Below, piece after piece: positions 1 through 64,000 of a DNA stretch of 64,000 nt. Origin of the DNA: Palaeococcus ferrophilus DSM 13482 (GTDB lineage: Archaea > Methanobacteriota_B > Thermococci > Thermococcales > Thermococcaceae); the NCBI RefSeq assembly GCF_000966265.1, contig NZ_LANF01000011.1, forward strand, positions 1 to 64,000. The letters are read 5' to 3'. The notes beneath the pieces were generated by a model, which saw only the letters and a list, made by a program, of their open reading frames with translations, ran no database searches and had not been told where the DNA came from. Position numbers and translations under genes: made by a program. Every line of letters begins with the position of its first letter. The stretch's first letter is position 1.

Positions 1-93
1 GAACCCATAGTGTCTCGCGAGATTGCGGCAGAGGGTTGTGGTTCCGCTCCCCGCGAGACCGCTGACCGTGATGACTATGCCCCTCTTCGCCAT
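1..93 (-). CDS. cmk: Cytidylate kinase, N-terminal part only
   Basis: The 31 residues visible are the amino end of an archaeal (d)CMP kinase, which phosphorylates CMP and dCMP in nucleotide salvage. A P-loop of the form GLAGSGTT lies at residues 12-19, directly after a hydrophobic first strand, as in this family. The rest of the gene lies beyond the left edge. The start is taken at the ATG at 93; another in-frame ATG at 99 would add two residues, and neither has a strong ribosome binding site. The gene follows L34e by about 14 bases and is probably translated from the same transcript. The family call rests on the P-loop context and on the known L34e-cmk order in Thermococcales. Confidence 0.8.
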   Translation of the reverse strand, partial: MAKRGIVITVSGLAGSGTTTLCRNLARHYGF

Positions 94-107
94 GTTCATC
101 GCCGGTT

Positions 108-374
108 TCAGATGCTTGCCCTTACCTGCGCCTTCATGACCCTCCTCATGCACACCGGGCAGAGGTGTGGCATCGGCCTCTCGGGCCTCTTCTCGGTCTT
201 GGCGAGCTTCCTCATGCCGCTAGGCCTCTCCCTCGGGATACCGTTGAGCGGCCTTCCGCACATGGCGCAGTGGGCGATCTTTGGCTTTCTCCTCTTGAAG
301 TGAATGCTGACTCTCCCACCGGGAGTCCTCACGTACCTCTTCTTCCATGAACCTGACCTGTACATGGGCTTCAT
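108..374 (-). CDS. rpl34e: Large-subunit ribosomal protein L34e
   Basis: An 88-residue basic protein of the archaeal/eukaryotic large ribosomal subunit. Two CxxC pairs (C36/C39 and C72/C75) form a probable zinc-binding knuckle typical of L34e. The start ATG at 374 has the strong site AAGGAGGTG ten bases upstream. The 54-base gap from the preceding membrane-protein gene holds a TATA-like stretch (ACTTAAAAAGG on the minus strand near 408-418), so L34e and cmk may have their own promoter in addition to read-through from the spc cluster. Confidence 0.93.
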
Positions 375-428
375 ATCAACACCTCCTTGCTGAGATTTGT
401 TTTTGGGTTGCCTTTTTAAGTTTTTAGC

Positions 429-950
429 TCACGCCATATCGAGCAGCTTCCTGATTATGGAGCTGACGATGTAGGATGTGAGGATGTACCATCCAAGGAA
501 ACCGAGCTCGTTTGAGTGCAGGGCAGTGGCCCTGTGGAACCAGTCAACCAGGAAGAAGTTGAAGGGTATTTTAACTATTGCGGTCTCCACGTAGTAGCGT
601 GCAAGCCACCCGTAGAAGATTATGAACATCGGGAAGCTAATGAGCATTGGCTTGAACATCGCGTCCTTCATGACCTCGTTCTGGAGCCTGAGCATCTCAA
701 GCTGCTTCTGCTGAAGTTTCTTGATCTTCTTCTCGTCTTTCTTGGCCTGTGCCTCTTTCATCTCCGCCTGAAGCTCCCTGCTCATCTGCTGGAGCTTCTT
801 CATCTTCTCCTGGTCAACGAAGTGCCTGTTGACGAAGGTGTAGAAAGTGCCCATGATTATTCCAAATATCGTGGCCACCCACAGGGGGCTCAAGCTTAAC
901 ACTATCCCGCCGAATGCGGCATCCATGGCTTCGTATATTACCTCAAGCAT
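429..950 (-). CDS. EMC3/TMCO1-family (DUF106) membrane insertase-like protein
   Basis: A 173-residue membrane protein with one N-terminal transmembrane segment (about residues 10-38), a long charged helical stretch rich in K, E, Q and M (about 45-105) and two C-terminal membrane segments. That layout is the archaeal YidC/Oxa1-related DUF106 family, thought to help insert membrane proteins. Its place just downstream of secY and adkA is the usual one and fits a role at the translocon. The ATG at 950 is chosen because GGTGGGT lies just upstream; it overlaps the end of adkA by 8 bases. An earlier in-frame start at 971 lacks such a site and would overlap adkA further. Confidence 0.88.
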
Positions 951-1536
951 ATTTACCCACCGCCAGATCAAGTATTTTTACAAGCTCCTCCACGGCCTCC
1001 TCGAGACCCTTATCCTCGTGGTTCTCAATTATCTTGATGAGAGCATCCGAGTACATGGCATATACTATGGCTGCAGCTCTGTTAAGGTCCTGGTGGCGCT
1101 TTATCTGCTCCTCCGTCTCAACGTCCCTGTCCCTCTTGAGGTCACGGAGGCGCCTTCCTAGTATCTCGCTTGGGAACGCCTCGATTATGACTATGAAGTT
1201 GGGGTTTATCGTTTTTATAACGTCCTTCGGGAATCCAAGGAGGTAACCTAGGGGCGTTCGTATGGTGCAGTGGGTGTCGAGGATCACCGGCTCCTTCTCG
1301 GCAATCTCCCTGATCTTTTCCGCCGCCCTGAGCTGGAGCTTCTTCTGGACGTCAAGGCTTAGCTTCCTCATCTCATCCCTGTGCTTCACCAGCCCCTGCT
1401 TCACCGCCTCCTCAAACATCAAATCACCGAAGTTGAGGAGTCTGTACTCTACCCTGGCCCTCTCCATGGCGCGTCTTGTTATGGTGCTCTTTCCAACACC
1501 CGGAATACCCGTGATAACCACGACGAATGAAGGCAT
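943..1536 (-). CDS. adkA: Archaeal adenylate kinase
   Basis: A 197-residue archaeal-type adenylate kinase (ATP + AMP to 2 ADP). The Walker A motif GIPGVGKST spans residues 10-18, and the C-terminal half is helical and arginine-rich, as in the archaeal family, which is distinct from bacterial Adk. GGTGGTGAG precedes the ATG at 1536. A TATA-like CTTTTAAAGG at about 1574-1585 suggests a promoter in the 98-base gap after secY. The secY-adk pairing inside the spc cluster is conserved. Confidence 0.95.
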
Positions 1537-1634
1537 GAAGTCTCACCACCAACAAGATGAAATCATGAGGGGCCCTTTAAAAGTTTTCCATGGTCGCGGC
1601 AAATTGAAAATCCAAAGGGAGAAAAGGGAAAAGC

Positions 1635-3029
1635 TCACTGGAAGAGCTTGCGGAGCATCGGGAACATTTCGCTGACCTGCTCCCTTGCTATCTCTTCGTA
1701 GAACCTGTAGAGAATACCCACCGTCAGCAGTATTCCCGTTCCAGTACCGAGGGCACCCAACAGATCCGCTGTGACCGCCACTATGGCTATGGCGAGGGAG
1801 CCCATGAAGGTCACGTAGGGGATGTACTTGTTGAGCACCCTCTCCAGTATCCTCGGGTCCCTCCTGAAGCCCGGTATCTGCATACCTGCCCTCTGAAGCT
1901 GCCTTGAGATGCTCTTAGCGTCGAGACCCGTGAGCTCAACCCAGAGGTATCCGAAGAGTATGCTGAAGGCTATCGTCATGAGTGCGTAGCCGAGCAGGTG
2001 GGGCCAGCTCGTGACGCTAAGGATGTCCCTCGGGGGCCTCGTAAAGAGGACGAAGCCGCTTATCGGGTAGCCGTTCTGGTCGAAGGTTCCAAGTATCGGG
2101 TGGCCGAACCTCTCGAGCAATCTCGCCCATAGCTGGATGTTGGAGTAGAGGGCAAAGGTGAGGATGATGGGTATGTTGCTCACGTACATGAACCTTATCG
2201 GGTACCTTCCGCGGACGGTTACTCTACCGTAGCTGAGGGGTATCTCGACGCGCATGCTCTCGAGGTAAACGACGATGAGGAAGACTATTATTGTGGCTAT
2301 GACGTTCCAGAGACCCGGGAGGTTGCCCCTGTAGAAGGCACCCCTGATGTCCCCGTGCATCAGGTACTGGAAGAACGCGGGTATTGCTCCCGCGAAGGCC
2401 TCATCTTGCGTCCCCGGGATGAAGTAGCCCGTTGCCTTGAGGGGGCTAAAGCTCCTCGTTATGACTGTCTGGGAGACACCCGCTGCGATGAACAGGCTTA
2501 TACCGCTTCCAACCCCCCACTTACTCACGAGTTCATCCATTATCATGAGCATTACTCCACCGAAGGCCAGCTGGAGCGTCACGAGTATCGCCATACTCAT
2601 CGCTAGGTCGGCTCCAACCTTACCGAAGGCACCCGCGAATACGTAGATAGCCGCCTCGAAGAAGCACATGAACACCGAGAACACCTTCTGGAGGGCCTGA
2701 TAGAACCTCCTGTCCTCGGGGTTTGAAAGGTCGAGGGGCAGTATCTCGGAACCAACAAGAAGCTGCATAATGATTCCAGCGGTGACTATGGGACCTATAC
2801 CGAGGGTGAGGATTGAACCACTCCTACCGGCGAGCACGAACCTGAGCGATGCGAAGTAGTCGGCAACCTGCTTGGGGATACCGTAGAGGGGTATCTCCGC
2901 GAGGATGAAGTATATCACGAGAACGACGCCCGTCCACGCAAGCTTCTCCTTAAGTGGAACGTGCCTCTTGGGCCTCTCAATCTCCGGAAATGCCCGTTCA
3001 ATGGCGTATACGACTTCCCTTACTCCCAT
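1635..3029 (-). CDS. secY: Protein translocase subunit SecY
   Basis: A 464-residue polytopic membrane protein, the channel-forming subunit of the Sec translocon. About ten hydrophobic segments are visible along its length, and the N-terminal amphipathic helix ([19 protein letters not shown]) is typical of archaeal SecY. The length fits the archaeal family. It lies between L15 and adkA at the distal end of the spc cluster. A pyrimidine-rich stretch follows the stop codon on the minus strand (about 1610-1634) and could act as a partial terminator. Confidence 0.97.
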
Positions 3030-3065
3030 GTTTTACACCCCGGGGATTTTAAATAAAGAGAGAAA

Positions 3066-3509
3066 TCAGGCGAGGAGGGCCTCTCCCCCGGCCTCCTCAA
3101 TCCTCTCCTGGGCCTTCGGGGAGAAGGCGTAGGCCTTGATGATCAGAGGCCTGCTGAGCCTGCCGGTTCCGAGAACCTTGTCCGCGAACTGGGTGGTGTC
3201 AACGATTACCCTGCCGTCCTCCTCGTAGGCGTAGCCTATGGCCATGAGCTCATCGAGGTGCTCGTCTATGAACCTGAGGTTGACCGCCACGACCTCCCTC
3301 TGGACAGCCTTGGGCCTGTGGAAGCCGCGCTTTCCGAGGTGGTCGGGCATGTACTTGATGACCCAGGTCCACTTGGCCTTGCTCCTCTTTCCAGTTCCTG
3401 CCATTCCCTTACCGCCCTTGTGACCGCCGCCGCGGTGCTTCTTCTTGCATCCCCATCCGTGAGTGTGACTCCCGCGGAGCTTCCTCACTTTTTTCTTTCT
3501 CCTGATCAT
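3066..3509 (-). CDS. rpl15: Large-subunit ribosomal protein L15
   Basis: A 147-residue protein. Its N-terminal third is very rich in K, R, G and H (residues 1-50), which is the rRNA-threading extension of L15. The ATG at 3509 is preferred because AGGTG lies six bases upstream; a GTG at 3518 is also in frame but is itself part of that binding site. The gene follows L30 and precedes secY, as in other archaeal spc clusters. Confidence 0.95.
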
Positions 3510-3519
3510 TGTAGACACC

Positions 3520-3984
3520 TCACATCATTCTCTCAAGGAGCTCGTTAATCTTCTCGCCGCGGTATCCGAGAGCCCCGCCCTCCTTGAAGGTCCTCTTGAT
3601 GGTCTTGTGGCCACCCCTCGGCGGGTGGAGCCTGAAGACCGGCTTGAGGCCCTCAAGGTCGCTGAGCTTCATCTCGCCGTTCACTACCTTCTCGGCGAAC
3701 TCCTCAATGCTCATCCCGAGCTTCTCCTGAACGTACTCGTCGGTGAGCCTTCTGTTGCCGCTGAGCCTGCCCCTCTTGCGGAGGAGCTTGGCGAGGGTCT
3801 CCCTGTCTATCTCGCCCCAGGTTATGTAGTCCTTTGCCTTCTGTATCATTCCCTTGTAGCTCGGGGTGTCGTCCACTATGACCATGTGGTTGACCTTGTG
3901 AAGGCGGAGCATCGCGAGGGTGTCCTTCACCTCTCTCCTCACACCGACTCTTCCCCTTACCCTAACTATAGCCACCTTTGCCAT
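3520..3984 (-). CDS. rpl30: Large-subunit ribosomal protein L30 (archaeal L7-like)
   Basis: A 154-residue archaeal/eukaryotic-type L30. It is longer than bacterial L30 because of a C-terminal extension ending in the [13 protein letters not shown] segment that is characteristic of the archaeal protein. The N-terminal ferredoxin-like core contains the typical [20 protein letters not shown] stretch. It sits 11 bases after S5 in the cluster. Confidence 0.95.
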
Positions 3985-3995
3985 CTTTGCTCACC

Positions 3996-4703
3996 TCATA
4001 GCTCGAAGTTCTGTGACATCTCCCTACCGACGATTATGCCGTAGCGCTCCACCATGTCGGGCTGGATGGCAACGCGGTTGGTGTTGTAGAGGGCATCGAA
4101 GACTGCCTTGGCGAAGTTGACGGTAGTCCTCGTCTCACCGAGGGTCTGGGACCAGACGTCGTGGACACCTGCGAGGCTGAGTATCTTCTTGCCGACGTCA
4201 CCTATGACCAGTCCGAGACCGCGCGGACCGGGCATGAGCTTGACCTTAACGCTACCCTCCTTACCCTCGACGGCGAAGGGTATTGAGTGCGGCCTCCTGC
4301 ACCTGCACTCCCAGCTTCCACAGCCGCGCTTGATCTCAATGATGTTCATCTTGGCGTAGCTTATGGCCTTCCTTATGGCGATTCCAACTTCCCTTCCGTG
4401 ACCTATTCCAAGGCCGACGTAGCCGTCCCTGTTGCCAACCGCTGCCAGAACCCTGAAGCGGATTCTCCTACCGCTGTCGGTCATCCTGACGGTGAGGGCT
4501 ATGTCAAGGACCTCCTGGTTCTGCCTGTCGTTGACCTCGGGGAGGAGCACGTCAACTATCTCGGGCTCCTTTATCTGGTACCCCTTGCGGAATATCTCGT
4601 GGATGTCGGTGATCTGGCCCTCCTTGACGAGCTGGCCGAGCTTGGTCCTCGGCTGCCACTCCTCTAAAACCCTCTGAGCGTACTCATTCCAGTTCTGGCT
4701 CAT
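3996..4703 (-). CDS. rps5: Small-subunit ribosomal protein S5
   Basis: A 235-residue archaeal/eukaryotic-type S5 (homologous to eukaryotic uS5). The double-stranded-RNA-binding-like N domain includes the signature region [19 protein letters not shown], and the C domain continues with [20 protein letters not shown]. Small-subunit proteins S5 and S4 set decoding accuracy. It lies between L18 and L30 with only short gaps. Confidence 0.96.
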
Positions 4704-4709
4704 CTCTCA

Positions 4710-5306
4710 TCACTCCCCATACTTCTCCTCTATTCTCGCCTTCACTTCGTCGAAGTGCTCGGGGAGCCTCTCAGGCTCGAGGCCCTTGACGAGGTATCCC
4801 GAGAACTGCCTCCTGTAGAGGTTCTCGTCCTCCTCCTTGAGGGCCTTGGCGTACTCTGCGATGGTCTCTCCCCTGATCCTGTCGTCGCCCGGGTATATCT
4901 CCTCGCTGTGGGGGACGTCGAGGCCAGCGTCAACCGCACCCTTGAGGACAGCGAAGATGCTTGAGCCCCTCACGGGTGGGTTGAGTCCTATATCGAGGAT
5001 TGCCTCCTCTATTCCGGCCTTCTTGGCCTTGTAGCCGAGGAGGAGCCCCACGAGGTAGGCGCTCGGCGTATTACCTCCATGGCCCTTCCAGCCGAATTCC
5101 CTCATGAGCTCCCTCGTGTGGGCCGAAACCAAAGTCCTGTCCCCCTCGGGAGCGTACACCACTATCTGGGCGATGTGGTGGTTGAGGCTCTTTCTCACAA
5201 CGAGCCTCGGCTTCCCGGACTTGAGCATCGCAAGGCGCTTGTGATAGTTAGTCTTACCCTCTCTCCTCCTTCTGAATGGAACCCTATACCTTGGTCCGTG
5301 AGCCAT
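4710..5306 (-). CDS. rpl18: Large-subunit ribosomal protein L18
   Basis: A 198-residue archaeal/eukaryotic-type L18 (eukaryotic L5-like), which binds 5S rRNA in the central protuberance together with L5. The basic N-terminus ([20 protein letters not shown]) and the C-terminal extension, absent from bacterial L18, are both present. It is followed after six bases by S5. Confidence 0.95.
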
Positions 5307-5311
5307 TCATA

Positions 5312-5758
5312 TCACCTCTTCAATATTCCTCTCTCTTCCATGAACAGGTAGAGCTGGTGCTTGCTCTTGAACTGTCCACCCTTGGCCCTTATGTAGAGGT
5401 TCCTGTAGGTGTGGGCGTCGAGCTTGCCCTCGGCCTTGAGCTTCCTCAGCTCCTTCCTGAGGGCCCTTATGGTCATTATCCAGCGCTCCTTCTTGCCCAT
5501 CCTTGCTGTCTTCTTACCCTTCCTGCTTCCAGGACCGCGGTGGCGGCCCTTCTTCTTGGCCTCGAGTTTGACCTTAGTCCTGTACCTGTTCTGCCCCTTC
5601 ATGGGCTTCTTCTTGATGACGCCCTCGTCTATGAGCCTTCTGATGTCCTCCCTTGTGATGGCCGCGGAGATATCCTCAAGTCTCTCCGGGTCAAACCAGA
5701 CCCTGTTCTCGCCACACTTAAGGAGTTCAGCAGCGATTCTCCTCTGAGTCTTGAGCAT
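5312..5758 (-). CDS. rpl19e: Large-subunit ribosomal protein L19e
   Basis: A 148-residue L19e, found only in archaea and eukaryotes. The helical N-terminal part ([21 protein letters not shown]) and the lysine/arginine-rich middle (about residues 55-90) are typical. The ATG at 5758 is chosen because GAGGTGA lies seven bases upstream; the in-frame GTG at 5767 is inside that site and would overlap L32e. Confidence 0.95.
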
Positions 5759-5763
5759 GAGCT

Positions 5764-6144
5764 TCACCTCGCGTTAAGCACCTTAATACCCAATTCCTTA
5801 GCCCTCTCGACTATGAGCTCCCTCTTCTTCTTGCCGACGGTTGCCGCTATCCTCGCTGCCTGCCTGCTCGGGTCGAGAGCTTCGAGTTCTTTGACGTTGT
5901 GGACAAGGACGTCCTCGTAGCCGCTCGGGTGGAGACCGCGAACGAGCCTTGGTGAGCGCCAGCCTACGCTGACAAGGGCGGGCTTGCCCTTCCACTTCAT
6001 CCTCATCTTGCTGTCAATTCCCTTGGGCCTGCGCCACTTGGGGTTGTTCTTGAAGCGTGGGTACCTCCACCACTCCTGCCTGCGGAATTCGGGCTTCTTC
6101 CTCTTGATCTTGGCCCTCAACCTTAAGAGTCTCGCTTTCTCCAT
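5764..6144 (-). CDS. rpl32e: Large-subunit ribosomal protein L32e
   Basis: A 126-residue L32e. The family core is seen in [23 protein letters not shown] and in the GIDSKMR segment that follows it. The C-terminal half carries the conserved [14 protein letters not shown] stretch. The ATG at 6144 follows GAGGTGA by a normal distance; a GTG nine bases earlier is less likely. The gene sits between L6 and L19e, the normal archaeal position. Confidence 0.95.
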
Positions 6145-6154
6145 CTCTCTCACC

Positions 6155-6709
6155 TCAGAACTTTATCGGCTTCCCGGCCTTCTCCACGATGTAGATACCA
6201 TCCTGGAAGACCCTTCTATCCCTGCCCCTAACCTTCGTGGCCTGCTCGATGTTGGCAGCGGTCTGGCCGGCCTTCTCCCTGTCTATGCTTTCCACTATAA
6301 GCTCGCTTCCCATGACCTTGACGGTGACTCCCGGGAGTATCTTGGCCCTCCTGGGGGCGCGCTCACCGAGGAAGTTCTCGATGAGAACCTCGTCGCCCTG
6401 AACCTTGACGGTCATCGGGAAGTGGCTGTAGACTACCTTGAGCTTGTAGGTGAAGCCCTCGGTGACGCCCTTTATCATGTTGGCTATGTGGGCCTTGAAG
6501 GTCCTGGCTATGGCTATGTCCCTCCTCCTCGGGAACTCCTTGTAGACTATTACCTTGCCGTCCTCGGTGAAGATTTTAACGCCCGGGTACTTGAGCTCCC
6601 TCTCGAGCTCGCCCTTGGGGCCCTTGACCTTCACGACGTTACCGCTAACCTCAACGCTCACTCCCTCTGGAATCGCAACCTCTTCCTTTACCCACGCATC
6701 AACTGGCAT
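6155..6709 (-). CDS. rpl6: Large-subunit ribosomal protein L6
   Basis: A 184-residue L6 with the two similar alpha/beta domains of the family. The first begins [21 protein letters not shown], and the second contains the segment [27 protein letters not shown]. The start ATG at 6709 is preceded by AGGTGAGAGCG. The short gaps to S8 and L32e indicate one transcript. Confidence 0.95.
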
Positions 6710-6719
6710 CGCTCTCACC

Positions 6720-7112
6720 TCAGTAGACGTAAGCTATCAGCCTTCCACCGATGCCCTTCTCCCTGGCCTCCTTGTGGGTCATGAGACCCTGGGAGGTCGA
6801 GACGATGAGGAGGCCGAAGTCGAAGGCCGGGAGGAAGCGCTTCTCCCACTTCTCGTAGTCCCTCGCCTTAACGGGGAAGCGTGGCTTTATGGCACCGGTC
6901 CTGTTGATCTTTCCTATGAGCTGCACCCTGTAGATGCCGGCCCTTCCATCGTCAATGAACTCGAACTCGCCCACGTAGCCGTTCTCCTGCATGACGCGGA
7001 GAACCTCTCCTATGAGCTTGGAGGCCGGCTTTATGTAGACCTCCTTCTTTCCAACCCTCTCACTGTTCGTCATGTGTGATAATGCATTCGCCAACGGGTC
7101 AAGTAAAGTCAT
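6720..7112 (-). CDS. rps8: Small-subunit ribosomal protein S8
   Basis: A 130-residue archaeal S8, a primary 16S rRNA binder of the platform. The N-terminal [20 protein letters not shown] and the C-terminal [19 protein letters not shown] are diagnostic. The ATG at 7112 has GAGGTGGTGGGAG directly upstream and is preferred over the GTG at 7127, which would overlap the S14 gene. Confidence 0.95.
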
Positions 7113-7123
7113 CTCCCACCACC

Positions 7124-7294
7124 TCACTCGTACTTCTTAAAGCCCAGCCTGGGGGCCATCTCTCTAAAGCAGTGCCTGCAGAGCATCAGTCCGTGTATCC
7201 TGATGACCGGGCCAAACTGGCCGCACCTAACACATCTCCTCGCGCCCTTACCAAACTTTCTCGGCTTTCTCTTGTTGTAATCGGCCTTCGCCAT
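7124..7294 (-). CDS. rps14: Small-subunit ribosomal protein S14, zinc-binding type
   Basis: A small 56-residue gene fully supported by translation: it begins [17 protein letters not shown], ends [10 protein letters not shown] and stops at 7124. Four cysteines in two CxxC pairs (RCVRCG and LCRHC) form the zinc site of the archaeal type-Z S14. The gene fills the gap between L5 and S8, its expected place in the spc order. Confidence 0.95.
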
Positions 7295-7297
7295 CCA

Positions 7298-7837
7298 TCA
7301 TCCCTCCACGATAACACCAAACTCCTCCTGCATGAACACGATACCCTCTTCCTTGGTGAGCTTGTGCTTGGTCGGGATGTGGTGCCTCCTCTTCCTCCTC
7401 TTGGCAACCCTGAATCCGGGCCTCTCGAGGGTAACGCAGACGTCCATACCGAAGATACCTATCTCCGGGTCGTACTCGACGCCGGGTATGTTGATGTGCT
7501 CGGCAATGCCGAAGCAGAGGTTTCCGTGCTCGTCGAAGTTGCTCGCCTTGACCTTGTTGTCAACTGCAGCGAGGAGCCTCTTCAGCATCTCGTAGGCCTT
7601 CTCGCCGCGGAGGGTGACCTTAACCGCTATCGGCTCTCCGCGCCTGATTCCAAAGTCCCTGTTGGTCTGCTTGGCCCTCCTCCTTATGGGCTTCTGGCCG
7701 ACGAGGTTTTCGAGCATCGTCTCGGCCTTAGTTAAGCGCTCACCGCTCTCGCCAACGCCTATGTTAATCGTGACCTTCGCAATCCTGGGCTTTCTCATCG
7801 GGTGAGCTTCCCAGTCCTTCAATATGGCTTCCTTCAT
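7298..7837 (-). CDS. rpl5: Large-subunit ribosomal protein L5
   Basis: A 179-residue L5, a 5S rRNA-binding protein of the central protuberance. Visible family features are the strand [14 protein letters not shown], the loop [25 protein letters not shown], and the C-terminal [15 protein letters not shown] of the archaeal/eukaryotic version. It overlaps nothing and is followed three bases later by S14. Confidence 0.95.
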
Positions 7838-7848
7838 CTCGCTTCACC

Positions 7849-8595
7849 TCATGGCAGTGAAATCTTGGGGGAGTCCTTTCCAATAACGATGGCGTACTCC
7901 TTGAGGGTGTCGAAGAGCTCTCCCTCTTCGTCCTCGATGGTTATAACGTCCGGCCATCCAGCCGGGAAGTGCCTGACCTCAACTATCTTACCCTTCCTCG
8001 CGACGTTCTTACCCTGGGTAACGAAGACGTAGGCGCCGACCTCGAAGGGCAGTATCTCGACTATCTCGCGCTCCGGCATCTGCATTAGGAGCGTGTCGTA
8101 GGTGTGGTACTTGTCCTTGGTCTCGTCGGTAAGGGAGCTGAGCCTCACGAGGTGGTTGCTTCCGTCGTGGAGGTTGAGCTGTATGTGTCCGCCCTTGACC
8201 ATGCGCTTGTTGTTTATCCTGAGGGGCTTGATCTTGGCCTCCTCCTCGCTTATCGGGTGGAGTATGAGCTTGCCTATCCTGTTGGGAAGAACGCGGTAGT
8301 GCTCTCCCGTGGCGGGGATGGAAACGACGTCCATGATACCCACGGGGAAGCGGTAGTCCTTCCTGACCTTGCCATCGACGAGGACCTTGCCCTCGTTGAG
8401 TATCTTCCTTGCCTCCCTTCCGGTCTTGGCGTAGCCGAGGTAGTCCCTGACTATGTAGAGGAGCGGTATTGAGGTTCTCATTGAGTGCGGGCCGGGGCTA
8501 GGCCTGACGGCCCACTTGTAGGTCTTTCTCTCGATGTACCAGGAAGTTGGAGCGGCAAGCCTCTTAAGGTGTCTCCTAGCTCCTTTCTTCGCCAT
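7849..8595 (-). CDS. rps4e: Small-subunit ribosomal protein S4e
   Basis: A 248-residue S4e, found in archaea and eukaryotes. The N-terminal [15 protein letters not shown] is followed by an S4-type RNA-binding region ([21 protein letters not shown]) and a C-terminal KOW-like segment ([19 protein letters not shown]). The ATG at 8595 is used; a GTG at 8601 would begin inside the end of L24. Confidence 0.95.
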
Positions 8596-8597
8596 AT

Positions 8598-8960
8598 TCA
8601 CGCCCTCCTCTCAATTATCTTCTTCCTTCTCTCATCGTCGAGGTTGAGCTCAACTATCATGACGTTGGACGGGTGAAGCGGGTAGAACACCTCTGTCCCG
8701 TTGACCTTCTTCTGGGTGACTCCCTCCACGTTTATGCGGTAGCGCTTGAGGTCAACCTCAACGACCTTACCCTCGTGGCCCTTGAAGTCGCCCCTCATGA
8801 CCTTAACCTTGTCCCCCACCCTTACGGGCATGTTCCTCACGCTGAACTTCTCCCTGAGCTCCTTGCTCAGGGGGGCAGCCATTATCTTCTGCCTGAGGTG
8901 AAGGGGAGCATTGTAAAGGAACTTCCTCTGCTTCTTGGGCTGCTTACTCTTTATCTTCAT
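8598..8960 (-). CDS. rpl24: Large-subunit ribosomal protein L24
   Basis: A 120-residue archaeal/eukaryotic L24 (eukaryotic L26-like). A KOW motif is visible in the stretch around [19 protein letters not shown]. The ATG at 8960 has GAGGTGAGAGAG upstream. The stop codon lies two bases before the S4e start, indicating coupled translation. Confidence 0.95.
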
Positions 8961-8970
8961 CTCTCTCACC

Positions 8971-9396
8971 TCACAATATCGTGCTCGCTATGCTTCCGAG
9001 CCTGACCCACTTCTCGGCGGCCTCCCTCGCTATGGGGCCCCTGATCTCGGTTCCCCTGGGCACGCCCTCCGGGGTTGTCACGACGGCGGCGTTGTCCTCG
9101 AACTTAACGCGCATGCCGTCAAGCCTCTTGTACTCCTTCCTCTGCCTGACTATAATCGCTCTAACGACCTGGTGCCTTATGTCGGGCCTTCCCTTCTTGA
9201 CCCTCGCTATGACCATGTCACCAACGCCGGCTGAAGCCAGCCTCCTCCTGGTGCCCTTGTAGCCAACGACGCCTATGATCTGGAGTATCTTGGCACCGCT
9301 GTTGTCGGCGCACTTGAGGTAGGCCCCAACGGGGAGAGCGCGGGTCGGTCTCACGGGGCTGAGTCCCCTGGTAGCACCTGCACCCTTCTTCGCCAT
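8971..9396 (-). CDS. rpl14: Large-subunit ribosomal protein L14
   Basis: A 141-residue L14 with an archaeal N-terminal extension (about 25 residues, Arg- and Gly-rich). The five-stranded barrel that follows contains [20 protein letters not shown] and the basic [19 protein letters not shown] segment. L14 lies at the subunit interface. It lies four bases after S17. Confidence 0.96.
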
Positions 9397-9400
9397 GGTC

Positions 9401-9736
9401 TCACACCTCCTCGGCGCGCTTGGTTATGGCAACAACAACAAAGCTCTTTGTCTTGCTGAGCGGTCTGGTCTCCGCGATGAGCACCCTGTCACCAACCTTG
9501 GCGTCAATGCACTCTGGGTTGTAGGCGTGTATCCTGCTCCTCCTGAGCTCGTAACGCTCGTACTTCTTGAGGTAGCGGTAGTGCTGCATCTCAACCGTCA
9601 CGCTCTTCTTGGCCTTGTCGCTCACGACCACTCCTTCCAGCACCCTGCCGTGGACCCTGGTGTGTCCGTGCCAGGGGCACTTGGGATCATTGCAAGTTTT
9701 CTCGGGGGCTTTCACACCCAATCCGATGTCTCTCAT
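9401..9736 (-). CDS. rps17: Small-subunit ribosomal protein S17
   Basis: A 111-residue archaeal S17 with an OB fold. The N-terminal extension ([21 protein letters not shown]) contains two cysteines and two histidines and is typical of the archaeal/eukaryotic S11/S17 version. The ATG at 9736 follows GAGGTGGAGAAG. It overlaps the end of the RNase P protein gene by four bases. Confidence 0.94.
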
Positions 9737-9999
9737 CTTCTCCACCTCTTTTTCAATCTCATCTCGGGTCTTCCAACCAGCTCCTTCCCATCCACTATGA
9801 TTTTTCTATCGCCAGCTTCGAACTCCATCACGACCTGGTCCTTGGGAACGGTGTAGAGCCGTTCCCCCAGGATTTTGAGGGTGTTCTTCGTCTCGTCTAT
9901 CACGTACCCCTCTATTCCGATAAACCCCAGATGAGGGCTTTTTATGACCTTCGCTTTGAGTCCTATGAGCTCGTGCCATATTAAGGTTTTCGGAGTCAC
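9733..9999 (-). CDS. rnp1: Ribonuclease P protein component 1 (Rpp29/Pop4-like)
   Basis: A protein subunit of archaeal RNase P, which matures the 5' end of tRNA. The Sm-like core is visible from about [17 protein letters not shown] through [14 protein letters not shown] to the end KKRWRR. The GTG at 9999 overlaps the SUI1 stop codon (GTGA) and gives 88 residues, as expected for translational coupling. A longer reading from an ATG at 10110 gives 125 residues, but the additional 37 residues would be an out-of-frame translation of the SUI1 gene. From memory, Pyrococcus annotations use the longer form. The family assignment is firm; the start is not. Confidence 0.85.
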
Positions 10000-10292
10000 T
10001 CTATCTCTATGAGGTCCTCTGAAAACCCAAGCTCCACTAGGAGTTTCTTGATCCTGTCCCTGTGGTCGCCCTGGAGCTCTATCCTTCCGTTCTTTGCGGT
10101 TCCGCCACATGCCAGCTTACCTTTGAGTGTTTTTGCAATCTTATCGAGGTCGAACTCCCTCTCGTCTATACCGTCAACGATGGTCTTGAGCTTCCCGTAG
10201 CGTCCCTTCTCGATGTACACCCTAATCCTCTGCTGCTCCTTCACGACCTCCTTGAACAACATCTCATCTATGGGGTTTACGATTCTCGGCAT
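9996..10292 (-). CDS. Translation initiation factor SUI1/aIF1
   Basis: A 98-residue SUI1/eIF1-family protein that monitors start-codon selection on the small ribosomal subunit. The family core [20 protein letters not shown] is followed by [10 protein letters not shown]. The gene lies between L29 and the RNase P protein gene, the usual Thermococcales arrangement, and its stop codon overlaps the probable GTG start of rnp1. Confidence 0.94.
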
Positions 10293-10300
10293 TACCTACC

Positions 10301-10501
10301 TCACCTTCTCTCCCTAAGCTTTTCATTCCTTATTGTGAGCAAACGGGCGAGGTCCCTCTTGAGGGACCTTATCTTCATGGGGTTCTCGAGGGAGGTCCCC
10401 ATGGTGAGCATACCCCTCTCCTTGGCGAGTTCCATCCTGACTTCCTTGATCTTCTCGTTTATCTCCTCAAGGCTCATCTCCCTAATTTCACTGGGCTTCA
10501 T
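10301..10501 (-). CDS. rpl29: Large-subunit ribosomal protein L29
   Basis: A 66-residue two-helix L29 located near the peptide exit tunnel. The N-terminal [20 protein letters not shown] and the C-terminal [17 protein letters not shown] are typical of the family. The start overlaps the end of S3 by four bases, so translation is coupled. Confidence 0.94.
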
Positions 10502-11130
10502 TGCTCGCTCACCTCTTCAACGATTTCCTCCTTCTTCTCAAGGACCTCTATCTCGTCCGGGAGCTTCGCATCGGGTGGAAGTATGCTGACCTTGACGCCC
10601 ATGACTCCGAGCTTGAGGATGGCTTGGGCGTAGCCCCTGCTAACGAGGGTTTCAGCCGGGTTTCCAACCTTGGCGAGGTAGCCCTGGTAGAAGCGGACGC
10701 TCTTGGCCCTCTCTCCCGTGAGCTTTCCGCTGATCCTTATCTCAACACCCCTGGCCCCGCCGCGGTTCATGATGGTCCTTATGGCGGAGTAGGCCGCCCT
10801 CCTGAAGTGTATGCCCCTCTCGAGGGCCTGGGCAAGCCTGACGGCCTGAACCTTGGCGTTGAGGTAGGGGTTCTTTATCTCCTCTACCTCGATCTGCGGG
10901 TTCTCGAGGTTGAACTGCCTCTCGAGTATCCTCGTGAGCTCCCTTATCCTTCTTCCGCCCCTACCTATGACGTAACCGGGGCTCTCGGCGAAGATCGTGA
11001 CCTTGGTTCCAAGGGGGGTCTTCTTGATATCGAGGCCGCCATAGCCGGCCCTCCTGAGCTCCTTCTCAAGGTACTCGTCAATGAGCATTTCCTTAACGCC
11101 TTCCCTGATGAAGTATCTCTCTATTGCCAT
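10498..11130 (-). CDS. rps3: Small-subunit ribosomal protein S3
   Basis: A 210-residue S3 of the mRNA entry site. The KH domain carries the GxxG-like loop in [20 protein letters not shown], and the C-terminal domain contains [19 protein letters not shown]. The last 20 residues are acidic ([13 protein letters not shown]), as in other archaeal S3 proteins. It is followed by L29 with a four-base overlap. Confidence 0.96.
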
Positions 11131-11134
11131 CTAC

Positions 11135-11599
11135 TCACCCCCTAATCTCCTCAACCACTACCTCAAGGTGGGTGGTCTGCTGGTTGAACTGTGTGGCCCT
11201 TCCAAAGGCCCTCGGTATGTATCCCGGAAGCACTGGACCCCTATCGGCCTTGATGTGGATGATCCTGAGCCTGTCGGGGTCAAGACCCTTCTGCTCCGCG
11301 TTGTTCCTGACGTTGTGGAGGAGCTTGAGTACGGCCTTTGAGACCTTGACGGGGTACCTTCCGGGGCCGAAGCCCTTACCCCTCTTGTGGCCCTGGCTGT
11401 CGTTGAAGCGCCTCATGGGAACGGGCCTCTTGAGGGCTACGACGTCCTCGAGGTACCTGATGGCATCGTTGAGCATCATGCCCCTGATGGCGTTGCACAC
11501 CTCAATGGAGTGCTTGGGGGATATCCTAAGGTCTCTCGCGAGGGCCCTCGCCATCCTCTCGGGGTCAAAATTTTGGAAGGAGTAGTTGCGCTTAACCAT
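11135..11599 (-). CDS. rpl22: Large-subunit ribosomal protein L22
   Basis: A 154-residue archaeal/eukaryotic L22 (eukaryotic L17-like) of the exit tunnel. The segment [20 protein letters not shown] is the first part of the family core, and the tunnel hairpin region follows [16 protein letters not shown]. The ATG at 11599 has GAGGTGAGTGGGA upstream; the GTG at 11605 is less likely. Confidence 0.95.
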
Positions 11600-11610
11600 T
11601 CCCACTCACC

Positions 11611-12012
11611 TCACTTGACCGCTACGAACATTGATGACCTGGTGGCTCCAACACCCGGTGAGCCGTGCTGGACGATCTTCCTCGTGAGGGCGAACTCGCC
11701 GAGGTAGTGGCCGATCATCTCGGGCTTTATTTCGATGGGCACGAACTCCTTCCCGTTGTAGACGTGGATGGTCATGCCGACCATCTCGGGAAGGATGACC
11801 ATGTCCCTGCTGTGGGTCCTTATGGGCTTCTTGTACTTGCCCTTCTTAGCCAGGCGAATCTTCCTGATGAGCTTCTTCTGGTCCTGCGTGAAGCCCCTCT
11901 TGAGGCTCCTCCTCTGCCTGCTCGGGAGGAGCTGGGCGACCTTATCGAGGGGCATGTTCATGAGCTCCTCAAGGCTATAACCGCGATAATAAAACTCCTT
12001 CTTCCTAGCCAT
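11611..12012 (-). CDS. rps19: Small-subunit ribosomal protein S19
   Basis: A 133-residue archaeal S19 with the N-terminal extension shared with eukaryotic S15 ([19 protein letters not shown]). The conserved core contains [19 protein letters not shown] and the later [12 protein letters not shown]. It lies 11 bases downstream of L2. Confidence 0.95.
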
Positions 12013-12023
12013 CTTCCTTCACC

Positions 12024-12743
12024 TCACTTCCTCACTCCAGTCCTTCTCGCAGCTATGTGACCGACCTTCTGACCAGGAGCGGCTCTCCTTGCGACGGTGC
12101 TTGGCCTTCCGATGTGGTGCTCCTTACCACCGTGCGGGTGGTTGACCGCGTTCATCTTGACACCCCTCGGCTTCGGCCAGAACCTGTTGCGGGCCTTCAT
12201 GATATAGTAGGCCTTTCCTGCCTTGACTATGGGCTTCTCGAGCCTACCGCCGCCGGCGGCAACTCCTATGGTGGCCCTGCAGTCAGGCTTGAAGTGCTTG
12301 AGCTCACCGCTCGGGAGCTGGACTATGACCCTGTCCTTCTCCCTGCTGACGACGAGGGCGTAGGTTCCTCCTGCCCTGACGTACTTTCCACCGTCGCCGG
12401 GGACGCCCTCGATGTCGTAAACGTAGCTTCCCTCGGGTATCTTTGAGAGCGGGAGCGTGTTGCCTATGGCTATCGGAGCTTCCGGTCCGATGTAAACCTC
12501 CTGACCGACGAGCACTCCCTCGGGGGCGATGATGAGCTTCTCGCTGCCGTCCTCAAACTTAACCCTCGCAACCGGGGCGGTCCTACCGGGGTCGTGGAGT
12601 ATCTCCTTCACGACACCCCTGAGGGTCTTCTGCTGGGTCTTGTTGATGGGGAGGTACCTCACCCTACCCCTGTACCTGTGAGATGGAGCTCTAAAGGTGG
12701 GGCTTCCCTTTCCTCTCCTCTGTTGAATCAGACTCTTACCCAT
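12024..12743 (-). CDS. rpl2: Large-subunit ribosomal protein L2
   Basis: A 239-residue L2, essential for subunit joining and the peptidyl-transferase centre. The C-terminal stretch [17 protein letters not shown] contains the conserved histidine of the NHPHGG motif. The ATG at 12743 follows GAGGTGAGTGAAG at a usable distance; a GTG at 12749 is also in frame. Confidence 0.96.
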
Positions 12744-12754
12744 CTTCACTCACC

Positions 12755-13015
12755 TCAGAACAATCCTATCTTGGCGGCAATTTCACCCGCGCTGTACTCG
12801 GGCTTGAGCTTAACGTAGGCCTTCTTCTCTCCCCTGGCGGTTATGAGGGTGTTAACCTTCTCAACCTTGACGCCGTATATCTCTTCCACGGCCCTCTTGA
12901 TGTCGCTCTTTGTAGCTCTCCTGTCAACTATGAAGGTAAGCTTGTTCTCGGTCTCGATCATCGAGACGGCCTTCTCTGTAACGACGGGCCTGACAATAAC
13001 CTTGTAGACGTCCAT
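12755..13015 (-). CDS. rpl23: Large-subunit ribosomal protein L23
   Basis: An 86-residue L23, the protein that docks chaperones and SRP at the tunnel exit. The N-terminal [16 protein letters not shown] and the following [19 protein letters not shown] are diagnostic. It lies between L4 and L2 with short gaps. Confidence 0.95.
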
Positions 13016-13021
13016 CTCGCA

Positions 13022-13789
13022 TCACCCGTATATCTCCCTTAACCTCTCGATGGCTCCCTTGGTCCAGATGGTGAGCCTTCCCGGGTGGGTACCCGGAGCG
13101 AGGAACTCGACGCCGAGGTTGTCAACCACAACAACGTCAACACCCGGGTGGTTCCTGGCACCCTGGATTATCCCCTCGTTCTTCGAAACGACGATGAGCG
13201 GGCCCTTGGCCTTCTTGTAGCGCCTTCCGCGCATCTTACCCTTACCTGCCCTTATCTTGGTGTTCTTCTTGGCCCTCTCGATGTCCGCCCAGACGCCGAG
13301 CTTCTTGAATATCTCCCTGGTCTCGGCCGTCCTTCCGATGGCCTCGAGGGCGTCCTCAACGACGAGCGGAACCTGCGGAAGGCCCTCTATGACGTGGCCC
13401 CTCTCCTTAACGATGTCGGCGTTTGCGGTGGCCGCTATGGCGCTCATGAGGGCAAGCCTGCGCTCCTTCTTGTTTATCCTCTCGGCGATGATCTTCTCGA
13501 CCTTCGGCGGGTGGGTTCTCCTTCCGCCCCTGGCGAAGGGCACGAAGGCCGCGTACCTCGGAGAGGTCTTCATCCTCTTAACCCTGGCCATTCCATGGCC
13601 CTTTCCTATTGACTCGGCACTCGTTCTCTTGCCCGCCATGGGGTCGGTACCCCAGGGCTGTATCCTGTGGGTCCATGAGGCTATAACCGCCCTCCTTATG
13701 AGATCGGGCCTGAACGGGGTCTCAAAGACCTTTGGGAGCTCGATCTCCTCAACGGGCTCGCCGTTTAAAGAGTAAACGTGAACCTTCAT
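13022..13789 (-). CDS. rpl4: Large-subunit ribosomal protein L4
   Basis: A 255-residue archaeal/eukaryotic L4. The tunnel-reaching loop is seen in the region [21 protein letters not shown] and the Arg-rich [10 protein letters not shown] that follows. The C-terminal part contains [21 protein letters not shown]. It follows L3 by 11 bases. Confidence 0.95.
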
Positions 13790-13800
13790 CCTCCCTCACC

Positions 13801-14838
13801 TCACTGCTTTGACTCCCTACTAACGTAGGTTATCTGTGGTGCCTGAACCTCAGGCCTTCTCTGGGGTGGCCTTATGGCCGGCCTGAACCTAATTATCCTC
13901 TTGATTGAGCCCGGAAGGGTTCCGGCAATCATAAGGAAGTCGTTCCTGACAACTCCGTAGTGCGGGAAGCCGCCCTTCGGGGTTATCTCTATCTCCTCGT
14001 CGCCAAGCTTGAGCTTGCCGTTCTCCCCTATGCGAAGGAGCCTCTTGTTGTACTCGGTCCTGGTGTGGAAGCCCATCTGACCGGGCATGGGGACCGTCCA
14101 CATGACCCTCGTCGGGTGCCACGGGCCTATTGAGGCAACCTTCCTCCTTCCCTTGCTGTCCTTGTGGGACCTGAGCTTGACGCCGAAGCGCTTGATGACG
14201 CCCTGGAAGCCCTTACCCTTGGTGACGGCTATGGCATCGAGGAGCTCTCCCTCCTTAAGAACCTCGCTGGCCCTTATCTCCTTGCCGAGGTAGTTCTTTA
14301 TGTATTCGAACTTCGCAGCAACGTCGCTTCCGCCTATGGCGTATTCCATAACGTCGGGCTTCTTCTTGATCTTGGTGAGCCTCGGCTGGGTGTGAACGAG
14401 GGCCCTTATCTCAACGATCTCGCCGGCGTTTATCATTTCCTCAAGCTTGCCGAGCTTCTCCTGGAAGGCCTCCTCGTTGTAGTCCTTGGGGAGGGTCTTT
14501 ATCCTCCTCTTGAGGTCGGGGTGAAGGTTGGGTGCCCAGACCTCAGTGGCCGTCTCAAGTCCGAGGTAGCCCTGCTTGTAGGCCCTGATTCCGTAGACCA
14601 CCATGGGCGGAACTTCCACTATGGTGACGGGCATGAATATCTCCTTCCCGTTGGTGAGCCTTCCCGGCCAGTCGTCTATCATGAGCACGTGGGTCATTCC
14701 TGCCTTGTAGCCGGCAAAGCCGAGCAGTCTGGTCTCTTCTTCCTGGGGCCACTTGCGTATCCTTGGGACGATTTTCTTGGCCCTCTTCCTGGGAGCGAAG
14801 CCAAGTGAACCTCTCCTTGGTCTGCTAACTTTTCCCAT
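13801..14838 (-). CDS. rpl3: Large-subunit ribosomal protein L3
   Basis: A 345-residue archaeal/eukaryotic L3, which organises the peptidyl-transferase centre. The N-terminus is basic ([17 protein letters not shown]). The conserved W-finger region is visible in [21 protein letters not shown] and in [16 protein letters not shown]. It is one base from the end of the SPOUT methyltransferase gene, so the two are almost certainly co-transcribed. Confidence 0.96.
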
Positions 14839-14839
14839 C

Positions 14840-15607
14840 TCAATCCCTCCTTATGAAATTAAACACCGCCAGGGTCGCCATCACGGCTTCCTCTGTTCTG
14901 ACGGTCTCCGTTTTTTGATTGGGAATTGTGTTGAGGATTAGATCAAATTCATAATCCTCATTCGAATCTCTCAGTATTTCCAGCACCCCTCTCCTCGGGG
15001 AGCCGAAGACAATCCCAACCTCCCCTTCGAGGCGGGGGCGTTTCCTTCTCACGTCCTCCCCGTTGCGGGAGGTGGCTATTACCTCATCGAGCCCAGCCCT
15101 TTCAAGGGCTTTTGCGAGGCTCTTTCGTGTTAGATGCACCCTGTACCCCCAGTACTCTTCGGGTTCTGCCGGGACGACCCTTAGGGGTTGCACCGACGTT
15201 ACTTTGAACGTTCCGCGCCCTTTGGGCACGTCGCCCTGAACCCGTGCGAGTTCATCGAGGCCGATGTCCGCGAACCCCTTTTTAACTATTACGCCCTCCC
15301 GGATTTCCCCGGTGTGGGGTTCCCCCTTGAGCTTGTGGTGGGGCGTTCTCAGCGGGGGTATCACTCCCGCGTACTTCAGCTCGGGCCTTATGGGGAAGAG
15401 GTGCTTCCTGAGGTACTGGGGGGTTTCGGCATACTGCAGGACGAGCTTTATGAACTTGCCGTCCTTCCCGCCGGCGTTGTAAATCCAAATGTGCTCAACA
15501 CCGAAGATTGATGCCGCCCTTGCTATCTGTCCGACCTTGTACGTCGCTATCTTCATGTCCCGTGTTTCCTCGAGGAGCGAATCTGGAATGAATATATGCC
15601 ATGCCAT
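14840..15607 (-). CDS. SPOUT-fold RNA methyltransferase (COG2106 family)
   Basis: A 255-residue protein of the DUF171/COG2106 SPOUT family, related to eukaryotic SPOUT1 and presumed to methylate RNA using S-adenosylmethionine. The C-terminal knot region is seen in [18 protein letters not shown] and in [18 protein letters not shown] central insertion (about residues 85-145) resembles an OB-like domain of the family. It is the first gene of the ribosomal-protein cluster. The ATG at 15607 is used, with GGAGATGACAG upstream. The exact target nucleotide cannot be read from sequence. Confidence 0.85.
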
Positions 15608-15636
15608 TGTCTGTCACTGTCATCTCCATTATGGAA

Positions 15637-15676
15637 GCTGAAGGTGAGTAAAAGAGATTGATTTAAAAGGCTTTCG
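15637..15676 (-). promoter_or_regulatory. Promoter of the S10/spc ribosomal-protein cluster
   Basis: On the minus strand a BRE-like CGAAAGCC is followed by the TATA box CTTTTAAAT (15661-15669). Transcription would begin about 25 bases downstream, near 15638, leaving a roughly 30-base leader before the methyltransferase start at 15607. No other convincing promoter is seen until the gaps before adkA and L34e, so most of the cluster depends on this site. Confidence 0.6.
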
Positions 15677-15734
15677 AACTCTTCCACCCTCAGAGGGCTT
15701 TCCCACCATGAAAAATTTTTGCAAAGAAGTTGGG

Positions 15735-16205
15735 TCAGCCGAAGAAGGCCCCCATCATGTCCATCTGCTCCTCGCTGAATGCTTTGACCTTGAACTCGGG
15801 CATCTTCCCGACCAGCTCTTCGTACTCCTCTGGAGAGACCTTCTCAACCTCACCGGCCTTAACGTGGAAGGCCCTAACGAGGTTCTCGGCCCTGTAGGCC
15901 ACGAGGTATTCCTCGCTCTCTATCTCCTCCGCCTTGACGAATATCACGTTTCCTCCGGTGTAGGGCTTCCTGCACTTAAAGGGAAAGCTCGAGGAGTTGA
16001 GCATCGCATCCCCAAGGGCGGTGTTAGCCTTTTGACCGTTTATCTCCGTGAAAAACTTCTCACCCTCAAAGTCCCCCTCAACGACTATGAGGAACCTGCT
16101 CCCGTCGAGCTCAACCAGGGGCGCACCCTTCTTTTCGAGCGTTTCAAAGAGCTCTTCGATGGTTTCTGCATTTTTCAGACTCGCAACAAAACCTTCAATC
16201 TTCAT
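15735..16205 (-). CDS. Uncharacterised Thermococcales protein
   Basis: A 156-residue soluble protein with no motif I can assign. It is moderately acidic with mixed alpha/beta character, and has a pair of prolines and a cysteine around SSFPFKCRKPYTGGN. AGGTGAACGTT precedes the ATG at 16205, so this start is preferred over a GTG at 16214. Its start lies six bases before the end of cbiO on the same strand, so it may be the last gene of the cbi transcript. No link to metal transport is visible in the sequence itself. Confidence 0.7.
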   Translation of the reverse strand: MKIEGFVASLKNAETIEELFETLEKKGAPLVELDGSRFLIVVEGDFEGEKFFTEINGQKANTALGDAMLNSSSFPFKCRKPYTGGNVIFVKAEEIESEEYLVAYRAENLVRAFHVKAGEVEKVSPEEYEELVGKMPEFKVKAFSEEQMDMMGAFFG

Positions 16206-16210
16206 AACGT

Positions 16211-17023
16211 TCACCTGCGGAGGGAGTTGGTCTGAGCGCTTAAAAGCTTGTCTATAAGGGCCTTCGCCTCCTCCAGATTCCTTGGAACGCCGAGCCCCAA
16301 GGCATGAAAGAGCTCCACCATCGGAGGCACGTCAAGATTGTGTTCCCTCAACAACCCCGGCTCAAGAACCTCCTCAGGCGGGCCCACCTTTATGACCCTT
16401 CCCCCGTCCATGAGTGCAATCCTGTCGCAGAGGGCAAGGTATTCCGCCTCGTGGGAAGCCAGAATAACCGTCTTCTCGCCCCTCAGGGACTCGATGATTT
16501 TTCTCACCATCGCCTTTCCCCTGAAGTCGAGGTTGGCAAATGGTTCATCGAAAACGAGGAGTTCAGGTTCCATGGCCAGTACGGTGGCTATGGCGACCCT
16601 CTTCTTCTCGCCGAAGCTGAGCTCCCGGACTTCCCTCTTGGCGTAGTTCTCCATCCCCACCGCCCTGAGCGCTCCAACTACCCTCTCCTCGAGCTCCTCC
16701 CCCCTGAGCCCGAGGTTGTAGGGGCCGAAGGCCACGTCCTCAAAAACCGTGGGCGAGAACAGCTGGTCGTTGGGGTCTTGGAACACAATCCCCACGAGCT
16801 TCCTGACCTCCCTCGGCTTCTTGACCGGGTTAAGGCCAAAAACCTGCACCGTGCCCTTCCTTGGCTTCAGGATTCCGTTGAGGTGAAGGATGAGCGTTGA
16901 TTTTCCGGCTCCGTTCGGGCCGAGGAGGCCAAACACCTCGCCCCTCTCAACCTCGAGGTTCACCCCCTTCAGCACCTCACTCCCGTAGGAGAAGTGAAGC
17001 TCCCTGATTTCAACGGCCCTCAA
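16211..17023 (-). CDS. cbiO: Nickel/cobalt ECF-type transporter, ATP-binding subunit CbiO
   Basis: A 270-residue ABC ATPase that powers metal uptake by the CbiMNQO system. Walker A is GPNGAGKST (residues 35-43), the signature is LSFGEKKRV in the middle, Walker B is LLVFDEPFANLD, and the switch histidine lies in LASHEAEY. The N-terminal four-base overlap with the end of cbiQ and the order M-N-Q-O identify it. The sequence does not discriminate between nickel and cobalt. Confidence 0.92.
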   Translation of the reverse strand: MRAVEIRELHFSYGSEVLKGVNLEVERGEVFGLLGPNGAGKSTLILHLNGILKPRKGTVQVFGLNPVKKPREVRKLVGIVFQDPNDQLFSPTVFEDVAFGPYNLGLRGEELEERVVGALRAVGMENYAKREVRELSFGEKKRVAIATVLAMEPELLVFDEPFANLDFRGKAMVRKIIESLRGEKTVILASHEAEYLALCDRIALMDGGRVIKVGPPEEVLEPGLLREHNLDVPPMVELFHALGLGVPRNLEEAKALIDKLLSAQTNSLRR

Positions 17024-17676
17024 AGAACCACCCCCAGCAGGAGGAGCAACGTGACAACAACCGGCTTGAGGGATAGGTTGTTTTCAAAGCGCGGGAACTC
17101 ACCGTAGCCCCTTGAGAGCATGGCAGCGTAAACCCTCCCGCTCCTATGGTAGGCCCTCACAAAAATCTCTCCTATGAGTGAAGCGAGGAGGCGGTAGTAC
17201 TCGAGACGGCCCACACCAAAGGCCCTGCTCTCAAGCGCCCTCCTCATTCTCGAGGCTTCCTCGGCGAAGAGGTCAATGTAGCGGTAGGTGAAGGCCACCG
17301 TTAGGACGAGAACCCTTGGGAAGTGCAGCCTCTCCATCTCGGCCAGGAGAACGGAAAAGCCCAGGGCGTTCGAGACCACTACCACCATGGCGGAGGATAG
17401 AAACGCCTTCGAGAGTAGGAGGAGGAAGGTATTCACACCCTCCCGGGTTATCGCGCCGAAGGGTGTGCTTAGAATGGCCACCCCCGGGTTGAAGAGCGCC
17501 GCCAGGAAGAGGAACCCCTCAAAACCGAGGAGGAACGTGAGGTGCCTGAAGGTTTCCCCCTTTGGGCGCAGAAGGAACACCATAATCCCAAGGAGGAGTG
17601 CGGGATAGGCAAGCTCCCCGAGGCTCCCCCGGGTCGCCACGACGAAAGAGTAGAGGAGGATAAGGGGAAGGTACAA
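17020..17676 (-). CDS. cbiQ: Nickel/cobalt transporter transmembrane subunit CbiQ (EcfT-like)
   Basis: A membrane protein of about 218 residues with several hydrophobic segments. It carries an EcfT-type cytoplasmic coupling helix in the region FAEEASRMRRALESRAFG, and a second such helix follows at YHRSGRVYAAMLSRGYGE. These Arg-x-Gly-containing helices contact CbiO. There is no ATG near the 5' end. A TTG at 17676 has a purine-rich run (GGAAAGGGGG) upstream and is used here. TTG codons at 17697, 17706 and 17730 would lengthen the protein and overlap cbiN further, so the start is uncertain. Confidence 0.85.
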   Translation of the reverse strand: MYLPLILLYSFVVATRGSLGELAYPALLLGIMVFLLRPKGETFRHLTFLLGFEGFLFLAALFNPGVAILSTPFGAITREGVNTFLLLLSKAFLSSAMVVVVSNALGFSVLLAEMERLHFPRVLVLTVAFTYRYIDLFAEEASRMRRALESRAFGVGRLEYYRLLASLIGEIFVRAYHRSGRVYAAMLSRGYGEFPRFENNLSLKPVVVTLLLLLGVVL

Positions 17677-17680
17677 CCCC

Positions 17681-17929
17681 TCAAACCCCCTTTCCAATCC
17701 TTGCAAGGACGTAAACCACTCCAAACACAATTCCTATCCCTACCGCGCCCATGAGGAGGCTCTGTCCCCAGCTCTCACCGTAGTCGAGGGGAGCATGGTA
17801 GAGCGAGCTCTCCGTCAGCCCAAGGTGCTCCATGGTGGCCTCGAGTCCGTCGGGGTTCGACGATGCGAGGGGTATCGTGATGGCGAGTAATACTAATATT
17901 ATGAATATGCCCTTCAAGACGGCCCTCAT
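17681..17929 (-). CDS. CbiN-like PDGLE-domain membrane protein
   Basis: An 82-residue membrane protein with two transmembrane helices (about residues 7-23 and 58-78). Between them lies the NPDGLE motif (residues 25-30) that defines the PDGLE family, the stand-in for CbiN in many archaeal metal transporters. It overlaps cbiM by four bases and precedes cbiQ, so its position also matches CbiN. Confidence 0.88.
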   Translation of the reverse strand: MRAVLKGIFIILVLLAITIPLASSNPDGLEATMEHLGLTESSLYHAPLDYGESWGQSLLMGAVGIGIVFGVVYVLARIGKGV

Positions 17930-18543
17930 GCCGGCACACCCCCTACCTCCGGAAGCTTTGCCCTGAGCGCGTTAACCACAAAGAGCGTTATCACCGCCTC
18001 TCCAACGCCTATGAGGGCGTGGTAGCCCACCATGAGAGTGAGAACCTTCGTGAAGGGTATGCTGTGGCTGAGTCCTATCTCAACGCTGGCCAGCGCCGCG
18101 CCGAGAACCACTGCCAACCACGATGCGGCCCCTATTGCGAGGAGCTCGTTTACGCGCTTCAGCCTCGTGTATACCCAGTATCCGAGGAACGCCCCAAGTA
18201 TTCCCATGTTAAGTATGTTGGCCCCTATGGCCGTGACGCCCCCATCGCCGAAGAGCAGCGTTTGGACGAGGAGGACGGCGCTCATTACCACAACGGCCGC
18301 GTACGGTCCCACAAGGACGCTCAGGAGAACGGCCCCGAGGAGATGCCCGCTAACGCCCCCAACTATGGGGAAGTTCACCATCTGGGCGGCGAAGACCCCC
18401 GCCCCGAGGAGACCGAGGAGCGGGATTCTCTCCTCGGGGAAGTCGCGGAGCTTTCTGAGGGAGTACGCAACCACCGCAACGGTTATCGCGTAGGTGGCCA
18501 GAGCCACGGGAAGGCTTAAGAGGCCATCAGGTATGTGCAACAT
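17926..18543 (-). CDS. cbiM: Nickel/cobalt transporter substrate-binding subunit CbiM
   Basis: A 205-residue membrane protein. Its N-terminus MLHIPDGLLS contains the histidine two residues after the initiator methionine that CbiM/NikM proteins use to bind Ni or Co. Further hydrophobic segments make about six membrane helices. The ATG at 18543 follows GGAGGTGAAT and places the histidine at position 3, as the metal-binding mechanism requires. It is the first gene of the cbi operon, and its promoter region carries a dyad (see the entry at 18565). Confidence 0.92.
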   Translation of the reverse strand: MLHIPDGLLSLPVALATYAITVAVVAYSLRKLRDFPEERIPLLGLLGAGVFAAQMVNFPIVGGVSGHLLGAVLLSVLVGPYAAVVVMSAVLLVQTLLFGDGGVTAIGANILNMGILGAFLGYWVYTRLKRVNELLAIGAASWLAVVLGAALASVEIGLSHSIPFTKVLTLMVGYHALIGVGEAVITLFVVNALRAKLPEVGGVPA

Positions 18544-18564
18544 ATTCACCTCCTTTACTCGAAC

Positions 18565-18606
18565 GGTGTCATCATTAGATAAAATAGTAGCACCAAATAA
18601 AAGCGT
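18565..18606 (-). promoter_or_regulatory. cbiM promoter with an imperfect dyad
   Basis: On the minus strand a TATA-like CTTTTATTTG lies at about 18596-18606. Just downstream, an interrupted dyad runs 18565-18594 with ends GGTG and CACC: arms GGTGTCATCAT and ATAGTAGCACC are separated by eight bases and pair at 7 of 11 positions. It would cover the expected transcription start, so a bound repressor would block initiation. A metal-responsive regulator such as NikR is an inference from the operon only. Confidence 0.4.
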
Positions 18607-18681
18607 TTTTTAAACGCAATATTCCCAACCAAAGGTGTACATAGGCGATGGCCTTTTAAGCTCCGAGGAGGAGGTAGCATT

Positions 18682-20382
18682 ATGCCGAACCTCCGGAGAT
18701 GGGGAATGGTTCTAACGTTCTCCGTGCTCTCAGGCATCGTGGGCGGTCTAGGGGCGGTTTTCTTCAGGGTGCTGATTAGGTGGACCCACACTTTCTTCTT
18801 CGGGTTTATACTCCCCAACCTGACCATCCACTACCACGGCTACAACCTCGGCTATATCCTGCTCCCCGCCCTCGGGAGCATTCTCATAGCGCCCATAATA
18901 AAGTTCTGCCCATCCCTGAAGGGCAACGGCATCCCCGAGGTCATAGAGGCGGTGGTGTTCAGAAGGGGCCACATAGAGGGCCGTTTTTCCATTCTAAAGA
19001 TAGTGGCCACCGCCGTGACGATAGGCTCGGGTGGCAGCGTTGGAAGGGAGGGCCCAATCGGCTTCATAGGGGCCGCCCTCTCCTCCCTCATGGGGCACTA
19101 CTTCAAGCTAAAGCCCGAGATGAGAAAGCTGATAACCACGTGCGGCCTCGCCGCCGGGATAGCCGGAACGTTCAACACGCCCCTCGCAGGAGCCATGTTC
19201 GCGCTCGAGGTCGTTTACATGGGCGCCTTCTCCCTAAACCTCGTCCCCATATTCCTGGCGGCGGTAACTGGAAACGCGATCACCCTCGCCTTTCTGGGTC
19301 AGGCCTTCGAGGTTTCAATACCCTCTGCCCTCGGTCACACCCTACCCGAACTCCTCTTCTTCTCCCTGATGGGCTTCGTCCTGGGGCTCCTTGCGGCGGC
19401 CTACGTTAAAGCCCTCTACGCGTTGATGGAAAAGTTCGAGAGCTTAAACGCCCCGACTCCCCTGAAACTCGTTTTTGGAGGATTGAGCGTGGGTTTAATC
19501 GGGATGTTCTTCCCCAGCTACGGCATATTCGGCATCGGCTACGGGGGCATGGAGATGGCGATGGCGGGGAAGATAGGGGTAGCCCTCCTCCTGACCCTCG
19601 CCCTCGCCAAGATGACGGCAACGCTCCTAACGATTTCCTCGGGTCACAGCGGTGGGATATTCGCGCCGAGCCTGTACATAGGGGCCATGCTTGGGGCGGC
19701 GTTTGGTGAGTCAGTATTCATCCTCTTCCCCGGTCTTGGGGTTAACCCCTCCTCCTACGCGCTCGCCGGGATGGCGGCCTTCTTCAGCGGCATGACCCAG
19801 GCCCCCCTGACTCAGATACTCATGGTAACGGAGCTCACAAGGAGTTATTCGCTCCTCCCTGCGGTCATGACCTCCGCCACGCTGGGCTTCCTGACGGCGA
19901 GATTCCTCCTTGGAGGAGATTCCGTCTACACGCTCAAGCTCAAGAGGAAGGGACTCCACGTGAAGACCGGAAGGCCCCTCGTCCTCGAGATGATATCCGT
20001 GGGGGAGATAATGACCACGGAACCCGTCTTCGTCCATGAGTGGGACACCCTCTTCGACGTGGAGCACCTCGTTGCCGAGACGGGCCACGACTGCTTCCCG
20101 GTACTCAACGAGAACGGGGAGGTTGTGGGCATTGTGGGCGTCAAGGACTTCCTCAGGAAGCCCCCAACCATAAAAAAGCTCCCAGTAAGGCGGTTCCTCA
20201 GGAAGGAGTACGCGGTGACGTATCCATCGGAGACCGCCGAAGACGCCTTCGAAAAGCTGATGGCGCACGACCAGAACCTCTTACCAGTTGTTGACGAGGA
20301 AGGAAAGCTCTTGGGAGTGATAACGAAGAGGGACATCTACAAAGCCTACTACCGCGGTCTCGAGGGCATGTACATAGAATGA
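18682..20382 (+). CDS. CLC-family chloride channel/transporter with CBS domains
   Basis: A 566-residue protein: a CLC membrane core (about 1-410) followed by a pair of CBS domains (about 430-560). CLC anion-site motifs are visible: GNGIPE near residue 92, GREGPIG with the gating glutamate near 121, and GIFAPS near 328. CBS pairs bind adenine nucleotides and often gate such transporters. GGAGGAGGTAGC precedes the ATG. It is divergent from cbiM and ends five bases before the convergent ureohydrolase gene. Channel and proton-exchanger forms cannot be told apart here. Confidence 0.92.
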   Translation: MPNLRRWGMVLTFSVLSGIVGGLGAVFFRVLIRWTHTFFFGFILPNLTIHYHGYNLGYILLPALGSILIAPIIKFCPSLKGNGIPEVIEAVVFRRGHIEGRFSILKIVATAVTIGSGGSVGREGPIGFIGAALSSLMGHYFKLKPEMRKLITTCGLAAGIAGTFNTPLAGAMFALEVVYMGAFSLNLVPIFLAAVTGNAITLAFLGQAFEVSIPSALGHTLPELLFFSLMGFVLGLLAAAYVKALYALMEKFESLNAPTPLKLVFGGLSVGLIGMFFPSYGIFGIGYGGMEMAMAGKIGVALLLTLALAKMTATLLTISSGHSGGIFAPSLYIGAMLGAAFGESVFILFPGLGVNPSSYALAGMAAFFSGMTQAPLTQILMVTELTRSYSLLPAVMTSATLGFLTARFLLGGDSVYTLKLKRKGLHVKTGRPLVLEMISVGEIMTTEPVFVHEWDTLFDVEHLVAETGHDCFPVLNENGEVVGIVGVKDFLRKPPTIKKLPVRRFLRKEYAVTYPSETAEDAFEKLMAHDQNLLPVVDEEGKLLGVITKRDIYKAYYRGLEGMYIE

Positions 20383-20387
20383 AAATG

Positions 20388-21245
20388 CTAAAGGGAGAGT
20401 GCGCCCATGATGTAGAAGAGGAGCTTTGCCGCGGTAAGTGCCGTCACGTCGCCGAGTTCAGTTCCCCCAGCCTCCATTATGTCAAAGCCGACCACTTCCT
20501 TGTTTTTAACGAGCCACTCTATGGCCTCCACCACGTCCCAGAAGGCCAGTCCCCCAGCCTCCGGAGTGCCCGTACTGGGCACCATCGAGAGGTCAAAGAC
20601 GTCAATGTCAACCGAGAGGTACACGGGCTCCGGGAGGTCTTTCACGGCCTCAATGAAGCGCTCCAGCGAGTAGTGCCTCGCGTGAACCCACTCTATTCCC
20701 GCTTCCCTCGCGTACTCAACCTCGTCCTTCGTACCGCTCCGTATGCCGAACTCGGCCACGTTTATCCCGAGCTCGCTTATCCTCCTTGCCACGCAGGCGT
20801 GGTTCCATGGGTTACCCTCGTACTCATTCCTCAAATCGAGGTGGGCATCAAAGACGACGTAGCTGGCTGGTTTTAAGGCCTTAACGGGGCCGTAGGTCAT
20901 TGAGTGCTCGCCGCCGAGGGTTACGGGTATCGCCGAGGGGTTGAGGACTTTTATCTCCTCGACTGTCTCTACCGCCCGTTTTATCGTCTCGTAGGGGTTT
21001 CCAGCGACTATAGCGAGGTCGCCCGCGTCGGCTATGGAGATGGTGGATAGGTCAACGTCGTAGTCGAGTATGTAGCTCTCGAGGTTGAGGGTGGCCTGCC
21101 TTATCAGCGTAGGCCCAAAACGCGTTCCCGGCTTGTAGGAGGTTGTGCCATCGAAGGGGATGCCCAGTATGACGAAATCAGCTTCCTCTATGGGGCTCAT
21201 AGGGAACTCAAGCTTAAGGGTCTCGTAAGTGTAGAGCAGCTCCAC
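20388..21245 (-). CDS. speB: Agmatinase-family ureohydrolase
   Basis: A 285-residue manganese ureohydrolase of the arginase/agmatinase family. Metal ligands are seen in GGEHS, in DAHLDLR and in SVDIDVFD. In Thermococcales this enzyme releases urea from agmatine or N1-aminopropylagmatine in polyamine synthesis. The GTG at 21245 fits the binding site GGTGA with five bases between; the ATG at 21251 directly follows GGTG and is a possible alternative. The exact substrate is not evident from the sequence. Confidence 0.88.
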   Translation of the reverse strand: MELLYTYETLKLEFPMSPIEEADFVILGIPFDGTTSYKPGTRFGPTLIRQATLNLESYILDYDVDLSTISIADAGDLAIVAGNPYETIKRAVETVEEIKVLNPSAIPVTLGGEHSMTYGPVKALKPASYVVFDAHLDLRNEYEGNPWNHACVARRISELGINVAEFGIRSGTKDEVEYAREAGIEWVHARHYSLERFIEAVKDLPEPVYLSVDIDVFDLSMVPSTGTPEAGGLAFWDVVEAIEWLVKNKEVVGFDIMEAGGTELGDVTALTAAKLLFYIMGALSL

Positions 21246-21327
21246 AGTCATCACCGGGGGAAGTGGGGGGTACAAATTAAAAAACTTTCCAAAAGCACTT
21301 CTCCAGGAAAAAATTTTGAAGGTATGT

Positions 21328-23566
21328 TCAGGGGGCTAACCTTACCATATTTCCGGGCTTTAAGATGCCCACCTTTCCAAACGCCCGTATCCTGACCGGA
21401 ACCCTCCCCTCCAGCATCTCAACCACAACCTCCTTGTGCCCCACCTTAAGTTGGAGCCATGCGCCTCTAAAGAAGAGCCTGAGCGTCACTGAAGACCATT
21501 TCACGGGAAGGTGGGGCTCGATTTTTAGGGAATCCCCTTCAATGTCAATGCCACAGAAGCCCCTAACAAGCACTTGCCATACCCCCCCTGCCGTGGCAAG
21601 GTGGAATCCGTCCTGAGTGTTTCCGTAGATGTTCCTAAGATCAGCGTATGCACACTTTATGAAGTAGTCGTATGCTAGCGCCTCTTCCCCAAGCCACGAT
21701 GCCACTATAGCATATGCAGGCATTGAGAGTGATGAGGCGTGTGTAGTCCTGATAATGTAATAGTCAAAGTTCCTCCGTATTGTGTCAAGAGTAAACAGGT
21801 CCTTCAGGAGAAACTGGGCCGCTATAACATCCGCCTGCTTTATAAGTCTCGTTCTCCCTATGTTGTTTCGGATATCCTCGGGTAAGCGGGCTTCACCGAG
21901 GTCACCCGGGTCAACTCTGTAGTCAGTTAGATCAAAGTATCCATCAAACTCCTCGTAAACACCGTTTACTTGGGGTGGGAGGTATATTCGCTCTGCAGTG
22001 TCGAACCATTTTTGAACCTCATCCTCGTCTATTCCAAGCTTCTCCGCAACAGCTCTCCACGCTCTCCTCTCCAGGGACTCCCTGAAATATTTCACGCCCA
22101 GCTGGAGATTATGCTTGGCCATGAGGTTCGTGAAGAAACTGTTGTTCACGTGCTCGTGATATTCGTCCGGCCCAATAACTCGCTCAATTACGTATCCTTT
22201 CTCCTCGTCATACCTGACGCGGCTGGCCCAGAAGCGGGCGGTCTCGAAGATCATCTCGAGACCGTACTTTTCCATAAACTCTTCATCACCCGTAATGCGA
22301 TAGTAGAGATCAACGGTATATGCTATGTCCGCGGTTATGTGATGTTCCTCCTCCCCCGTGTATATTCTAACCACGTTCTCCCCACGCATGTCAAGGGGTA
22401 CCATCGGCGGCGTTGCCTCCCTACCGTCGTCCGCAGATTCCCACGGAAACTGCGCCCCGCCATACCCATTGAGTCTGGCGTTTTCCCTCGCCGCATCGAG
22501 GTTGTTGTACCTGTAAACAAGCATTCTTCTCGCATCCTCAGGCATCGTAAAAATAAAGAATGGCAGGGCATATATTTCAGTGTCCCAGAAGACATGCCCC
22601 CTGTAGCCAAATCCATGGATTCCTCTTGCTGTCAAGGATATGTTGTCATCCTGCGGAAGGGACTGTATGAGATGGAAGATACTAAAAAGCATCCCACGCT
22701 CCGCTTCCTCATCTCCCTCGATTTTAATTGCCGCTTTTTTTCCAGATTTCTGCCCAGTATTCCACGTGCTCATTATATAACCTTTCAAATCCTGTCTTCT
22801 TGGCATCTCTTAGTTCCTGAAGGGACGTTGATTTGAGACCTTCGTCTTTTCCGTTCTCAACGACCACGTATTTTACGAACTCGTACTCTCTGTTTGCTTT
22901 AACTTCGAGGGTTACGACCTCCGCCATCTGCCTAGCGTTTTTTAACATGTTCCTTTCGTGTTCCTCCTCCACAACGAGTGAGCTGGCTATTCCAAGCCGG
23001 TACCTCTCGTCCACCGTCCTGACACCAACGTATATTGCATCGTCCTCAAAGTCCATGTCCTCAACGGCGTAGTGCTTTATAAATATCTCAGGCAGGTATG
23101 AGGGGTTGACGGTGTCAAGTTCAATGGGGTTAATGACTGTGAGAAGCCCATCCCTGTCGGTGCGGAGTCTAAATTTCAGTAGGATAAGGTTCTTTCTCCG
23201 CCCGTGCACAATCCTAAGGCTTTCATATCTGACGGTTATCCCCTTGTTAGTTTGCAGTTCCACAAGTGTCTTAAGAGTTCCCTTCTCAACGTCCAGCTCC
23301 CTTTCATACTTTGGGACTTTGTGTGTGCTGAGGTTGAGAGGTTCCCCATTGAACATCATCTGAAGGCCAATAACCCTGGGAGCATTAACGATTTCCCTGT
23401 AAAAATAGGGGGCATAGTCGTACACTCCCGCCACGGTCATCCCGTAGATGCTGGGTTCGAGTTCTATCTCTCCCCTTATGCCTATGTAGCCGTTGCCCAA
23501 GGTTAATATGGTTCCGTAAACGGCCTCTGTCTCAGGTTTATACTCGGGAAATCGAAACCGGAACAT
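21328..23566 (-). pseudogene. GH65 disaccharide phosphorylase, interrupted by a frameshift
   Basis: A glycoside hydrolase family 65 enzyme (maltose, trehalose or kojibiose phosphorylase group), about 745 residues if continuous. The N-terminal beta-sandwich domain starts at the ATG at 23566 after GGAGGG and runs to IWKKSGN before a stop. The catalytic (alpha/alpha)6 domain continues in another frame from about KKAAIKIEGDEEAE to the end at 21328. It holds the likely general acid in GPDEYHEHVNN. The switch point is a run of seven A on the minus strand (22735-22741); six A would restore one frame. It may be a recent mutation, a sequencing error or a transcriptional-slippage site. The 5' end overlaps the HAD gene by 29 bases, so both are one transcript with the TrmB gene. 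Confidence 0.85.
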
Positions 23567-24263
23567 TGGGGCTTCCCTCCTCTGCCAGTTCAAAAAGAAC
23601 CTTCGGGGACAACTCCCTAAAGTCCTCAAACCTGATGTCCGCCTCCTTGAGGATTGTCTCCCTCTCATAACCCAGCACAAAAGCTCCGAGTTCCTTTGCC
23701 GCCATTACTCCCGCAGGGGCATCTTCCACCACGAAGAACGCTTTAATTTGGGGGTATTTCCCCTTAAGTTCCCTCATAGCCAGACGGAAGACCTCCTTTT
23801 TGGTAGGGGCTTTCCCACTTGAGTTGACTTCAAAGAGATCTATCAACCTCAGTCCACCAACCTTCACCTTAGCTGCGAGCAGGGGAGCATTCTTTGATGC
23901 CGAAGCAAGGGCACTGGGGATGCCCAGTTCCCGGATGCTCAGTAGAAACTCTATGGCTCCATCGTTTACGGTGTATTCTCCCCTATCAAACATTTCGTTA
24001 ACAATATTGTTCTTGAATTCAGCAAACTCCCTCAGAAGTTTCTCCCTCGCCTCATTCGTGGTTGCACCATGCTTTTCGTAGAGACCCGTAAGCTGGAGGA
24101 TGTTGTGGGCTCCTTCGTACCTCGGTTTTCCGGAGACATACTTAACGTAAAATGAGTGGTCAATACTTGCCCCGTACTTCTCTGCCGCCCTCTTCCACGC
24201 TTCTTCATGAGGTGTGAAAACAAGTACGCCATCAAAATCCCATATCACTGCCACCAGCGCCAT
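23538..24263 (-). CDS. HAD-family phosphatase, beta-phosphoglucomutase-like
   Basis: A 241-residue HAD protein. Motif I WDFDGVLVF (residues 7-15) has both aspartates. A helical cap follows, then the motif II region ASASKN, the lysine of motif III, and FFVVEDAPAG as motif IV. With a GH65 phosphorylase next to it, conversion of beta-glucose 1-phosphate to glucose 6-phosphate is the natural role. The ATG at 24263 lies a normal distance from GGTGA; ATG codons at 24269 and 24272 and a GTG at 24275 overlap the TrmB-type stop. It ends inside the start of the GH65 gene. Confidence 0.82.
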   Translation of the reverse strand: MALVAVIWDFDGVLVFTPHEEAWKRAAEKYGASIDHSFYVKYVSGKPRYEGAHNILQLTGLYEKHGATTNEAREKLLREFAEFKNNIVNEMFDRGEYTVNDGAIEFLLSIRELGIPSALASASKNAPLLAAKVKVGGLRLIDLFEVNSSGKAPTKKEVFRLAMRELKGKYPQIKAFFVVEDAPAGVMAAKELGAFVLGYERETILKEADIRFEDFRELSPKVLFELAEEGSPNVPVSISRV

Positions 24264-24271
24264 CCCCATCA

Positions 24272-25333
24272 TCACCCCTTTTTCACTCGTTTTATAACTA
24301 TCCTCTGAGCCTCTACGTCCTCAACCTCTGCGTCAAAACCGCCAACGGTAAACGATCCTTCTTCACTCTCAATGACGAAGTTGCTCACTATGCCAAAACG
24401 GTTTATTGACTTAACTTCACCGGTAATATTCGCAGGATACCCGCTCTTTACATCCCTGCCCTCTATTTCCACTATCGGTGTGTAACCAAGTTTTAAGAGG
24501 GTTTCAAGCTCGTTGAGAGCCATCGAGAACTCTATAAATGTCTTGGGATACAGTTCAGGTCTTGGTATCCAACCCAGAACTTCACGGGATTTGAGCCATA
24601 AGTTGTTGTGGATGTTAAGGAGCCTTAGAAGAAGGTCCTTTTCCTGAATGACGTATCCATAAACTTCAGTACTGGATACCGGAAGCTTGTGAACACTGAA
24701 AAAGCGGCGTTTTGAGTAAACCGCGGAGGATAAGTCAGATATCACAAGGAGGAAGTTCCCAAGGTCAAATGTCCTTATCTTCACGTAATCCCTGAACATC
24801 TCAAACTCGTTAAACCCCCCGCCCTGTGGATACACCAAGAGGTACAGGTTAACTCCCCTTTGAAGTGCCCTCAGGAGGTACGGTCGCACCTCCTTGAACA
24901 CCTGGTACGGAAGTTCAGCTCGTATCTCGGTCTCTGCGGAATTAATTATCTCAATTATAGAAGCAAGGACTCCCTCAAGGTTTCTCACGAGGGAAACATA
25001 CGGACCTTCCTCATCCGCCCTCCCCTTTATCTTCACCAATTCCTCATGGAGAACGTTTTTTAACATGTCAAATTTCATTTTCTGGACATCTATGATAGCC
25101 CCTATGTCGCTCGCGGTGTAAATCCTGGGTCTTCCAGCGGAAGCGCGTATGAAGCCCTTTCGTATGAGGCTTTGAATAATGTTGTACAGCTGGGGTTGGT
25201 GAATATCCAGAGACTCGAGGAGTTCTTTCACAGTAGCCCCATTTTTTACCAGGATCATGAGGTAAACTTCTGCCTCCCTCTTTGTAAGCCCAAGCTCTTG
25301 GAGCTTCTCAATCAAAAAAGCATAGTTTTCCAT
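24272..25333 (-). CDS. TrmB-family sugar-responsive transcription regulator
   Basis: A 353-residue regulator. The N-terminal winged helix (about residues 12-75, LTKREAEVYLMILVKNG and following) is the TrmB DNA-binding domain. A central helix and alpha/beta region follow, and the C-terminal beta domain includes EGSFTVGGFDAEVEDVEAQ, similar to the sugar-binding part of TrmB. It probably controls the divergent malE operon and its own operon according to maltose or trehalose. GGAGGGGTCTCG precedes the ATG. It differs clearly from the TrmB sequence I remember, so it may be a paralogue. Confidence 0.85.
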   Translation of the reverse strand: MENYAFLIEKLQELGLTKREAEVYLMILVKNGATVKELLESLDIHQPQLYNIIQSLIRKGFIRASAGRPRIYTASDIGAIIDVQKMKFDMLKNVLHEELVKIKGRADEEGPYVSLVRNLEGVLASIIEIINSAETEIRAELPYQVFKEVRPYLLRALQRGVNLYLLVYPQGGGFNEFEMFRDYVKIRTFDLGNFLLVISDLSSAVYSKRRFFSVHKLPVSSTEVYGYVIQEKDLLLRLLNIHNNLWLKSREVLGWIPRPELYPKTFIEFSMALNELETLLKLGYTPIVEIEGRDVKSGYPANITGEVKSINRFGIVSNFVIESEEGSFTVGGFDAEVEDVEAQRIVIKRVKKG

Positions 25334-25355
25334 CGAGACCCCTCCAGTGTATTGG

Positions 25356-25437
25356 TACTGTATACCCCCTTAGTTTCAATACTATTTAAATATATTGGAT
25401 ACTATATCAGTAAGATTTATATAATAGTATTGTAGTA
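25356..25437. promoter_or_regulatory. Divergent promoter/operator region between trmB-like gene and malE
   Basis: This region carries TATA boxes for both directions: TTTATATAA (25416-25424) for malE and, on the minus strand, TATTTAAATA near 25382-25392 for the regulator gene. TACT occurs at 25356, 25380 and 25400, and AGTA at 25409, 25426 and 25434. A perfect 9-base inverted repeat pairs CAATACTAT (25377-25385) with ATAGTATTG (25424-25432). TACT-N5-AGTA at 25400-25412 resembles the TACTNNNAGTA half-site layout known for TrmB operators. Binding of the adjacent regulator is an inference. Confidence 0.6.
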
Positions 25438-25491
25438 TAAAGATTGAATGACCACATTATTCCATAAACGTACGCCGAGGGGTGAAAGGGC

Positions 25492-26850
25492 ATGAGAAAG
25501 TTCCTCACTGGAGGGCTTTTGGTGTTTGTACTCGTGTTGGGAATAGTGGCCGCTGGATGTATAGGCGGGGGACAGACCGGAACCACGTCGGCCACCACTG
25601 TGACCAAAACGAAGGTGGAAACGGAAACTAAGGTCGAGACCCAGGTCCAAGAAAAGACGTTCATAAGATTTGCCGGCTGGAGTGCTGGAGAAACGGAAAT
25701 GAAGAACTATGAGAGGATGATACAAAAGTTTGAGCAGGAGAATCCACATGTGGGTGTTAAGTACGAGGTTATTACCCAGATGTTCCACGAGAACATACTT
25801 GCATCATACGGCGCGGGTGTTGCCCCCGACGTGTTCTACGTTGACAGTGCTTGGGCCCCTGTTTTCATTGACAAAGGCGCTCTCTACCCGATATCCGATC
25901 TCGCCGACCAGAGCTTCATAGACCAGTTCTACCCATTCCTTCTTGAACCATTCATGAAAGATGGAAAACTTTACGGCCTGCCTAAGGATTGGAGCATGCT
26001 GGCACTATTCTACAACAAAAAACTCTTCGAACAGGCTGGTCTCACAAAACCCCCTGAGACCTGGGAGGAACTTGAGGAGTACGCAAAGATAATAGCAGAC
26101 AAGACAGGAAAACCTGGTTTGGCCATATACCTTGGAGGCTTCAACAGGTACGTGCCTGTGGCGGTTAGCAACGGCGCTCCGAAGCCATGGTTCGAGAAAC
26201 CAGAGGATGCTTCATGGTTCGACAACCCTGTTGTTAAGGATACCCTATCATGGTACATTAACCTCTACAAAAAAGGCAAGACGGATAGGGAGAACCAAGG
26301 ACTCACTCCCTATGTCGTCCAGCCCAGCGACGTTGGTGCTGGCTGGCTTGGAGACGCTTTTGGACAGCAAGAAGTTGCGATGGTTATCAGCGGAAACTGG
26401 ATGATTCCCTTCCTAGCTGACCAGTTCCCCAACTTCAAGTACGGCGAAGATTGGGATATTGCCCCTGTTCCAGCTGGAAAACAGGGAAGGGTAACTATGG
26501 CCTACACTGTTATCCTCGGGATAAACGCCAAGAGTGAGCATCCTCAGGAGGCTTGGACTTTCGTTAAGTTCCTTCTTGGACCAGAGGGACAGAAAGAGCT
26601 CGTCGTTAAGGGAGGCCAGACACTGCCCAGCATAAAAGGTCTCGAGAACGATCCTGAAATGTGGCCACAGCACAAGAAGACCCTTTCCTTCAAGTACGAC
26701 AAGATGATTGTTTTCCTCTGGGGTCCGAAGTCAGGCCCGCTCGAGAGTAAGTTCAGTGATGCCATGGCGGCGGCCATGAGGGGCGAGATGACAGTGGACG
26801 AGGCAATAGAAGTCATGAAACAGGTTGTTCAAGAGGAGTTGAGCGGCTGA
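25492..26850 (+). CDS. malE: Sugar ABC transporter substrate-binding lipoprotein (trehalose/maltose type)
   Basis: A 452-residue extracellular binding protein. The signal peptide ends in a lipobox with cysteine 23 (VAAGC), so it is lipid-anchored. A threonine/lysine/valine-rich linker (about 30-50) precedes the bilobed family-1 binding domain, which contains GVAPDVFYVDSAWAP and VAMVISGNWM. By position with malF, malG, malK and treT it is the trehalose/maltose-binding protein. GGTGAAAGGGC precedes the ATG. Confidence 0.9.
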   Translation: MRKFLTGGLLVFVLVLGIVAAGCIGGGQTGTTSATTVTKTKVETETKVETQVQEKTFIRFAGWSAGETEMKNYERMIQKFEQENPHVGVKYEVITQMFHENILASYGAGVAPDVFYVDSAWAPVFIDKGALYPISDLADQSFIDQFYPFLLEPFMKDGKLYGLPKDWSMLALFYNKKLFEQAGLTKPPETWEELEEYAKIIADKTGKPGLAIYLGGFNRYVPVAVSNGAPKPWFEKPEDASWFDNPVVKDTLSWYINLYKKGKTDRENQGLTPYVVQPSDVGAGWLGDAFGQQEVAMVISGNWMIPFLADQFPNFKYGEDWDIAPVPAGKQGRVTMAYTVILGINAKSEHPQEAWTFVKFLLGPEGQKELVVKGGQTLPSIKGLENDPEMWPQHKKTLSFKYDKMIVFLWGPKSGPLESKFSDAMAAAMRGEMTVDEAIEVMKQVVQEELSG

Positions 26851-26859
26851 GGTGGTGGT

Positions 26860-27801
26860 ATGCCATCCTCTTTTTCATCTTTCTATGCTAAAGCCCGGAA
26901 TAAGGAAATCATCGGTGGACTTACCCTTATCTCAATCGCGGTTATCCTGAACCTAGTTTTTGGTTACTTCGCAATGATTTTCGCTTTATACCTGAGCTTT
27001 TTTAAGTGGGACTATATCGGCCAGATGCAGTTTGTGGGTCTTCAAAACTTCGAGATTGTTATCCGGGATTTAATAAGGGGGTTTGAGGGTGCTCCTTACC
27101 TGCTCGTCCCATTCTACACCGGGCTGAAAAACATACTTCTGTACACTCTCTTGGTCGTTCCAGTTCAAACATTTTTAGCCATAGTGCTCGCGTCATTCGC
27201 TAATCAGAAGATTAGAGGGCAGCAGTTCTTCAAAGTATCGTACTTCCTCCCGGCAACGACTTCATCCGTCATAGTTGCCCTAATCTTCGTTTGGCTATTC
27301 ATGAAAAATGGCTACATAAACTACGTCCTAGTCCATGTAATACCTGGGTTCCAGCCTATTGATTGGATAAACAACAAGAACTACCTGTTGCTGGCCATTG
27401 CGACTGTTGCAATATGGGGGACGAGCGGCCACTTCATGGTCTCATTTCTCGCGGCCATGCAAGCCATCCCAAAAGACATATACGAGGCGGCTATGCTTGA
27501 TGGCGCCGGACCGATAAGGCGGTTTTTCTTTATCACGATACCCATGCTAAGACCCATGATAGTCTACGTTGTCGTGATGGGACTTATAGGGGCACTTCAA
27601 ATGTTTGACCTCGCATGGATAATGGCGGGGGCCAACGGTGGGCCCGGGGGAGCGGGCTACACCGTTGCACTCGATATCTACAACGAGGCGTTCACCAGAA
27701 TCCGTCCTGGGGTTGCAGCGGCCAAGAGCTGGTTCCTCTTCGCGATAATATTCACCACCACGTACATCTTCCAGAAGAAGTACGGGAGGGCGATGAGATG
27801 A
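26860..27801 (+). CDS. malF: Sugar ABC transporter permease MalF-like
   Basis: A 313-residue permease with about six membrane helices. The coupling motif EAAMLDGAGPIRRFFFITIPML (near residues 208-229) has the EAA-G signature that contacts the ATPase. It starts at the ATG after GGTGGTGGT, nine bases after the malE stop. It overlaps malG by four bases (ATGA). Confidence 0.92.
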   Translation: MPSSFSSFYAKARNKEIIGGLTLISIAVILNLVFGYFAMIFALYLSFFKWDYIGQMQFVGLQNFEIVIRDLIRGFEGAPYLLVPFYTGLKNILLYTLLVVPVQTFLAIVLASFANQKIRGQQFFKVSYFLPATTSSVIVALIFVWLFMKNGYINYVLVHVIPGFQPIDWINNKNYLLLAIATVAIWGTSGHFMVSFLAAMQAIPKDIYEAAMLDGAGPIRRFFFITIPMLRPMIVYVVVMGLIGALQMFDLAWIMAGANGGPGGAGYTVALDIYNEAFTRIRPGVAAAKSWFLFAIIFTTTYIFQKKYGRAMR

Positions 27802-28646
27802 CGCCGAAAGAGAGAGAAAGGCTCATCCGCAGGGTATGGATGTTCATCACCTACGCAGTTCTAATAACGTTTGCCCTCGTATACCTTATGCCATTCCTGA
27901 GGTCCCTCGTGGCCTCATTCATGACGTGGGCGCAGGCCTCAGCGTATCCTCCTGAATGGGTGCCAAATCCGTTCACACTAGAGAACTACCAGAAACTCTT
28001 CAGACTCGATCTCTTTCCGCGCTGGATTAAGAACACCGCCCTCTATGCGGGCCTAATCGTGGCGGGCAACATCGTCTTCACCAGCATGGCAGGCTACGCC
28101 TTTGCACGGCTCAAGTTCCCAGGGAAAGACATCATATTCTCTGCCCTACTCTCACTCTTGATGATTCCGATGTTCGTGACCCTGGTTCCCAACTATATCA
28201 TCATGTACAAGCTCGGCTTGGTTGACAATATCTTTGGTCTGGCACTCCTAGGTCTCGTTAACGTTTCGAGTATCTTCCTCATGAGACAGTACTTCACCTC
28301 ACTCTCAAGCGAGATATTCGAAGCCGCACGCCTGGATGGGTGTGGTCCGATAAAGGCTTTCTTTTACATCGCCCTTCCTTTGGCCAAACCGGCCCTCGGT
28401 GCGGTTGCAGTTTACCAGTTCCTTGGCTCATGGAATGCCTTCATCGGACCGCTCATCTTCCTTCGCTCGCCCGAGAACTTCACCCTACCTGTGGGCCTTA
28501 GCTTCGCCTTCCAGAGGAGTATGTGGACAGAGTACACTCCCATCATAGCGGGCTCTCTTGTTGCTTCTGCCCCTACAATACTGCTCTTCCTTGTGCTCAA
28601 CAGGTACCTGATTAAGGGTATAGTTATTACGGGAGGGAAGGGGTAA
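27798..28646 (+). CDS. malG: Sugar ABC transporter permease MalG-like
   Basis: A 282-residue permease with six predicted membrane helices. The EAA motif is EAARLDGCGPIKAFFYIALP. The start is placed at the ATG of the ATGA overlapping the malF stop; a longer reading that begins inside malF is out of frame with that gene and unlikely. The stop codon overlaps the malK start (TAATG), so the permeases and ATPase are translationally coupled. Confidence 0.92.
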   Translation: MTPKERERLIRRVWMFITYAVLITFALVYLMPFLRSLVASFMTWAQASAYPPEWVPNPFTLENYQKLFRLDLFPRWIKNTALYAGLIVAGNIVFTSMAGYAFARLKFPGKDIIFSALLSLLMIPMFVTLVPNYIIMYKLGLVDNIFGLALLGLVNVSSIFLMRQYFTSLSSEIFEAARLDGCGPIKAFFYIALPLAKPALGAVAVYQFLGSWNAFIGPLIFLRSPENFTLPVGLSFAFQRSMWTEYTPIIAGSLVASAPTILLFLVLNRYLIKGIVITGGKG

Positions 28647-29719
28647 TGGCAAGGGTCTTACTTAAGAACATTACCAAGAAGTTTGGGGAAGTAATAGCCG
28701 TTGACAGATTGAACCTCGAGATTAAGGATGGAGAGTTCATGGTTCTTCTAGGGCCTAGCGGCTGTGGCAAATCCACGACCCTCAGGATGATAGCAGGTCT
28801 CGAGACACCCACCGAAGGCGAAATATGGATAGGAGACCGGATTATAAACGAGATAGACCCAACGAAGAGAAATGTCGCCATGGTCTTCCAGAGCTACGCC
28901 CTCTATCCCCACATGACCGTCTTTGGTAATATTGAATTCCCGCTCAGGATGGCGGGCGTCTCCAAGGGAGAGAGGGCACGGCGTGTTAGGGAAGTGGCAG
29001 AGTTCTTGGGAATAGAGGAGCTCCTCAACAGGAAGCCCAGTGAACTGAGTGGCGGTCAACAGCAAAGGGTTGCCCTTGCGAGGGCACTCGTTAGGGAACC
29101 GGAGGTATTTCTCCTTGACGAACCACTTTCAAACCTAGACGCTAAAATCAGGACTCAGATGCGTTTTGAGCTCAAAAAGCTCCTCAGCTACGACCTTGGG
29201 ATAACCACAATTTACGTTACGCACGATCAGGTAGAAGCAATGACGATGGCCGACAGAATAGCGGTCATGGAGAGGGGCGTTCTCCAGCAGGTTGGAACAC
29301 CAAATGAAATATTCTACAAACCCGCCAATACTTTTGTAGCAACTTTCGTTGGAAGTCCTCCCATGAACCTTATAGAAGGGGACATCGTAGAGCGTGGAGA
29401 AAACGTCGTCTTCGAGGGCAGTGAATTGTCAATTGAGATGCCCCGTTCAGTCGAAATCCGCGGGAAAGCTATACTGGGTTTCAGGCCCCAGCATGTTGAG
29501 GTGAGAAGTGAGCAGGCAGCGGGCTTCATCTGGGGAAAGCTCCTTGGTGTGGAGAAACTTGGAGTGGAGAATTATGGCCACATAGTTTATGGTGACACAG
29601 AGATAATACTGAGGCTTCCCGAGGAAATGAAAACGGATGGAAAGGAGATTTACTGGAAACCCCGGGAAGACAGGCTGTACGTTTTCGACTCCAAGAGTGG
29701 GAGGCTCGTGTACGGCTGA
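28646..29719 (+). CDS. malK: Sugar ABC transporter ATPase MalK-like
   Basis: A 357-residue ATPase. Walker A is GPSGCGKST (residues 36-44), the signature LSGGQQQR, Walker B VFLLDEPLSNLD, and the switch histidine lies in VTHDQVEA. The C-terminal TOBE/OB regulatory region (about 240-357) marks the MalK/MsmX class. It completes the importer with malE, malF and malG. Confidence 0.93.
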   Translation: MARVLLKNITKKFGEVIAVDRLNLEIKDGEFMVLLGPSGCGKSTTLRMIAGLETPTEGEIWIGDRIINEIDPTKRNVAMVFQSYALYPHMTVFGNIEFPLRMAGVSKGERARRVREVAEFLGIEELLNRKPSELSGGQQQRVALARALVREPEVFLLDEPLSNLDAKIRTQMRFELKKLLSYDLGITTIYVTHDQVEAMTMADRIAVMERGVLQQVGTPNEIFYKPANTFVATFVGSPPMNLIEGDIVERGENVVFEGSELSIEMPRSVEIRGKAILGFRPQHVEVRSEQAAGFIWGKLLGVEKLGVENYGHIVYGDTEIILRLPEEMKTDGKEIYWKPREDRLYVFDSKSGRLVYG

Positions 29720-29785
29720 TACCTCAATATGCTAGTCTTCTCTTTATTTCGTTAGTAAACGTTGAAAACTGCCGGAGGACTGGAT

Positions 29786-31024
29786 ATGTTTGAAGTAAAG
29801 AAGTTACATGGGAAAGGAAAGCGGTTAAGGGACTACACCTCCGTTACCAACGAGGAAGCTATCGAGAATATACTAAGAAAAGCAGATGAGCTGCAGGGAA
29901 GCAGTTTCGCTCATGTTAATTCTACATCCTTTGGGGGCGGGGTTGCGGAGATACTCCACAACCTAGTGCCTCTGATGAGGGACGTTGGACTCGACGCAAG
30001 GTGGTTCGTCGTCGAAGGTCTGGAGGAGTTCTTTAACGTGACCAAAACCTTCCACAACGCACTCCAGGGGAACGAAGAGCTGAAACTGAGCGAGAACATG
30101 AAAAGGCTTTACGTGGAGACTAACAGGGAAAACGCCAGAGACCTTGATCTCAGTGCTTTCGACTATGTTCTCATCCACGACCCCCAACCGGCACCGCTGA
30201 TAGAATTTTACGAGAAGAAAACCCCTTGGATTTGGAGGTGTCATATTGACTTAAGCGACCCAAATCCCGAATTCTGGAATTTCTTAAGACGGTTTGTGGA
30301 GAGGTATGACCGTTACATCTTCCATCTCCCCGAATACGTTCAAACCAACTTGAACAGAGAAAAAGTCGTAATAATGCCGCCCTCCATTGACCCGTTGAGT
30401 GAGAAGAACAGAGAGCTCAGTGACTCTGAAGTGTTGGATATACTTGAAAGATTCGATATTGATCCTGACAGACCCATACTTACACAGGTGGCTCGTTTTG
30501 ATCCGTGGAAGGGTGTTTTTGACGCTGTTGAAGTTTACAGGCGGGTGAAAGAGAGGATTCCTGAAGTTCAGCTCCTCCTCGTTGGTGTGATGGCACACGA
30601 CGACCCAGAGGGCTGGGTGTACTTTGAGAAGACTCTAAGGAATATTGGGGAAGACTATGACGTTAAAGTTCTCACGAACTTAATCGGTGTCCACGCCAGG
30701 GAAGTTAACGCATTTCAGAGGGCCAGTACTGTCGTTCTCCAGATGTCGATAAGGGAGGGATTTGGTCTAACGGTCACTGAGGCAATGTGGAAGGGGAAGC
30801 CGGTGGTTGGCAGGGCTGTTGGAGGGATCAAGTTCCAAATCACCGATGGTAAAACAGGATTCCTTGTGGGAGATGTTGATGAGGCTGTGCAGAGGGTACT
30901 ATACCTCATTAAACATCCAGATGTAGCGGAGAAACTTGGGGAGAAAGCCAAGGAAAGGGTGGAGAAAGAGTTTCTAATAACAAAACATCTTGAGAGATAT
31001 ATTGACCTTTTAAGTTCAGTTTAA
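29786..31024 (+). CDS. treT: Trehalose glycosyltransferring synthase TreT
   Basis: A 412-residue GT4 glycosyltransferase that interconverts trehalose with NDP-glucose plus glucose. N-terminal GKGKRLRDYTSVTNEEAIE and the FGGGVAEILHNLVPLM segment match TreT as I know it. The donor-binding EGFGLTVTEAMWKG region has the family's two glutamates. The ATG at 29786 follows GGAGGACTGGAT; the TTG at 29762 lacks such a site. It is 66 bases after malK, in the same position as in the Thermococcus litoralis/Pyrococcus furiosus trehalose locus. Confidence 0.92.
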   Translation: MFEVKKLHGKGKRLRDYTSVTNEEAIENILRKADELQGSSFAHVNSTSFGGGVAEILHNLVPLMRDVGLDARWFVVEGLEEFFNVTKTFHNALQGNEELKLSENMKRLYVETNRENARDLDLSAFDYVLIHDPQPAPLIEFYEKKTPWIWRCHIDLSDPNPEFWNFLRRFVERYDRYIFHLPEYVQTNLNREKVVIMPPSIDPLSEKNRELSDSEVLDILERFDIDPDRPILTQVARFDPWKGVFDAVEVYRRVKERIPEVQLLLVGVMAHDDPEGWVYFEKTLRNIGEDYDVKVLTNLIGVHAREVNAFQRASTVVLQMSIREGFGLTVTEAMWKGKPVVGRAVGGIKFQITDGKTGFLVGDVDEAVQRVLYLIKHPDVAEKLGEKAKERVEKEFLITKHLERYIDLLSSV

Positions 31025-31061
31025 ACATTAAAAAGCCACAAAGGAGAAACGGGAGGGGGCT

Positions 31062-31478
31062 TCACTCGCCCTCTCCCTTGAGCTTCATTACCTTTATCCT
31101 GCCGAGGGTCTCCCAGTACTCGACGTTTATGCCCTCCCTGAGCTGGTCCTTTATCTCATCCTCAACGCCGGTCTCTATGGGGACGTCATAGAGTTCGTAG
31201 GTCTCCATGTCCATGAGCTGGACGGTGTCCGGGGTGAGGGCTATGACCTGGGCGGTTCTCTTGTCAATGATTGGGACGTCAATTTCGGCGCTCGTGGGCT
31301 TCACTATGCTCCTGACCTTCTTGTCGAAGATTCCCACTGCAACTATTCTCGCCTTGGCCGAACCGTGCTTGCCTGGGGATGAAACGGTTATGTCTGATAT
31401 CCTGCACGGCTCGTCGTCTATGAGGACGTACCTGCCGGGCTTGAGCTTTCCAACCTGAACCTTGGTCTTGTCTCCCAT
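31062..31478 (-). CDS. Translation initiation factor aIF5A
   Basis: A 138-residue aIF5A, which relieves ribosome stalling. The hypusine loop [11 protein letters not shown] places the modified lysine in the N-terminal KOW-like domain. The C-terminal OB domain follows from about [27 protein letters not shown] precedes the ATG at 31478. It converges on treT, separated by 37 bases. Confidence 0.95.
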
Positions 31479-31538
31479 TTCACTCACCTTTCTTAGCTTT
31501 CATCCAACCTTTTGGGGGAGCGTTTATTAGTTTTTTGA

Positions 31539-32927
31539 TTACCTCCTAGTTTTCAGGAGGGCGCTGTTGAAGAGCACGGGGATGAGGAGTATGAACCCCA
31601 GGACTATACCGACCCTGCCGTAGAGCCCCATGACGCGTAGCTCCCTGTAAACGACGGCCAGCCCCATGAGGAGGAAAACCACGAGGGACAGCGTGGCGAA
31701 GGCCTTCGCACCCTCACCCAGCACCTTCTTTTCCGACAGGAGTGGGAAAGCCTCAACGGCCGCTATTATGAGACCAACCCCAAAGGGAACCGCGAGGAGC
31801 ACGGTCCTCACGGGGGCGAGGTACATGATGGCCGTCATCAGAGTGCCAAGCACAATTATGAGGAAGACGCTGTTCCTCCTTCCGAGCTGGAGCATCTCCG
31901 CAGTTATCTGGCTTCCAATCTCCACGAGGGGTATGAGGGTAGTAAGACCTGCCAGGTATATCGAGAGCATGAGGAGCCACGCTATCCTGTCCGCGCCCTC
32001 CATGCCGCCCTTCTCGAGTATGGTGGGGATGAAGTAAACGGTTTCCATCGAGGAGACGACGCTCATGCTGGAGTTCGTGGTGTAGGCCCTCAGCTGGTTG
32101 AAGTGGCGGTAGAGCTCGAAGGACTGGGTTGCAGGGGCACCACCAAAGAAGCTCTCCTTGAAACTCTGGTGGGCGAAGCCCAGGGAGTAGACGACGATGA
32201 AGGAGGCCATGAAGCTGAGGGCAACCTCGAGGACGAGAACCACCGCCAGAATCTTCTTAACGTCTATCTCCTCCGGCATGAAGCTTCCAAGGACGTAGTA
32301 GAATCCCACACCCATACCGAAGACCACGATGGTTGCCACAAAGAGCTGGGCGATGTTGGCGACCGTTAGCGTGCCCCCGAAGCTCGAGAGGGAATTCAGC
32401 GCCGCCTCGAGGTAGCGCAGGGACTGGCGATTGGTTATGGCGGAGGAAGCCGCGCCCCTCATGAGGACGAAGCTTGCCACGGCGAAGAGTATGAAGAGAA
32501 CCGACACGGTGGCCATGAAGTCGAGGGTCCTCCCCTTGGCCATGAGCAGGAGAATTCCAACGATCAGGAGCGTTAAAATACCGAGGAGAGCTGCATACGC
32601 CTGGTTCATGCCGAGGAGGCTGTTGAGGGCGTGGCCCGAGTAATAGGCGTTGATGCCGACCATCATGAAGAGAAACATGAGAAGGGTTATCGCAATCCCC
32701 GGCTTCCTGGCGGCCTTGGTCAGGAACTCGTACATCATGTAGCGGCTTCTTCTCGTTGACTCCAGTTCAAGGTAGATCAGCCCAATCGAGAGGATTATGG
32801 GCACAAGTGAGAGGGCGAACCCCTTCATCCCGAGGGTTATCAGATAGTGCGGAACCACGAGGAAGTTCCAGACCCCGAGCATGTATCCAACGATTAAAAC
32901 GGCCATTAACAGGTGAACCCGCCTCAT
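31539..32927 (-). CDS. Membrane transporter distantly related to sodium:neurotransmitter symporters
   Basis: A 462-residue protein with about eleven to twelve hydrophobic helices. The N-terminal GVWNFLVVPHYLITLG resembles the first unwound helix of the NSS/SNF family (GNVWRFPY-like), and GGTLTVANIAQLFVATIVVFG looks like a core helix of the LeuT fold. The substrate is unknown and the match is distant, so another LeuT-fold family is possible. It stands alone between aIF5A and Nep1, with an A/T-rich 114-base gap upstream. Confidence 0.65.
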   Translation of the reverse strand: MRRVHLLMAVLIVGYMLGVWNFLVVPHYLITLGMKGFALSLVPIILSIGLIYLELESTRRSRYMMYEFLTKAARKPGIAITLLMFLFMMVGINAYYSGHALNSLLGMNQAYAALLGILTLLIVGILLLMAKGRTLDFMATVSVLFILFAVASFVLMRGAASSAITNRQSLRYLEAALNSLSSFGGTLTVANIAQLFVATIVVFGMGVGFYYVLGSFMPEEIDVKKILAVVLVLEVALSFMASFIVVYSLGFAHQSFKESFFGGAPATQSFELYRHFNQLRAYTTNSSMSVVSSMETVYFIPTILEKGGMEGADRIAWLLMLSIYLAGLTTLIPLVEIGSQITAEMLQLGRRNSVFLIIVLGTLMTAIMYLAPVRTVLLAVPFGVGLIIAAVEAFPLLSEKKVLGEGAKAFATLSLVVFLLMGLAVVYRELRVMGLYGRVGIVLGFILLIPVLFNSALLKTRR

Positions 32928-33041
32928 TCTTATCCCTCCTTATTAAGGATACCCCAAATTGGGCGGGGAGATATAAAAAAGTTATGAAATCCCTTCCGCC
33001 GTGTCACCGAAAATTCTACATTTATTGAGAAAAATAACAAA

Positions 33042-33713
33042 TTATGGGATTTTTTTCAGCAACTTCCAGAGATGGGCGTGGCCGTAGGAGATCACCACCT
33101 CGTTGAGAACCGCCCACGCGGTCAGCGGTCTGGGGTATACGCTCACCCGCCTCCCCTTCGGCATCCTCCGGAAGTCACCGTGGGGGAAACCGCCTATGAC
33201 CACCACCGCCCCATCCAGCTCCTCCGCAAGCTCCACGGGGTTCACAAGCTCCCCCCTCTCGTGCATGACGAAGACCTCTCCCCCGAGCTCCTCGAGGAGT
33301 TCACCCAGGCTTTTCCTCTCGATCCTGAGGAGTTCAAGGTCCTTCGGGACGGCCCCCCTCCTGAAGAGCTCCTCCATGAGGCCAACGAAGCGGTTGTAGT
33401 TCTTTGGAATCCTCGTCTCGGGTTTTACGTGAATCACCTCGTCGTTCCTCGTGTGGACGTAGACCCTGAGGAGACCCTCCTTGCCCGCTATGCTCTCGAG
33501 GGCGTTGAGGAGGCAGAGGTGCACTATGTCCGGTCTCCCCCTCCTCTCCCACTCCGGGAGCCCCTTCATGGCCCTGTAGTGGTAGGTGGCATCGAGGAGG
33601 AGTTCCTCCGGTCTCTTTCCGCGCCTCCTCGCGTGGGAGCGCACCTGTGGATGCCCGGTTATCTCCCCCGGAACGAGCTCGAGCTCGCTCTCCGCTATGA
33701 CGACGTGAAGCAT
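33042..33713 (-). CDS. nep1: 16S rRNA pseudouridine N1-methyltransferase Nep1/Emg1
   Basis: A 223-residue SPOUT enzyme that methylates a pseudouridine in small-subunit rRNA and assists ribosome assembly. Family features are the N-terminal VIAESELELVP, the basic ARRRGKRPEELLLD and RGRPDIVHLCLLNALES, and the C-terminal VVVIGGFPHGDFRR knot. It begins directly after the stop codon of the dehydrogenase gene. The gene contains an intact A7 run (33050-33056) near its last codons. Confidence 0.93.
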   Translation of the reverse strand: MLHVVIAESELELVPGEITGHPQVRSHARRRGKRPEELLLDATYHYRAMKGLPEWERRGRPDIVHLCLLNALESIAGKEGLLRVYVHTRNDEVIHVKPETRIPKNYNRFVGLMEELFRRGAVPKDLELLRIERKSLGELLEELGGEVFVMHERGELVNPVELAEELDGAVVVIGGFPHGDFRRMPKGRRVSVYPRPLTAWAVLNEVVISYGHAHLWKLLKKIP

Positions 33714-34787
33714 TCAGAGCCCACGCTCCCTCCTCTCTATGAGTATCCCCCTCTTCTTGAGCCCGCGGAGAACAAGGGCGAACGCGTCCCCCCTCATGCC
33801 TATGAGCTCCGGCGGAATTACCCCAACGGTGCACTTCCTCTCAGCGGCGAGCCTCACAACCTGAGCAAGGGTGAAACCCGTCACGCGCGCCATGGAGGTG
33901 AACTCCCTCTCCTCGTCGTAGAGGAAGTACTCGATTTCAACGGCCTTTCCGTTCCTCACCCCCCTCCCGAGAACCTGCATTATGGAGAAGTCCGGGCTCT
34001 CGTACCTCATGAGGGGGCCTATAACCCTCAGCGTGAAGTCAACGTTCTCCTCGTCGAAGAAGCCGAGCTCCCTCAAAACCTTCATCTTCTCAAGGTGTCC
34101 CCTCCAGCGAAGGGTTCTCTCCTCAAGCCTCTCGGCCTTTATCGTTCTTAAAGCCGTCCTGAGGCCGTCGCTCGGGAACTCCTCGAACTCAAAGCCCCTG
34201 AGCTCCACGGGGGTTATCTCGCTGAGGGGGTCAACCTCAACGATCCTCCCACCCCGGATGAGCCTCGCCGGGCGCCTGTACTCCTCTATGAGGTCATAGG
34301 GAGACCATGTGATGCGGTAGAACAGCGGACCCCTTGGCTCTTTTGGGAGGCCCCCCACCCTTATTATGCCCTCATCCAGTTCGTCCATCCGGGAGTAGAT
34401 GTCCCCGAGGAACATGTGGCTCAAACCCGGGGCAAAGCCGGCATCTACAACGAGGGCCACACCTCTGCTCTCCGCTTCGTCGTGTAGCTCCCACGGGTCC
34501 TCTGGCATGAAGGAGACGTCCACGACATCAACGCCCGCCTCTACACCCGCCTTCAGGACGGAGAAACCGAACCTTCCGGGTACGGCAGATGCAACGAGGT
34601 CAAACTTATCCATAGTCTCAACAAGGCCTTGGAAGTCCGTTACATCAACCTTAACGGTGTTCGCAAACCCCTCAACAGCCTTAAGGCGCTCCTCACTCAC
34701 ATCACCCACCCACACATCAAATTCGCCGCTCAGGTCGTAGGCAGCTGCACTCCCAACGTTTCCGGCACCGAGAACGAGAACCTTCAT
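33714..34787 (-). CDS. Saccharopine dehydrogenase-family oxidoreductase
   Basis: A 357-residue NAD(P)-dependent protein of the LYS9/saccharopine reductase family. The Rossmann motif GAGNVG (residues 7-12) opens the N domain; the catalytic-fold region continues with SAVPGRFGFSVLKAGVEAG. No lysine pathway genes are nearby, so the physiological substrate is unknown. The ATG at 34787 follows GGGGGTGAAAAC; a longer reading would cross the divergent promoter region. Confidence 0.85.
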   Translation of the reverse strand: MKVLVLGAGNVGSAAAYDLSGEFDVWVGDVSEERLKAVEGFANTVKVDVTDFQGLVETMDKFDLVASAVPGRFGFSVLKAGVEAGVDVVDVSFMPEDPWELHDEAESRGVALVVDAGFAPGLSHMFLGDIYSRMDELDEGIIRVGGLPKEPRGPLFYRITWSPYDLIEEYRRPARLIRGGRIVEVDPLSEITPVELRGFEFEEFPSDGLRTALRTIKAERLEERTLRWRGHLEKMKVLRELGFFDEENVDFTLRVIGPLMRYESPDFSIMQVLGRGVRNGKAVEIEYFLYDEEREFTSMARVTGFTLAQVVRLAAERKCTVGVIPPELIGMRGDAFALVLRGLKKRGILIERRERGL

Positions 34788-34816
34788 GTTTTCACCCCCA
34801 CCTACTCCGCCAAAGG

Positions 34817-34845
34817 TATATAAATCCCTTTCGAGAGCTCCCATC
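34817..34845 (+). promoter_or_regulatory. TATA box of the phosphoesterase gene, probable leaderless start
   Basis: GGTATATAAATCCC contains a good TATA box (34817-34825). The ATG at 34846 is about 25 bases downstream and has no clear ribosome binding site, so transcription may begin at or next to the start codon. Confidence 0.45.
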
Positions 34846-35436
34846 ATGGTTAATCTCAACATCTCACGCTTCTTCAGGAGGGGCAGGAGCTTCCGCGAGC
34901 TCAGGGAGAGTGAAGAGTTCAAGATAATGCACCTCAGCGATACCCCCGACAACGTTTATCCATTCATACTGAACCTCATCGAGAAAACCCACCCCGATGT
35001 GATAATCCACACCGGCGACCTCGTGGACAACGTCAAGCTCGAGAGGAAGCCCGAGTTGAGGGGCAAATACGAGGCCTCCCTCGTCAGGATTCTCTCAATC
35101 CTCGAGAATTCCGGGGCGGAGGTCTTCATAGTTCCGGGAAACGAGGACGACGAGGGGCTCATAAGAGTCCACGCGGAGAGAGCGGTTGTGGTGAAGCCCG
35201 GGACTGTCATCGAGCTCGAAGGGGTCAAGCTGGCCCTGGGACACTCTTCGGCGGACGTTGAGAACGTTGATGCCACCTTCAGACTATACGGTCACAACTT
35301 CAAGGTTATCCCGCGAGGCTTGAACGGGGTTCTTAACGTCAACTTCATACTCCTGCCGAGCAGGAGGATTGTAAGGATTAAATACCCCGACGGCACAAAC
35401 TTTGAGAGGGGATACAAACTCATGAGGGGATTGTGA
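34846..35436 (+). CDS. Metallophosphoesterase-family protein
   Basis: A 196-residue calcineurin-like phosphoesterase. Partial motifs are visible: IMHLSDTPDN in place of the usual DxHG, then IIHTGDLVD (GDxxD), then VPGNEDD (GNxD) and a histidine in LALGHSS and in YGHNF. The first motif lacks the normal DxH spacing, so the metal site may be altered. It overlaps the next gene by about four bases. Confidence 0.8.
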   Translation: MVNLNISRFFRRGRSFRELRESEEFKIMHLSDTPDNVYPFILNLIEKTHPDVIIHTGDLVDNVKLERKPELRGKYEASLVRILSILENSGAEVFIVPGNEDDEGLIRVHAERAVVVKPGTVIELEGVKLALGHSSADVENVDATFRLYGHNFKVIPRGLNGVLNVNFILLPSRRIVRIKYPDGTNFERGYKLMRGL

Positions 35437-36410
35437 TGAGACTGCTTCGCTACGGTCCTTCCCTCGTCTTCCTGAGGAGTTCGAACGTCGAAGAGGGGGA
35501 GGGGTTTCTGAGGAATGTTTTTGGCGTTGAGAAGATGCCCGTTGACGACGCCTGGAACCTGAGCGACGAGCTCCAAACGCTCGCCTTCGTAACGCCTGCG
35601 GAGGAGTGGAAGACTATCCTGGACCTTCGGAGGGGGGCTTTTCTCCTGAAAATGCGCTGCGACAGTTTTCTCAAGGAGCTCTTCAACTCAGAGGCGCCCT
35701 TCGAGAGGGTGAACCTCGGCCCCCACATAGTTATCCTCCGGGTTCCCGCGGAGGTTGAGGAGGCGGCAAGGTTCATAGAGGAGCGCTACGGGGGCGTTGA
35801 AACGAGCCTCGCCAGGGGGGTGAACGAGGGGGAGGAGGTTGACACACTTCTCCTCGTCACGGACAAAAAGCTAAACGGGCCGCTCAGGATTGCCGACATT
35901 AAAAGGACGTTCCTGATCCGTGACGATTTCCTCAACGTTTACAGGAGGGTAAGGCTCGACCTGCCCGTGCTCACCTACAAGAGCGCCCCAGAGGGCTGGA
36001 GGGAGATAACGATAAGGGTCTACGACAACGAGAAGCGCTACGAGGAGAACGTGGAGAGGCTCCTTCTGGTCCTTGAGGACCTCGACCTTGGCTTTGTCGT
36101 GAGCGAGGGGTGGGACTGGGATTATCCGAGGCCCTTCATGCGCATAAGGGTCTACAAGGTCAAGCTCATAACTTGGGAAGACCCCGAGAGGGTGAAGTTC
36201 CTCCTCAAGGGGCTGGAGTACAGGGGGACGAAGCGGTTCGCTGACATTGACGTCTTCGTGGAGGGCAAGAAGATATCGTGGACAAAGATAGCGGAGAACT
36301 TCGATTCAAAACTGGAGCTCGCGGAGGCCGCTAGAGAAGAACTCGAAAGCCTCCTAAGCGAGGGAGCGAAGAAAAGGCTCCACGAGATAGAGGAGAGGCT
36401 GGAAGGCTAA
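35436..36410 (+). CDS. Uncharacterised Thermococcales protein
   Basis: A 324-residue soluble protein rich in charged residues and aromatic pairs. I recognise no catalytic motif. The C-terminal 40 residues are strongly helical (KLELAEAAREELESLLSEG). The ATG at 35436 overlaps the phosphoesterase stop and follows GGGGATTGTG, so the two are translationally coupled and may work together. It converges on the DUF257 genes, overlapping the last one by four bases. Confidence 0.7.
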   Translation: MRLLRYGPSLVFLRSSNVEEGEGFLRNVFGVEKMPVDDAWNLSDELQTLAFVTPAEEWKTILDLRRGAFLLKMRCDSFLKELFNSEAPFERVNLGPHIVILRVPAEVEEAARFIEERYGGVETSLARGVNEGEEVDTLLLVTDKKLNGPLRIADIKRTFLIRDDFLNVYRRVRLDLPVLTYKSAPEGWREITIRVYDNEKRYEENVERLLLVLEDLDLGFVVSEGWDWDYPRPFMRIRVYKVKLITWEDPERVKFLLKGLEYRGTKRFADIDVFVEGKKISWTKIAENFDSKLELAEAAREELESLLSEGAKKRLHEIEERLEG

Positions 36411-37051
36411 ACCTCCACCCTCACAACTTTCTTGCCCCGATTTTCGGGCGCTTTCTTAAGGGAGAGCACAAAAGTGCCGTCCTCGTAGTCCACAGTTAGA
36501 ACCGTCGTTGCAATCTCCTCTATGATGGCCAGCAATTCATCCGGTGCGACGTCCCTGTTGATGAAGTACACCGCAACCCTCCTCTCGTCCCCTACGAAGC
36601 TTCTCATTATGCCCTCCAGCTGGGGAAGGATTTTGGGGTCGCCCGAGTGAAGGTTCACGATACCCTCAATGTTCCACAGAAACGTTACTGTCTTTTCATG
36701 AGAAGAATAATATCTGGACAGCCGCGAGATGAGGCGGCTAAAGTACACCGCGGAATCGGCCGATAGCTCTATCCTGTCCACCACGTTCCCAATGGGCACC
36801 TTACCGCCGCCCTTTATAACGTCAAGGCCATCAAAGATATTACTCTCCCCCTCTGTTATCTCGAGGGCCTTTTTTATGGGCACGAGAGTGTCCAGCACGT
36901 CAACGATCAGGAGCGACGTGTTCTCCATGCGGGCCACTTCAACGGCCTTTTTGAACATTATGTGGACCGGCTGGTAGGAGGAGTACTCGAAGAGAACCAC
37001 CTCCCCCCACCGGGCTTCCCTGAGGGTGGCTATTAATTCATCCATGCTCAC
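36407..37051 (-). CDS. DUF257-family protein, copy A (type 1)
   Basis: A 214-residue member of DUF257, a family I know only from Thermococcales. Its layout is the GEVVLFEYSSYQP opening, a LLIVDVLDTLVPIKK strand-loop, a VIKGGGKVPIGN motif and a VYFINRDVA strand. This resembles a RecA/KaiC-type core with no P-loop, which is an inference. The GTG start at 37051 overlaps the end of copy B. It pairs most closely with copy C (shared EYSS, IKGGG and FVGxxxRxAVxFxNxDxA patterns). Confidence 0.8.
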   Translation of the reverse strand: MSMDELIATLREARWGEVVLFEYSSYQPVHIMFKKAVEVARMENTSLLIVDVLDTLVPIKKALEITEGESNIFDGLDVIKGGGKVPIGNVVDRIELSADSAVYFSRLISRLSRYYSSHEKTVTFLWNIEGIVNLHSGDPKILPQLEGIMRSFVGDERRVAVYFINRDVAPDELLAIIEEIATTVLTVDYEDGTFVLSLKKAPENRGKKVVRVEV

Positions 37052-37677
37052 AGCTCAACACCCCCTCCTATCTCGGCAAAGAACGGGGACTTCCGTACTG
37101 TGTAGCGCTCTCCGCCATCGTCCCCCTCAAGAACCCGCGTGCTCCACATTTCCCACATGCGCCTGACCCTCTCCGGGAGCAATCCCACGTTGCACATTGA
37201 CACGGATACCTTCCTCCCGTGGGTCAGGGGTATCTTGATGGTGCGCTCGAAGTACTCCTCGAGGGCCCACGGATCCTCCCTGTACATGCGAACGAGCCTG
37301 TCCCCTCCCAGCACGATAACCAGCGCGTGGGATGACAATTCAAAGAACCGCTTCGTAATTTTGTAGTACTCCCTCATGTAGACGGAGATGTCCTCCATTA
37401 CCCTCATCTCCCCCAGGATGTTGCCCACCCTTCTGTGCCCCGCACCCTTCACAACGCTAACGTTATCGAGGAGAGAAACATCGTAGCCGCTGAGTTTGAG
37501 CTGTTCCCTGTAGAGGTAGAGGGAATCAAAGAGATCAACCACAAGGACGGACACCTCCCTCGAGGAGGCCCATTTGAGCAGGTGCCACAGCGTGCGCTCG
37601 GGATGGCCCAGGGGGGTGTATTCAATAAGAACCGACTCACCGGGGTGAACGTTAGAAAGAAAATCACCAAGCTTCAT
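37048..37677 (-). CDS. DUF257-family protein, copy B (type 2)
   Basis: A 209-residue DUF257 protein. It opens with GESVLIEYTPLGHPE, then VLVVDLFDSLYLYREQLKLSG and SVVKGAGHRRVGNILGEM. These three blocks match copy D rather than its neighbour A. The ATG at 37677 follows GGTGA by five bases; an ATG at 37689 is also in frame. A TATA-like TTTAAAT lies at about 37710-37716 in the 38-base gap after copy C, so B and A may have their own promoter. Confidence 0.8.
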   Translation of the reverse strand: MKLGDFLSNVHPGESVLIEYTPLGHPERTLWHLLKWASSREVSVLVVDLFDSLYLYREQLKLSGYDVSLLDNVSVVKGAGHRRVGNILGEMRVMEDISVYMREYYKITKRFFELSSHALVIVLGGDRLVRMYREDPWALEEYFERTIKIPLTHGRKVSVSMCNVGLLPERVRRMWEMWSTRVLEGDDGGERYTVRKSPFFAEIGGGVEL

Positions 37678-37727
37678 CCGCATCACCATAAAAAAGTATA
37701 CGCCAGAACAATTTAAACCTTTGCGAA

Positions 37728-38339
37728 CTAAAACGTGAGCTTGAGGCCCCTTTCTTCTACCCCAGGGGACTTTAGCACCTCCACAAAACCCTTCCTGACG
37801 GCCAGGACCCTCGTGGCCACTTCCTCAGCTAAGCCAACGTACCTGCCGTCGGCGATGTCTGTGTTGACGAAGTGCACCGCAGTTCTCTCTTTGGAGCCCA
37901 CGAACGTTGTCATTACGCCGTAAACGTTGAGGAGAAATCTGGCTTCCTCGGGCGAGATGCGCTGGAGCCTCTCCACACCGAAGAAGAAAGAGCACGTCCC
38001 GGGATGCTCCTCATAGTATTTCTTAAGGAAGTGCGCTACTTCCCGGAGGTACAGACCCACATCCCTGTAAACGTTGACCACCCTGAGCGTGTTGGGCCAG
38101 AGAATTCTTCCCCCTCCCTTAATAAAATCCGCCCTCTCAAGGTACGACACATCCTTACCCGCCACATCAAGGGTTCTCTTTACGGGGAGGAATGTGTCGA
38201 AGACGTCGGCGATCAGGATTGGCATGTCACAGGCCCCTGCTATGGTGTGGAAAACCTCAGCGAAGGGGGAGCGGGAGGAATACTCCACAACAAGGAGGCC
38301 ACCAAGGGGTAGCCCCCTAAAGTACTCGCGAAGGTTCAT
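37728..38339 (-). CDS. DUF257-family protein, copy C (type 1)
   Basis: A 203-residue DUF257 protein with GGLLVVEYSSRSP, LIADVFDTFLPVKRTLD, DFIKGGGRILWPN and TAVHFVNTDIADG. The order and sequence of these blocks are those of copy A. Its ATG overlaps the stop of copy D (ATGA), the same junction type as between B and A. Confidence 0.8.
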   Translation of the reverse strand: MNLREYFRGLPLGGLLVVEYSSRSPFAEVFHTIAGACDMPILIADVFDTFLPVKRTLDVAGKDVSYLERADFIKGGGRILWPNTLRVVNVYRDVGLYLREVAHFLKKYYEEHPGTCSFFFGVERLQRISPEEARFLLNVYGVMTTFVGSKERTAVHFVNTDIADGRYVGLAEEVATRVLAVRKGFVEVLKSPGVEERGLKLTF

Positions 38340-38947
38340 AGCTCCACCCCCATTAGCGGGCTCTTCACGACGTTAATCCCCTCCTCCAGTTCGACAACGT
38401 ACTGGGCGAATTCTTCAAAGCTTTTCACGACGTAGGGCGACGCTACTTTCTTGTTTATGAAGAGGAACGTTATCTTCCCCGTGGGGGATGCCGGGGGACG
38501 GGCCACCCTCTCGAAGTACATCTCAACCTTAGAGGGATCGTGCTGGAACGGCAGAACGAACTTCTCGAGACCTATAACGACCACAACCTTGAGGCCCGGA
38601 CGCTCGAAGAAGGGCCTCACCACCTGGGAGTACTTGTTCGCGTGGTAGTCGAAGTCGTCCGTTATCTCAACATTGCCGAGAATCCTGCCGAGCCTTACCC
38701 TGCCCCCCTCCTTGACCACGTGGAGACTCTCGAGGGGAATTTCCACCCCACGGAGCTTCAGGTGCTCGTGGAAGACATGGAGCGTGTCAACAATGTCAAC
38801 CACAAGGATTGGGAGTTTTCCATCGAGGGCATACTTCACAACGGAATAGAAAACGGTCTCCGGTTCACCCAGAGGATTGTACTCCACAAGGACGGTCTCG
38901 CCCCTGCGGAGGACGTCCAGAATATTCTCAACCCTCAACGTTCTCAC
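38336..38947 (-). CDS. DUF257-family protein, copy D (type 2)
   Basis: A DUF257 protein of 200-203 residues. It has GETVLVEYNPLGEPE, ILVVDIVDTLHVFHEHLKLRG and VVKEGGRVRLGRILGN, the type 2 pattern of copy B. The start is either the GTG at 38947 or a TTG at 38938 that lies a normal distance from GGGGTGA. A TATA-like TTTTATAC lies at about 38963-38972. It is the first gene of the four-gene run. Confidence 0.78.
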   Translation of the reverse strand: MRTLRVENILDVLRRGETVLVEYNPLGEPETVFYSVVKYALDGKLPILVVDIVDTLHVFHEHLKLRGVEIPLESLHVVKEGGRVRLGRILGNVEITDDFDYHANKYSQVVRPFFERPGLKVVVVIGLEKFVLPFQHDPSKVEMYFERVARPPASPTGKITFLFINKKVASPYVVKSFEEFAQYVVELEEGINVVKSPLMGVEL

Positions 38948-38997
38948 CCCTTGAGAAGTAGTATAAAACTTCCATGCTTATAATGTTTTTCACCCTA

Positions 38998-39927
38998 TCA
39001 CTTCAGGGCAAGTCTTGCAACGAAAAATCCGCTCGTTTTGTGCTTGTCTGGGTAAAACCGCCTCGCTTTGGAAATTTCTTCATCCAGTCCAATACCAAAA
39101 GGTGCCCTAAGTGCGGGTTCCCCATAACGTAGTGGGAGAAGCTCAACGTCAAAGTTATCAAGAACCCACTGAACCACGAACTCGTTCTCCTCCGGCTCGA
39201 GGGAGCAGGTGGAGTAAACTAAAACGCCTCCTCTCTTCAGAACGCTCAGACCCTTCTCAAGGAGCTTCATCTGGAGCCCCTGACAGAACTTTACATCGTC
39301 CATAGAGCGGTTGGCCTTCCTCTCGGGGTTCTTGTGAATGGTTCCGGAGCCGGTACAGGGCGCATCGAGGAGGATTTTGTCGAATTCCACCCCAAGCTCG
39401 TCTATGTGGAGGGAAGACCTGTGGAACAGGACCGTGTTTATTACCCCGAGGCGCGAGAGGTTCAACCTCGTCTCCTTCAGCCTCTCCTCACCGACGTCGA
39501 AGGCGTAGATTATCCCTTCGTTTTTCATAAGCTGGGCTATGTAGGAGGTCTTCCCGCCGGGGGCGGCGGCCATGTCGGCGACGACTTCACCGGGCTTTGG
39601 GTCGAGGGCTACGGGCGGATACATAGAGCTCGCTTCCTGGATGTAGAGAAGGCCGGAGAGGTACTCCGGCGTGGAGGTTATCGAGAAGGGCTCCCTCGTG
39701 AGGCAGAAGCCTTCCCTCGTCCAGGGGACACGCCTGAACTGGAAGCCCTTCCTGTTGAGGAGCTTCGTGAGCTTTGGAACCTCTATCTGAAGTGTATTTA
39801 CGCGGAAGCACCTTGGAAGGGGCTTTTCCATCGCCTCCGCTATCGCCAGTGCCCTCTCGCCCCAGAGCCGGTAATAGCGCTCCGCGAAGGTCTTTGAGTA
39901 GCCGAGGCTGAAGAGACGCTCAATCAT
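38998..39927 (-). CDS. RNA cytosine-C5 methyltransferase (NSUN/RsmB family)
   Basis: A 309-residue m5C RNA methyltransferase. The SAM-binding motif is ADMAAAPGGKTSYIAQLM. Motif IV DAPCTGSG and motif VI VYSTCSLEPEENE supply the two catalytic cysteines. Single-domain archaeal members act on tRNA, but the target base cannot be read here. The ATG at 39927 is used; an ATG at 39951 is in frame but has the TATA-like stretch next to it. Confidence 0.9.
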   Translation of the reverse strand: MIERLFSLGYSKTFAERYYRLWGERALAIAEAMEKPLPRCFRVNTLQIEVPKLTKLLNRKGFQFRRVPWTREGFCLTREPFSITSTPEYLSGLLYIQEASSMYPPVALDPKPGEVVADMAAAPGGKTSYIAQLMKNEGIIYAFDVGEERLKETRLNLSRLGVINTVLFHRSSLHIDELGVEFDKILLDAPCTGSGTIHKNPERKANRSMDDVKFCQGLQMKLLEKGLSVLKRGGVLVYSTCSLEPEENEFVVQWVLDNFDVELLPLRYGEPALRAPFGIGLDEEISKARRFYPDKHKTSGFFVARLALK

Positions 39928-39963
39928 GGTTGAACCTTGACAGGGGGGCATAAAAAGTTAGCC

Positions 39964-40893
39964 CTATCCAACCACTTCCCTGAAGAGACGCTCGAAGTTT
40001 CCAAATGTTACCCTCTCCACATCGCGCTCGCTGAAGCGTTCCCTTAGAGCCTCGAGGAGCGCAGGAATCGCGCCCTCGTTTTCAAAGCCCTCAACAGCTC
40101 TCCCGCTCCAGCCCTCGAGGTAGTAAACGAAGTCGAAGCCCAGGCCCACGGCCCTCGAACCGGCGAGGTCAACCATGTACTCTATGTGCCTCACATAGTC
40201 CTCAAGGGTCGGGTCCTCCTTTTTAACGAAGGAGGGGATTGCAACCGCACCTACAACCCCGCCACGCTCGGCTATCGCCTTTATCTGCTCGTCCATGAGA
40301 TTCCTCGGGCTGTCGCAGAGCTTCCTCGCGTTGGAATGGGAGGCCATAACCGGGAAGGACGTGACGTCGAGGGCGTCCCAGAAGCCGGCCTCGTTTATGT
40401 GGCTCAAATCAACGAGCACTCCGAGCTCCTCGGCTTTGCCAACCACCTCCACGCCGAAGTTGGTCAGCCCCCCGTTTGTTCTCTCGAAGACGCCGTCGCC
40501 TATCGCGTTCCTCAGGCTCCACGTGAGGGTTAAAACGCGAAGTCCGAGGGAGTAGAACACCTCAAGCACCTCAACGCTCTCCAGGGGCTCTCCACCCTCA
40601 AGGCCAAACCACAGAGCAACCCTACCCCCCTTTATGGCCTCCTCCATTCCCCTACTGCTCGTCACGAGCTCAAGCCTCTGCGATTCCATGACGTCACGCC
40701 TGAACCTGGCGTAAACGTCGAGGGCGTAGCGCAGGGCGTTTCCCCTTCTATCCTCCGGAGTCCACACCGCCATGACCCTGCTGCCAATACCCTTAAAGAA
40801 GCGCTCAAAGTTTCTCTCAAGAACGGCCGTCTCCCCTCTCCCCCTCCGCATGTAAACGTACGTGGGCAGGTCTGAGTGCGCATCGAAAATCAT
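39964..40893 (-). CDS. Membrane dipeptidase-family (M19) zinc peptidase
   Basis: A 309-residue peptidase of the renal dipeptidase family. The first metal motif HSD is in IFDAHSDLPTYVY (residues 2-14); others are in VDLSHINEAGFWD and MASHSNARKLCDSPRNLMD. Despite the family name there is no signal peptide or membrane segment, so it is cytoplasmic and probably cleaves dipeptides. Confidence 0.88.
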   Translation of the reverse strand: MIFDAHSDLPTYVYMRRGRGETAVLERNFERFFKGIGSRVMAVWTPEDRRGNALRYALDVYARFRRDVMESQRLELVTSSRGMEEAIKGGRVALWFGLEGGEPLESVEVLEVFYSLGLRVLTLTWSLRNAIGDGVFERTNGGLTNFGVEVVGKAEELGVLVDLSHINEAGFWDALDVTSFPVMASHSNARKLCDSPRNLMDEQIKAIAERGGVVGAVAIPSFVKKEDPTLEDYVRHIEYMVDLAGSRAVGLGFDFVYYLEGWSGRAVEGFENEGAIPALLEALRERFSERDVERVTFGNFERLFREVVG

Positions 40894-40935
40894 TGGATCA
40901 CCAAAAGGAATACGGTGGAAAGAGTATTTAAGGTT

Positions 40936-42018
40936 TCAGCGGCTCATTACTATCTCTCTGTACTCCCTGAGAGCCTCCTCCTTCACGAGGGGGTCCGGTA
41001 TCTGGGAGATGATATGCTCCGCCCCCGCAAAGTCTCCCTCGCCCGCCAGCTCCACTGCTATGCCCTTAAGGAGCTCGCTCCGCTTGGTATCGTCCTCTAC
41101 CTTGACCGCCAGCTGAAGGGCTTCCCTGAGCTTTCCTACGGAGGTCAGGAGCTCGGCCACATGCTCAATCTCCTCTCCCGTCAATTCCTCGAGGTCTATG
41201 TATCCCACCGCCGAGGTGGCGACGTCAATGTACGTGGGAAGCTCCATCTTCTTAAGCCAAAGAGCCACTTCGAGGAGGGCTATCGCCTTGTCCTTATCTG
41301 GCATGTTGGAGTCCTCTACGACCCTGACGGTGTAGGTGTAGCGTCCCTCCTTCATGGCCTTCCTGAGGGCCGGCGTGCCGGAGTAGAGAAGCGTTTTGCA
41401 CAGGTCTATCTTCTTGCGCACGTCCGCCCCCTTGTCAACAACGCGGAGCTTGTCGAAGATGTCAAATGCCCGCTCGTAGAAGGGAAGGGCCTCCTGCGAT
41501 GAAAGCGCGTCCCCCGTCTCGACGAGGATGTCGCCTATTTTGATGAGGAGATCGAGCTTCTGAACGTACTCTATGCGGGAGTTAACGACCAGGTCAAAGG
41601 CGTTCTCAAAGAGTTCTATCGCGTCCTCGAAGAAACCCGCCATACCAAGGTAGTGGGCCACGTAAGCGATGATCTCAGCCTTCTCGGGGGATTGGGGAAG
41701 CCTATCAAGATACTCGAATGCCTCAGAGAACAGCCTCTCACTTTCCTCCATCCGGCCAAACGTGGAGTAGGCAAAGCCCAAGTGGGCGTAAACGATGGCT
41801 CTGCTCTCGGGCTCTTTAATCTTCCCCGCGTAGTATTTGGCATCCTCAAGAAGTCCGAAAACGTGGGCCATCTCGCCCGTCTTCGCGTAGAGTTCCGTTG
41901 CTATGTAGATGAGCGCGCTGACCTTATCGAAGTTGTCCGGGAGCTTGCCAACCCTGTCGATGGCCTCATCCCAGAAACCCCTTGCAACGAGCGCCACTAT
42001 GTCATCGAATGCCGTCAT
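40936..42018 (-). CDS. TPR-like helical repeat protein
   Basis: A 360-residue all-helical protein of repeated helix-turn-helix units of about 35-45 residues (for example SRAIVYAHLGFAYSTFGRME and AEIIAYVAHYLGMAGFFED). The spacing of A, G, Y and F residues is that of tetratricopeptide repeats. Such proteins serve as scaffolds; no partner is evident. It is flanked by short A/T-rich gaps on both sides and may be a single-gene unit. Confidence 0.8.
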   Translation of the reverse strand: MTAFDDIVALVARGFWDEAIDRVGKLPDNFDKVSALIYIATELYAKTGEMAHVFGLLEDAKYYAGKIKEPESRAIVYAHLGFAYSTFGRMEESERLFSEAFEYLDRLPQSPEKAEIIAYVAHYLGMAGFFEDAIELFENAFDLVVNSRIEYVQKLDLLIKIGDILVETGDALSSQEALPFYERAFDIFDKLRVVDKGADVRKKIDLCKTLLYSGTPALRKAMKEGRYTYTVRVVEDSNMPDKDKAIALLEVALWLKKMELPTYIDVATSAVGYIDLEELTGEEIEHVAELLTSVGKLREALQLAVKVEDDTKRSELLKGIAVELAGEGDFAGAEHIISQIPDPLVKEEALREYREIVMSR

Positions 42019-42065
42019 GAATAAAACATCGGGGACAAAGTATATAACTTTTTAGTCAGCCGGCC

Positions 42066-42734
42066 TCAGGGGAGTAGAGCCAGGATAAGGGCCACGCACA
42101 GCGGCACGGTGAAGTTGTCGAAGGGCTCAAGTTTTCCCACGCTGCCGAGTTCCACCAGGGTGCCCGTAATTGACGTTAGGAGGGATATCTTAAGAACCTC
42201 AACATACACCCCCGAAAAGCGCGACCACAGTGAAATCGCCACCAGGGCACCCAGAAAGGAGAAGACGAAGAAAGCAATGCTCCCCTCAAGCGTTTTGCCT
42301 CCCCAGAGCCTTCTTCTGCCAAACTTCATACCGACCATCGCCGCAAAGCCGTCTCCCCACGCCATCACGAATGTTGCAACGACGGGGATGACGCTTTTTG
42401 TCCCAAACGCTGCCACCAGTACCCCAATGCTGACGATGTAGTAAACCGGTCCGTAGGCGTGGAGCGGGTCGTCGCCCTCCGGGACGAGGGAGTCCCTTAT
42501 GGGGAGCCCAAGGGCTATCCCAAGGAGGACGAAGAGGGCCAGCAGGGCAGGTATAGCAATAACCCACGGGAGGGATTTGAAGAGCGGGAGAACGACTATT
42601 ATATCCCCCGCGAGTATGTGAACGACCCTCCTCGTGAACTCAGGGGAGAACCGTCCCCTCATAGCGTGGGCAATCCCCATCACCGCGGCCACGTAGAGCA
42701 GGACGACGATTAAAAGGTCCCACGTGCCCTCCAT
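42066..42734 (-). CDS. Phytol/dolichol kinase-like membrane protein (CDP-DAG synthase superfamily)
   Basis: A 222-residue protein with about six to seven membrane helices. The motif RRVVHILAGDIIVVLP near the N-terminus and AWGDGFAAMVGMKFGRRR with GGKTLEGS are typical of the phytol-kinase/SEC59 family, which uses CTP or NTP to phosphorylate isoprenoid alcohols. The exact lipid substrate is unknown. The ATG at 42734 follows GGAGTGATGGC and is 5 bases from the stop of the DUF99 gene. Confidence 0.8.
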   Translation of the reverse strand: MEGTWDLLIVVLLYVAAVMGIAHAMRGRFSPEFTRRVVHILAGDIIVVLPLFKSLPWVIAIPALLALFVLLGIALGLPIRDSLVPEGDDPLHAYGPVYYIVSIGVLVAAFGTKSVIPVVATFVMAWGDGFAAMVGMKFGRRRLWGGKTLEGSIAFFVFSFLGALVAISLWSRFSGVYVEVLKISLLTSITGTLVELGSVGKLEPFDNFTVPLCVALILALLP

Positions 42735-42738
42735 GCCA

Positions 42739-43320
42739 TCACTCCCTGGTGCTCTCACCCGTCATTACCGCTCCCGCTATCATGTGGGCGAGCCTAAGGG
42801 GCTCAGGAACGAGGGCGCTCTTCCGGGTCACCCTTATTATCTCCCTAGCCTCCTCATCGGAGAGGCCAACCGCCTGGTAGTACAGCTTCCCGGGGATGAG
42901 CTCCCTCAAGGGCGGCGCCTTCCTGAGGAGGGCTATCCTCTCCTCCGCATCTGGGAAGTGCTTTCTAAGGGCCCTCTCCATCGCCGCCACGTCAGGCCTC
43001 TTTCTGACCACTACCAGCACGGGCAGGCCGGTTTCAGACGTTAGGGCCTCCACGTCAACCACGTTGAAGCCCGCGTAGGTTATGCCCTTGAGGAGGATTA
43101 CCCTCAAATCCCCGAAGCGGGAGCTCGTTACCGCGTCAATCATCTTCTCCGTGGCGTCCCTCCCGTCAACCTCTATCCACCTCGTCAGTATGCCAACAAC
43201 GTCCAGGGAACCCTTCATCACCACCCCAACCAGAACCGTCCTCCCCCTCCCCTTAAAGCGGAAGGTTCCGTCGTCAAAGCCGACCACCCGTATCTGGGGC
43301 TTAATCTTGTAAAAAGGCAT
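42739..43320 (-). CDS. DUF99-family protein
   Basis: A 193-residue DUF99 protein, a conserved archaeal family with a possible endonuclease V-like fold (from general knowledge, not shown here). Family features are the N-terminal [17 protein letters not shown], the [13 protein letters not shown] segment and [13 protein letters not shown]. The ATG at 43320 has GGGATGA upstream; an ATG at 43329 overlaps the cutA stop. It lies in a three-gene run with cutA and the kinase-like gene. Confidence 0.82.
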
Positions 43321-43325
43321 GGAAA

Positions 43326-43640
43326 TCATCCCGTGACGTCGAGGAGCCACTTAAGGTATTCGTCGTTGACCCTGTCAACGTCAATCCTTATTATCGCCGG
43401 CGTGCTGTAGGGGTGGTTTTCCTTCAGGAACTGCTTAACGGCCTTCCAGTTATCTATCTTGGTCTTCAGCAGTGCCCCGACTTCCCTGTCCTCCTCTATC
43501 TTCCCCTCCCACCAGTAGTGGGCCTCGTGTTCCCTCAGGTTGGCGCAGGCGATGAGCCTCTTCTCCAGGAGGGCCCTCACGATTCTACGCGCGCTCTCCC
43601 AGTCGGGGAAGGTCGTGTAAACCATCACCATCTCACTCAT
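43326..43640 (-). CDS. cutA: Divalent-cation tolerance protein CutA
   Basis: A 104-residue trimeric CutA1-type protein. Diagnostic segments are [40 protein letters not shown] and [20 protein letters not shown]. It binds divalent metals in vitro, and its cellular role is not settled. GGTGGTCGC precedes the ATG at 43640. It is the first gene of a minus-strand run and is divergent from hypF. Confidence 0.93.
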
Positions 43641-43747
43641 GCGACCACCGTCGTATGTTCTCCCCAGACGGCTTAAACCTTTCGGAGCGGAACGGCTAGC
43701 CTTGGAGTGGTTGAAGGCCAACGGTTCTTAACTTTTGGTTTTAAAAA

Positions 43748-43791
43748 CCTATAAATGCCCTTTTCACAAATTTAAAACCGGTGAGAGGATG
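43748..43791 (+). promoter_or_regulatory. hypF promoter and ribosome binding site
   Basis: A TATA-like CTATAAATGC lies at 43749-43758. The ribosome binding site GGTGAGAGG directly precedes the ATG at 43789, which decides the start against a longer reading. The 148 bases between cutA and hypF hold nothing else that I can identify. Confidence 0.5.
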
Positions 43792-46107
43792 AAGGCGTAT
43801 CACGTTCACGTTCAGGGCATCGTCCAGGCGGTCGGCTTTCGCCCCTTCGTCTACAGGATAGCCCACGAGCACAACCTGAAGGGCTACGTCAAGAACCTCG
43901 GCGATGCCGGTGTGGAGATGGTTGTTGAGGGCAAACCCGAGGACATCGAGGCCTTCATAGAAGACCTCTACAAAAAGAAGCCCCCATTAGCAAGGATTGA
44001 GAGAATTGAGAAGAAAGAAATTCCCCTCCAGGGTTTTGACCGCTTCTACATCGAGAAGAGCTCAAAGGGCGGGGGTGGCGGCGATTCGATCATTCCACCC
44101 GACATAGCCATATGTGCCGACTGTCTGAGAGAGCTCTTCGACCCCACGGACAAGAGATACATGTACCCGTTCATAGTCTGCACAAACTGTGGGCCAAGGT
44201 TCACCATAATCGAAGACCTCCCCTACGATAGGGAAAACACCACCATGAAGGAGTTCCCAATGTGCGACTACTGTGAGGGTGAATACAAAGACCCGCTCAA
44301 CAGACGCTACCATGCGGAGCCAACGGCCTGTCCCGTCTGCGGGCCTTCATACAGGCTCTACACCAACGACGGGGAGGAGATATACGGCGATCCATTGAGA
44401 AAGGCGGCGGAGTTAATAGACAGGGGCTACATCGTGGCCGTCAAGGGGATCGGGGGAATACATTTAGCGTGCGACGCCACGAACGAGGAAGCCGTTGCGG
44501 AGCTTAGGAGAAGAACCTTCCGGCCACAGAAGCCCTTCGCGATAATGGCCGATTCCATCGAGACAGTGAGGAGCTTCGCCTACGTCAGCCAAGAGGAAGA
44601 GGAGGAGCTCACCTCTTACAGAAGACCTATAATAACGCTCCGCAAGAGGGAGCCCTTCCCGCTCCCGGAGAACCTCGCGCCGGGGCTCCACACCATTGGG
44701 GTCATGCTCCCCTACGCCGGAACACACTACATCCTCTTCCACTGGAGCAGGAGCAAGGTCTACGTCATGACTTCAGCCAACTACCCCGGAATGCCGATGG
44801 TCAAGGACAACGAGAGGGCATTCGAGGAGCTCAAGGATGTGGCAGACTACTTCCTCCTCCACAACAGGAAGATACTGAACCGCGCTGATGACAGCGTGAT
44901 AAGGTTCGTTGACGGAAGGAGGGCAGTGATAAGGCGCTCCCGCGGCTTCGTGCCCCTTCCGATAGAGATACCCTTCGAGTACAACGGCCTGGCGGTTGGG
45001 GCAGAACTCATGAACGCCTTCGGCGTTTCTAAGAACGGGAAAGTTTATCCGAGCCAGTATATCGGCAACACCGGAAAGGTTGAGGTCCTCGAGTTCATGA
45101 GGGGGGCTATAGCCCACTTCCGGAAGATTCTGAGGATGGAAAACCTTGATCTCATAATAGCCGACCTTCACCCAACCTACAACACCACGAAACTGGCCAT
45201 GGAGCTTGCAAACGAACTTGAAGTGGAGCTCCTCCAGGTTCAGCACCACTACGCCCACATAGCGAGCGTTTTAGCTGAGAGGAACCTCGATTCCGCCATA
45301 GGGATAGCTCTCGATGGGGTTGGCTACGGAACGGACGGAAACACCTGGGGTGGTGAGGTTCTCTATCTGGGCTACGAGGACGTTGAAAGGTTGGCGCACA
45401 TATCCTACTACCCCCTCCCCGGCGGAGATTTGGCGAGCTACTACCCTCTCAGGGCCCTTATGGGAATACTCAGCAAGGGGCACGATACCGAAGAGCTGGT
45501 CGAGATAGTGGAGCGTTGCTGCCCAAAGGCCATCGAGAGCCTCAAGTATGGAAAGGTAGAGTTCAACGTGGTCTTAAACCAGCTCGCCAAGGGTATAAAC
45601 ACGTCCTACGCCTCCTCAACGGGCAGGGTTCTCGACTCGCTCGCGGTTCTCCTCAACGTGGCCTACAGGAGGCACTACGAGGGAGAGCCGGCAATGAAGC
45701 TCGAGAGCTTCGCCTGCAAGGGCAAGAACGACCTCGGCTTTAGCGTCCCGGTTGAGGGGGAGGACATAAGGGTGGAAGAACTCTTTGGGGAAGTTCTCGA
45801 TGTCATTGAGAATGCAAACCCGGCGGACATAGCTTACTCCACCCACCTTGCAATAGCCAGGGCCTTCGCAGAGGTAGCAATCGAGAAAGCCAGGGAGTTC
45901 GGGATAAAGAACGTTGCCCTGAGCGGCGGTGTTGCCTACAACGAGCTCATAGTGAAGGCTATAAGGAAGGCCGTTGAAGCCGCGGGATTAAGGTTCCACA
46001 TCACCACAGAGACCCCGAGGGGCGACAACGGGATAAACGTCGGCCAGGCCTTCCTGGGCGGCCTCTACCTCGAGGGCTACCTGACGAAGGAAGACCTGAT
46101 GATGTAG
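43789..46107 (+). CDS. hypF: [NiFe]-hydrogenase maturation carbamoyltransferase HypF
   Basis: A 772-residue HypF, which turns carbamoyl phosphate into the thiocyanate/cyanide ligand donor for [NiFe] hydrogenases. Domains in order: acylphosphatase (1-90, with VQAVGFRPFVYR), two zinc-finger repeats (about 105-190; CADCLRE and CDYCEG in first and second), a YrdC-like domain (about 205-380), and a Kae1-like carbamoyltransferase domain (HHYAHIASVLAE; ALSGGVAYNE; GDNGINVGQ). All expected domains are present. Thermococcales hydrogenases must be encoded elsewhere; none lie in this window. Confidence 0.96.
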   Translation: MKAYHVHVQGIVQAVGFRPFVYRIAHEHNLKGYVKNLGDAGVEMVVEGKPEDIEAFIEDLYKKKPPLARIERIEKKEIPLQGFDRFYIEKSSKGGGGGDSIIPPDIAICADCLRELFDPTDKRYMYPFIVCTNCGPRFTIIEDLPYDRENTTMKEFPMCDYCEGEYKDPLNRRYHAEPTACPVCGPSYRLYTNDGEEIYGDPLRKAAELIDRGYIVAVKGIGGIHLACDATNEEAVAELRRRTFRPQKPFAIMADSIETVRSFAYVSQEEEEELTSYRRPIITLRKREPFPLPENLAPGLHTIGVMLPYAGTHYILFHWSRSKVYVMTSANYPGMPMVKDNERAFEELKDVADYFLLHNRKILNRADDSVIRFVDGRRAVIRRSRGFVPLPIEIPFEYNGLAVGAELMNAFGVSKNGKVYPSQYIGNTGKVEVLEFMRGAIAHFRKILRMENLDLIIADLHPTYNTTKLAMELANELEVELLQVQHHYAHIASVLAERNLDSAIGIALDGVGYGTDGNTWGGEVLYLGYEDVERLAHISYYPLPGGDLASYYPLRALMGILSKGHDTEELVEIVERCCPKAIESLKYGKVEFNVVLNQLAKGINTSYASSTGRVLDSLAVLLNVAYRRHYEGEPAMKLESFACKGKNDLGFSVPVEGEDIRVEELFGEVLDVIENANPADIAYSTHLAIARAFAEVAIEKAREFGIKNVALSGGVAYNELIVKAIRKAVEAAGLRFHITTETPRGDNGINVGQAFLGGLYLEGYLTKEDLMM

Positions 46108-46155
46108 CGAAAAAAGCTAATAAGCACATACTGCACACCATCTACGGGGAGTGCC

Positions 46156-46431
46156 ATGGAAAGGGTAAGGGCCCATCTCAAGATATACGGCAGGGTTCAG
46201 GGAGTGGGCTTTAGGTGGAGCATGCAGCGCGAGGCCAGGAAGCTCGGCGTTCACGGATGGGTTAGGAACCTTCCGGACGGCACGGTCGAGGCGGTAATAG
46301 AGGGGGAACCGGAGAGAGTCGAGGCACTCATAGGCTGGGCGCATCAGGGCCCGAGGCTAGCGCGGGTAACGAGGGTGGAGGTGAAATGGGAAGAACCGGA
46401 GGGGGAACAAGGTTTCATCGTGACCCACTGA
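46156..46431 (+). CDS. acyP: Acylphosphatase
   Basis: A 91-residue acylphosphatase. The phosphate-binding loop [12 protein letters not shown] holds the catalytic arginine, and [15 protein letters not shown] holds the catalytic asparagine. It is a stand-alone version of the domain that begins HypF, whose gene ends 48 bases upstream. Its last 17 bases overlap the convergent regulator gene. A probable binding site GGGGAGTGCC precedes the ATG. Confidence 0.93.
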
Positions 46432-47014
46432 TACTCATTCTCTCCATGAGCACCCTCTTGGGGCAGTAGCGCACCTCACAGTAGGCGCAAACGAGGTTTT
46501 CCTTCTTTTTCTCGGGCGTGTGGAGTATGAGCCTCTTAAAACCCGGGATTTCCTTAACCCTAACGAACACCTCCACGGGTATACTCCCGTCCACAACGAT
46601 GTAGGCCACGGGCTCCTCGTAGGTCAGGTTCTTGCTCAAAACCTCTATGATGGGAATCCTGTGCTCGGACAGAAGAACAAGGAGGGCCGAAATGGCGGGG
46701 GCATAGAGCTCCTTGTCGAGCTCGACCTCCAGAACCTCCCACCCCATTATGGGGGCCACCTCCGAGAAGTCCGCGAAGGGCCTGAGGCGCTCAAAGATGA
46801 ACTTCAGGGCTGGGGTGTTCTCGATGTATTCAATGGTGTGGTACACTATCTTTCTGTTGACGCCTATCACGCGTGAAAGTTCGCTTATCGGGATTTCAGC
46901 GTTCCTCAGATAGATCTTGCCGTTTTTAACACTTAGGCCGTTCAGAAACAGGAACTCCGCGACCTTCCTCCTCGCGGGGTAGTTTTTGAAGTACTCCTCC
47001 AGCACGAGCATCAT
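46415..47014 (-). CDS. Predicted regulator of amino-acid metabolism (ACT domain, COG2150)
   Basis: A 199-residue protein. A helix-turn-helix-like N-terminal part ([21 protein letters not shown]) precedes ACT-like sequence ([19 protein letters not shown]). The C-terminus has four cysteines ([14 protein letters not shown]) that could bind metal. The architecture suggests an amino-acid-sensing regulator. The ATG at 47014 has GAGGTGGCAAAA upstream and is preferred over the ATG at 47023. Confidence 0.75.
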
Positions 47015-47122
47015 TTTTGCCACCTCTTATACATATGTGAGTAAGAATGGATATTTAAGTCTTTCGATAGGGGCACCGCACCCCTTATAAATGCGCCCGC
47101 AGACCGGGAGAGGGGTGAGGAC

Positions 47123-48031
47123 ATGAGGTGTAAGTTCTGCGGGAGAGAAGCTTACGTCAGGCTTCACTATCCAAAGATGTTCCTCTGCAGGGAGCACTTC
47201 ATTGAGTACTTCGAGAGGAAGGTTAGGAGAACCATAGAGCGCTACAAGCTCCTTAAACCGGAGGAGAAGGTCCTCGTCGTCGTTTCAGGAGGTAAAGACT
47301 CCGCTGTGACAGCCCACGTCCTCAAGAAGCTTGGTTACAACATAGAGTGCCTTCACATAAACCTCGGCATAGACGATTATTCGGAGAAGAGCGAGCGCTA
47401 TGCAAGGGCCCAGTGCGAGGCCCTCAACGTCCCGCTCCACGTGGTGCGCGTCAGGGAGCTTCTCGGCGCGGGAATCGGCGAGCTCAGGACGAGGAGACCA
47501 ACGTGCTCCTACTGCGGAATAACAAAGCGCTACATCTTCAACCGCTTCGCCTACGAGAACGGCTTCGACGCGATAGCGACCGGCCACAACCTCGATGACG
47601 AGGCCTCTTTCATCTTCTCCAACATAATGCACTGGAACACCGAGTACCTCGGCAAACAGGGGCCGCTTTTGCCGGGCGAGGGGAAGTTCGTGAAGAAGGT
47701 GAAGCCCCTCTACGAGCTGACGGAGAGGGAGGTCGTTTACTACGCCCTCGCCACGGGGATAGAGTACATGGTGGAGGAGTGCCCCCACGCGAGGGGAGCT
47801 ACGAGCATTGAAGCCAAAGAGGTTCTCAACGCTATGGAGGAGAAGAGGCCCGGAACGAAGGTGAACTTCATAAAGGGCTTCCTGCGGAAGAGGAGCCTCT
47901 TCGAGGCCGAGCTTAAGGAGGCCCCGCTGGGAGAGTGCAGGGTTTGCGGCATGCCCGCGCAGGGGGAGAAGTGCTCATTCTGCCGCGTCTGGGGGCTCGA
48001 AAAGCCCCTCGAGCTGAAGGTGAAGGGCTGA
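47123..48031 (+). CDS. ttuA: tRNA 2-thiolation enzyme, TtuA/NcsA family
   Basis: A 302-residue PP-loop ATPase that adenylates a tRNA uridine for thiolation. The N-terminal zinc finger is CKFCGREA with a downstream CREH. The PP-loop is SGGKDS, and CSYC plus a later cysteine in EECPH are placed like the catalytic and iron-sulfur cysteines of TtuA. The C-terminal finger is CRVCGMPAQGEKCSFC. NcsA-type enzymes look very similar, so the target (position 54 or 34) is uncertain. GGGGTGAGGAC precedes the ATG; CTTATAAATG near 47088 is the likely TATA box. Confidence 0.88.
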   Translation: MRCKFCGREAYVRLHYPKMFLCREHFIEYFERKVRRTIERYKLLKPEEKVLVVVSGGKDSAVTAHVLKKLGYNIECLHINLGIDDYSEKSERYARAQCEALNVPLHVVRVRELLGAGIGELRTRRPTCSYCGITKRYIFNRFAYENGFDAIATGHNLDDEASFIFSNIMHWNTEYLGKQGPLLPGEGKFVKKVKPLYELTEREVVYYALATGIEYMVEECPHARGATSIEAKEVLNAMEEKRPGTKVNFIKGFLRKRSLFEAELKEAPLGECRVCGMPAQGEKCSFCRVWGLEKPLELKVKG

Positions 48032-48086
48032 GTTCCCATCCGGCTTCTCGATTTTTCAACATGCCGGAGCCGGGAGGGGTTTGAAA

Positions 48087-49403
48087 TCATATTGACCTCC
48101 TGCTCTTCTCAAGCCCGTAGAGGTAGAGAGACGCTGGTACGGTGTCTTCCCCTACCTCATCCTTTGAGACGTAGATGGTTGGGAAGGGATAGCTCTTCCT
48201 CTTCACCCTTCCGTACTTGACCTCTATCCCGAAGAAGCCTCCTCTCTTCACGACGAGGTCACACTCCCTGTTTTGATCGTAGTAGAAGCCACCAAATGAG
48301 TGCTTCTCTCTCATTATCGGTTCTTCGCGGGACCATATCACGTGAGTTGCCACCGTGTGCTCCACTAACCACTCTATGTTCTCCTCGACGAACTCAACCG
48401 GATCGCTCCCGAGGTAGAGGGCCAGGGCCGTCGCTATCAAGGAGCTCTGGAAGACCACCTTTTTCTCCTTCCGGTGGGCGTGCCTCTTTCTGTTGATATC
48501 CCAGGCCTCGAGGACGTAGATGAGCCTCGCGCTCTCAAGGGTGTTCAGGTACTCCCTCACCGTCGGATGGGATATTCCAGTCTCACGGGCGAGGGTCACG
48601 TAGTCAACCCTGTTCCCCTTCAGCCTAAAGATAGCTTCAAGAAGCTCCCGAGCTATTTCCTCGCTCTTTCCAGATTTTGCTATCTCCCCGAGGGTGAGCC
48701 TTATTATCTCCTCGTACCTCTTCTCGCTCACCTTTCTTTTCCTCTTGAACTCGAGGACTGCCTCCGGGAAGCCCCCGGTGAGGATGTAGCCGTAGAAAAG
48801 GCCCTCAAGCTCGTCGAACCAGGGAAACAGGTCGTCCGCGGCTGGGGAGTCATAGGTAAAAGCGACCTCCGGGAGCCTGGGGTTGAGGAAGCGCGCGAAC
48901 TCCCTGAAGTTCAAAGGGTTGAAGTAGTACTCGTTCCCCTCTATTCCCCTCCCTGGAAGGAGCTCGCTTTCTCTCTTAAGCTCCACGGGATTTGAGCCGG
49001 TTGCGACTGTGGTTGCCCTCTCCTCCCCGAGGGCCTTGAGAAGGAGCCTCCAGTCCCTGAGGTAGGTTATCTCGTCGAGGAGGACTGTTAGCTCGCCGTG
49101 CCTCCTCCGGAGCTCCTCTATGAAGGAAACGACCTCTTTCCTCGAGAACCTGTCGGCGGGAATGTAAACAATCTTCCTCGGGTCGGTTCCGGGGCGTATG
49201 AGCTCCTCCACGAGGGTCTTGAGGTAGAAGCTCTTTCCTGCCCTTCTGATGCCCCTGAGGAGGATAACGCCTCCTGGATTAACTGTTATTCGCTTCCTAG
49301 GTATTACCTCTCCCGCCCTCGAGAGGTCGGGGTCTTCACTCTCCCAGCCTTCCCCCTTCCACCAGGGGTTGTAGCGGACGAGCCTCACAATCTTGACTGC
49401 CAT
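48087..49403 (-). CDS. AAA ATPase with DUF4143-type C-terminus
   Basis: A 438-residue ATPase. Walker A is RGIRRAGKSF near residues 50-59, Walker B VLLDEITYL near 108-116, and an arginine/sensor region ATGSNPVELKRE follows. The middle has a winged-helix-like segment (VDYVTLARETGISHPTVREYLNTLESARLIYVLEAW shortened here), and the C-terminal nuclease-like fold ends with ECDLVVKRGGFFGIEVKYG. The ATG at 49403 is about 26 bases below a TATA box and adjoins the first of four dyads, so the gene is probably leaderless and self-regulated. The true function is unknown. Confidence 0.85.
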   Translation of the reverse strand: MAVKIVRLVRYNPWWKGEGWESEDPDLSRAGEVIPRKRITVNPGGVILLRGIRRAGKSFYLKTLVEELIRPGTDPRKIVYIPADRFSRKEVVSFIEELRRRHGELTVLLDEITYLRDWRLLLKALGEERATTVATGSNPVELKRESELLPGRGIEGNEYYFNPLNFREFARFLNPRLPEVAFTYDSPAADDLFPWFDELEGLFYGYILTGGFPEAVLEFKRKRKVSEKRYEEIIRLTLGEIAKSGKSEEIARELLEAIFRLKGNRVDYVTLARETGISHPTVREYLNTLESARLIYVLEAWDINRKRHAHRKEKKVVFQSSLIATALALYLGSDPVEFVEENIEWLVEHTVATHVIWSREEPIMREKHSFGGFYYDQNRECDLVVKRGGFFGIEVKYGRVKRKSYPFPTIYVSKDEVGEDTVPASLYLYGLEKSRRSI

Positions 49404-49404
49404 G

Positions 49405-49520
49405 TGTGAAAGTATGCTTTCACAGTTTATAAGATTTGTGAAAGTCCACTTTCATAAATCGGCCTATTTATGAAAACCCACTTTCACAGATCACAGCTTT
49501 TATGAAAGTCCGCTTTCATA
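49405..49520 (-). promoter_or_regulatory. Promoter with four phased dyad operators
   Basis: Four 20-base dyads, each of an 8-base arm, 4-base gap and 8-base arm, lie at 49405-49424, 49437-49456, 49469-49488 and 49501-49520. The consensus is T(G/A)TGAAAG-N4-CTTTCA(C/T)A; the first copy has perfect arms, and the others differ at one to two positions. Copies start exactly 32 bases apart, about three helical turns. On the minus strand a TATA box CTTATAAAC lies at about 49426-49434, between copies one and two. Copy one sits between TATA and the ATPase start. Confidence 0.8.
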
Positions 49521-49552
49521 AAGTGGGCAAAAGGAGGAAGCCGCCCCAGCGT

Positions 49553-50353
49553 TCAGACCTTCCGGAGCTTGCCTATTCCCTCCCACCTCTCCTCCCTCAC
49601 AAGCTCCAGGGCGTAGGCGTAGATGCCGAGCTTCAGAAGATTCTCCGGCGTGGGGTCTTTCCTTGAGAGCTCTTTAACGGCGGAGGAGAGCTTCTGGAGG
49701 GCCTTCTCCTTGGCCTTCTTGGAGTAGTCGGCGAACTCAAGGGCCTGGAGGATGGAGAGGACTTCGAGGAGAGCTTCCGTAGGGAGTTCAAGGGTTTCTC
49801 CAGCAGGGGCTTTCTTTTTCCCTCTGGTCTTTGCTTTCTTCCCACTTATTTCGCTGTAAACCTGCCGTAGCTCCCCTATGTCCTGCTCTGTTAGGATTCC
49901 CGCCTCTACTAGGGCACGGTCTACGTCCGCTCGTTCAAACGCTTGTAGCGTCTCTGCGGGCATATTAAATGCACCCCTGTGAACCTTCTCAGTCACCTTT
50001 TTTACAGTGCGCACTGCCTTTATCAGGCGCTTTCTTTCCTCCTCGCTCAATGGCCTGCCTCTCACGTCCTCTATATGTGATGCTATGCGGTTTGCTATAA
50101 CCTCGTCGTCTGTGTTGAGTATCTGATCGAAGGTTGCGTGCGGATCGTCCACGAGGTATGCTATTTCCCTAGCAACACGCATTCCCACTTCTGGGCTGTG
50201 CTTTTTTGCCATCTCTGCCGCAAGGGGCATCATGAGTTCCGTGAAGAGAATGATTGCAGGGGCGTGCGGGTTATCTGCCTTTCTGTGTGGCCAATACAGG
50301 TCATCAGTATGGGGGGGTATTCGCCTTCCCTCGTTTTCTTTATTTTTTTGCAT
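49553..50353 (-). CDS. Unknown island protein, paralogue of the 51469 gene
   Basis: A 266-residue, mostly helical protein. The last 70 residues (EVLSILQALEFADYSKKAKE and KDPTPENLLKLGIYAYALEL) match the end of the gene at 51469, and the middle (DQILNTDDEVIANRIA) also matches. A lysine-rich linker (about residues 170-190) separates the two parts. I recognise no enzyme motif. The ATG at 50353 is 14 bases inside the preceding small gene, at an A7 run (50343-50349); losing one A would fuse the two. Confidence 0.65.
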   Translation of the reverse strand: MQKNKENEGRRIPPHTDDLYWPHRKADNPHAPAIILFTELMMPLAAEMAKKHSPEVGMRVAREIAYLVDDPHATFDQILNTDDEVIANRIASHIEDVRGRPLSEEERKRLIKAVRTVKKVTEKVHRGAFNMPAETLQAFERADVDRALVEAGILTEQDIGELRQVYSEISGKKAKTRGKKKAPAGETLELPTEALLEVLSILQALEFADYSKKAKEKALQKLSSAVKELSRKDPTPENLLKLGIYAYALELVREERWEGIGKLRKV

Positions 50354-50540
50354 CCATTCCCGTTAACTTCGATATAATTTTGTGTGTATCGTATCCGCTT
50401 AATACGATGCTTAGCGCACCAATTTTGTGTAAATCCTTCTCTGTCAGCCCGTACTGCTTCGCTATCTTCTCCAGATCTTTGCCCTTCTTTTTCTCCTTCT
50501 TCCCGAATATGAACATCCCGGTGAGCGGCAGGAGCGACAA
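50340..50540 (-). CDS. Small unknown protein ahead of the 49553 gene
   Basis: A 66-residue protein with a hydrophobic opening (LLPLTGMFIFG), a lysine-rich patch and a helical part (KDLEKIAKQYGLTEKDLHKIG). The TTG at 50540 follows GGGTGGTACCC and is preferred; a GTG at 50549 and an ATG at 50516 are alternatives. It ends at TAA within an A7 run that also contains the start of the next gene. It may be the true N-terminus of that larger protein. Confidence 0.5.
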   Translation of the reverse strand: MSLLPLTGMFIFGKKEKKKGKDLEKIAKQYGLTEKDLHKIGALSIVLSGYDTHKIISKLTGMDAKK

Positions 50541-50636
50541 GGGTACCACCCTCTAAGGTTTGGTCTCAGAGAAATAAGGGTTTCGGGCTGGGAAAGGTTA
50601 ATAACCTGCCTGAAGAAAAATCTTAATGGTGAGAGA

Positions 50637-50810
50637 ATGGCCGAGGCGACCAGGGGCAAGGCCCTCAAGCTCTACGAGAGGATGTTCGAACGGGAGATGG
50701 AGATTTTGAAACTCATCGAGGAGAAGAAAAGGGAAATAAAGCCCGGAATGCTGGGAAAGGGGAGCTTTGAGGAGTTCAAGAAGTACAAGCTCGAGGTGTA
50801 CGAAGGGTGA
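50637..50810 (+). CDS. Small antitoxin-like protein of a PIN toxin pair
   Basis: A 57-residue, highly charged helical protein (MAEATRGKALKLYERMFERE at the start). GGTGAGAGA precedes the ATG. It ends at 50810, where the stop codon overlaps the start of the PIN gene (GTGATG). Size, charge and coupling are those of a VapB-type antitoxin, but it has no recognisable DNA-binding motif. A 13-base dyad AGGTTAATAACCT (50595-50607) lies in its promoter region. Confidence 0.7.
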   Translation: MAEATRGKALKLYERMFEREMEILKLIEEKKREIKPGMLGKGSFEEFKKYKLEVYEG

Positions 50811-51259
50811 TGTTCCTCGACTCAAGCGTCCTCTACAACTACCTCGTCGAGACAGAACTAACGAAAGAAGCCGTCAAACTTGTAGACTCTGATGAAGTAA
50901 AAATAGTCTCCGACACCGTCATCGATGAGCTTTTCTACGTGCTCCTGAGGAGAAGTGCCCAGAAGGAGTATGGTGTTTCATCTGCGTGGGGCCTCAAGAA
51001 GCTCCTGAGAAAGAACGAGAGCTTTAGAAAAATCTCCCTTGATGTAATCTCGACCGTTCTTAGCCTCATAGAGGCAAAGGGGATAATCATCGTTCCGGAC
51101 TCAAGGGACTGGCTCACCATAGGAACCCTCGTTCATGACTACTCCCTTCTTCCCCACGACGCGAGGATCCTCGCGACGGCCCTCGAGAACAACTGCACCA
51201 GGCTTGCGACCTTCGACGAAGACTCTAGGGACGTGGACATCATAGAGATCGTTCCGTGA
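50810..51259 (+). CDS. PIN-domain toxin (VapC-like)
   Basis: A 149-residue PIN-domain ribonuclease. Acidic active-site residues are seen at LDSS (aspartate 3 or 4), in VIDELFY, and in the pair PHDARILATALE and TFDEDSRD near the C-terminus. VapC toxins cleave RNA unless bound by their antitoxin. It is read through from the small gene upstream with a TGATG overlap, so the two are one operon. Confidence 0.88.
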   Translation: MFLDSSVLYNYLVETELTKEAVKLVDSDEVKIVSDTVIDELFYVLLRRSAQKEYGVSSAWGLKKLLRKNESFRKISLDVISTVLSLIEAKGIIIVPDSRDWLTIGTLVHDYSLLPHDARILATALENNCTRLATFDEDSRDVDIIEIVP

Positions 51260-51347
51260 GGTTTCAGCTAAGAAATCCCTTAAAAGCCCCTCAAGTCCCA
51301 CCTGAACCCGGACAGTCCCTACTCATTAGCTCAAGGGGACCCCTTTT

Positions 51348-51386
51348 AACTTGCAGGGGTGCAAGTTACTTGTGGGGGTGCAAGTT
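51348..51386 (+). promoter_or_regulatory. Paired dyads without an intact downstream gene
   Basis: AACTTGCA-GGGG-TGCAAGTT (51348-51367) is a perfect 8-4-8 dyad. It shares its last base with a second, imperfect copy (51367-51386) whose right arm is the identical TGCAAGTT. A TATA-like TTTTAAC (51344-51350) precedes it on the plus strand, and a TTG follows at the end of copy two. No intact gene lies downstream. A 20-codon tail on the plus strand (ending EEYLRMKRVKKRA at a TAA, 51474) may be the end of a deleted gene. Confidence 0.6.
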
Positions 51387-51468
51387 GAAACAAGGACATT
51401 CAATCGGCCTAGGACTTCCCGCTCAGCAAAGAGGAGTACCTCAGGATGAAAAGGGTTAAAAAGCGGGC

Positions 51469-52011
51469 CTAAAGCCCCTCGATTTCTTTCATCCTCTCCA
51501 GCTCTCCCCTCTTGATTATTTCGATCGCGAAGGCGTAGAGGCCGAGCTTTAGAAGGTTCTCGGGCGTTAGCTTCTCGGCGGAGACTTCTCTTATCCTTGC
51601 GGAGAGCCTCTCGATGGCCTTTCTTTTTGCCTCCTCAGAAAAGCCCGCAAATTCGAGGCCGTTGAGGATGGAGAGGACTTCGACGTTTACGTTGGGGTCG
51701 AGGGACGGTGAGGTTTTTCTTTCATCGTTGTGTTCTGCTACCTTTTCCTCTTCTCTCAGATCTTCCTTCAGTTTTTCTGCAAGTTCTTCTATTGCCATGT
51801 ATAGCTTTGGGTTAAGTGGTTTGATATCTCGTTCTACATCCGGTATGCCCGAAATTTGCATTATCTCGTCATAGAATGATGGATCCTCAGGGTAAGCATC
51901 CGCAATTTTCTTAATGTACGGGATATACTCTTTTATCCTCTGCTTTATTTCCTCCACACTCACTTTTTGCTCCGTACTGCTAGCAATTTTTGTTGCAATG
52001 GTAGTGAGCAC
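51469..52011 (-). CDS. Unknown island protein, paralogue of the 49553 gene (no proper start)
   Basis: A 180-residue open frame from a GTG at 52011 that lacks a ribosome binding site. Its end (EVLSILNGLEFAGFSEEAKR and LTPENLLKLGLYAFAIEI) matches the gene at 49553. Its frame stays open upstream to 52185 without any start codon, and this upstream part (ITLDDIINSEDV) also matches the paralogue. The real gene therefore extends further and is broken at the A7 run at 52177-52183. See the adjoining pseudogene entry. Confidence 0.6.
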   Translation of the reverse strand: MLTTIATKIASSTEQKVSVEEIKQRIKEYIPYIKKIADAYPEDPSFYDEIMQISGIPDVERDIKPLNPKLYMAIEELAEKLKEDLREEEKVAEHNDERKTSPSLDPNVNVEVLSILNGLEFAGFSEEAKRKAIERLSARIREVSAEKLTPENLLKLGLYAFAIEIIKRGELERMKEIEGL

Positions 52012-52416
52012 GTCCTCTGAGTTTATTATGTCATCGAGGGTAATGGGTTTTTTATCTTGCTCCTTTAGCTTTTTTCCCTGTATTTCCTGTCGCGCTTCAG
52101 AAAGACGTCCTCTCTGGTAGTAAACATGCGTATTTTTGCAGGAACTACATCTTCTACTCTTGCACGGCTGCCGAACTTTTTTTGGCTACTGATGTGATTA
52201 CGTCCAGAAACATGAGGATTTTTGCCAACTCTATGTCGTCCTTGGCAACGACGTATATCGGTTTTCCCCCGAACGGTCGCTTATAATTCCTTGCGTCTCT
52301 AGGGGGATATTCTTCTTTTTCATGAGGTATACCATTAATGCGCTCGCCAGCTTTGAGTGTATACGCGTGGCATCCTTTTTCGTCTTGCTCTCATGTGCAA
52401 TCCACAGGGCCGGCAT
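52012..52416 (-). pseudogene. Broken 5' part of the 51469 gene
   Basis: Upstream of 52183 the coding sequence continues in another frame (GGKPIYVVAKDDIELAKIL, then FLDVITSVAKK). Removing one A from the A7 run at 52177-52183 joins it to the 51469 frame. The joined sequence aligns with the 49553 protein (AIILFTELMMPLAAEMAKK against AKILMFLDVITSVAKK). Further upstream two frames look equally plausible between about 52250 and 52416, one starting at an ATG at 52416, and neither is complete. From 52417 to 52619 I see no gene, only short open stretches. Confidence 0.55.
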
Positions 52417-52619
52417 TATCGAAAGGAAAATTACTTGCAGAATATGTGGTGTGTGAAGGGGAGAGAATCCATCACCAAGAGCATCACATCACCCTCCATT
52501 CTTCAGCATCAAGGGAAATAAGCTTTTCTCCTCTCCCCTCGCAGGTTTCCAAAGAGTCACTGTTAAGACCGTAAAAACAAAGAGGTTAACGATAGCGTAA
52601 AATTTCGGGGTTTACGCGG

Positions 52620-53963
52620 TCAACGGTAGTGAGGGAAGTCCCCCAAGTCCCAAACTAACCAGCCCTCCTCCCTGAGCTCTTCCTTTCCCTCGATGTTTTT
52701 AGCGATCAGTCCATAATACTTTTCCCACCCGTCCAGTCTAACGAGTTTTGCCTTCCTCTCCACGTCCTTCAAAATCCTCGTCGCTTCCCTCTCGCTCAAA
52801 TCCTTCCACTTGGCCTCGACGAAGAGCGCCTTCTTTTCACGCTCGTTGAGAGCGACGAGGTCAATCTCCTCGTTTTTGTGCCACCACCTTCCAATCCTGG
52901 TGAACTTAAACGGGAGCTTCTCGCGTTTATTCAACTTTATGAGGAACTCCCTGGCGATCTTCTCGAACACAGGGCCGAGATAGTGGGGGTAATCCCTCCT
53001 GATCGTCTCCACATCAAAGGTTCCCTCCTCAATGGGGGAGAGGTTGGGATAGATAAAGCGGAACCAGAAAGCCAGGAAGTTGTCGGCTAAATAGTACCTT
53101 CCTTTCTTTGAGCTCTCCCTTTCAGTTATAGGAACCTCCCGCACAACGAAACCTGTCTCCATGAGGTTCCGGAGGTATGGACTCAGGTCGGAGTGCCTCA
53201 TCCTCGCAAAGTCCCTGATCTCCTTCGGTGTTGTTTTCCCGTTTGCTATCGCCTCAAGGATTCTTTTGTAAGTGCTCACTTCCGTGAACTCGTAGCGAAG
53301 GAGAAAGTCCACTTCGTCCCGGAAAAAACTGACCGGGTTTGAAAGTTCCTCTTCCAGCCATCCCCAGAAGGGCAGCCTGACCCGGTTTATGTAGAAAGGT
53401 ATCCCGTCGGTGAGGCCGTGGACCTCTACCAGCTCCTTCCAGGCGGCGTTAGGAAAGAACTCCCTCAGAGAGAAGAAACTCATAGGTCTAAGCTTGAGAG
53501 ATCCGGTTCTCCTGCCGTAGAGGGGGCTTTTGTAGCTGAGAACCTTCTCCGTGATCATGCTCACCGAGGAACCGAGGAGAACGAGCTTGGTCCCCGAATT
53601 CGAGAGGTCGGTATCAATTATCCTCTGGAACAGAGAGAGAATTCCCGGGTTCTCCTTTATGAGGTTGGGGAACTCGTCTATAACTATAACCTTTCCCTTA
53701 AGGGCGTGAAGGGTTCCCTCCCAGTCCTCACGGGCGTACCTGACCTCTGGAAATGTTCTCTCCGCGGTCTCCCTAAAGTGCCTCAGGTTCTCCCCCTCGA
53801 CTGCAAGATAGTATACGTGGGAGGTTCCCTTAACTGCCTCAAGCACAAGTCTCGTTTTCCCGACCCTTCTCCGCCCGTAGATGACGATCAGCTCAAAGCC
53901 CTTCCCCTCAAGGTGCTTTTTAAGGGACTTCAGTTCCTCTCGCCTGTTCACAAAGCGAGACAA
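52620..53963 (-). CDS. Archaeal AAA ATPase with DUF234 C-terminus
   Basis: A 447-residue protein of the archaeal ATPase/DUF234 family. The opening RFVNRREELKSLKKHLEG and Walker A YGRRRVGKTRLV (near residues 29-40) are typical, and Walker B is VIVIDEFPNL. A winged-helix stretch (TTPKEIRDFARMRHSDLSPY) follows the ATPase core, and the C-terminal nuclease-like domain contains EEIDLVALNEREKKALFVEAKW. Its TTG start at 53963 touches the dyad operators. The gene is unrelated in sequence to the 48087 ATPase. Confidence 0.85.
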   Translation of the reverse strand: MSRFVNRREELKSLKKHLEGKGFELIVIYGRRRVGKTRLVLEAVKGTSHVYYLAVEGENLRHFRETAERTFPEVRYAREDWEGTLHALKGKVIVIDEFPNLIKENPGILSLFQRIIDTDLSNSGTKLVLLGSSVSMITEKVLSYKSPLYGRRTGSLKLRPMSFFSLREFFPNAAWKELVEVHGLTDGIPFYINRVRLPFWGWLEEELSNPVSFFRDEVDFLLRYEFTEVSTYKRILEAIANGKTTPKEIRDFARMRHSDLSPYLRNLMETGFVVREVPITERESSKKGRYYLADNFLAFWFRFIYPNLSPIEEGTFDVETIRRDYPHYLGPVFEKIAREFLIKLNKREKLPFKFTRIGRWWHKNEEIDLVALNEREKKALFVEAKWKDLSEREATRILKDVERKAKLVRLDGWEKYYGLIAKNIEGKEELREEGWLVWDLGDFPHYR

Positions 53964-53997
53964 TGATAATCACCATTATGATAATTTCGATTATCAT
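53963..53997 (-). promoter_or_regulatory. Overlapping dyads at the DUF234 ATPase start
   Basis: ATGATAAT-TTCG-ATTATCAT (53978-53997) is a perfect 8-4-8 dyad. ATGATAAT-CACC-ATTATGAT (53963-53982) is a second copy with one mismatch; the two overlap by five bases. On the minus strand a TATA-like CTTTAATATG lies just upstream (about 53996-54006). The dyads therefore sit between TATA and the TTG start, like copy one at the other ATPase gene. Confidence 0.7.
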
Positions 53998-54042
53998 ATT
54001 AAAGCCTTTCTCTTTAAATCGGGGTCTGTCCGTCGTGAGTTT

Positions 54043-55296
54043 TTAGGGAGGAACGTGAGTGAACCTCTTCCCATTTAAGTCAACCTTCACGACGGACTTG
54101 GGCTTCATCACGTTCAACTCTCCTCCGGGTTCATCGGAGAGCAAATCATCACGCTCAACCCCGCTTAGGGCGACCCCAAGTCCCCGCACCAAAACGTTGA
54201 ACGCACCAACAAACTGCCTATCTGCCTTAAACCCACAGTTAGCACACTCCACCAGCCCGTTTCGGGACTCCAACCTACTCCCACACACCGGGCAGGTGGA
54301 CGAAGTGAAAGCGGGATTAACAAACTCAATCGGAACACGATAAGAAAGCTTTCCAACAATTTTCTTCCAAGTGGCACGGGAGAGCCTTCTATTAAACTTC
54401 CTCGAACCGTTCTGGAGCATTTTGAACTTGTCCAAATCCTCGAAGACGAAAACCGTATCTGGAAACTCCCCCGAAAGCTGGACTGCAAGCTTGTTCAAAT
54501 AATCCTCAATCCTGTTCCTTCTCCTCATCCAGTATTTCTTAAGGAGAATTCCAATCCTCTTCGGGGCTTTCCGCTGAACGCTCTTTAGCATATCAATAAT
54601 TCTGTCGTAGGTCTCGGCAATCCTGTGTAGCTCGCTCAAGTCCACTCTAATCCAGCCTTTTTCAGGGTGAAAGATGTCGAGGCTCGTCAGGTTGCTGTCA
54701 ATGCCGATTTTGATTCTTCCAGAGAACTCGACTTCCTTTGAGAAGGTTAGCAGAACGTCTTGCTCTCTGATTATCAGCTCTCCAACCTTCCAGTCCTTGA
54801 TTCTCTCATAGAACCACTCCTTTGAGAAGTCCAGCTCAAGGTATTCTTCTCTCGGCTTGATGGTTACTCTTATCTTCGAACCTTCGACTTTCATTAGTGT
54901 TGTTTTAACCCTCGCGAACTTCCGCTTAACGATTGGCTTCGCTCTTTTTCTTTTTCCCTTGAGGTAGTTCTGTCTCCAGCTTTTGAGGACTGAATAAGCG
55001 GTCTTTATTGCAGAATCAACGTAGTGCTTGGCGAAAGGCCACTCTCGAAGGAGTTCGTTCCTCAGTTCCCGCTTGAACTCGTTTGTTTGTGGAAAATAAG
55101 GGATTATGCGGGTTGTCTCATAGTAGCTGTAATTTTTTCTTCCGACAGAATACCTGTGCTTGACCTTCTTCTCTCTCCAAGTTGTGTTATCCCATATTTC
55201 ATCAATTGCCCTCTGGAGTAGTCTTTGGTATTCTTTGAGGAACAAATCAATGTTCCAGTTGTGGGGCATTCTGTATGTGAGAACGACTTTAGTCAT
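54043..55296 (-). CDS. tnpB: TnpB, RNA-guided nuclease of the IS607 element
   Basis: A 417-residue TnpB. RuvC-like motifs are [13 protein letters not shown] (first aspartate), [11 protein letters not shown] (glutamate) and the C-terminal [12 protein letters not shown]. The zinc ribbon is [21 protein letters not shown]. The third motif has DRQ where many TnpB proteins have DRD, so activity needs checking. TnpB proteins use a guide RNA made from the element's end near their own 3' end; here that would be close to 54000-54060. Confidence 0.9.
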
Positions 55297-55918
55297 TCTC
55301 GACCTCCTCTATGAGTTTTTTCACGCCTTCCTTGAGCTTTTTGTATTTGTGGGAGCGCATTCCGTAGAGCTTTCCAGCGAAGTGCGATATTATGGTTATT
55401 AAGTCTTCAATGAGTTCCTCTCGTGGGGATTTTTCTTTGTCGTTGATAATGATTATCTCTGCACCGTTCTCCTTGAAGAAGAATTCGATAGTTTTGAAAC
55501 CAAAGCGGGTGAGCCTGTCGGGATAAGTGACGATGACTTTTGAGACTTCTCCCTTTGCGACGAGTTCGAGGAGTTTGCGGTAGTTCTTTCTGTTCTCGTT
55601 CAATCCTGAGCCGATGTCTTTGAGGATTTTGACCTGCCAACCACGTTCTTTTGCGTATTGCTCGATGGCTTCAACCTGTCTTTCCAAGTCGTCTTTTTGG
55701 GTGTGGCTTGAGACTCTTGCGTAGCCAATGATTAGTCCGTTTTCCTCGCTTATGCCGAGAAGCCTTTTTATTTCGCTTTCTGGTATTCTTCGTCTTCCGC
55801 CGGGTGTCCTAATGGTTTTGATTTTTCCCTCTTTGTCCCATTTCTGGATTGTTTTTGGGTGGACGCCGAGAATTTCGCTCGCTTGTTTAACCGTGTAGAG
55901 CTTCTCTTTCACTACCAT
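55289..55918 (-). CDS. tnpA: IS607 serine recombinase TnpA
   Basis: A 209-residue IS607 transposase. An N-terminal MerR-like helix-turn-helix ([19 protein letters not shown]) is followed by the resolvase domain. Its catalytic serine lies in [17 protein letters not shown]. The ATG at 55918 starts MVVKEKLY; an earlier start at 55936 is possible. The end overlaps tnpB by 8 bases. Confidence 0.92.
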
Positions 55919-56036
55919 ACACTCACAATTAATCACAAAAATATTTAAAGTTTTCCGTTAAGAGGAACAGTTAAACAAGGCGTTTGAGATGATAGCCATA
56001 CCCACGGCTCAAAAAAGTGTAAAAAGGGAAGAAACC

Positions 56037-56984
<948 letters not shown>

Positions 56985-57164
56985 GCGCATCACCGTCTAA
57001 AGCTTGCCATAGGTTTTAATAACCATTTCGCCGGCATAAAACATGAAATGGCGAATTTTTTCGAATGTATCCCGCATTCAACTTTCCAAACATAAAGCTA
57101 ATCCTGCGAAAGGGTTTACAACAAAGCTAATAAGTTTCCACCGCATCTTCCTCCGGGGGTTCGC

Positions 57165-57896
57165 ATGGATGGAATAAACGTGAGGCTCATCAACTACACG
57201 AGGAGACCGCTCGAAACCGTCACGTGGGCGGCGCTTATAAGCTACTGGGAAGGATGGGAGACCGAAGCCTTCGAACGGATGGATAAGAACGACGTCGAAA
57301 TGCACCTTCCGAGGGTTCTCGGCTACGGTCATGAGAGTATTCTTGAGCACGCGACGCTAACCTTCGCCATTGAGGGCTGTTCTCGTGTTTGCTCGCACCA
57401 ACTTGTTCGTCATAGGTTAGCAAGTTATACCCAACAGTCACAGCGCTACATTATATTGAATCCCAAAGATGTTGAGGAGACCTTCGTCATCCCAGAAGGG
57501 ATAAAGAACGATCCCGAGCTTCTTGAGGAGTGGAAGGAGCTCATGAAGAAGTCCATTGAGCTATACAAAAAGACCGTTGAGAGAGGCCAGCACCAGGAGG
57601 ACGCACGCTTCATCCTGCCCCAGAGCGTTAGAACCAAGATAGTCGTCACCATGAACCTCCGCGAGCTGAAGCACTTTTTGGGACTGAGGGCGTGCGAAAG
57701 GGCCCAATGGGAGATTAGGGAGATAGCCTGGAAGATGCTCGAGGAGATAGCGAAGAACGATGACCTGAGGCCGATAATAAAGTGGGCGAAGCTCGGGCCG
57801 CGCTGTATCCAGATGGGCTACTGCCCCGAGGGGGAGCTCATGCCCCCTGGCTGCTGGAAGAAGACGAGGGAGAAGTGGAAGAAACTGGGGGAATAA
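57165..57896 (+). CDS. thyX: Flavin-dependent thymidylate synthase
   Basis: A 243-residue ThyX, which makes dTMP from dUMP with methylenetetrahydropterin and FAD. The signature RHRLASYTQQSQRY fits RHRxxSxxxxSxRY. It is divergent from argF, with a 180-base A/T-rich gap between them that holds promoters for both. Confidence 0.95.
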   Translation: MDGINVRLINYTRRPLETVTWAALISYWEGWETEAFERMDKNDVEMHLPRVLGYGHESILEHATLTFAIEGCSRVCSHQLVRHRLASYTQQSQRYIILNPKDVEETFVIPEGIKNDPELLEEWKELMKKSIELYKKTVERGQHQEDARFILPQSVRTKIVVTMNLRELKHFLGLRACERAQWEIREIAWKMLEEIAKNDDLRPIIKWAKLGPRCIQMGYCPEGELMPPGCWKKTREKWKKLGE

Positions 57897-57907
57897 AAAG
57901 ACAAGGC

Positions 57908-58408
57908 TCAAAAGTCCTCTTCTTTTAAGATTCCATATATTACCTTCTTAAGCTCGTCGTAGGCCTCCTCGAGGGACTCGGGGATGACCTTGGTGTCCGC
58001 TATCACCGGCATGAAGTTGGTGTCCCCGTTCCAGCGCGGGACGATGTGAAGGTGGACGTGGTCGTCTATTCCCGCCCCCGCAACCCTCCCAAGGTTCACG
58101 CCCATGTTGAATCCGTCCGGGTTCATCGCCCTCTTGAGCGCCTTCACCATGAGCTGGGAGAGCTTCATTATCTCCAAAAGCTCCTCATCGGTCAGGTCTT
58201 CCCACCTTCCCACGTGCCTGTATGGAGCTATCATCACGTGGCCGGGGTTGTAGGGGTAGTTGTTCATGATTATGAAGCTGTGTTTTCCGCGGTAGAGTAT
58301 GAGCCTATCCCTATCGCGATCCTCCTTCGGGAAGTCGCAGAATATGCAGCCGTCGTGCTTGGGTGAGCGGATATATTCAATGCGCCACGGCGCCCAGATT
58401 CTCTTCAT
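57908..58408 (-). CDS. HIT-family nucleotide hydrolase/transferase
   Basis: A 166-residue HIT protein. The histidine triad is in DDHVHLHIVPRW, and the N-terminal CIFC pair is a probable zinc ligand. It resembles Fhit/AP4A-type hydrolases, but the substrate is unknown. Its start overlaps the end of pgk2 by four bases, so the two are co-translated. Confidence 0.9.
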   Translation of the reverse strand: MKRIWAPWRIEYIRSPKHDGCIFCDFPKEDRDRDRLILYRGKHSFIIMNNYPYNPGHVMIAPYRHVGRWEDLTDEELLEIMKLSQLMVKALKRAMNPDGFNMGVNLGRVAGAGIDDHVHLHIVPRWNGDTNFMPVIADTKVIPESLEEAYDELKKVIYGILKEEDF

Positions 58409-59304
58409 CCCTGTCCCTCCAGATCAATTCCCTCTTCCTTAAGTACGTCCGTAAGTCTCTTCATCAGGTCTTCCATTATTAAGTTTACTGTGGTCTCAAC
58501 CTCGAGGTTCTCTATGACCGGCACGGAGTACTCCCTCGCCCGCTCCACCACGAAGTCCTGTATCTCCATTATGGCCTCGATGTGCTGGATGTAGTACTCG
58601 GCGGGCCTCTTGCTGTAGCGCTCCCTCGCGTAGAACCTCGCGGAGAGGGCCTCCTTCCCGGGAACCGTGATGACGTACATGAAGTCCATCGAGCCCATCT
58701 GGAAGTAGCCAGGAACCACGTGTATACCCTCTATTATTGTGTTGAAACCCTCCCTGTGCGCCCTCTCCAGAAGGGCACGTATCCCCACGCTCACGTGGCT
58801 TGTCTGCCTCTCAAAGCCGTATATGACCGGAGAGATACCCTTCAGGGGAGCCTTCAGTGCCTTCCACGCCAGGAACGATGAGCTGTGTATGCTCGGGAGG
58901 AGCTCCTCACTCACCATCTTCCTCATGACCTCCCTTATAGTGTCCGTCCCTATTATGCTCCTCAGGCCGAGGCGGAAGGCCAACTCCGTCGCTATCGTGG
59001 ACTTCCCAACGCCCGTGGCACCGCCGAGAAGAAGAACCATGGGGATGCCCCTTCTCCTAACCTCGCTCCAGAAGATGTAGCGTCTCGCCTCGCGCTTGTA
59101 ACCGTGCTCACGGAGCTTATTGTACGTTCTCTCACGTATCTCCTCCGTGGTTACCTCCTTCCTTCCCTCCGTCTCAAACTCCTTCATGACTTCCGTGGAG
59201 AGGGCGTAGGCCACCCCAACGTCAACGCCAGCGGAGGTTATCGAGCGCGTGAGAATACCGCGGGAGAATGGGAGTCTAATCTTCCCATCCCTCACTATTA
59301 TCAT
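58405..59304 (-). CDS. pgk2: 2-phosphoglycerate kinase
   Basis: A 299-residue kinase. The N-terminal ATP-cone-like region (about 1-85) is followed by Walker A GGATGVGKST. In methanogens and thermophilic archaea this enzyme feeds cyclic 2,3-diphosphoglycerate synthesis. Thermococcales members are annotated as 2-phosphoglycerate kinase, but I see no cyclic 2,3-diphosphoglycerate synthetase in the window, so the physiological role is open. Confidence 0.85.
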   Translation of the reverse strand: MIIVRDGKIRLPFSRGILTRSITSAGVDVGVAYALSTEVMKEFETEGRKEVTTEEIRERTYNKLREHGYKREARRYIFWSEVRRRGIPMVLLLGGATGVGKSTIATELAFRLGLRSIIGTDTIREVMRKMVSEELLPSIHSSSFLAWKALKAPLKGISPVIYGFERQTSHVSVGIRALLERAHREGFNTIIEGIHVVPGYFQMGSMDFMYVITVPGKEALSARFYARERYSKRPAEYYIQHIEAIMEIQDFVVERAREYSVPVIENLEVETTVNLIMEDLMKRLTDVLKEEGIDLEGQG

Positions 59305-59369
59305 GTGATCACCGGAGAAGAATCACAACAGCAAAAGATAAACTTTGTGGAAAGGGAAAAGGAAGAACC

Positions 59370-59912
59370 TCAGAGGCTCGAGAGAACCTTGGTGGTCACA
59401 TCGTTGCCCTCTTTGTCGTATATCCTGACGTAGGCCTTGGCGGGCACCTTCATGTTGGCCCTCCTCATGGCCTCGAGGGCGAACTTGAGGTGGTTCCTGT
59501 TGACCCAAACGGTGAGGAGCTTCTGATCCTTCTTGAGCCTTGCGGCAAGGCCTATCGGCTTTCCGAAGGGCCTCCTCATACCGTTTCCGTAACGGTCGGC
59601 CTTCCTTCCGGTGGCCATCGGGTTCTCACGGAGCACCTGGAAGGGGTAGACCCTTATCTTGAAGTGGAAGTTGCTCCTACCGATGTTCCTGCTGAGGTAA
59701 CGGTTGAGCTGCTGCCTTATGGCCTCGAGGGCGTTCTGCCTGATCTGAACGGGGTGTTCCATGTGAAGGCTGACCTCGTACTCAAACTCCGCTGAGAGGT
59801 TTCCCATATCGAAGATGGTGATCCTCGGGCCGGGGGCACCCCTTATGTACTCTCTCCTAGTGTAAGCGGGCTTTTTGACTTTTCTATCAATCTTAGCTGG
59901 TCTCAATCCCAT
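59370..59912 (-). CDS. rpl10e: Large-subunit ribosomal protein L10e (L16-like)
   Basis: A 180-residue L10e, the archaeal/eukaryotic counterpart of bacterial L16, which aligns tRNA near the A site. The core contains [20 protein letters not shown] and the loop [20 protein letters not shown]. It stands alone, away from the spc cluster. Confidence 0.95.
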
Positions 59913-59988
59913 ACTCTCACCTCCAGATGAGCATGAACCTATTGCCTAACAGATTCCCCGTGCTTATAAAAGTTTTGGAAAGCCATTT

Positions 59989-61173
59989 TTAACGGTTACG
60001 GAAAGTTGGGGTATCGCGTTTTTTTAGCCCAAACGCCGAGAGCATCAGGAGCAGGGAGATGGGGAGGAAAGATAGCAGGCCCGAGTTGAACGTCAGCCCG
60101 AACCTCACCTGCCCGAAGGAGTAGGCGAACCCAAAAAGCATCCCTCCCGCGAAGGTGGAGAGGTTCTGGAGAGCGTTGATGCCGCCTATGGCGAGGGAGG
60201 AGCGGTGGTAGGTTGAGAGCACCTTTCTCGAAATCGGCCTAAAACTCTGGAAGGCGAAGAGCGCGAGAAATATTCCAAGGAAAACCGTTGGGGCCGTTTT
60301 TATGGAAGCGAACAGCGGTGAGAGCGCCGCCATGAGCGACGTAAGCACGACCATCATCCTCTCGCTTCTCACATCGGCAAGCCACGAAACACCGTAGCTC
60401 AGCATGGCCGCGAGAAAGCCCGTCCACCCAAGGAGCGTTGCGGTGGTAGCCCTGTCCAGTCCCAGCGCCTCCGAGACGTACACATACGTTATCTCGCCGG
60501 AGGTGAAGGCAACTATGGCAGCCATGAGCGAGGCTATGACAAGAACCCTTCTGGGGTCGAGGGAGGGTCTCTCCCCGCCAGGGGTTTTCTTTCTCCTCGG
60601 GACTATCCAGCCATCGAGCAAAACGTAGCTCGCCAGCATTATGAGGCCCGTGAGGAGGAAGAAGGCCGAAGCGAGCCACATCTGGCCAGAGAGCCCCCAT
60701 CGAACTGTGAAAGCGTAGGCGTAGTTGCCGAGGAGAGAAGCTATGCTGCCAAAGAGGAAGTAGACGGAGGTAACCCTCGCCCTTATTTCCTTTGGAGTTA
60801 CCACCGCTATCACGAACTGAGCCATCGGCCAGCTAAGGCCGTTTAAGAAGCCGTTGAGGAGTTTTATCCCCACCACCTGCGGCCAGCTTGAGGTGAGTGG
60901 ATACAGCTGGACAGCTATTGCGTTGCCCATCATCGCTAAAGAACCTATGTAAACGAGCTTCTTACCTCTCTCAAGGATTAAGCCACCAAAAAGGGAAGAT
61001 AACGCCCTCGCGAGGACAAAAGATGTTGAAACCACGGATAGGGAGAGCATGCTGGCCCTTAGAACGTCTCGCGTGTAGAAGGCCACCGCTGGAGTGGCGA
61101 GGCGGAAGGCGAGCGTGCCTGTGAATGCTGAGAGCACGAGAAGTGCTATTCCCAAAAGTCGTCTTCTCTCCAT
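59989..61173 (-). CDS. Major facilitator superfamily transporter
   Basis: A 394-residue MFS protein with about twelve membrane helices. The first loop-like motif after helix 2 (GGLILERGKKLVYIG) is the family's A motif in modified form. No substrate can be assigned. The ATG at 61173 follows GGGGGATCGA. It is divergent from the aminotransferase gene. Confidence 0.88.
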   Translation of the reverse strand: MERRRLLGIALLVLSAFTGTLAFRLATPAVAFYTRDVLRASMLSLSVVSTSFVLARALSSLFGGLILERGKKLVYIGSLAMMGNAIAVQLYPLTSSWPQVVGIKLLNGFLNGLSWPMAQFVIAVVTPKEIRARVTSVYFLFGSIASLLGNYAYAFTVRWGLSGQMWLASAFFLLTGLIMLASYVLLDGWIVPRRKKTPGGERPSLDPRRVLVIASLMAAIVAFTSGEITYVYVSEALGLDRATTATLLGWTGFLAAMLSYGVSWLADVRSERMMVVLTSLMAALSPLFASIKTAPTVFLGIFLALFAFQSFRPISRKVLSTYHRSSLAIGGINALQNLSTFAGGMLFGFAYSFGQVRFGLTFNSGLLSFLPISLLLMLSAFGLKKRDTPTFRNR

Positions 61174-61267
61174 TCGATCCCCCAAAACTGTAGGGACCGG
61201 GCTTTAAAAGGGTTGGTGGTGCCCAAAAGCATTTAACCATATCAACCGAAGGGGAAAGGGGATCCCC

Positions 61268-62446
61268 ATGAGGAGAAGCCTGTTTCCGGCACTGGGGAAG
61301 TTTAAAGCCTATCTCAACACCGCAAGCATGGGGCTCATGCCTTCAACGGTTCTCCACGAGGTGAACAAACTCCTAACGGACGTACTCGACTTCGAGGGGA
61401 ACGTAAACTCCGTTGACTATATGGACCCGGCCTTCCTCGAACCAGCCCTCAGAGAGGCTGCGGAGCTGATGAACGTCAAAACGGAGAACGTCGGCCTTTC
61501 CGTTCAGACGACCGAGGGATTGAGGAGGATTCTCGTATCCCTCGAACCAAGGAAGGGCCAGAACGTGGTTTCACTCGACACGGAGTTCCCAACGCTACCT
61601 GCCCTCCTGAAGAGCTACTCCAGAAGGTTCGGACTTGAGTTGAGGGTGGTGGAGAACAGAAACGGCGTACACCCGCTGGAGGACGTGGAGAGGGCCATAG
61701 ACGATGACACCTTCGCGGTCATCCTGAGCAGCGTGAACTGGGCCACGGGCGAGAGGATGAACCTCAAGGAGATTTCAAGGGCCGCCCACGAGCACGGTGC
61801 CTATCTCATAGTTGACGCCGTCCAGCACCTCGGCTCACTCCGCCTCTACCCCGAGAAGGAGGGGGTCGATGCCCTGGCGGCCGGCGGCGAGAAGTGGCTC
61901 CTAAGCCCTGACACCGGGGCGGGGGTAATCTACGTCTTCGACGAACTCTTGGAGGAGATGAAGCCCCTGACCGGGCTCCTCAACAATGAGCCTCCCACCG
62001 GGGAGTGGGGCACGTGGTGGAGGCTGCCGGAGAAGGATCCGTGGGGAGTGCTGAAACCCGTCAATGGTGCCAAAAAGCTCGACTTCGGCGGCGGGCCGCC
62101 CTACCTGGTAGCGGCGGCCTTCAGGGCCTCGCTGAGGCTGATAAACGAGATCGGGATAGAGGAGATAGAACGGCACAACCTTAAGCTGGCGGGAAGGATA
62201 AGGGACGAGGCGATCAGCGCGGGCCTCGACGTGTTCGCAGAGGGCTCGGCGATAGTGACGATAAAAACCGGCCTGAGCTACGAGAGGGAAGAGGAAATCC
62301 AAAGGATGCTCAAGGATAAAGGGATAGCCGTCAGCCACCGCGGGGTTCTCGGTCACTACGGGATAAGGGCCTCGCCGCACCTCTACAACACAATGGAGGA
62401 CGTTGAGACCTTCCTTGAGGAGCTTTTTGCAAGCATGGCCGATTAA
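61268..62446 (+). CDS. Class V aminotransferase-like PLP enzyme
   Basis: A 392-residue pyridoxal-phosphate enzyme of the class V (SufS/isopenicillin-N-epimerase-like) fold. The cofactor aspartate is in YLIVDAVQHLGS and the Schiff-base lysine in AAGGEKWLLSPDTGAGV. No catalytic cysteine loop of SufS type is evident, so it is probably not a cysteine desulfurase. The substrate is unknown. Confidence 0.85.
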   Translation: MRRSLFPALGKFKAYLNTASMGLMPSTVLHEVNKLLTDVLDFEGNVNSVDYMDPAFLEPALREAAELMNVKTENVGLSVQTTEGLRRILVSLEPRKGQNVVSLDTEFPTLPALLKSYSRRFGLELRVVENRNGVHPLEDVERAIDDDTFAVILSSVNWATGERMNLKEISRAAHEHGAYLIVDAVQHLGSLRLYPEKEGVDALAAGGEKWLLSPDTGAGVIYVFDELLEEMKPLTGLLNNEPPTGEWGTWWRLPEKDPWGVLKPVNGAKKLDFGGGPPYLVAAAFRASLRLINEIGIEEIERHNLKLAGRIRDEAISAGLDVFAEGSAIVTIKTGLSYEREEEIQRMLKDKGIAVSHRGVLGHYGIRASPHLYNTMEDVETFLEELFASMAD

Positions 62447-62483
62447 ACCACGTTTTTATTTTCTCATAATGGGGGAAGAAGGG

Positions 62484-64000
62484 TTAAGAGGAGAAGAGCC
62501 CAGCGGCTCCTTTTCCCTCTTCAACCGCCTTTCCTACCTTCAGCTCCATCCCGAAGGCGTTCGTAACGGTGCCCTCCTTGGCCGCCCAGAGGCCAGCCGG
62601 AAGAACTAACACGTCCCCCTCAAGCTTCCTCCCCGTCCTCCCTACCACGACGTAGGCTTCACTATCTGGAATTCCCGTTATTCCCGCCCTGATGAGTCCT
62701 GCTGCGTTAACTCCCTCATGGAGTATCAGCGTCGGCACTTCGAGGGGCTCCGCAGGTCCCTCGAGTAGCGCTATATCATAGTCCTCCTCGACCACCTCCT
62801 TACCCCTCAGGAGTATTTTGAGGAGAGGGTACTTCTCGGGGTCGGCCTTAAGGAGGACGCGCTTTGCCTTTTTGATATCCTCAAGAGTAGCCGTTGAAAG
62901 CCTGCCCTCAACCGTTGAGCCTATCGGGATGCCGTGCTTTTCGGCGAACTCCTTAAAGAAGGCTATCTCCTCGTTGGTCAGTTCTGGCGTGAGGATGAGC
63001 GCGTAGCCCTTCTCGGCTATGAACCTCTTCGCTTCTTCCCAGCTCACGGGCTTTCCGTTGAGGAGCGGCTGGACTAAATCCTCGGCCCAGGGTCTGGCGA
63101 AGCGGCAGGTGTCGCATAGGTACCTGTTCCAGCTCTCCTCGACGCTCGACGCCCTCACGAGCATTCCGTCGTAGACCTCTATGTTCATCTCGCAGGCGAA
63201 GGAACAGCCGTTGCAGACCGTTTTGACGGGGGTGGTCTTCCACGGGCCGGGCTTGACGAAGGGAAGCTTCTCGGTTATGGCCCCAACGGGACAGACGTCT
63301 ATGGTCTCGCCGATGAAGACTCCTTTAGCGTCCCCCAGCGTCTCGCCGAGGGGCGGCGAAACCCTCGTCTTGAAGCCGCGGAAGAGGTAGTCGAGCACCC
63401 CCTCACCGGCAACATCGTGGGTAAACCTTACGCACTGGCCGCAGAGGACACACTTGTTGTTGTCGAGGGTGACGAACGGGTGGCTCTCGTCGAGCTCGAA
63501 CCTGTTTTGCTCTCCCTCAAAGGCCTCCTGCCCCGCGTTGTAGAGCGTGGCGTACTCCCTCAGCTTACAGCGGAAGACCTCCATACAGCCACAGCTCATA
63601 CAACGCTTGGCCTCTTCGAGCACCTGCTCCTCCGTCAGGGAAGGCTCGACCTCCTCAAAGTTCCCCTTCCTGATTTCGGGATCGAGGAGTTCCACCTTCG
63701 CCCGCGGCTTTCTCTCAACGCCCTCGTAGTCCTTCTCCGTGACCTTCTTCCAGTGGTTGTAGGGCCTGAGGTCGAAGAGCACACGGTAAAGGTCATCGTC
63801 GGCCAGAACTTTCTCGATGTGCTTCTCGGGCTCAAGCAGAACTTCCTTGGCCTTCTCAAGCTTGCCTTTAAGATACAAGTCTATCATTATCGCCGCCCTT
63901 CTCCCGGTGGCGATGCTCTCTATGACCGTCGAGGGACCGAGGACCAGGTCACCACCCGCGAAGACACCCGGAATGCTCGTCTGGAGAGTTACATCGTCCA
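62484..64000 (-). CDS. GltD-like/NuoG-like iron-sulfur oxidoreductase, 3' part (5' end outside window)
   Basis: A large iron-sulfur flavoprotein whose frame is still open at the right edge; 505 codons are visible. The first residues (SIPGVFAGGDLVLGPSTV and IATGRRAA) are the end of an FAD/NAD(P) domain of glutamate-synthase small-subunit type. Iron-sulfur motifs follow: CMSCGCMEVFRC, CVLCGQC with CPVG, and CNGCSFAC with a late CDTC. The C-terminal part resembles the molybdopterin domain of NuoG but lacks cofactor motifs. It probably passes electrons between NAD(P)H and ferredoxin. The ATG at 63887 is internal. Confidence 0.8.
   Translation of the reverse strand, partial: DDVTLQTSIPGVFAGGDLVLGPSTVIESIATGRRAAIMIDLYLKGKLEKAKEVLLEPEKHIEKVLADDDLYRVLFDLRPYNHWKKVTEKDYEGVERKPRAKVELLDPEIRKGNFEEVEPSLTEEQVLEEAKRCMSCGCMEVFRCKLREYATLYNAGQEAFEGEQNRFELDESHPFVTLDNNKCVLCGQCVRFTHDVAGEGVLDYLFRGFKTRVSPPLGETLGDAKGVFIGETIDVCPVGAITEKLPFVKPGPWKTTPVKTVCNGCSFACEMNIEVYDGMLVRASSVEESWNRYLCDTCRFARPWAEDLVQPLLNGKPVSWEEAKRFIAEKGYALILTPELTNEEIAFFKEFAEKHGIPIGSTVEGRLSTATLEDIKKAKRVLLKADPEKYPLLKILLRGKEVVEEDYDIALLEGPAEPLEVPTLILHEGVNAAGLIRAGITGIPDSEAYVVVGRTGRKLEGDVLVLPAGLWAAKEGTVTNAFGMELKVGKAVEEGKGAAGLFSS

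Follow-up and report, generated by a model that had tools for sequence, protein, structure and literature searches.

Which protein reads the inverted repeats that adjoin the ATPase genes in this 64,000-nucleotide stretch of the Palaeococcus ferrophilus genome (hereafter the window)? A sequence-only reading of the window had pointed to three sites bearing 8-4-8 dyads, with arms unlike one another, amid two ATPase families, a PIN gene preceded by a small partner gene, two helper proteins related to each other, and an IS607-type pair; all of these genes were found (Table 1). The dyad census bears out the sites as well. The window holds five perfect 8-4-8 dyads, about one being expected for an 8-bp arm, and four of them fall at the three named sites (starts 49405, 49501, 51348, and 53978), the fifth being a GC-rich hairpin at 10350; the other spacers in the range 0-12 give 0 to 4 perfect dyads apiece.

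Table 1. Genes and operators of the ATPase locus, in coordinates of the window
Feature	Position	Strand	Remark
ATPase A: AAA_14, winged helix, DUF4143	48087..49403	-	PADLOC PDC-S01 match
Operator of A (site 1), four dyads TRTGAAAR-N4-YTTTCAYA	49405..49520	-	32-bp step
Dyads of A	49405-49424, 49437-49456, 49469-49488, 49501-49520	-	exactly 32 bp apart
TATA box of A, between first two dyads	49426..49433	-	read from sequence; TTATAA conserved in orthologs
Helper protein 1	49553..50353	-	no Pfam family over cut-off; no NCBIfam or PADLOC family
Small protein, 57 aa, presumed antitoxin	50637..50810	+	role inferred from position upstream of PIN gene
PIN-domain protein, presumed toxin	50807..51259	+	PF01850, E 1.3e-15
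BRE/TATA-like CCCTTTTAA of absent ATPase C	51341..51349	+	same element precedes C in filled loci
Operator of absent C (site 3), AACTTGCA-GGGG-TGCAAGTT and ACTTGTG-GGGG-TGCAAGTT	51348..51386	+	19-bp step
Right flank of empty site	51387..51462	+	closely resembles right flank of filled site in genome G031 (L150)
Helper protein 2, related to helper 1	51469..52011	-	55% identity over 58 aa
ATPase B: ATPase_2, winged helix, DUF234 PD-(D/E)XK domain	52620..53963	-	PADLOC PDC-S27 match
Operator of B (site 2), TGATAAT-N4-ATTATCATAAT-N4-ATTATCA	53963..53997	-	two overlapping dyads, 15-bp step
Dyads of B	53963-53982, 53978-53997	-	centres 15 bp apart
TnpB/OrfB-like protein, IS607-type element	54043..55296	-	profile match
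Serine resolvase (MerR-type HTH and Resolvase), IS607-type element	55289..55936	-	profile match

The two resident ATPases are well anchored in known families. ATPase A is matched by the profile PDLC04787 of PDC-S01 (2.5e-30), with PF13173 and PF13635 above cut-off, and ATPase B by PDLC04984 of PDC-S27 (4e-39, residues 1-387), with PF01637 and PF03008 above cut-off. The Walker A and PD-(D/E)XK residues of B (G30, G35, K36, D368, E383, and K385, the nuclease signature being D368 and E383-x-K385) are invariant across 24 sequences. ATPase A has 14 orthologs (72-91% identity), and the 32-bp repeat precedes 14/14 genes of its cluster; a plasmid-borne relative of B in M. jannaschii (60% identity) has identical arms and layout. 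Within this genome the core motif of the A operator occurs in three copies over 2.2 Mb, all at site 1 (3/3); the B motif is found at 2/2 places, and the C operator is present as a single copy. In relatives, the step upstream of both A and B is kept though the N4 spacers and the neighboring genes vary, and this conservation places the dyads beyond chance.

The operator pattern is far wider than the window. In a set of 189 distinct Thermococcaceae ATPases, drawn from 94 related genomes and grouped into 27 clusters, the ATPase clades have their own dyads, which end at the start codon; modules with operators at an equal promoter position and with clade-specific arms, as had been proposed, are thereby supported. 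When scored generically, a best 8-pair dyad with at least 7/8 pairs lies in the last 60 nt before 99/131 ATPase genes versus 70/282 control genes and 169/655 shuffles. As sole evidence this score was set aside as weak, a quarter of the controls also reaching 7/8 pairs, and the case rests on conservation and the fixed step. The step is most pronounced in the DUF234 branch. A 15-bp half-site repeat precedes 28/30 genes in B's own cluster, 28/28 and 15/15 in two further Thermococcaceae clusters, and 29/31 DUF234 genes outside Thermococcales (3.2 expected; L320 and L331, with upstream DNA too short, are excluded), where none of the other distances from 9 to 40 bp exceeds six genes. Fresh loci gave the same result: the repeat is present at 12/12 plasmid genes (1.6 expected) and at 6/7 viral-contig genes of at least 32% identity (0.7 expected), falling to 3/8 (1.1 expected) among viral relatives of at most 28% identity, with L360 and L361 omitted from the viral set as the same match as L359. 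Enrichment of dyads upstream of ATPases elsewhere, on which the sequence-only reading had staked its proposal, is thus clear in relatives, plasmids, and viral contigs. Among the searches with the other two ATPases, viral contigs queried with ATPase A and plasmids queried with ATPase C returned zero relatives.

The proposal of one 8-4-8 geometry for all modules did not survive this comparison. DUF234 genes have either N4 spacers with the 15-bp step or a single dyad: several other Thermococcaceae DUF234 clusters have the repeat in only 1/15, 0/11, 0/7, 1/3, 0/3, and 0/3 genes and display a single 6-1-6 or 6-0-6 dyad instead. DUF4143 genes combine N3 or N4 spacers with a 32- or 34-bp step, and C has a 19-bp step; the single geometry is also mostly absent from the paralogs of this genome other than A and B. 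Outside Thermococcales, the DUF4143 relatives have a start-proximal dyad in 2/4 cases, with one more weak case (8-bp arm, one mismatch permitted). The related notion of private operators, whose different arms would keep the modules from regulating one another, holds in part: the arms are clade specific, but GAGTAT/ATACTC is common to three DUF234 paralogs of this genome, and B has an ATAAT core in common with another paralog.

The letters of the arms, in turn, vary with the winged helix of the ATPase in the DUF234 branch, as had been anticipated from the window. Among 353 columns, the best covariation with base 4 of the half-site is that of residue X of X-Y-L in the recognition helix, where P goes with A in 10/10 cases and K with C in 8/10, the exceptions being L324 (K with A) and L327 (K with T). 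By within-clade permutation this residue ranks first of 397 columns (p 0.0005, n=25) and, in the set at no more than 60% identity, first of 393 (p 0.0055, n=16); in the nonredundant set its margin over the next column is narrow (excess 0.47 versus 0.43). The input comprised only frames scoring at least 18, that is, 25 of the 43 tried, with 18 weak frames left out along with L337, whose helix is not readable. An AlphaFold model of B (pLDDT 90.8) places the corresponding residue, P262, in the predicted recognition helix (257-270) of a winged helix. This suggests that, in the DUF234 branch, the ATPase's own DNA-binding domain sets the sequence of its operator.

Position and spacing are thus conserved, arms and helix covary in the DUF234 branch, and the ATPase, winged-helix, and nuclease architecture is intact. 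Since the best-tracking column lies in its own recognition helix, the ATPase most likely binds its own promoter through its own winged helix, and it probably represses that promoter. The inverted half-sites would form an operator before or over the promoter, transcript start, and ribosome-binding site of each ATPase gene, and the winged helix inside the ATPase would read it, thereby placing the protein on its own promoter. Autorepression, which we infer over activation, would hold the ATPase-nuclease at a low level, with release potentially brought about by the ATP state or an infection signal. The protein family would dictate the spacing and the recognition helix the letters: the H-N4-h-N1-H-N4-h layout of the DUF234 branch (B) would offer equivalent half-sites every 15 bp, the DUF4143 branch (A) would be read as whole dyads every 32-34 bp on both sides of the TATA box, and ATPase C would follow a repeat every 19 bp.

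Simple autoregulation of this kind leaves the operators in ATPase-less genomes unexplained, and site 3 is one such case. It had been assigned to the start region of the gene at 51469-52011(-) and taken for the operator of a module present here; it lies instead between the 3' ends of that gene and the PIN gene and represents an empty ATPase C site, with two dyads in plus-strand orientation behind CCCTTTTAA and no ATPase downstream. An assignment of site 3 to the C-terminal end of a DUF234 gene was dropped when comparison with the sister genome G031, where ATPase C is still in place, identified the sequence as the right flank of ATPase C. The C motif is present in 21/94 genomes, and 13 of the 21 loci with the motif have ATPase C downstream of the operator. 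Operators of A and B are likewise found without their genes, as orphan operators in other genomes.

These empty sites raise the alternative that the arrays serve above all for the recombination or insertion of mobile ATPase genes, promoter control being secondary, a reading we regard as possible though rather unlikely. Operator copies flank C on both sides in 10/13 filled loci, and empty sites carry single operators; passive loss through recombination between repeats accounts for this arrangement, however. B operators remain whole in 11/16 stretches from B-less genomes, several of them adjoining the same neighbor gene, and the A-plus junction TCAATATGA-TTTTAAACC, in 7/9 genomes, is without the GAACC box that 10/13 A-less arrays retain ahead of the NSUN TATA. 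Against mobility as the primary function, the unit has no recombinase, and neither A nor B showed an operator copy at its 3' end. A quick-method NSUN tree, in which 35/67 inner branches stay open, did not separate an ancestral from a derived origin of the A-less arrays. With similarly low confidence, self-regulation could be extended so that the operator also serves a mobile one-gene module as the site where it lands or is excised: the protein would read the array for both control and site marking, insertion would occur beside its own array (A and B) or between array copies (C), and empty arrays would be kept as still useful, for example, as a re-acquisition site or as a sink shielding the host at module arrival.

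That one or more separate host transcription factors act on the dyads, with the ATPases as mere targets, appears improbable. Such a factor might explain why A-type arrays are kept in 17 genomes that have no ATPase A at this position and why, in close A-less pairs, core arm positions changed in 0/36 cases versus 10-23% of other positions; moreover, Thermococcales commonly have palindromic operators for other regulators. However, the layout goes with the protein through archaea and many bacterial phyla, over which we know of no shared regulator, the arms covary with the ATPase's own recognition helix, and a separate factor would be needed for each clade. It is less probable still that the ATPases are replication-initiator-like proteins, related to Orc1/Cdc6 or to iteron-binding Rep proteins, and the arrays iteron- or origin-like sites. 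The best structural matches to the B model are the Walker-type ATPases PABY2304 (2qen) and SSO1545 (2fna), and the Foldseek matches below them include Orc/Cdc6 chains, some on origin DNA; iteron-like repeats do stand directly upstream of the gene, and plasmid-borne relatives exist. Yet one genome holds up to 19 DUF234 matches, the PD-(D/E)XK site is intact, and the direct-repeat step is 15 bp rather than the approximately two helical turns at which iterons usually recur. RNA hairpins acting in leader attenuation or ribosome-site masking are the least credible reading: GGTG, a presumed ribosome-binding site, is the second N4 spacer in B and two other clusters, but most A dyads precede the TATA box and hence cannot be in the mRNA, and the fixed 15-bp direct-repeat step and the arm-helix covariation favor a DNA-binding protein.

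A self-regulating ATPase-nuclease would be distinct from the systems it most resembles. The chains of 2qen and 2fna, at 350-352 aa, are too short for an added nuclease domain, and their entry titles do not mention DNA. Orc1/Cdc6 initiators (2qby and others) are alike as AAA+ proteins with a winged helix reading DNA repeats, but they differ in function, nuclease domain, and repeat layout. In autoregulated toxin-antitoxin pairs and in systems with BrxR/CapW-type defense regulators, defense-type genes are likewise controlled from an operator that covers their promoter, but the protein bound to it is a separate antitoxin or WYL regulator, whereas the predicted reader here is part of the ATPase-nuclease itself. 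The ATPase family, large and poorly understood, may defend microbes against viruses, and the defense link suggested earlier gains indirect support from the matches of A and B to PADLOC candidates. A has both Pfam domains of PDC-S01 (AAA_14 and DUF4143), and B has both of PDC-S27 (ATPase_2 and DUF234), with an equal ATPase and PD-(D/E)XK make-up to that given in the main text of PMC12988326. That text describes the two candidates through family and distribution, as opposed to the operators considered here, gives no match for "palindrom" or "operator," and states that experimental validation of most PDCs is pending. In the literature searched, these operators are not described; many of the DUF234 text matches are apparently prefix matches to DUF2345.

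The 15-bp half-site step of the DUF234 branch, together with the family-specific steps elsewhere, means that the operator reveals what the winged helix would read. It also points to a predicted specificity residue that could be swapped, P going with ATAAT and K with ATACT. As reporters of the ATPase leaving its promoter, the operators may make the triggering signal searchable. The orphan operators pose a separate question, namely, how ATPase genes come and go. Such operator rules also suggest how as many as 19 DUF234 matches may coexist in one genome with limited cross-talk.

The three dyad sites reported in the sequence-only reading are real: the 64 kb (bases 1-64000 of contig 11 in the 2.2-Mb Palaeococcus ferrophilus genome) contain five perfect 8-4-8 dyads (8-bp arm, 4-bp N4 spacer, inverted 8-bp arm), four of which lie at these sites. 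The assignment of each site to an ATPase module present in the window fails at site 3, where neither the sequence nor the gene set of the window shows an ATPase downstream.

Features of the three sites, their ATPases and compared loci
Feature	Coordinates	Strand	Description
Site 1			Four dyads upstream of ATPase A, spaced exactly 32 bp apart; arms TRTGAAAR/YTTTCAYA
TATA box of A			Between first and second dyad of site 1
ATPase A	48087-49403	minus	AAA_14 + DUF4143
Site 2			Two overlapping dyads, centers 15 bp apart; the pair ends at the start of ATPase B
ATPase B	52620-53963	minus	ATPase_2 + DUF234
Site 3		plus	Two dyads 19 bp apart, preceded by TATA-like element
NSUN-type gene	39010-39927	minus	
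Ornithine carbamoyltransferase gene	56037-56993	minus	
Operator region of MJ_RS08955 (L306)	1840-1906 of NC_001732		MJ_RS08955 is a DUF234 ATPase of the Methanocaldococcus jannaschii plasmid; operator almost identical to that of B

Searches among 94 genomes, placed in Thermococcaceae by their gene content, recovered 14 A orthologs at 72-91% identity and 28 B relatives of nearly full length at 69-80%. Upstream of these genes, the arms and the step (the distance between repeated half-sites or dyads) are conserved while N4 spacers and neighbor genes vary. Paralogs taken by rank from the lists of A and B relatives gave 189 different ATPases, which fall into 27 clusters when grouped at 60% identity, and in cluster after cluster a cluster-specific dyad ends at or near the start codon; a few singleton clusters have no dyad clear to the eye. 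Dyads of DUF234 clusters include TGATAAT-N4-ATTATCA (that of B), TTTACT-N4-AGTAAA and TTATCTT-N4-AAGATAA, and other DUF234 proteins have single 6-1-6 dyads (e.g., GATTAT-C-ATAATC). The DUF4143 dyad of A is TATGAAAG-N4-CTTTCATA, and further DUF4143 dyads are TGAGAACT-N3-AGTTCTCA and TTGGTAAT-N3-ATTACCAA, among others. The expected enrichment of dyads upstream of ATPases elsewhere was borne out: within the final 60 nt, the top-scoring 8-pair dyad reached 7/8 pairs in 99/131 ATPases versus 70/282 control genes and 169/655 shuffled sequences. A DUF4143-like ATPase (L167 of genome G009), 29% identical to A, bears TTGAAAGTTAACTTTCAA at its start, with the same arm core as A. Five of the 30 B-cluster genes (L060, L067, L068, L070, and L078) carry another complete operator, placed 53 bp farther upstream than the first, and the TATA box sits between the two.

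The sequence-only reading had also proposed one geometry for all modules, but the step differs by family. The scan covered the last 100 nt and looked for directly repeated 7-mers, tolerating one mismatch, at each distance from 9 to 40 bp. Outside Thermococcales, 26 DUF234 genes were found on genome contigs, two of them too near a contig end for the scan; the remaining 24 and seven from plasmids gave a 15-bp repeat in 29 of 31 (3.2 expected), every other distance occurring in at most six. With 15 bp fixed beforehand as the prediction, fresh loci gave 12/12 plasmid genes (1.6 expected; from Haloferax, Natronorubrum, Halocatena, Fusobacterium, two Bacteroides, Rhizobium, Mesorhizobium, Rhodothermus, Vibrio, Protochlamydia, and Selenomonas), 6/7 viral-contig genes with an identity of at least 32% (0.7 expected), and 3/8 more distant viral relatives (1.1 expected); some of the genes outside Thermococcales are mutually related, so that these counts are not all independent. 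On viral contigs L371 and L373, a stretch of about 37 bases is present twice within 100 nt before a distant ATPase relative. Three Thermococcaceae DUF234 clusters have the 15-bp step (28/30, 28/28, and 15/15); most of the remaining ones (1/15, 0/11, 0/7, 1/3, 0/3, and 0/3) have a 6-1-6 or 6-0-6 dyad instead. DUF4143 clusters show 34 bp (15/15, 8/9, 5/5, and 4/4), A itself 32 bp (14/14 genes), and the third ATPase, C, 19 bp (13/13). The nearest relative of B outside Thermococcales, the M. jannaschii plasmid gene, is 60% identical, and its operator matches that of Thermococcus in both arms and layout.

The privacy of the arms stands in part. In P. ferrophilus, all three occurrences of the A motif are at A, both places with the B motif are at B, and the C motif has a single occurrence; yet GAGTAT/ATACTC dyads are common to three DUF234 paralogs, and the ATAAT core of B recurs in another paralog. 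Thus, the arms keep most modules apart, not all.

The proposed covariation of arm sequence with the winged helix of the ATPase is seen in the DUF234 branch. The layout H-N4-h-N1-H-N4-h was fitted for 43 DUF234 proteins, 25 being kept at a fit score of at least 18. For half-site base 4, second from the spacer, the most informative of 353 whole-protein columns is X of X-Y-L (excess mutual information 0.74; next column 0.50): proline goes with A in 10/10 and lysine with C in 8/10, the exceptions being L324 and L327. This pairing is seen again in three protein groups (L319/L318, B-type/cluster 1, and L335/L328; each pair 46-49% identical), drawn by hand from the alignment rather than from a tree. 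After removal of sequences more than 60% identical (n = 16), the X column is still first of 393, by a small margin (0.47 versus 0.43), with p = 0.0055 on shuffling within groups. In an AlphaFold model of B (mean pLDDT 90.8, 24-sequence alignment), helices 229-240, 246-253, and 257-270 and a two-stranded wing form a winged helix, with X (P262) in the third helix; a nuclease core follows, in which D368 and E383-x-K385 are invariant in 24/24 sequences. Among solved structures, 2qen and 2fna come closest, followed by STAND and Orc/Cdc6 proteins. The simplest reading of the covariation and the model is that the ATPase would bind its own promoter via the recognition helix carrying X. We infer that it represses this promoter because the operator lies over the TATA box, transcript start, and ribosome site.

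Operators also occur where their genes are missing. The site-3 motif is found in one copy each in 21/94 genomes and precedes ATPase C (360 aa, with a C-terminal stretch resembling a winged helix) in 13 of the 21 loci. Site 3 most likely represents an empty site of C: genome G031, which has an A 90% identical to that of P. ferrophilus, carries a filled site with which site 3 shares its right flank, while the left flanks agree only in part. A second operator copy lies at the stop codon of C in 10/13 filled loci, and loss via recombination between the repeats would explain the absence of C. No 3′ copy was seen at A or B; hence, pre-existing arrays or allele replacement would be needed there. Among 70 tree genomes, A-type arrays of at least two dyads lie upstream of the NSUN-type gene with A not there in 17, and three further arrays at this position look decayed; A precedes this gene in nine, one of which (G054) has a broken A without dyads, and lies elsewhere in four. 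A GAACC box before the NSUN TATA box is kept in 10/13 A-less arrays and is absent from the usual A-plus junction. In four close A-less genomes (G033, G044, G061, and G017), 0/36 core-arm positions have changed, against 10-23% of the other 48. Fifteen genomes for which no full-length B ortholog was listed contain the B motif (a control pattern occurs in 4/94 genomes); the whole 33-bp operator is present in 11/16 stretches fetched from B-less genomes, several adjoining the same neighbor gene as in B-plus genomes, and the remaining five are mostly single, chance-like dyads.

Most A-plus genomes have A immediately before the NSUN-type gene; in P. ferrophilus, this gene lies about 8 kb and the ornithine carbamoyltransferase gene about 6.6 kb from A. 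The A unit has moved here, or the region has been rearranged. The proteins encoded at 49553-50353 and 51469-52011 are mutually related (55% identity over 58 aa), and the end of the former lies immediately upstream of the A operator, as also in L022, judged by its last codons.

A matches the PADLOC profile PDC-S01 (2.5e-30) and B matches PDC-S27 (4e-39). In PMC12988326, both are described as ATPases fused to PD-(D/E)XK domains, PDC-S01 as the fourth most common defense across all prokaryotes, and most such candidates as pending validation. Full-text literature searches, with most subscription papers outside their coverage, returned no account of these operators. What appears to be new, on the comparative evidence, is a form of putatively self-controlled defense-type gene whose effector carries its own DNA reader, and in which the step of the operator would be fixed by the family and its letters set by the recognition helix.

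Follow-up and report, generated by a model that had tools for sequence, protein, structure and literature searches.

The window (the whole stretch of DNA analysed here, 64,000 nucleotides of Palaeococcus ferrophilus DSM 13482) holds on its minus strand the gene of a 438-residue ATPase whose promoter is interleaved with four copies of an inverted repeat. Along the coding strand of this gene the order is dyad 4, dyad 3, dyad 2, TATA box, dyad 1 and ATG. The elements to which the following analysis refers are these:

39010-39927: native, intact RNA methylase gene
48042..48089, minus strand: promoter and start remnant of an NSUN-type methylase gene, directly after the ATPase stop codon (from a by-eye comparison of junctions)
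48087..49403, minus strand: ATPase of 438 aa with AAA_14, winged-helix and DUF4143 (PD-(D/E)XK-type) domains, matching PADLOC candidate PDC-S01
49405..49424, minus strand: dyad 1, at -21 to -2 (counted from the ATG), on the start-codon side of the TATA box
49426..49433, minus strand: TATA box CTTATAAA, between dyads 1 and 2, kept in 15 orthologues
49437..49456, minus strand: dyad 2, at -53 to -34, stopping 3 bp short of the TATA box and covering the expected BRE
49469..49488, minus strand: dyad 3, at -85 to -66, one base off type
49501..49520, minus strand: dyad 4, at -117 to -98
56040..56993, minus strand: ornithine carbamoyltransferase (OTC) gene, which in relatives borders the array on its other side

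OTC and the NSUN-type methylase are identified from their sequences. Several smaller genes lie nearby. Two orphan proteins (49553-50353 and 51469-52011; 266 and 180 aa) have a common C-terminal domain, relatives of which adjoin arrays in several genomes (L110, L111, L113, L117, L121). A 57-aa ORF overlapping a PIN-domain gene, toxin-antitoxin-like, is found next to the array (50637-51259), and recombinase-like and TnpB-like genes, an insertion-sequence pair by sequence, are placed between a DUF234 ATPase gene and OTC (54043-55936).

Dyads and ATPase of the window

The dyads have an 8-4-8 form of the type TRTGAAAG-N4-CTTTCAYA, and the step from each to the next is exactly 32 bp. Dyads 1 to 4 match the type with 0, 0, 1 and 0 mismatches, the single deviant base being in dyad 3 (TATGAAAA-CCCA-CTTTCACA). 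The initial annotation had put four such dyads, at exact 32-base spacing, upstream of an AAA ATPase, with copy one between its TATA box and its ATG; both statements hold, at the coordinates first given. Shuffling the window yields a mean of 0.5 matches at ≤3 mismatches, compared with the four of the real window, each of which has at most one mismatch, and in the whole 2.2-Mb genome the window's dyads are the only matches at ≤2 mismatches. These counts rule out a chance origin of the four dyads. (Another 15 sites in the genome match with exactly 3 mismatches; since a reversed control pattern gives 13, they are ascribed to chance.) The center of the TATA box is ~27 bp from the ATG, so that, by archaeal promoter spacing, a leaderless or nearly leaderless transcript would be expected; dyad 1 would overlie the initiation region.

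The ATPase scores 71.5 bits against PF13173 (AAA_14) and 61.7 bits against PF13635 (DUF4143), both above cut-offs, and the PADLOC model of PDC-S01 matches it at E 2.5e-30, as do six further PDC-S01 models. Residues G51, R53, G56, K57, D110, E111, D382 and V395 are invariant across 81 aligned rows; the Walker motifs and the PD-(D/E)XK-type residues are conserved in the family, and an ECD..IEVK motif is present in the Thermococcaceae orthologues. In an AlphaFold2 model (mean pLDDT 88, pTM 0.89) an AAA+ domain and a winged helix are accompanied by a mixed domain at the C terminus. The winged helix (residues 248-302) is predicted with high confidence: helices 248-261, 268-275 and 279-291, followed by a strand, 295-302. 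This bears out the winged-helix-like segment that had been read from the sequence; its recognition helix would be 279-291, starting HPTVREY. There are also weak matches to the winged helix of Csa3/CasR.

A search of PDB sequences with the ATPase found no solved relative. Among the nearest PDB folds are RuvB and Cdc6/Orc1, the latter in complex with origin DNA (TM-scores of 0.33-0.34 on the query); in both an AAA+ domain is likewise followed by a DNA-binding winged helix. In contrast with the window's ATPase, these proteins are without a nuclease domain, and whereas Cdc6/Orc1 binds origin DNA, the window's dyads sit on a promoter, with no origin function seen.

Conservation of the promoter layout

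Among 94 Thermococcaceae genomes surveyed, 15 have an intact ATPase gene, that is, the window's own and 14 others whose products are 72-91% identical to it. (An ATPase pseudogene is found in G003 at the same threshold, and remnants in G096 and G006.) The search of orthologues, on which the initial annotation had staked its proposal, finds the dyads upstream of all 15 intact genes, in register with the start codon: 3-5 dyads (one gene, at a contig end, shows 2), at the constant positions -21 and -53 from the ATG and also at -85 wherever the sequence extends that far. In every one of the 15 the TATA box lies between the dyads at -21 and -53, which is to say that operator-like sites overlap the core promoter of the gene itself. 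Over these 15 orthologues the dyad arms hold 1.78-1.91 bits of information per position and the N4 centers 0.64-1.00, as compared with 0.84-0.86 bits for the non-TATA spacers and 0.29 for the upstream flank. Dyad 1 is the best conserved, with two mismatches over 15 copies.

Paralogous AAA_14-DUF4143 ATPases, ~21-34% identical to the window's protein, have the same promoter layout in other letters. Subfamily-specific dyads include TTGGTAAT-N3-ATTACCAA, TGAGAA...TTCTCA, TTGATACT...AGTATCAA and TTTGCAGT...ACTGCAAA, among others. A paired-dyad statistic, which scores two similar palindromes 30-36 bp apart, was applied to 74 paralogues and to 632 control promoters from the same loci, with array-bearing controls removed and start codons picked automatically. 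The median score is 24.5 for paralogues and 13 for controls; 49 of the 74 paralogues exceed the control maximum of 22 (Mann-Whitney p ~1.5e-33) and 25 do not. Fifty-one are above the 99th percentile of the controls, with a spacing of 34 bp in 36, 33 bp in 11 and 35 bp in 4, and in 40 of these 51 a TATA-like stretch separates the dyads. DUF234 ATPases, taken for comparison, gave none above the 99th percentile of a control set that at that stage included arrays standing without an ATPase; because such arrays contaminated the earlier set, the test of the paralogues was repeated without them. The paired-dyad promoter seems to be the rule for much of the AAA_14-DUF4143 family in Thermococcaceae. 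The equation of 32 bp with about three helical turns, made in the initial annotation, holds for the window's subfamily and does not carry over to the paralogues, whose spacing of 33-35 bp makes the exact phase a property of each protein subfamily.

Farther out, orthologues from three Thermoplasmatota MAGs (47-49% identical) have dyads at positions among -117, -85, -53 and -21 with changed letters (arms TGTGATAR, TATGACA or TTAGGCAC), and a frameshifted copy in Aciduliprofundum (59% identical) keeps the TATGAAA type. Variants of the recognition helix (SHPTVREY, HHNTVREY, HHNTVHNY, HHNTVIEY) occur alongside these changes of letters: SHPTVREY goes with TGTGAAAG, HHNTVREY with TGTGATAR and HHNTVIEY with TTAGGCAC. 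The paired-dyad signal is weaker in a class-wide Thermoplasmata sample (median 20 vs 17, p 3.5e-5). Eight plasmid-borne relatives were also looked at and provide anecdotes, some having tandem repeats before the start codon: a Methanosphaera plasmid gene (L313) has three repeat copies with a 32-bp period, a Lactobacillus plasmid gene has two dyads, and alphaproteobacterial plasmid genes (L316 and L318, from Rhizobium and Roseivivax) have short direct repeats of ~22 bp.

Arrays without the ATPase and the origin of the locus

The two-dyad pattern is present in 36 of the 94 genomes (its reversed control in 0), and ~24 genomes retain an array without the ATPase, adjoining the RNA methylase gene. 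These solo arrays lie between OTC and the NSUN-type methylase, as a rule immediately before the methylase promoter. Within the large Thermococcus group, most ATPase-bearing genomes have the ATPase between array and methylase; many other genomes have the OTC-methylase pair and no array. Mismatches per dyad average 0.53 in arrays with the ATPase, 1.07 in solo arrays and 2.4 with a pseudogene (Mann-Whitney p 0.006 for the difference in dyad quality, a statistic that ignores relatedness), and several solo arrays are near perfect in genomes from which the orthologue is altogether absent (G085, G080). Solo arrays are most simply read as what remains after an ATPase was lost or exchanged, in some cases recently; their higher average degeneracy is what one would expect of relics. 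On the methylase tree, presence of the ATPase is scattered, with 13 changes for 13 carriers, implying that the gene has very often been gained or lost. Solo arrays share one methylase-side junction, CACAAACGAAGAACCTTTTAAACC, and most ATPase genomes have another, TCAATATGATTTTAAACC; the arrangement in G093 carries 480 extra bases. Where the ATPase is at other loci (G012, G016, G115, G116), the array accompanies it and not the methylase.

The OTC-methylase intergenic region (L102-L135; 49405-56040 in the window) is a hot spot of ATPase genes: in many Thermococcus genomes, AAA_14-DUF4143 and DUF234 (PDC-S27) members are found between OTC and methylase. G065, which has no ATPase (L102/L101 comparison), and G093, which has one, have identical dyads and near-identical left flanks through the end of dyad 2, as if recombination at the array had exchanged alleles. 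Isolated dyads also occur. A single TATGAAAG-N4-CTTTCATA-like dyad precedes a Tes-like radical-SAM gene at L033, L040 and L045 (position 1501 in each; no ATPase orthologue), and a perfect TATGAAAG-TCTA-CTTTCATA dyad stands right before a winged-helix-like gene (MGAKEDVYKK...) of an array-less genome (L058:1501-1520).

In the window itself, the segment right behind the ATPase stop codon resembles the promoter and first codons of the methylase gene. To judge from sequence, this remnant indicates that the block derives from the OTC-array-ATPase-methylase order of other Thermococcus genomes. Since the window also has an intact methylase gene elsewhere, the block from OTC to ATPase appears to have been imported or moved. 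In a genome of the same genus (G001), hypF is near the methylase; in G012 a methylase fragment lies behind the ATPase.

The likely binder and its rivals

Three observations together point to the ATPase as the likely binder of the dyads: the window's genome has no other site, the dyads accompany the ATPase to other loci, and their letters change with the protein. The assignment to a particular domain is less direct. Dyad distance tracks protein distance in all domains. In Mantel tests on 60 genes the winged helix adds to the other domains a partial r of 0.07 (p 0.08) and the recognition helix an r of 0.095 (p 0.04); in 17 subfamily representatives no extra winged-helix signal is found. With this extra covariation weak or null, the winged helix as determinant of specificity would draw on family knowledge (winged helices bind dyads of this sort) and a few telling cases rather than on statistical proof.

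We regard the window's dyads as a true and conserved, if putative, operator array, with greater confidence in this anatomy than in any mechanism. It is nevertheless probable that the ATPase uses its winged helix to bind its own dyads, clamping its own promoter, and self-repression, which the initial annotation had offered as the simplest model, is supported as the best one. A dimer of winged-helix domains would sit on each 8-4-8 dyad; the dimers on dyads 1 and 2 would enclose the TATA box from both sides and keep out TBP/TFB or RNA polymerase, and dyads 3 and 4, on the same face of the helix, would add cooperativity. Expression of the ATPase-nuclease, probably a costly protein and probably a defensive one, would thereby be kept low and self-limiting, with repression lifted when the ATPase is titrated or altered by a signal.

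The same dyads could be read in other ways. The ATPase might bind them and activate, or act as a concentration switch in the manner of Ss-LrpB, instead of simply repressing. Dyad 2 is directly upstream of the TATA box, the position of archaeal Lrp-type activators, and Ss-LrpB passes from positive to negative autoregulation by cooperative binding (PMC2995911); however, the most conserved copy is dyad 1, between TATA box and ATG, where a bound protein should block polymerase, and we consider activation or switching unlikely. A separate, host-encoded transcription factor controlling the ATPase, which would account for near-perfect arrays persisting in genomes without the ATPase and for the single similar dyads before Tes-like radical-SAM and winged-helix genes in some genomes, is distinctly improbable: the window's genome has no second site at ≤2 mismatches, and the paralogues share geometry and differ in letters, so that each ATPase subfamily would need a dedicated factor. 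(The regulon of a general host factor is ruled out by the absence of further promoter sites at ≤2 mismatches in the 2.2-Mb genome.)

Alternatively, the array may be an element of the OTC-methylase intergenic region that is independent of the ATPase, serving methylase control, recombination or landing, alongside which the ATPase has merely inserted. The ~24 genomes with an array but no ATPase at this site, their common junction to the methylase promoter, the fully scattered distribution of the ATPase on the methylase tree and the gathering of other ATPase genes in the region would all fit. Yet many genomes have the OTC-methylase pair without an array, solo arrays are more degenerate, an ATPase that resides elsewhere has the array with it, and paralogues at other loci show the same promoter layout; we give this reading very little chance. 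Self-regulation of a candidate defense ATPase is the most likely description of the system. Its components (the ATPase as binder, repression as effect, defense as role) are all three things that we infer.

Self-repression of this sort has partial counterparts. Ss-LrpB of Sulfolobus is autoregulatory, and Lrp-type sites follow one another along one face at intervals of two or three helical turns (PMC2995911), phased as the 32-bp dyads are here. Ss-LrpB is, on the other hand, a small Lrp-type regulator with other targets, while the likely binder in the window, an AAA+ ATPase of 438 aa, carries a nuclease-type domain and has a dyad type that marks its own gene only. For MDR1 of Archaeoglobus and LrpA of Pyrococcus, occupancy near the start site blocks recruitment of RNA polymerase (PMC2995911), the likeness proposed for dyad 1 and its neighbors; these are dedicated transcription factors and not ATPase-nucleases. 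PDC-S01, in the accessible part of its description, joins, like the window's protein, an ATPase and a PD-(D/E)XK-type domain in one fusion, and a 2026 account ranks it fourth in frequency among defense candidates across prokaryotes; it is abundant and, like most PDCs, awaits validation, its antiviral role being a candidate one, and that part of the description holds nothing on regulation (PMC12988326). A literature search, which covered few subscription journals, found no account of PDC-S01 or DUF4143 genes regulated by such sites. In Thermus thermophilus, the RNA of TT_P0211, which encodes the same AAA_14 and DUF4143 pair, is up 6.6-fold with plasmid, in an Argonaute-positive strain only (PMC4406477); this gene is bacterial, and its regulation goes unexplained there.

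A wider proposal, to which we would give perhaps a modest chance, is that across a very large family of candidate defense ATPase-nucleases one and the same protein serves as effector, sensor and repressor: parked as an AAA+ oligomer on a phased operator array at its own promoter, it would come off, turning on its gene, once titrated or remodeled by invading DNA or a viral product. Each subfamily would have drifted to a private operator code, allowing many to coexist in a genome without cross-talk.

Beyond what the initial annotation had seen, the layout extends family-wide, the gene is a candidate defense gene (PDC-S01), and the array survives without its ATPase between two core genes. Because each gene names its own likely binding site, binding, induction and orthogonality are directly testable. 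The dyads predict which ATPases cross-talk, and the family may supply private repressor-operator pairs for the genetics of hyperthermophiles.
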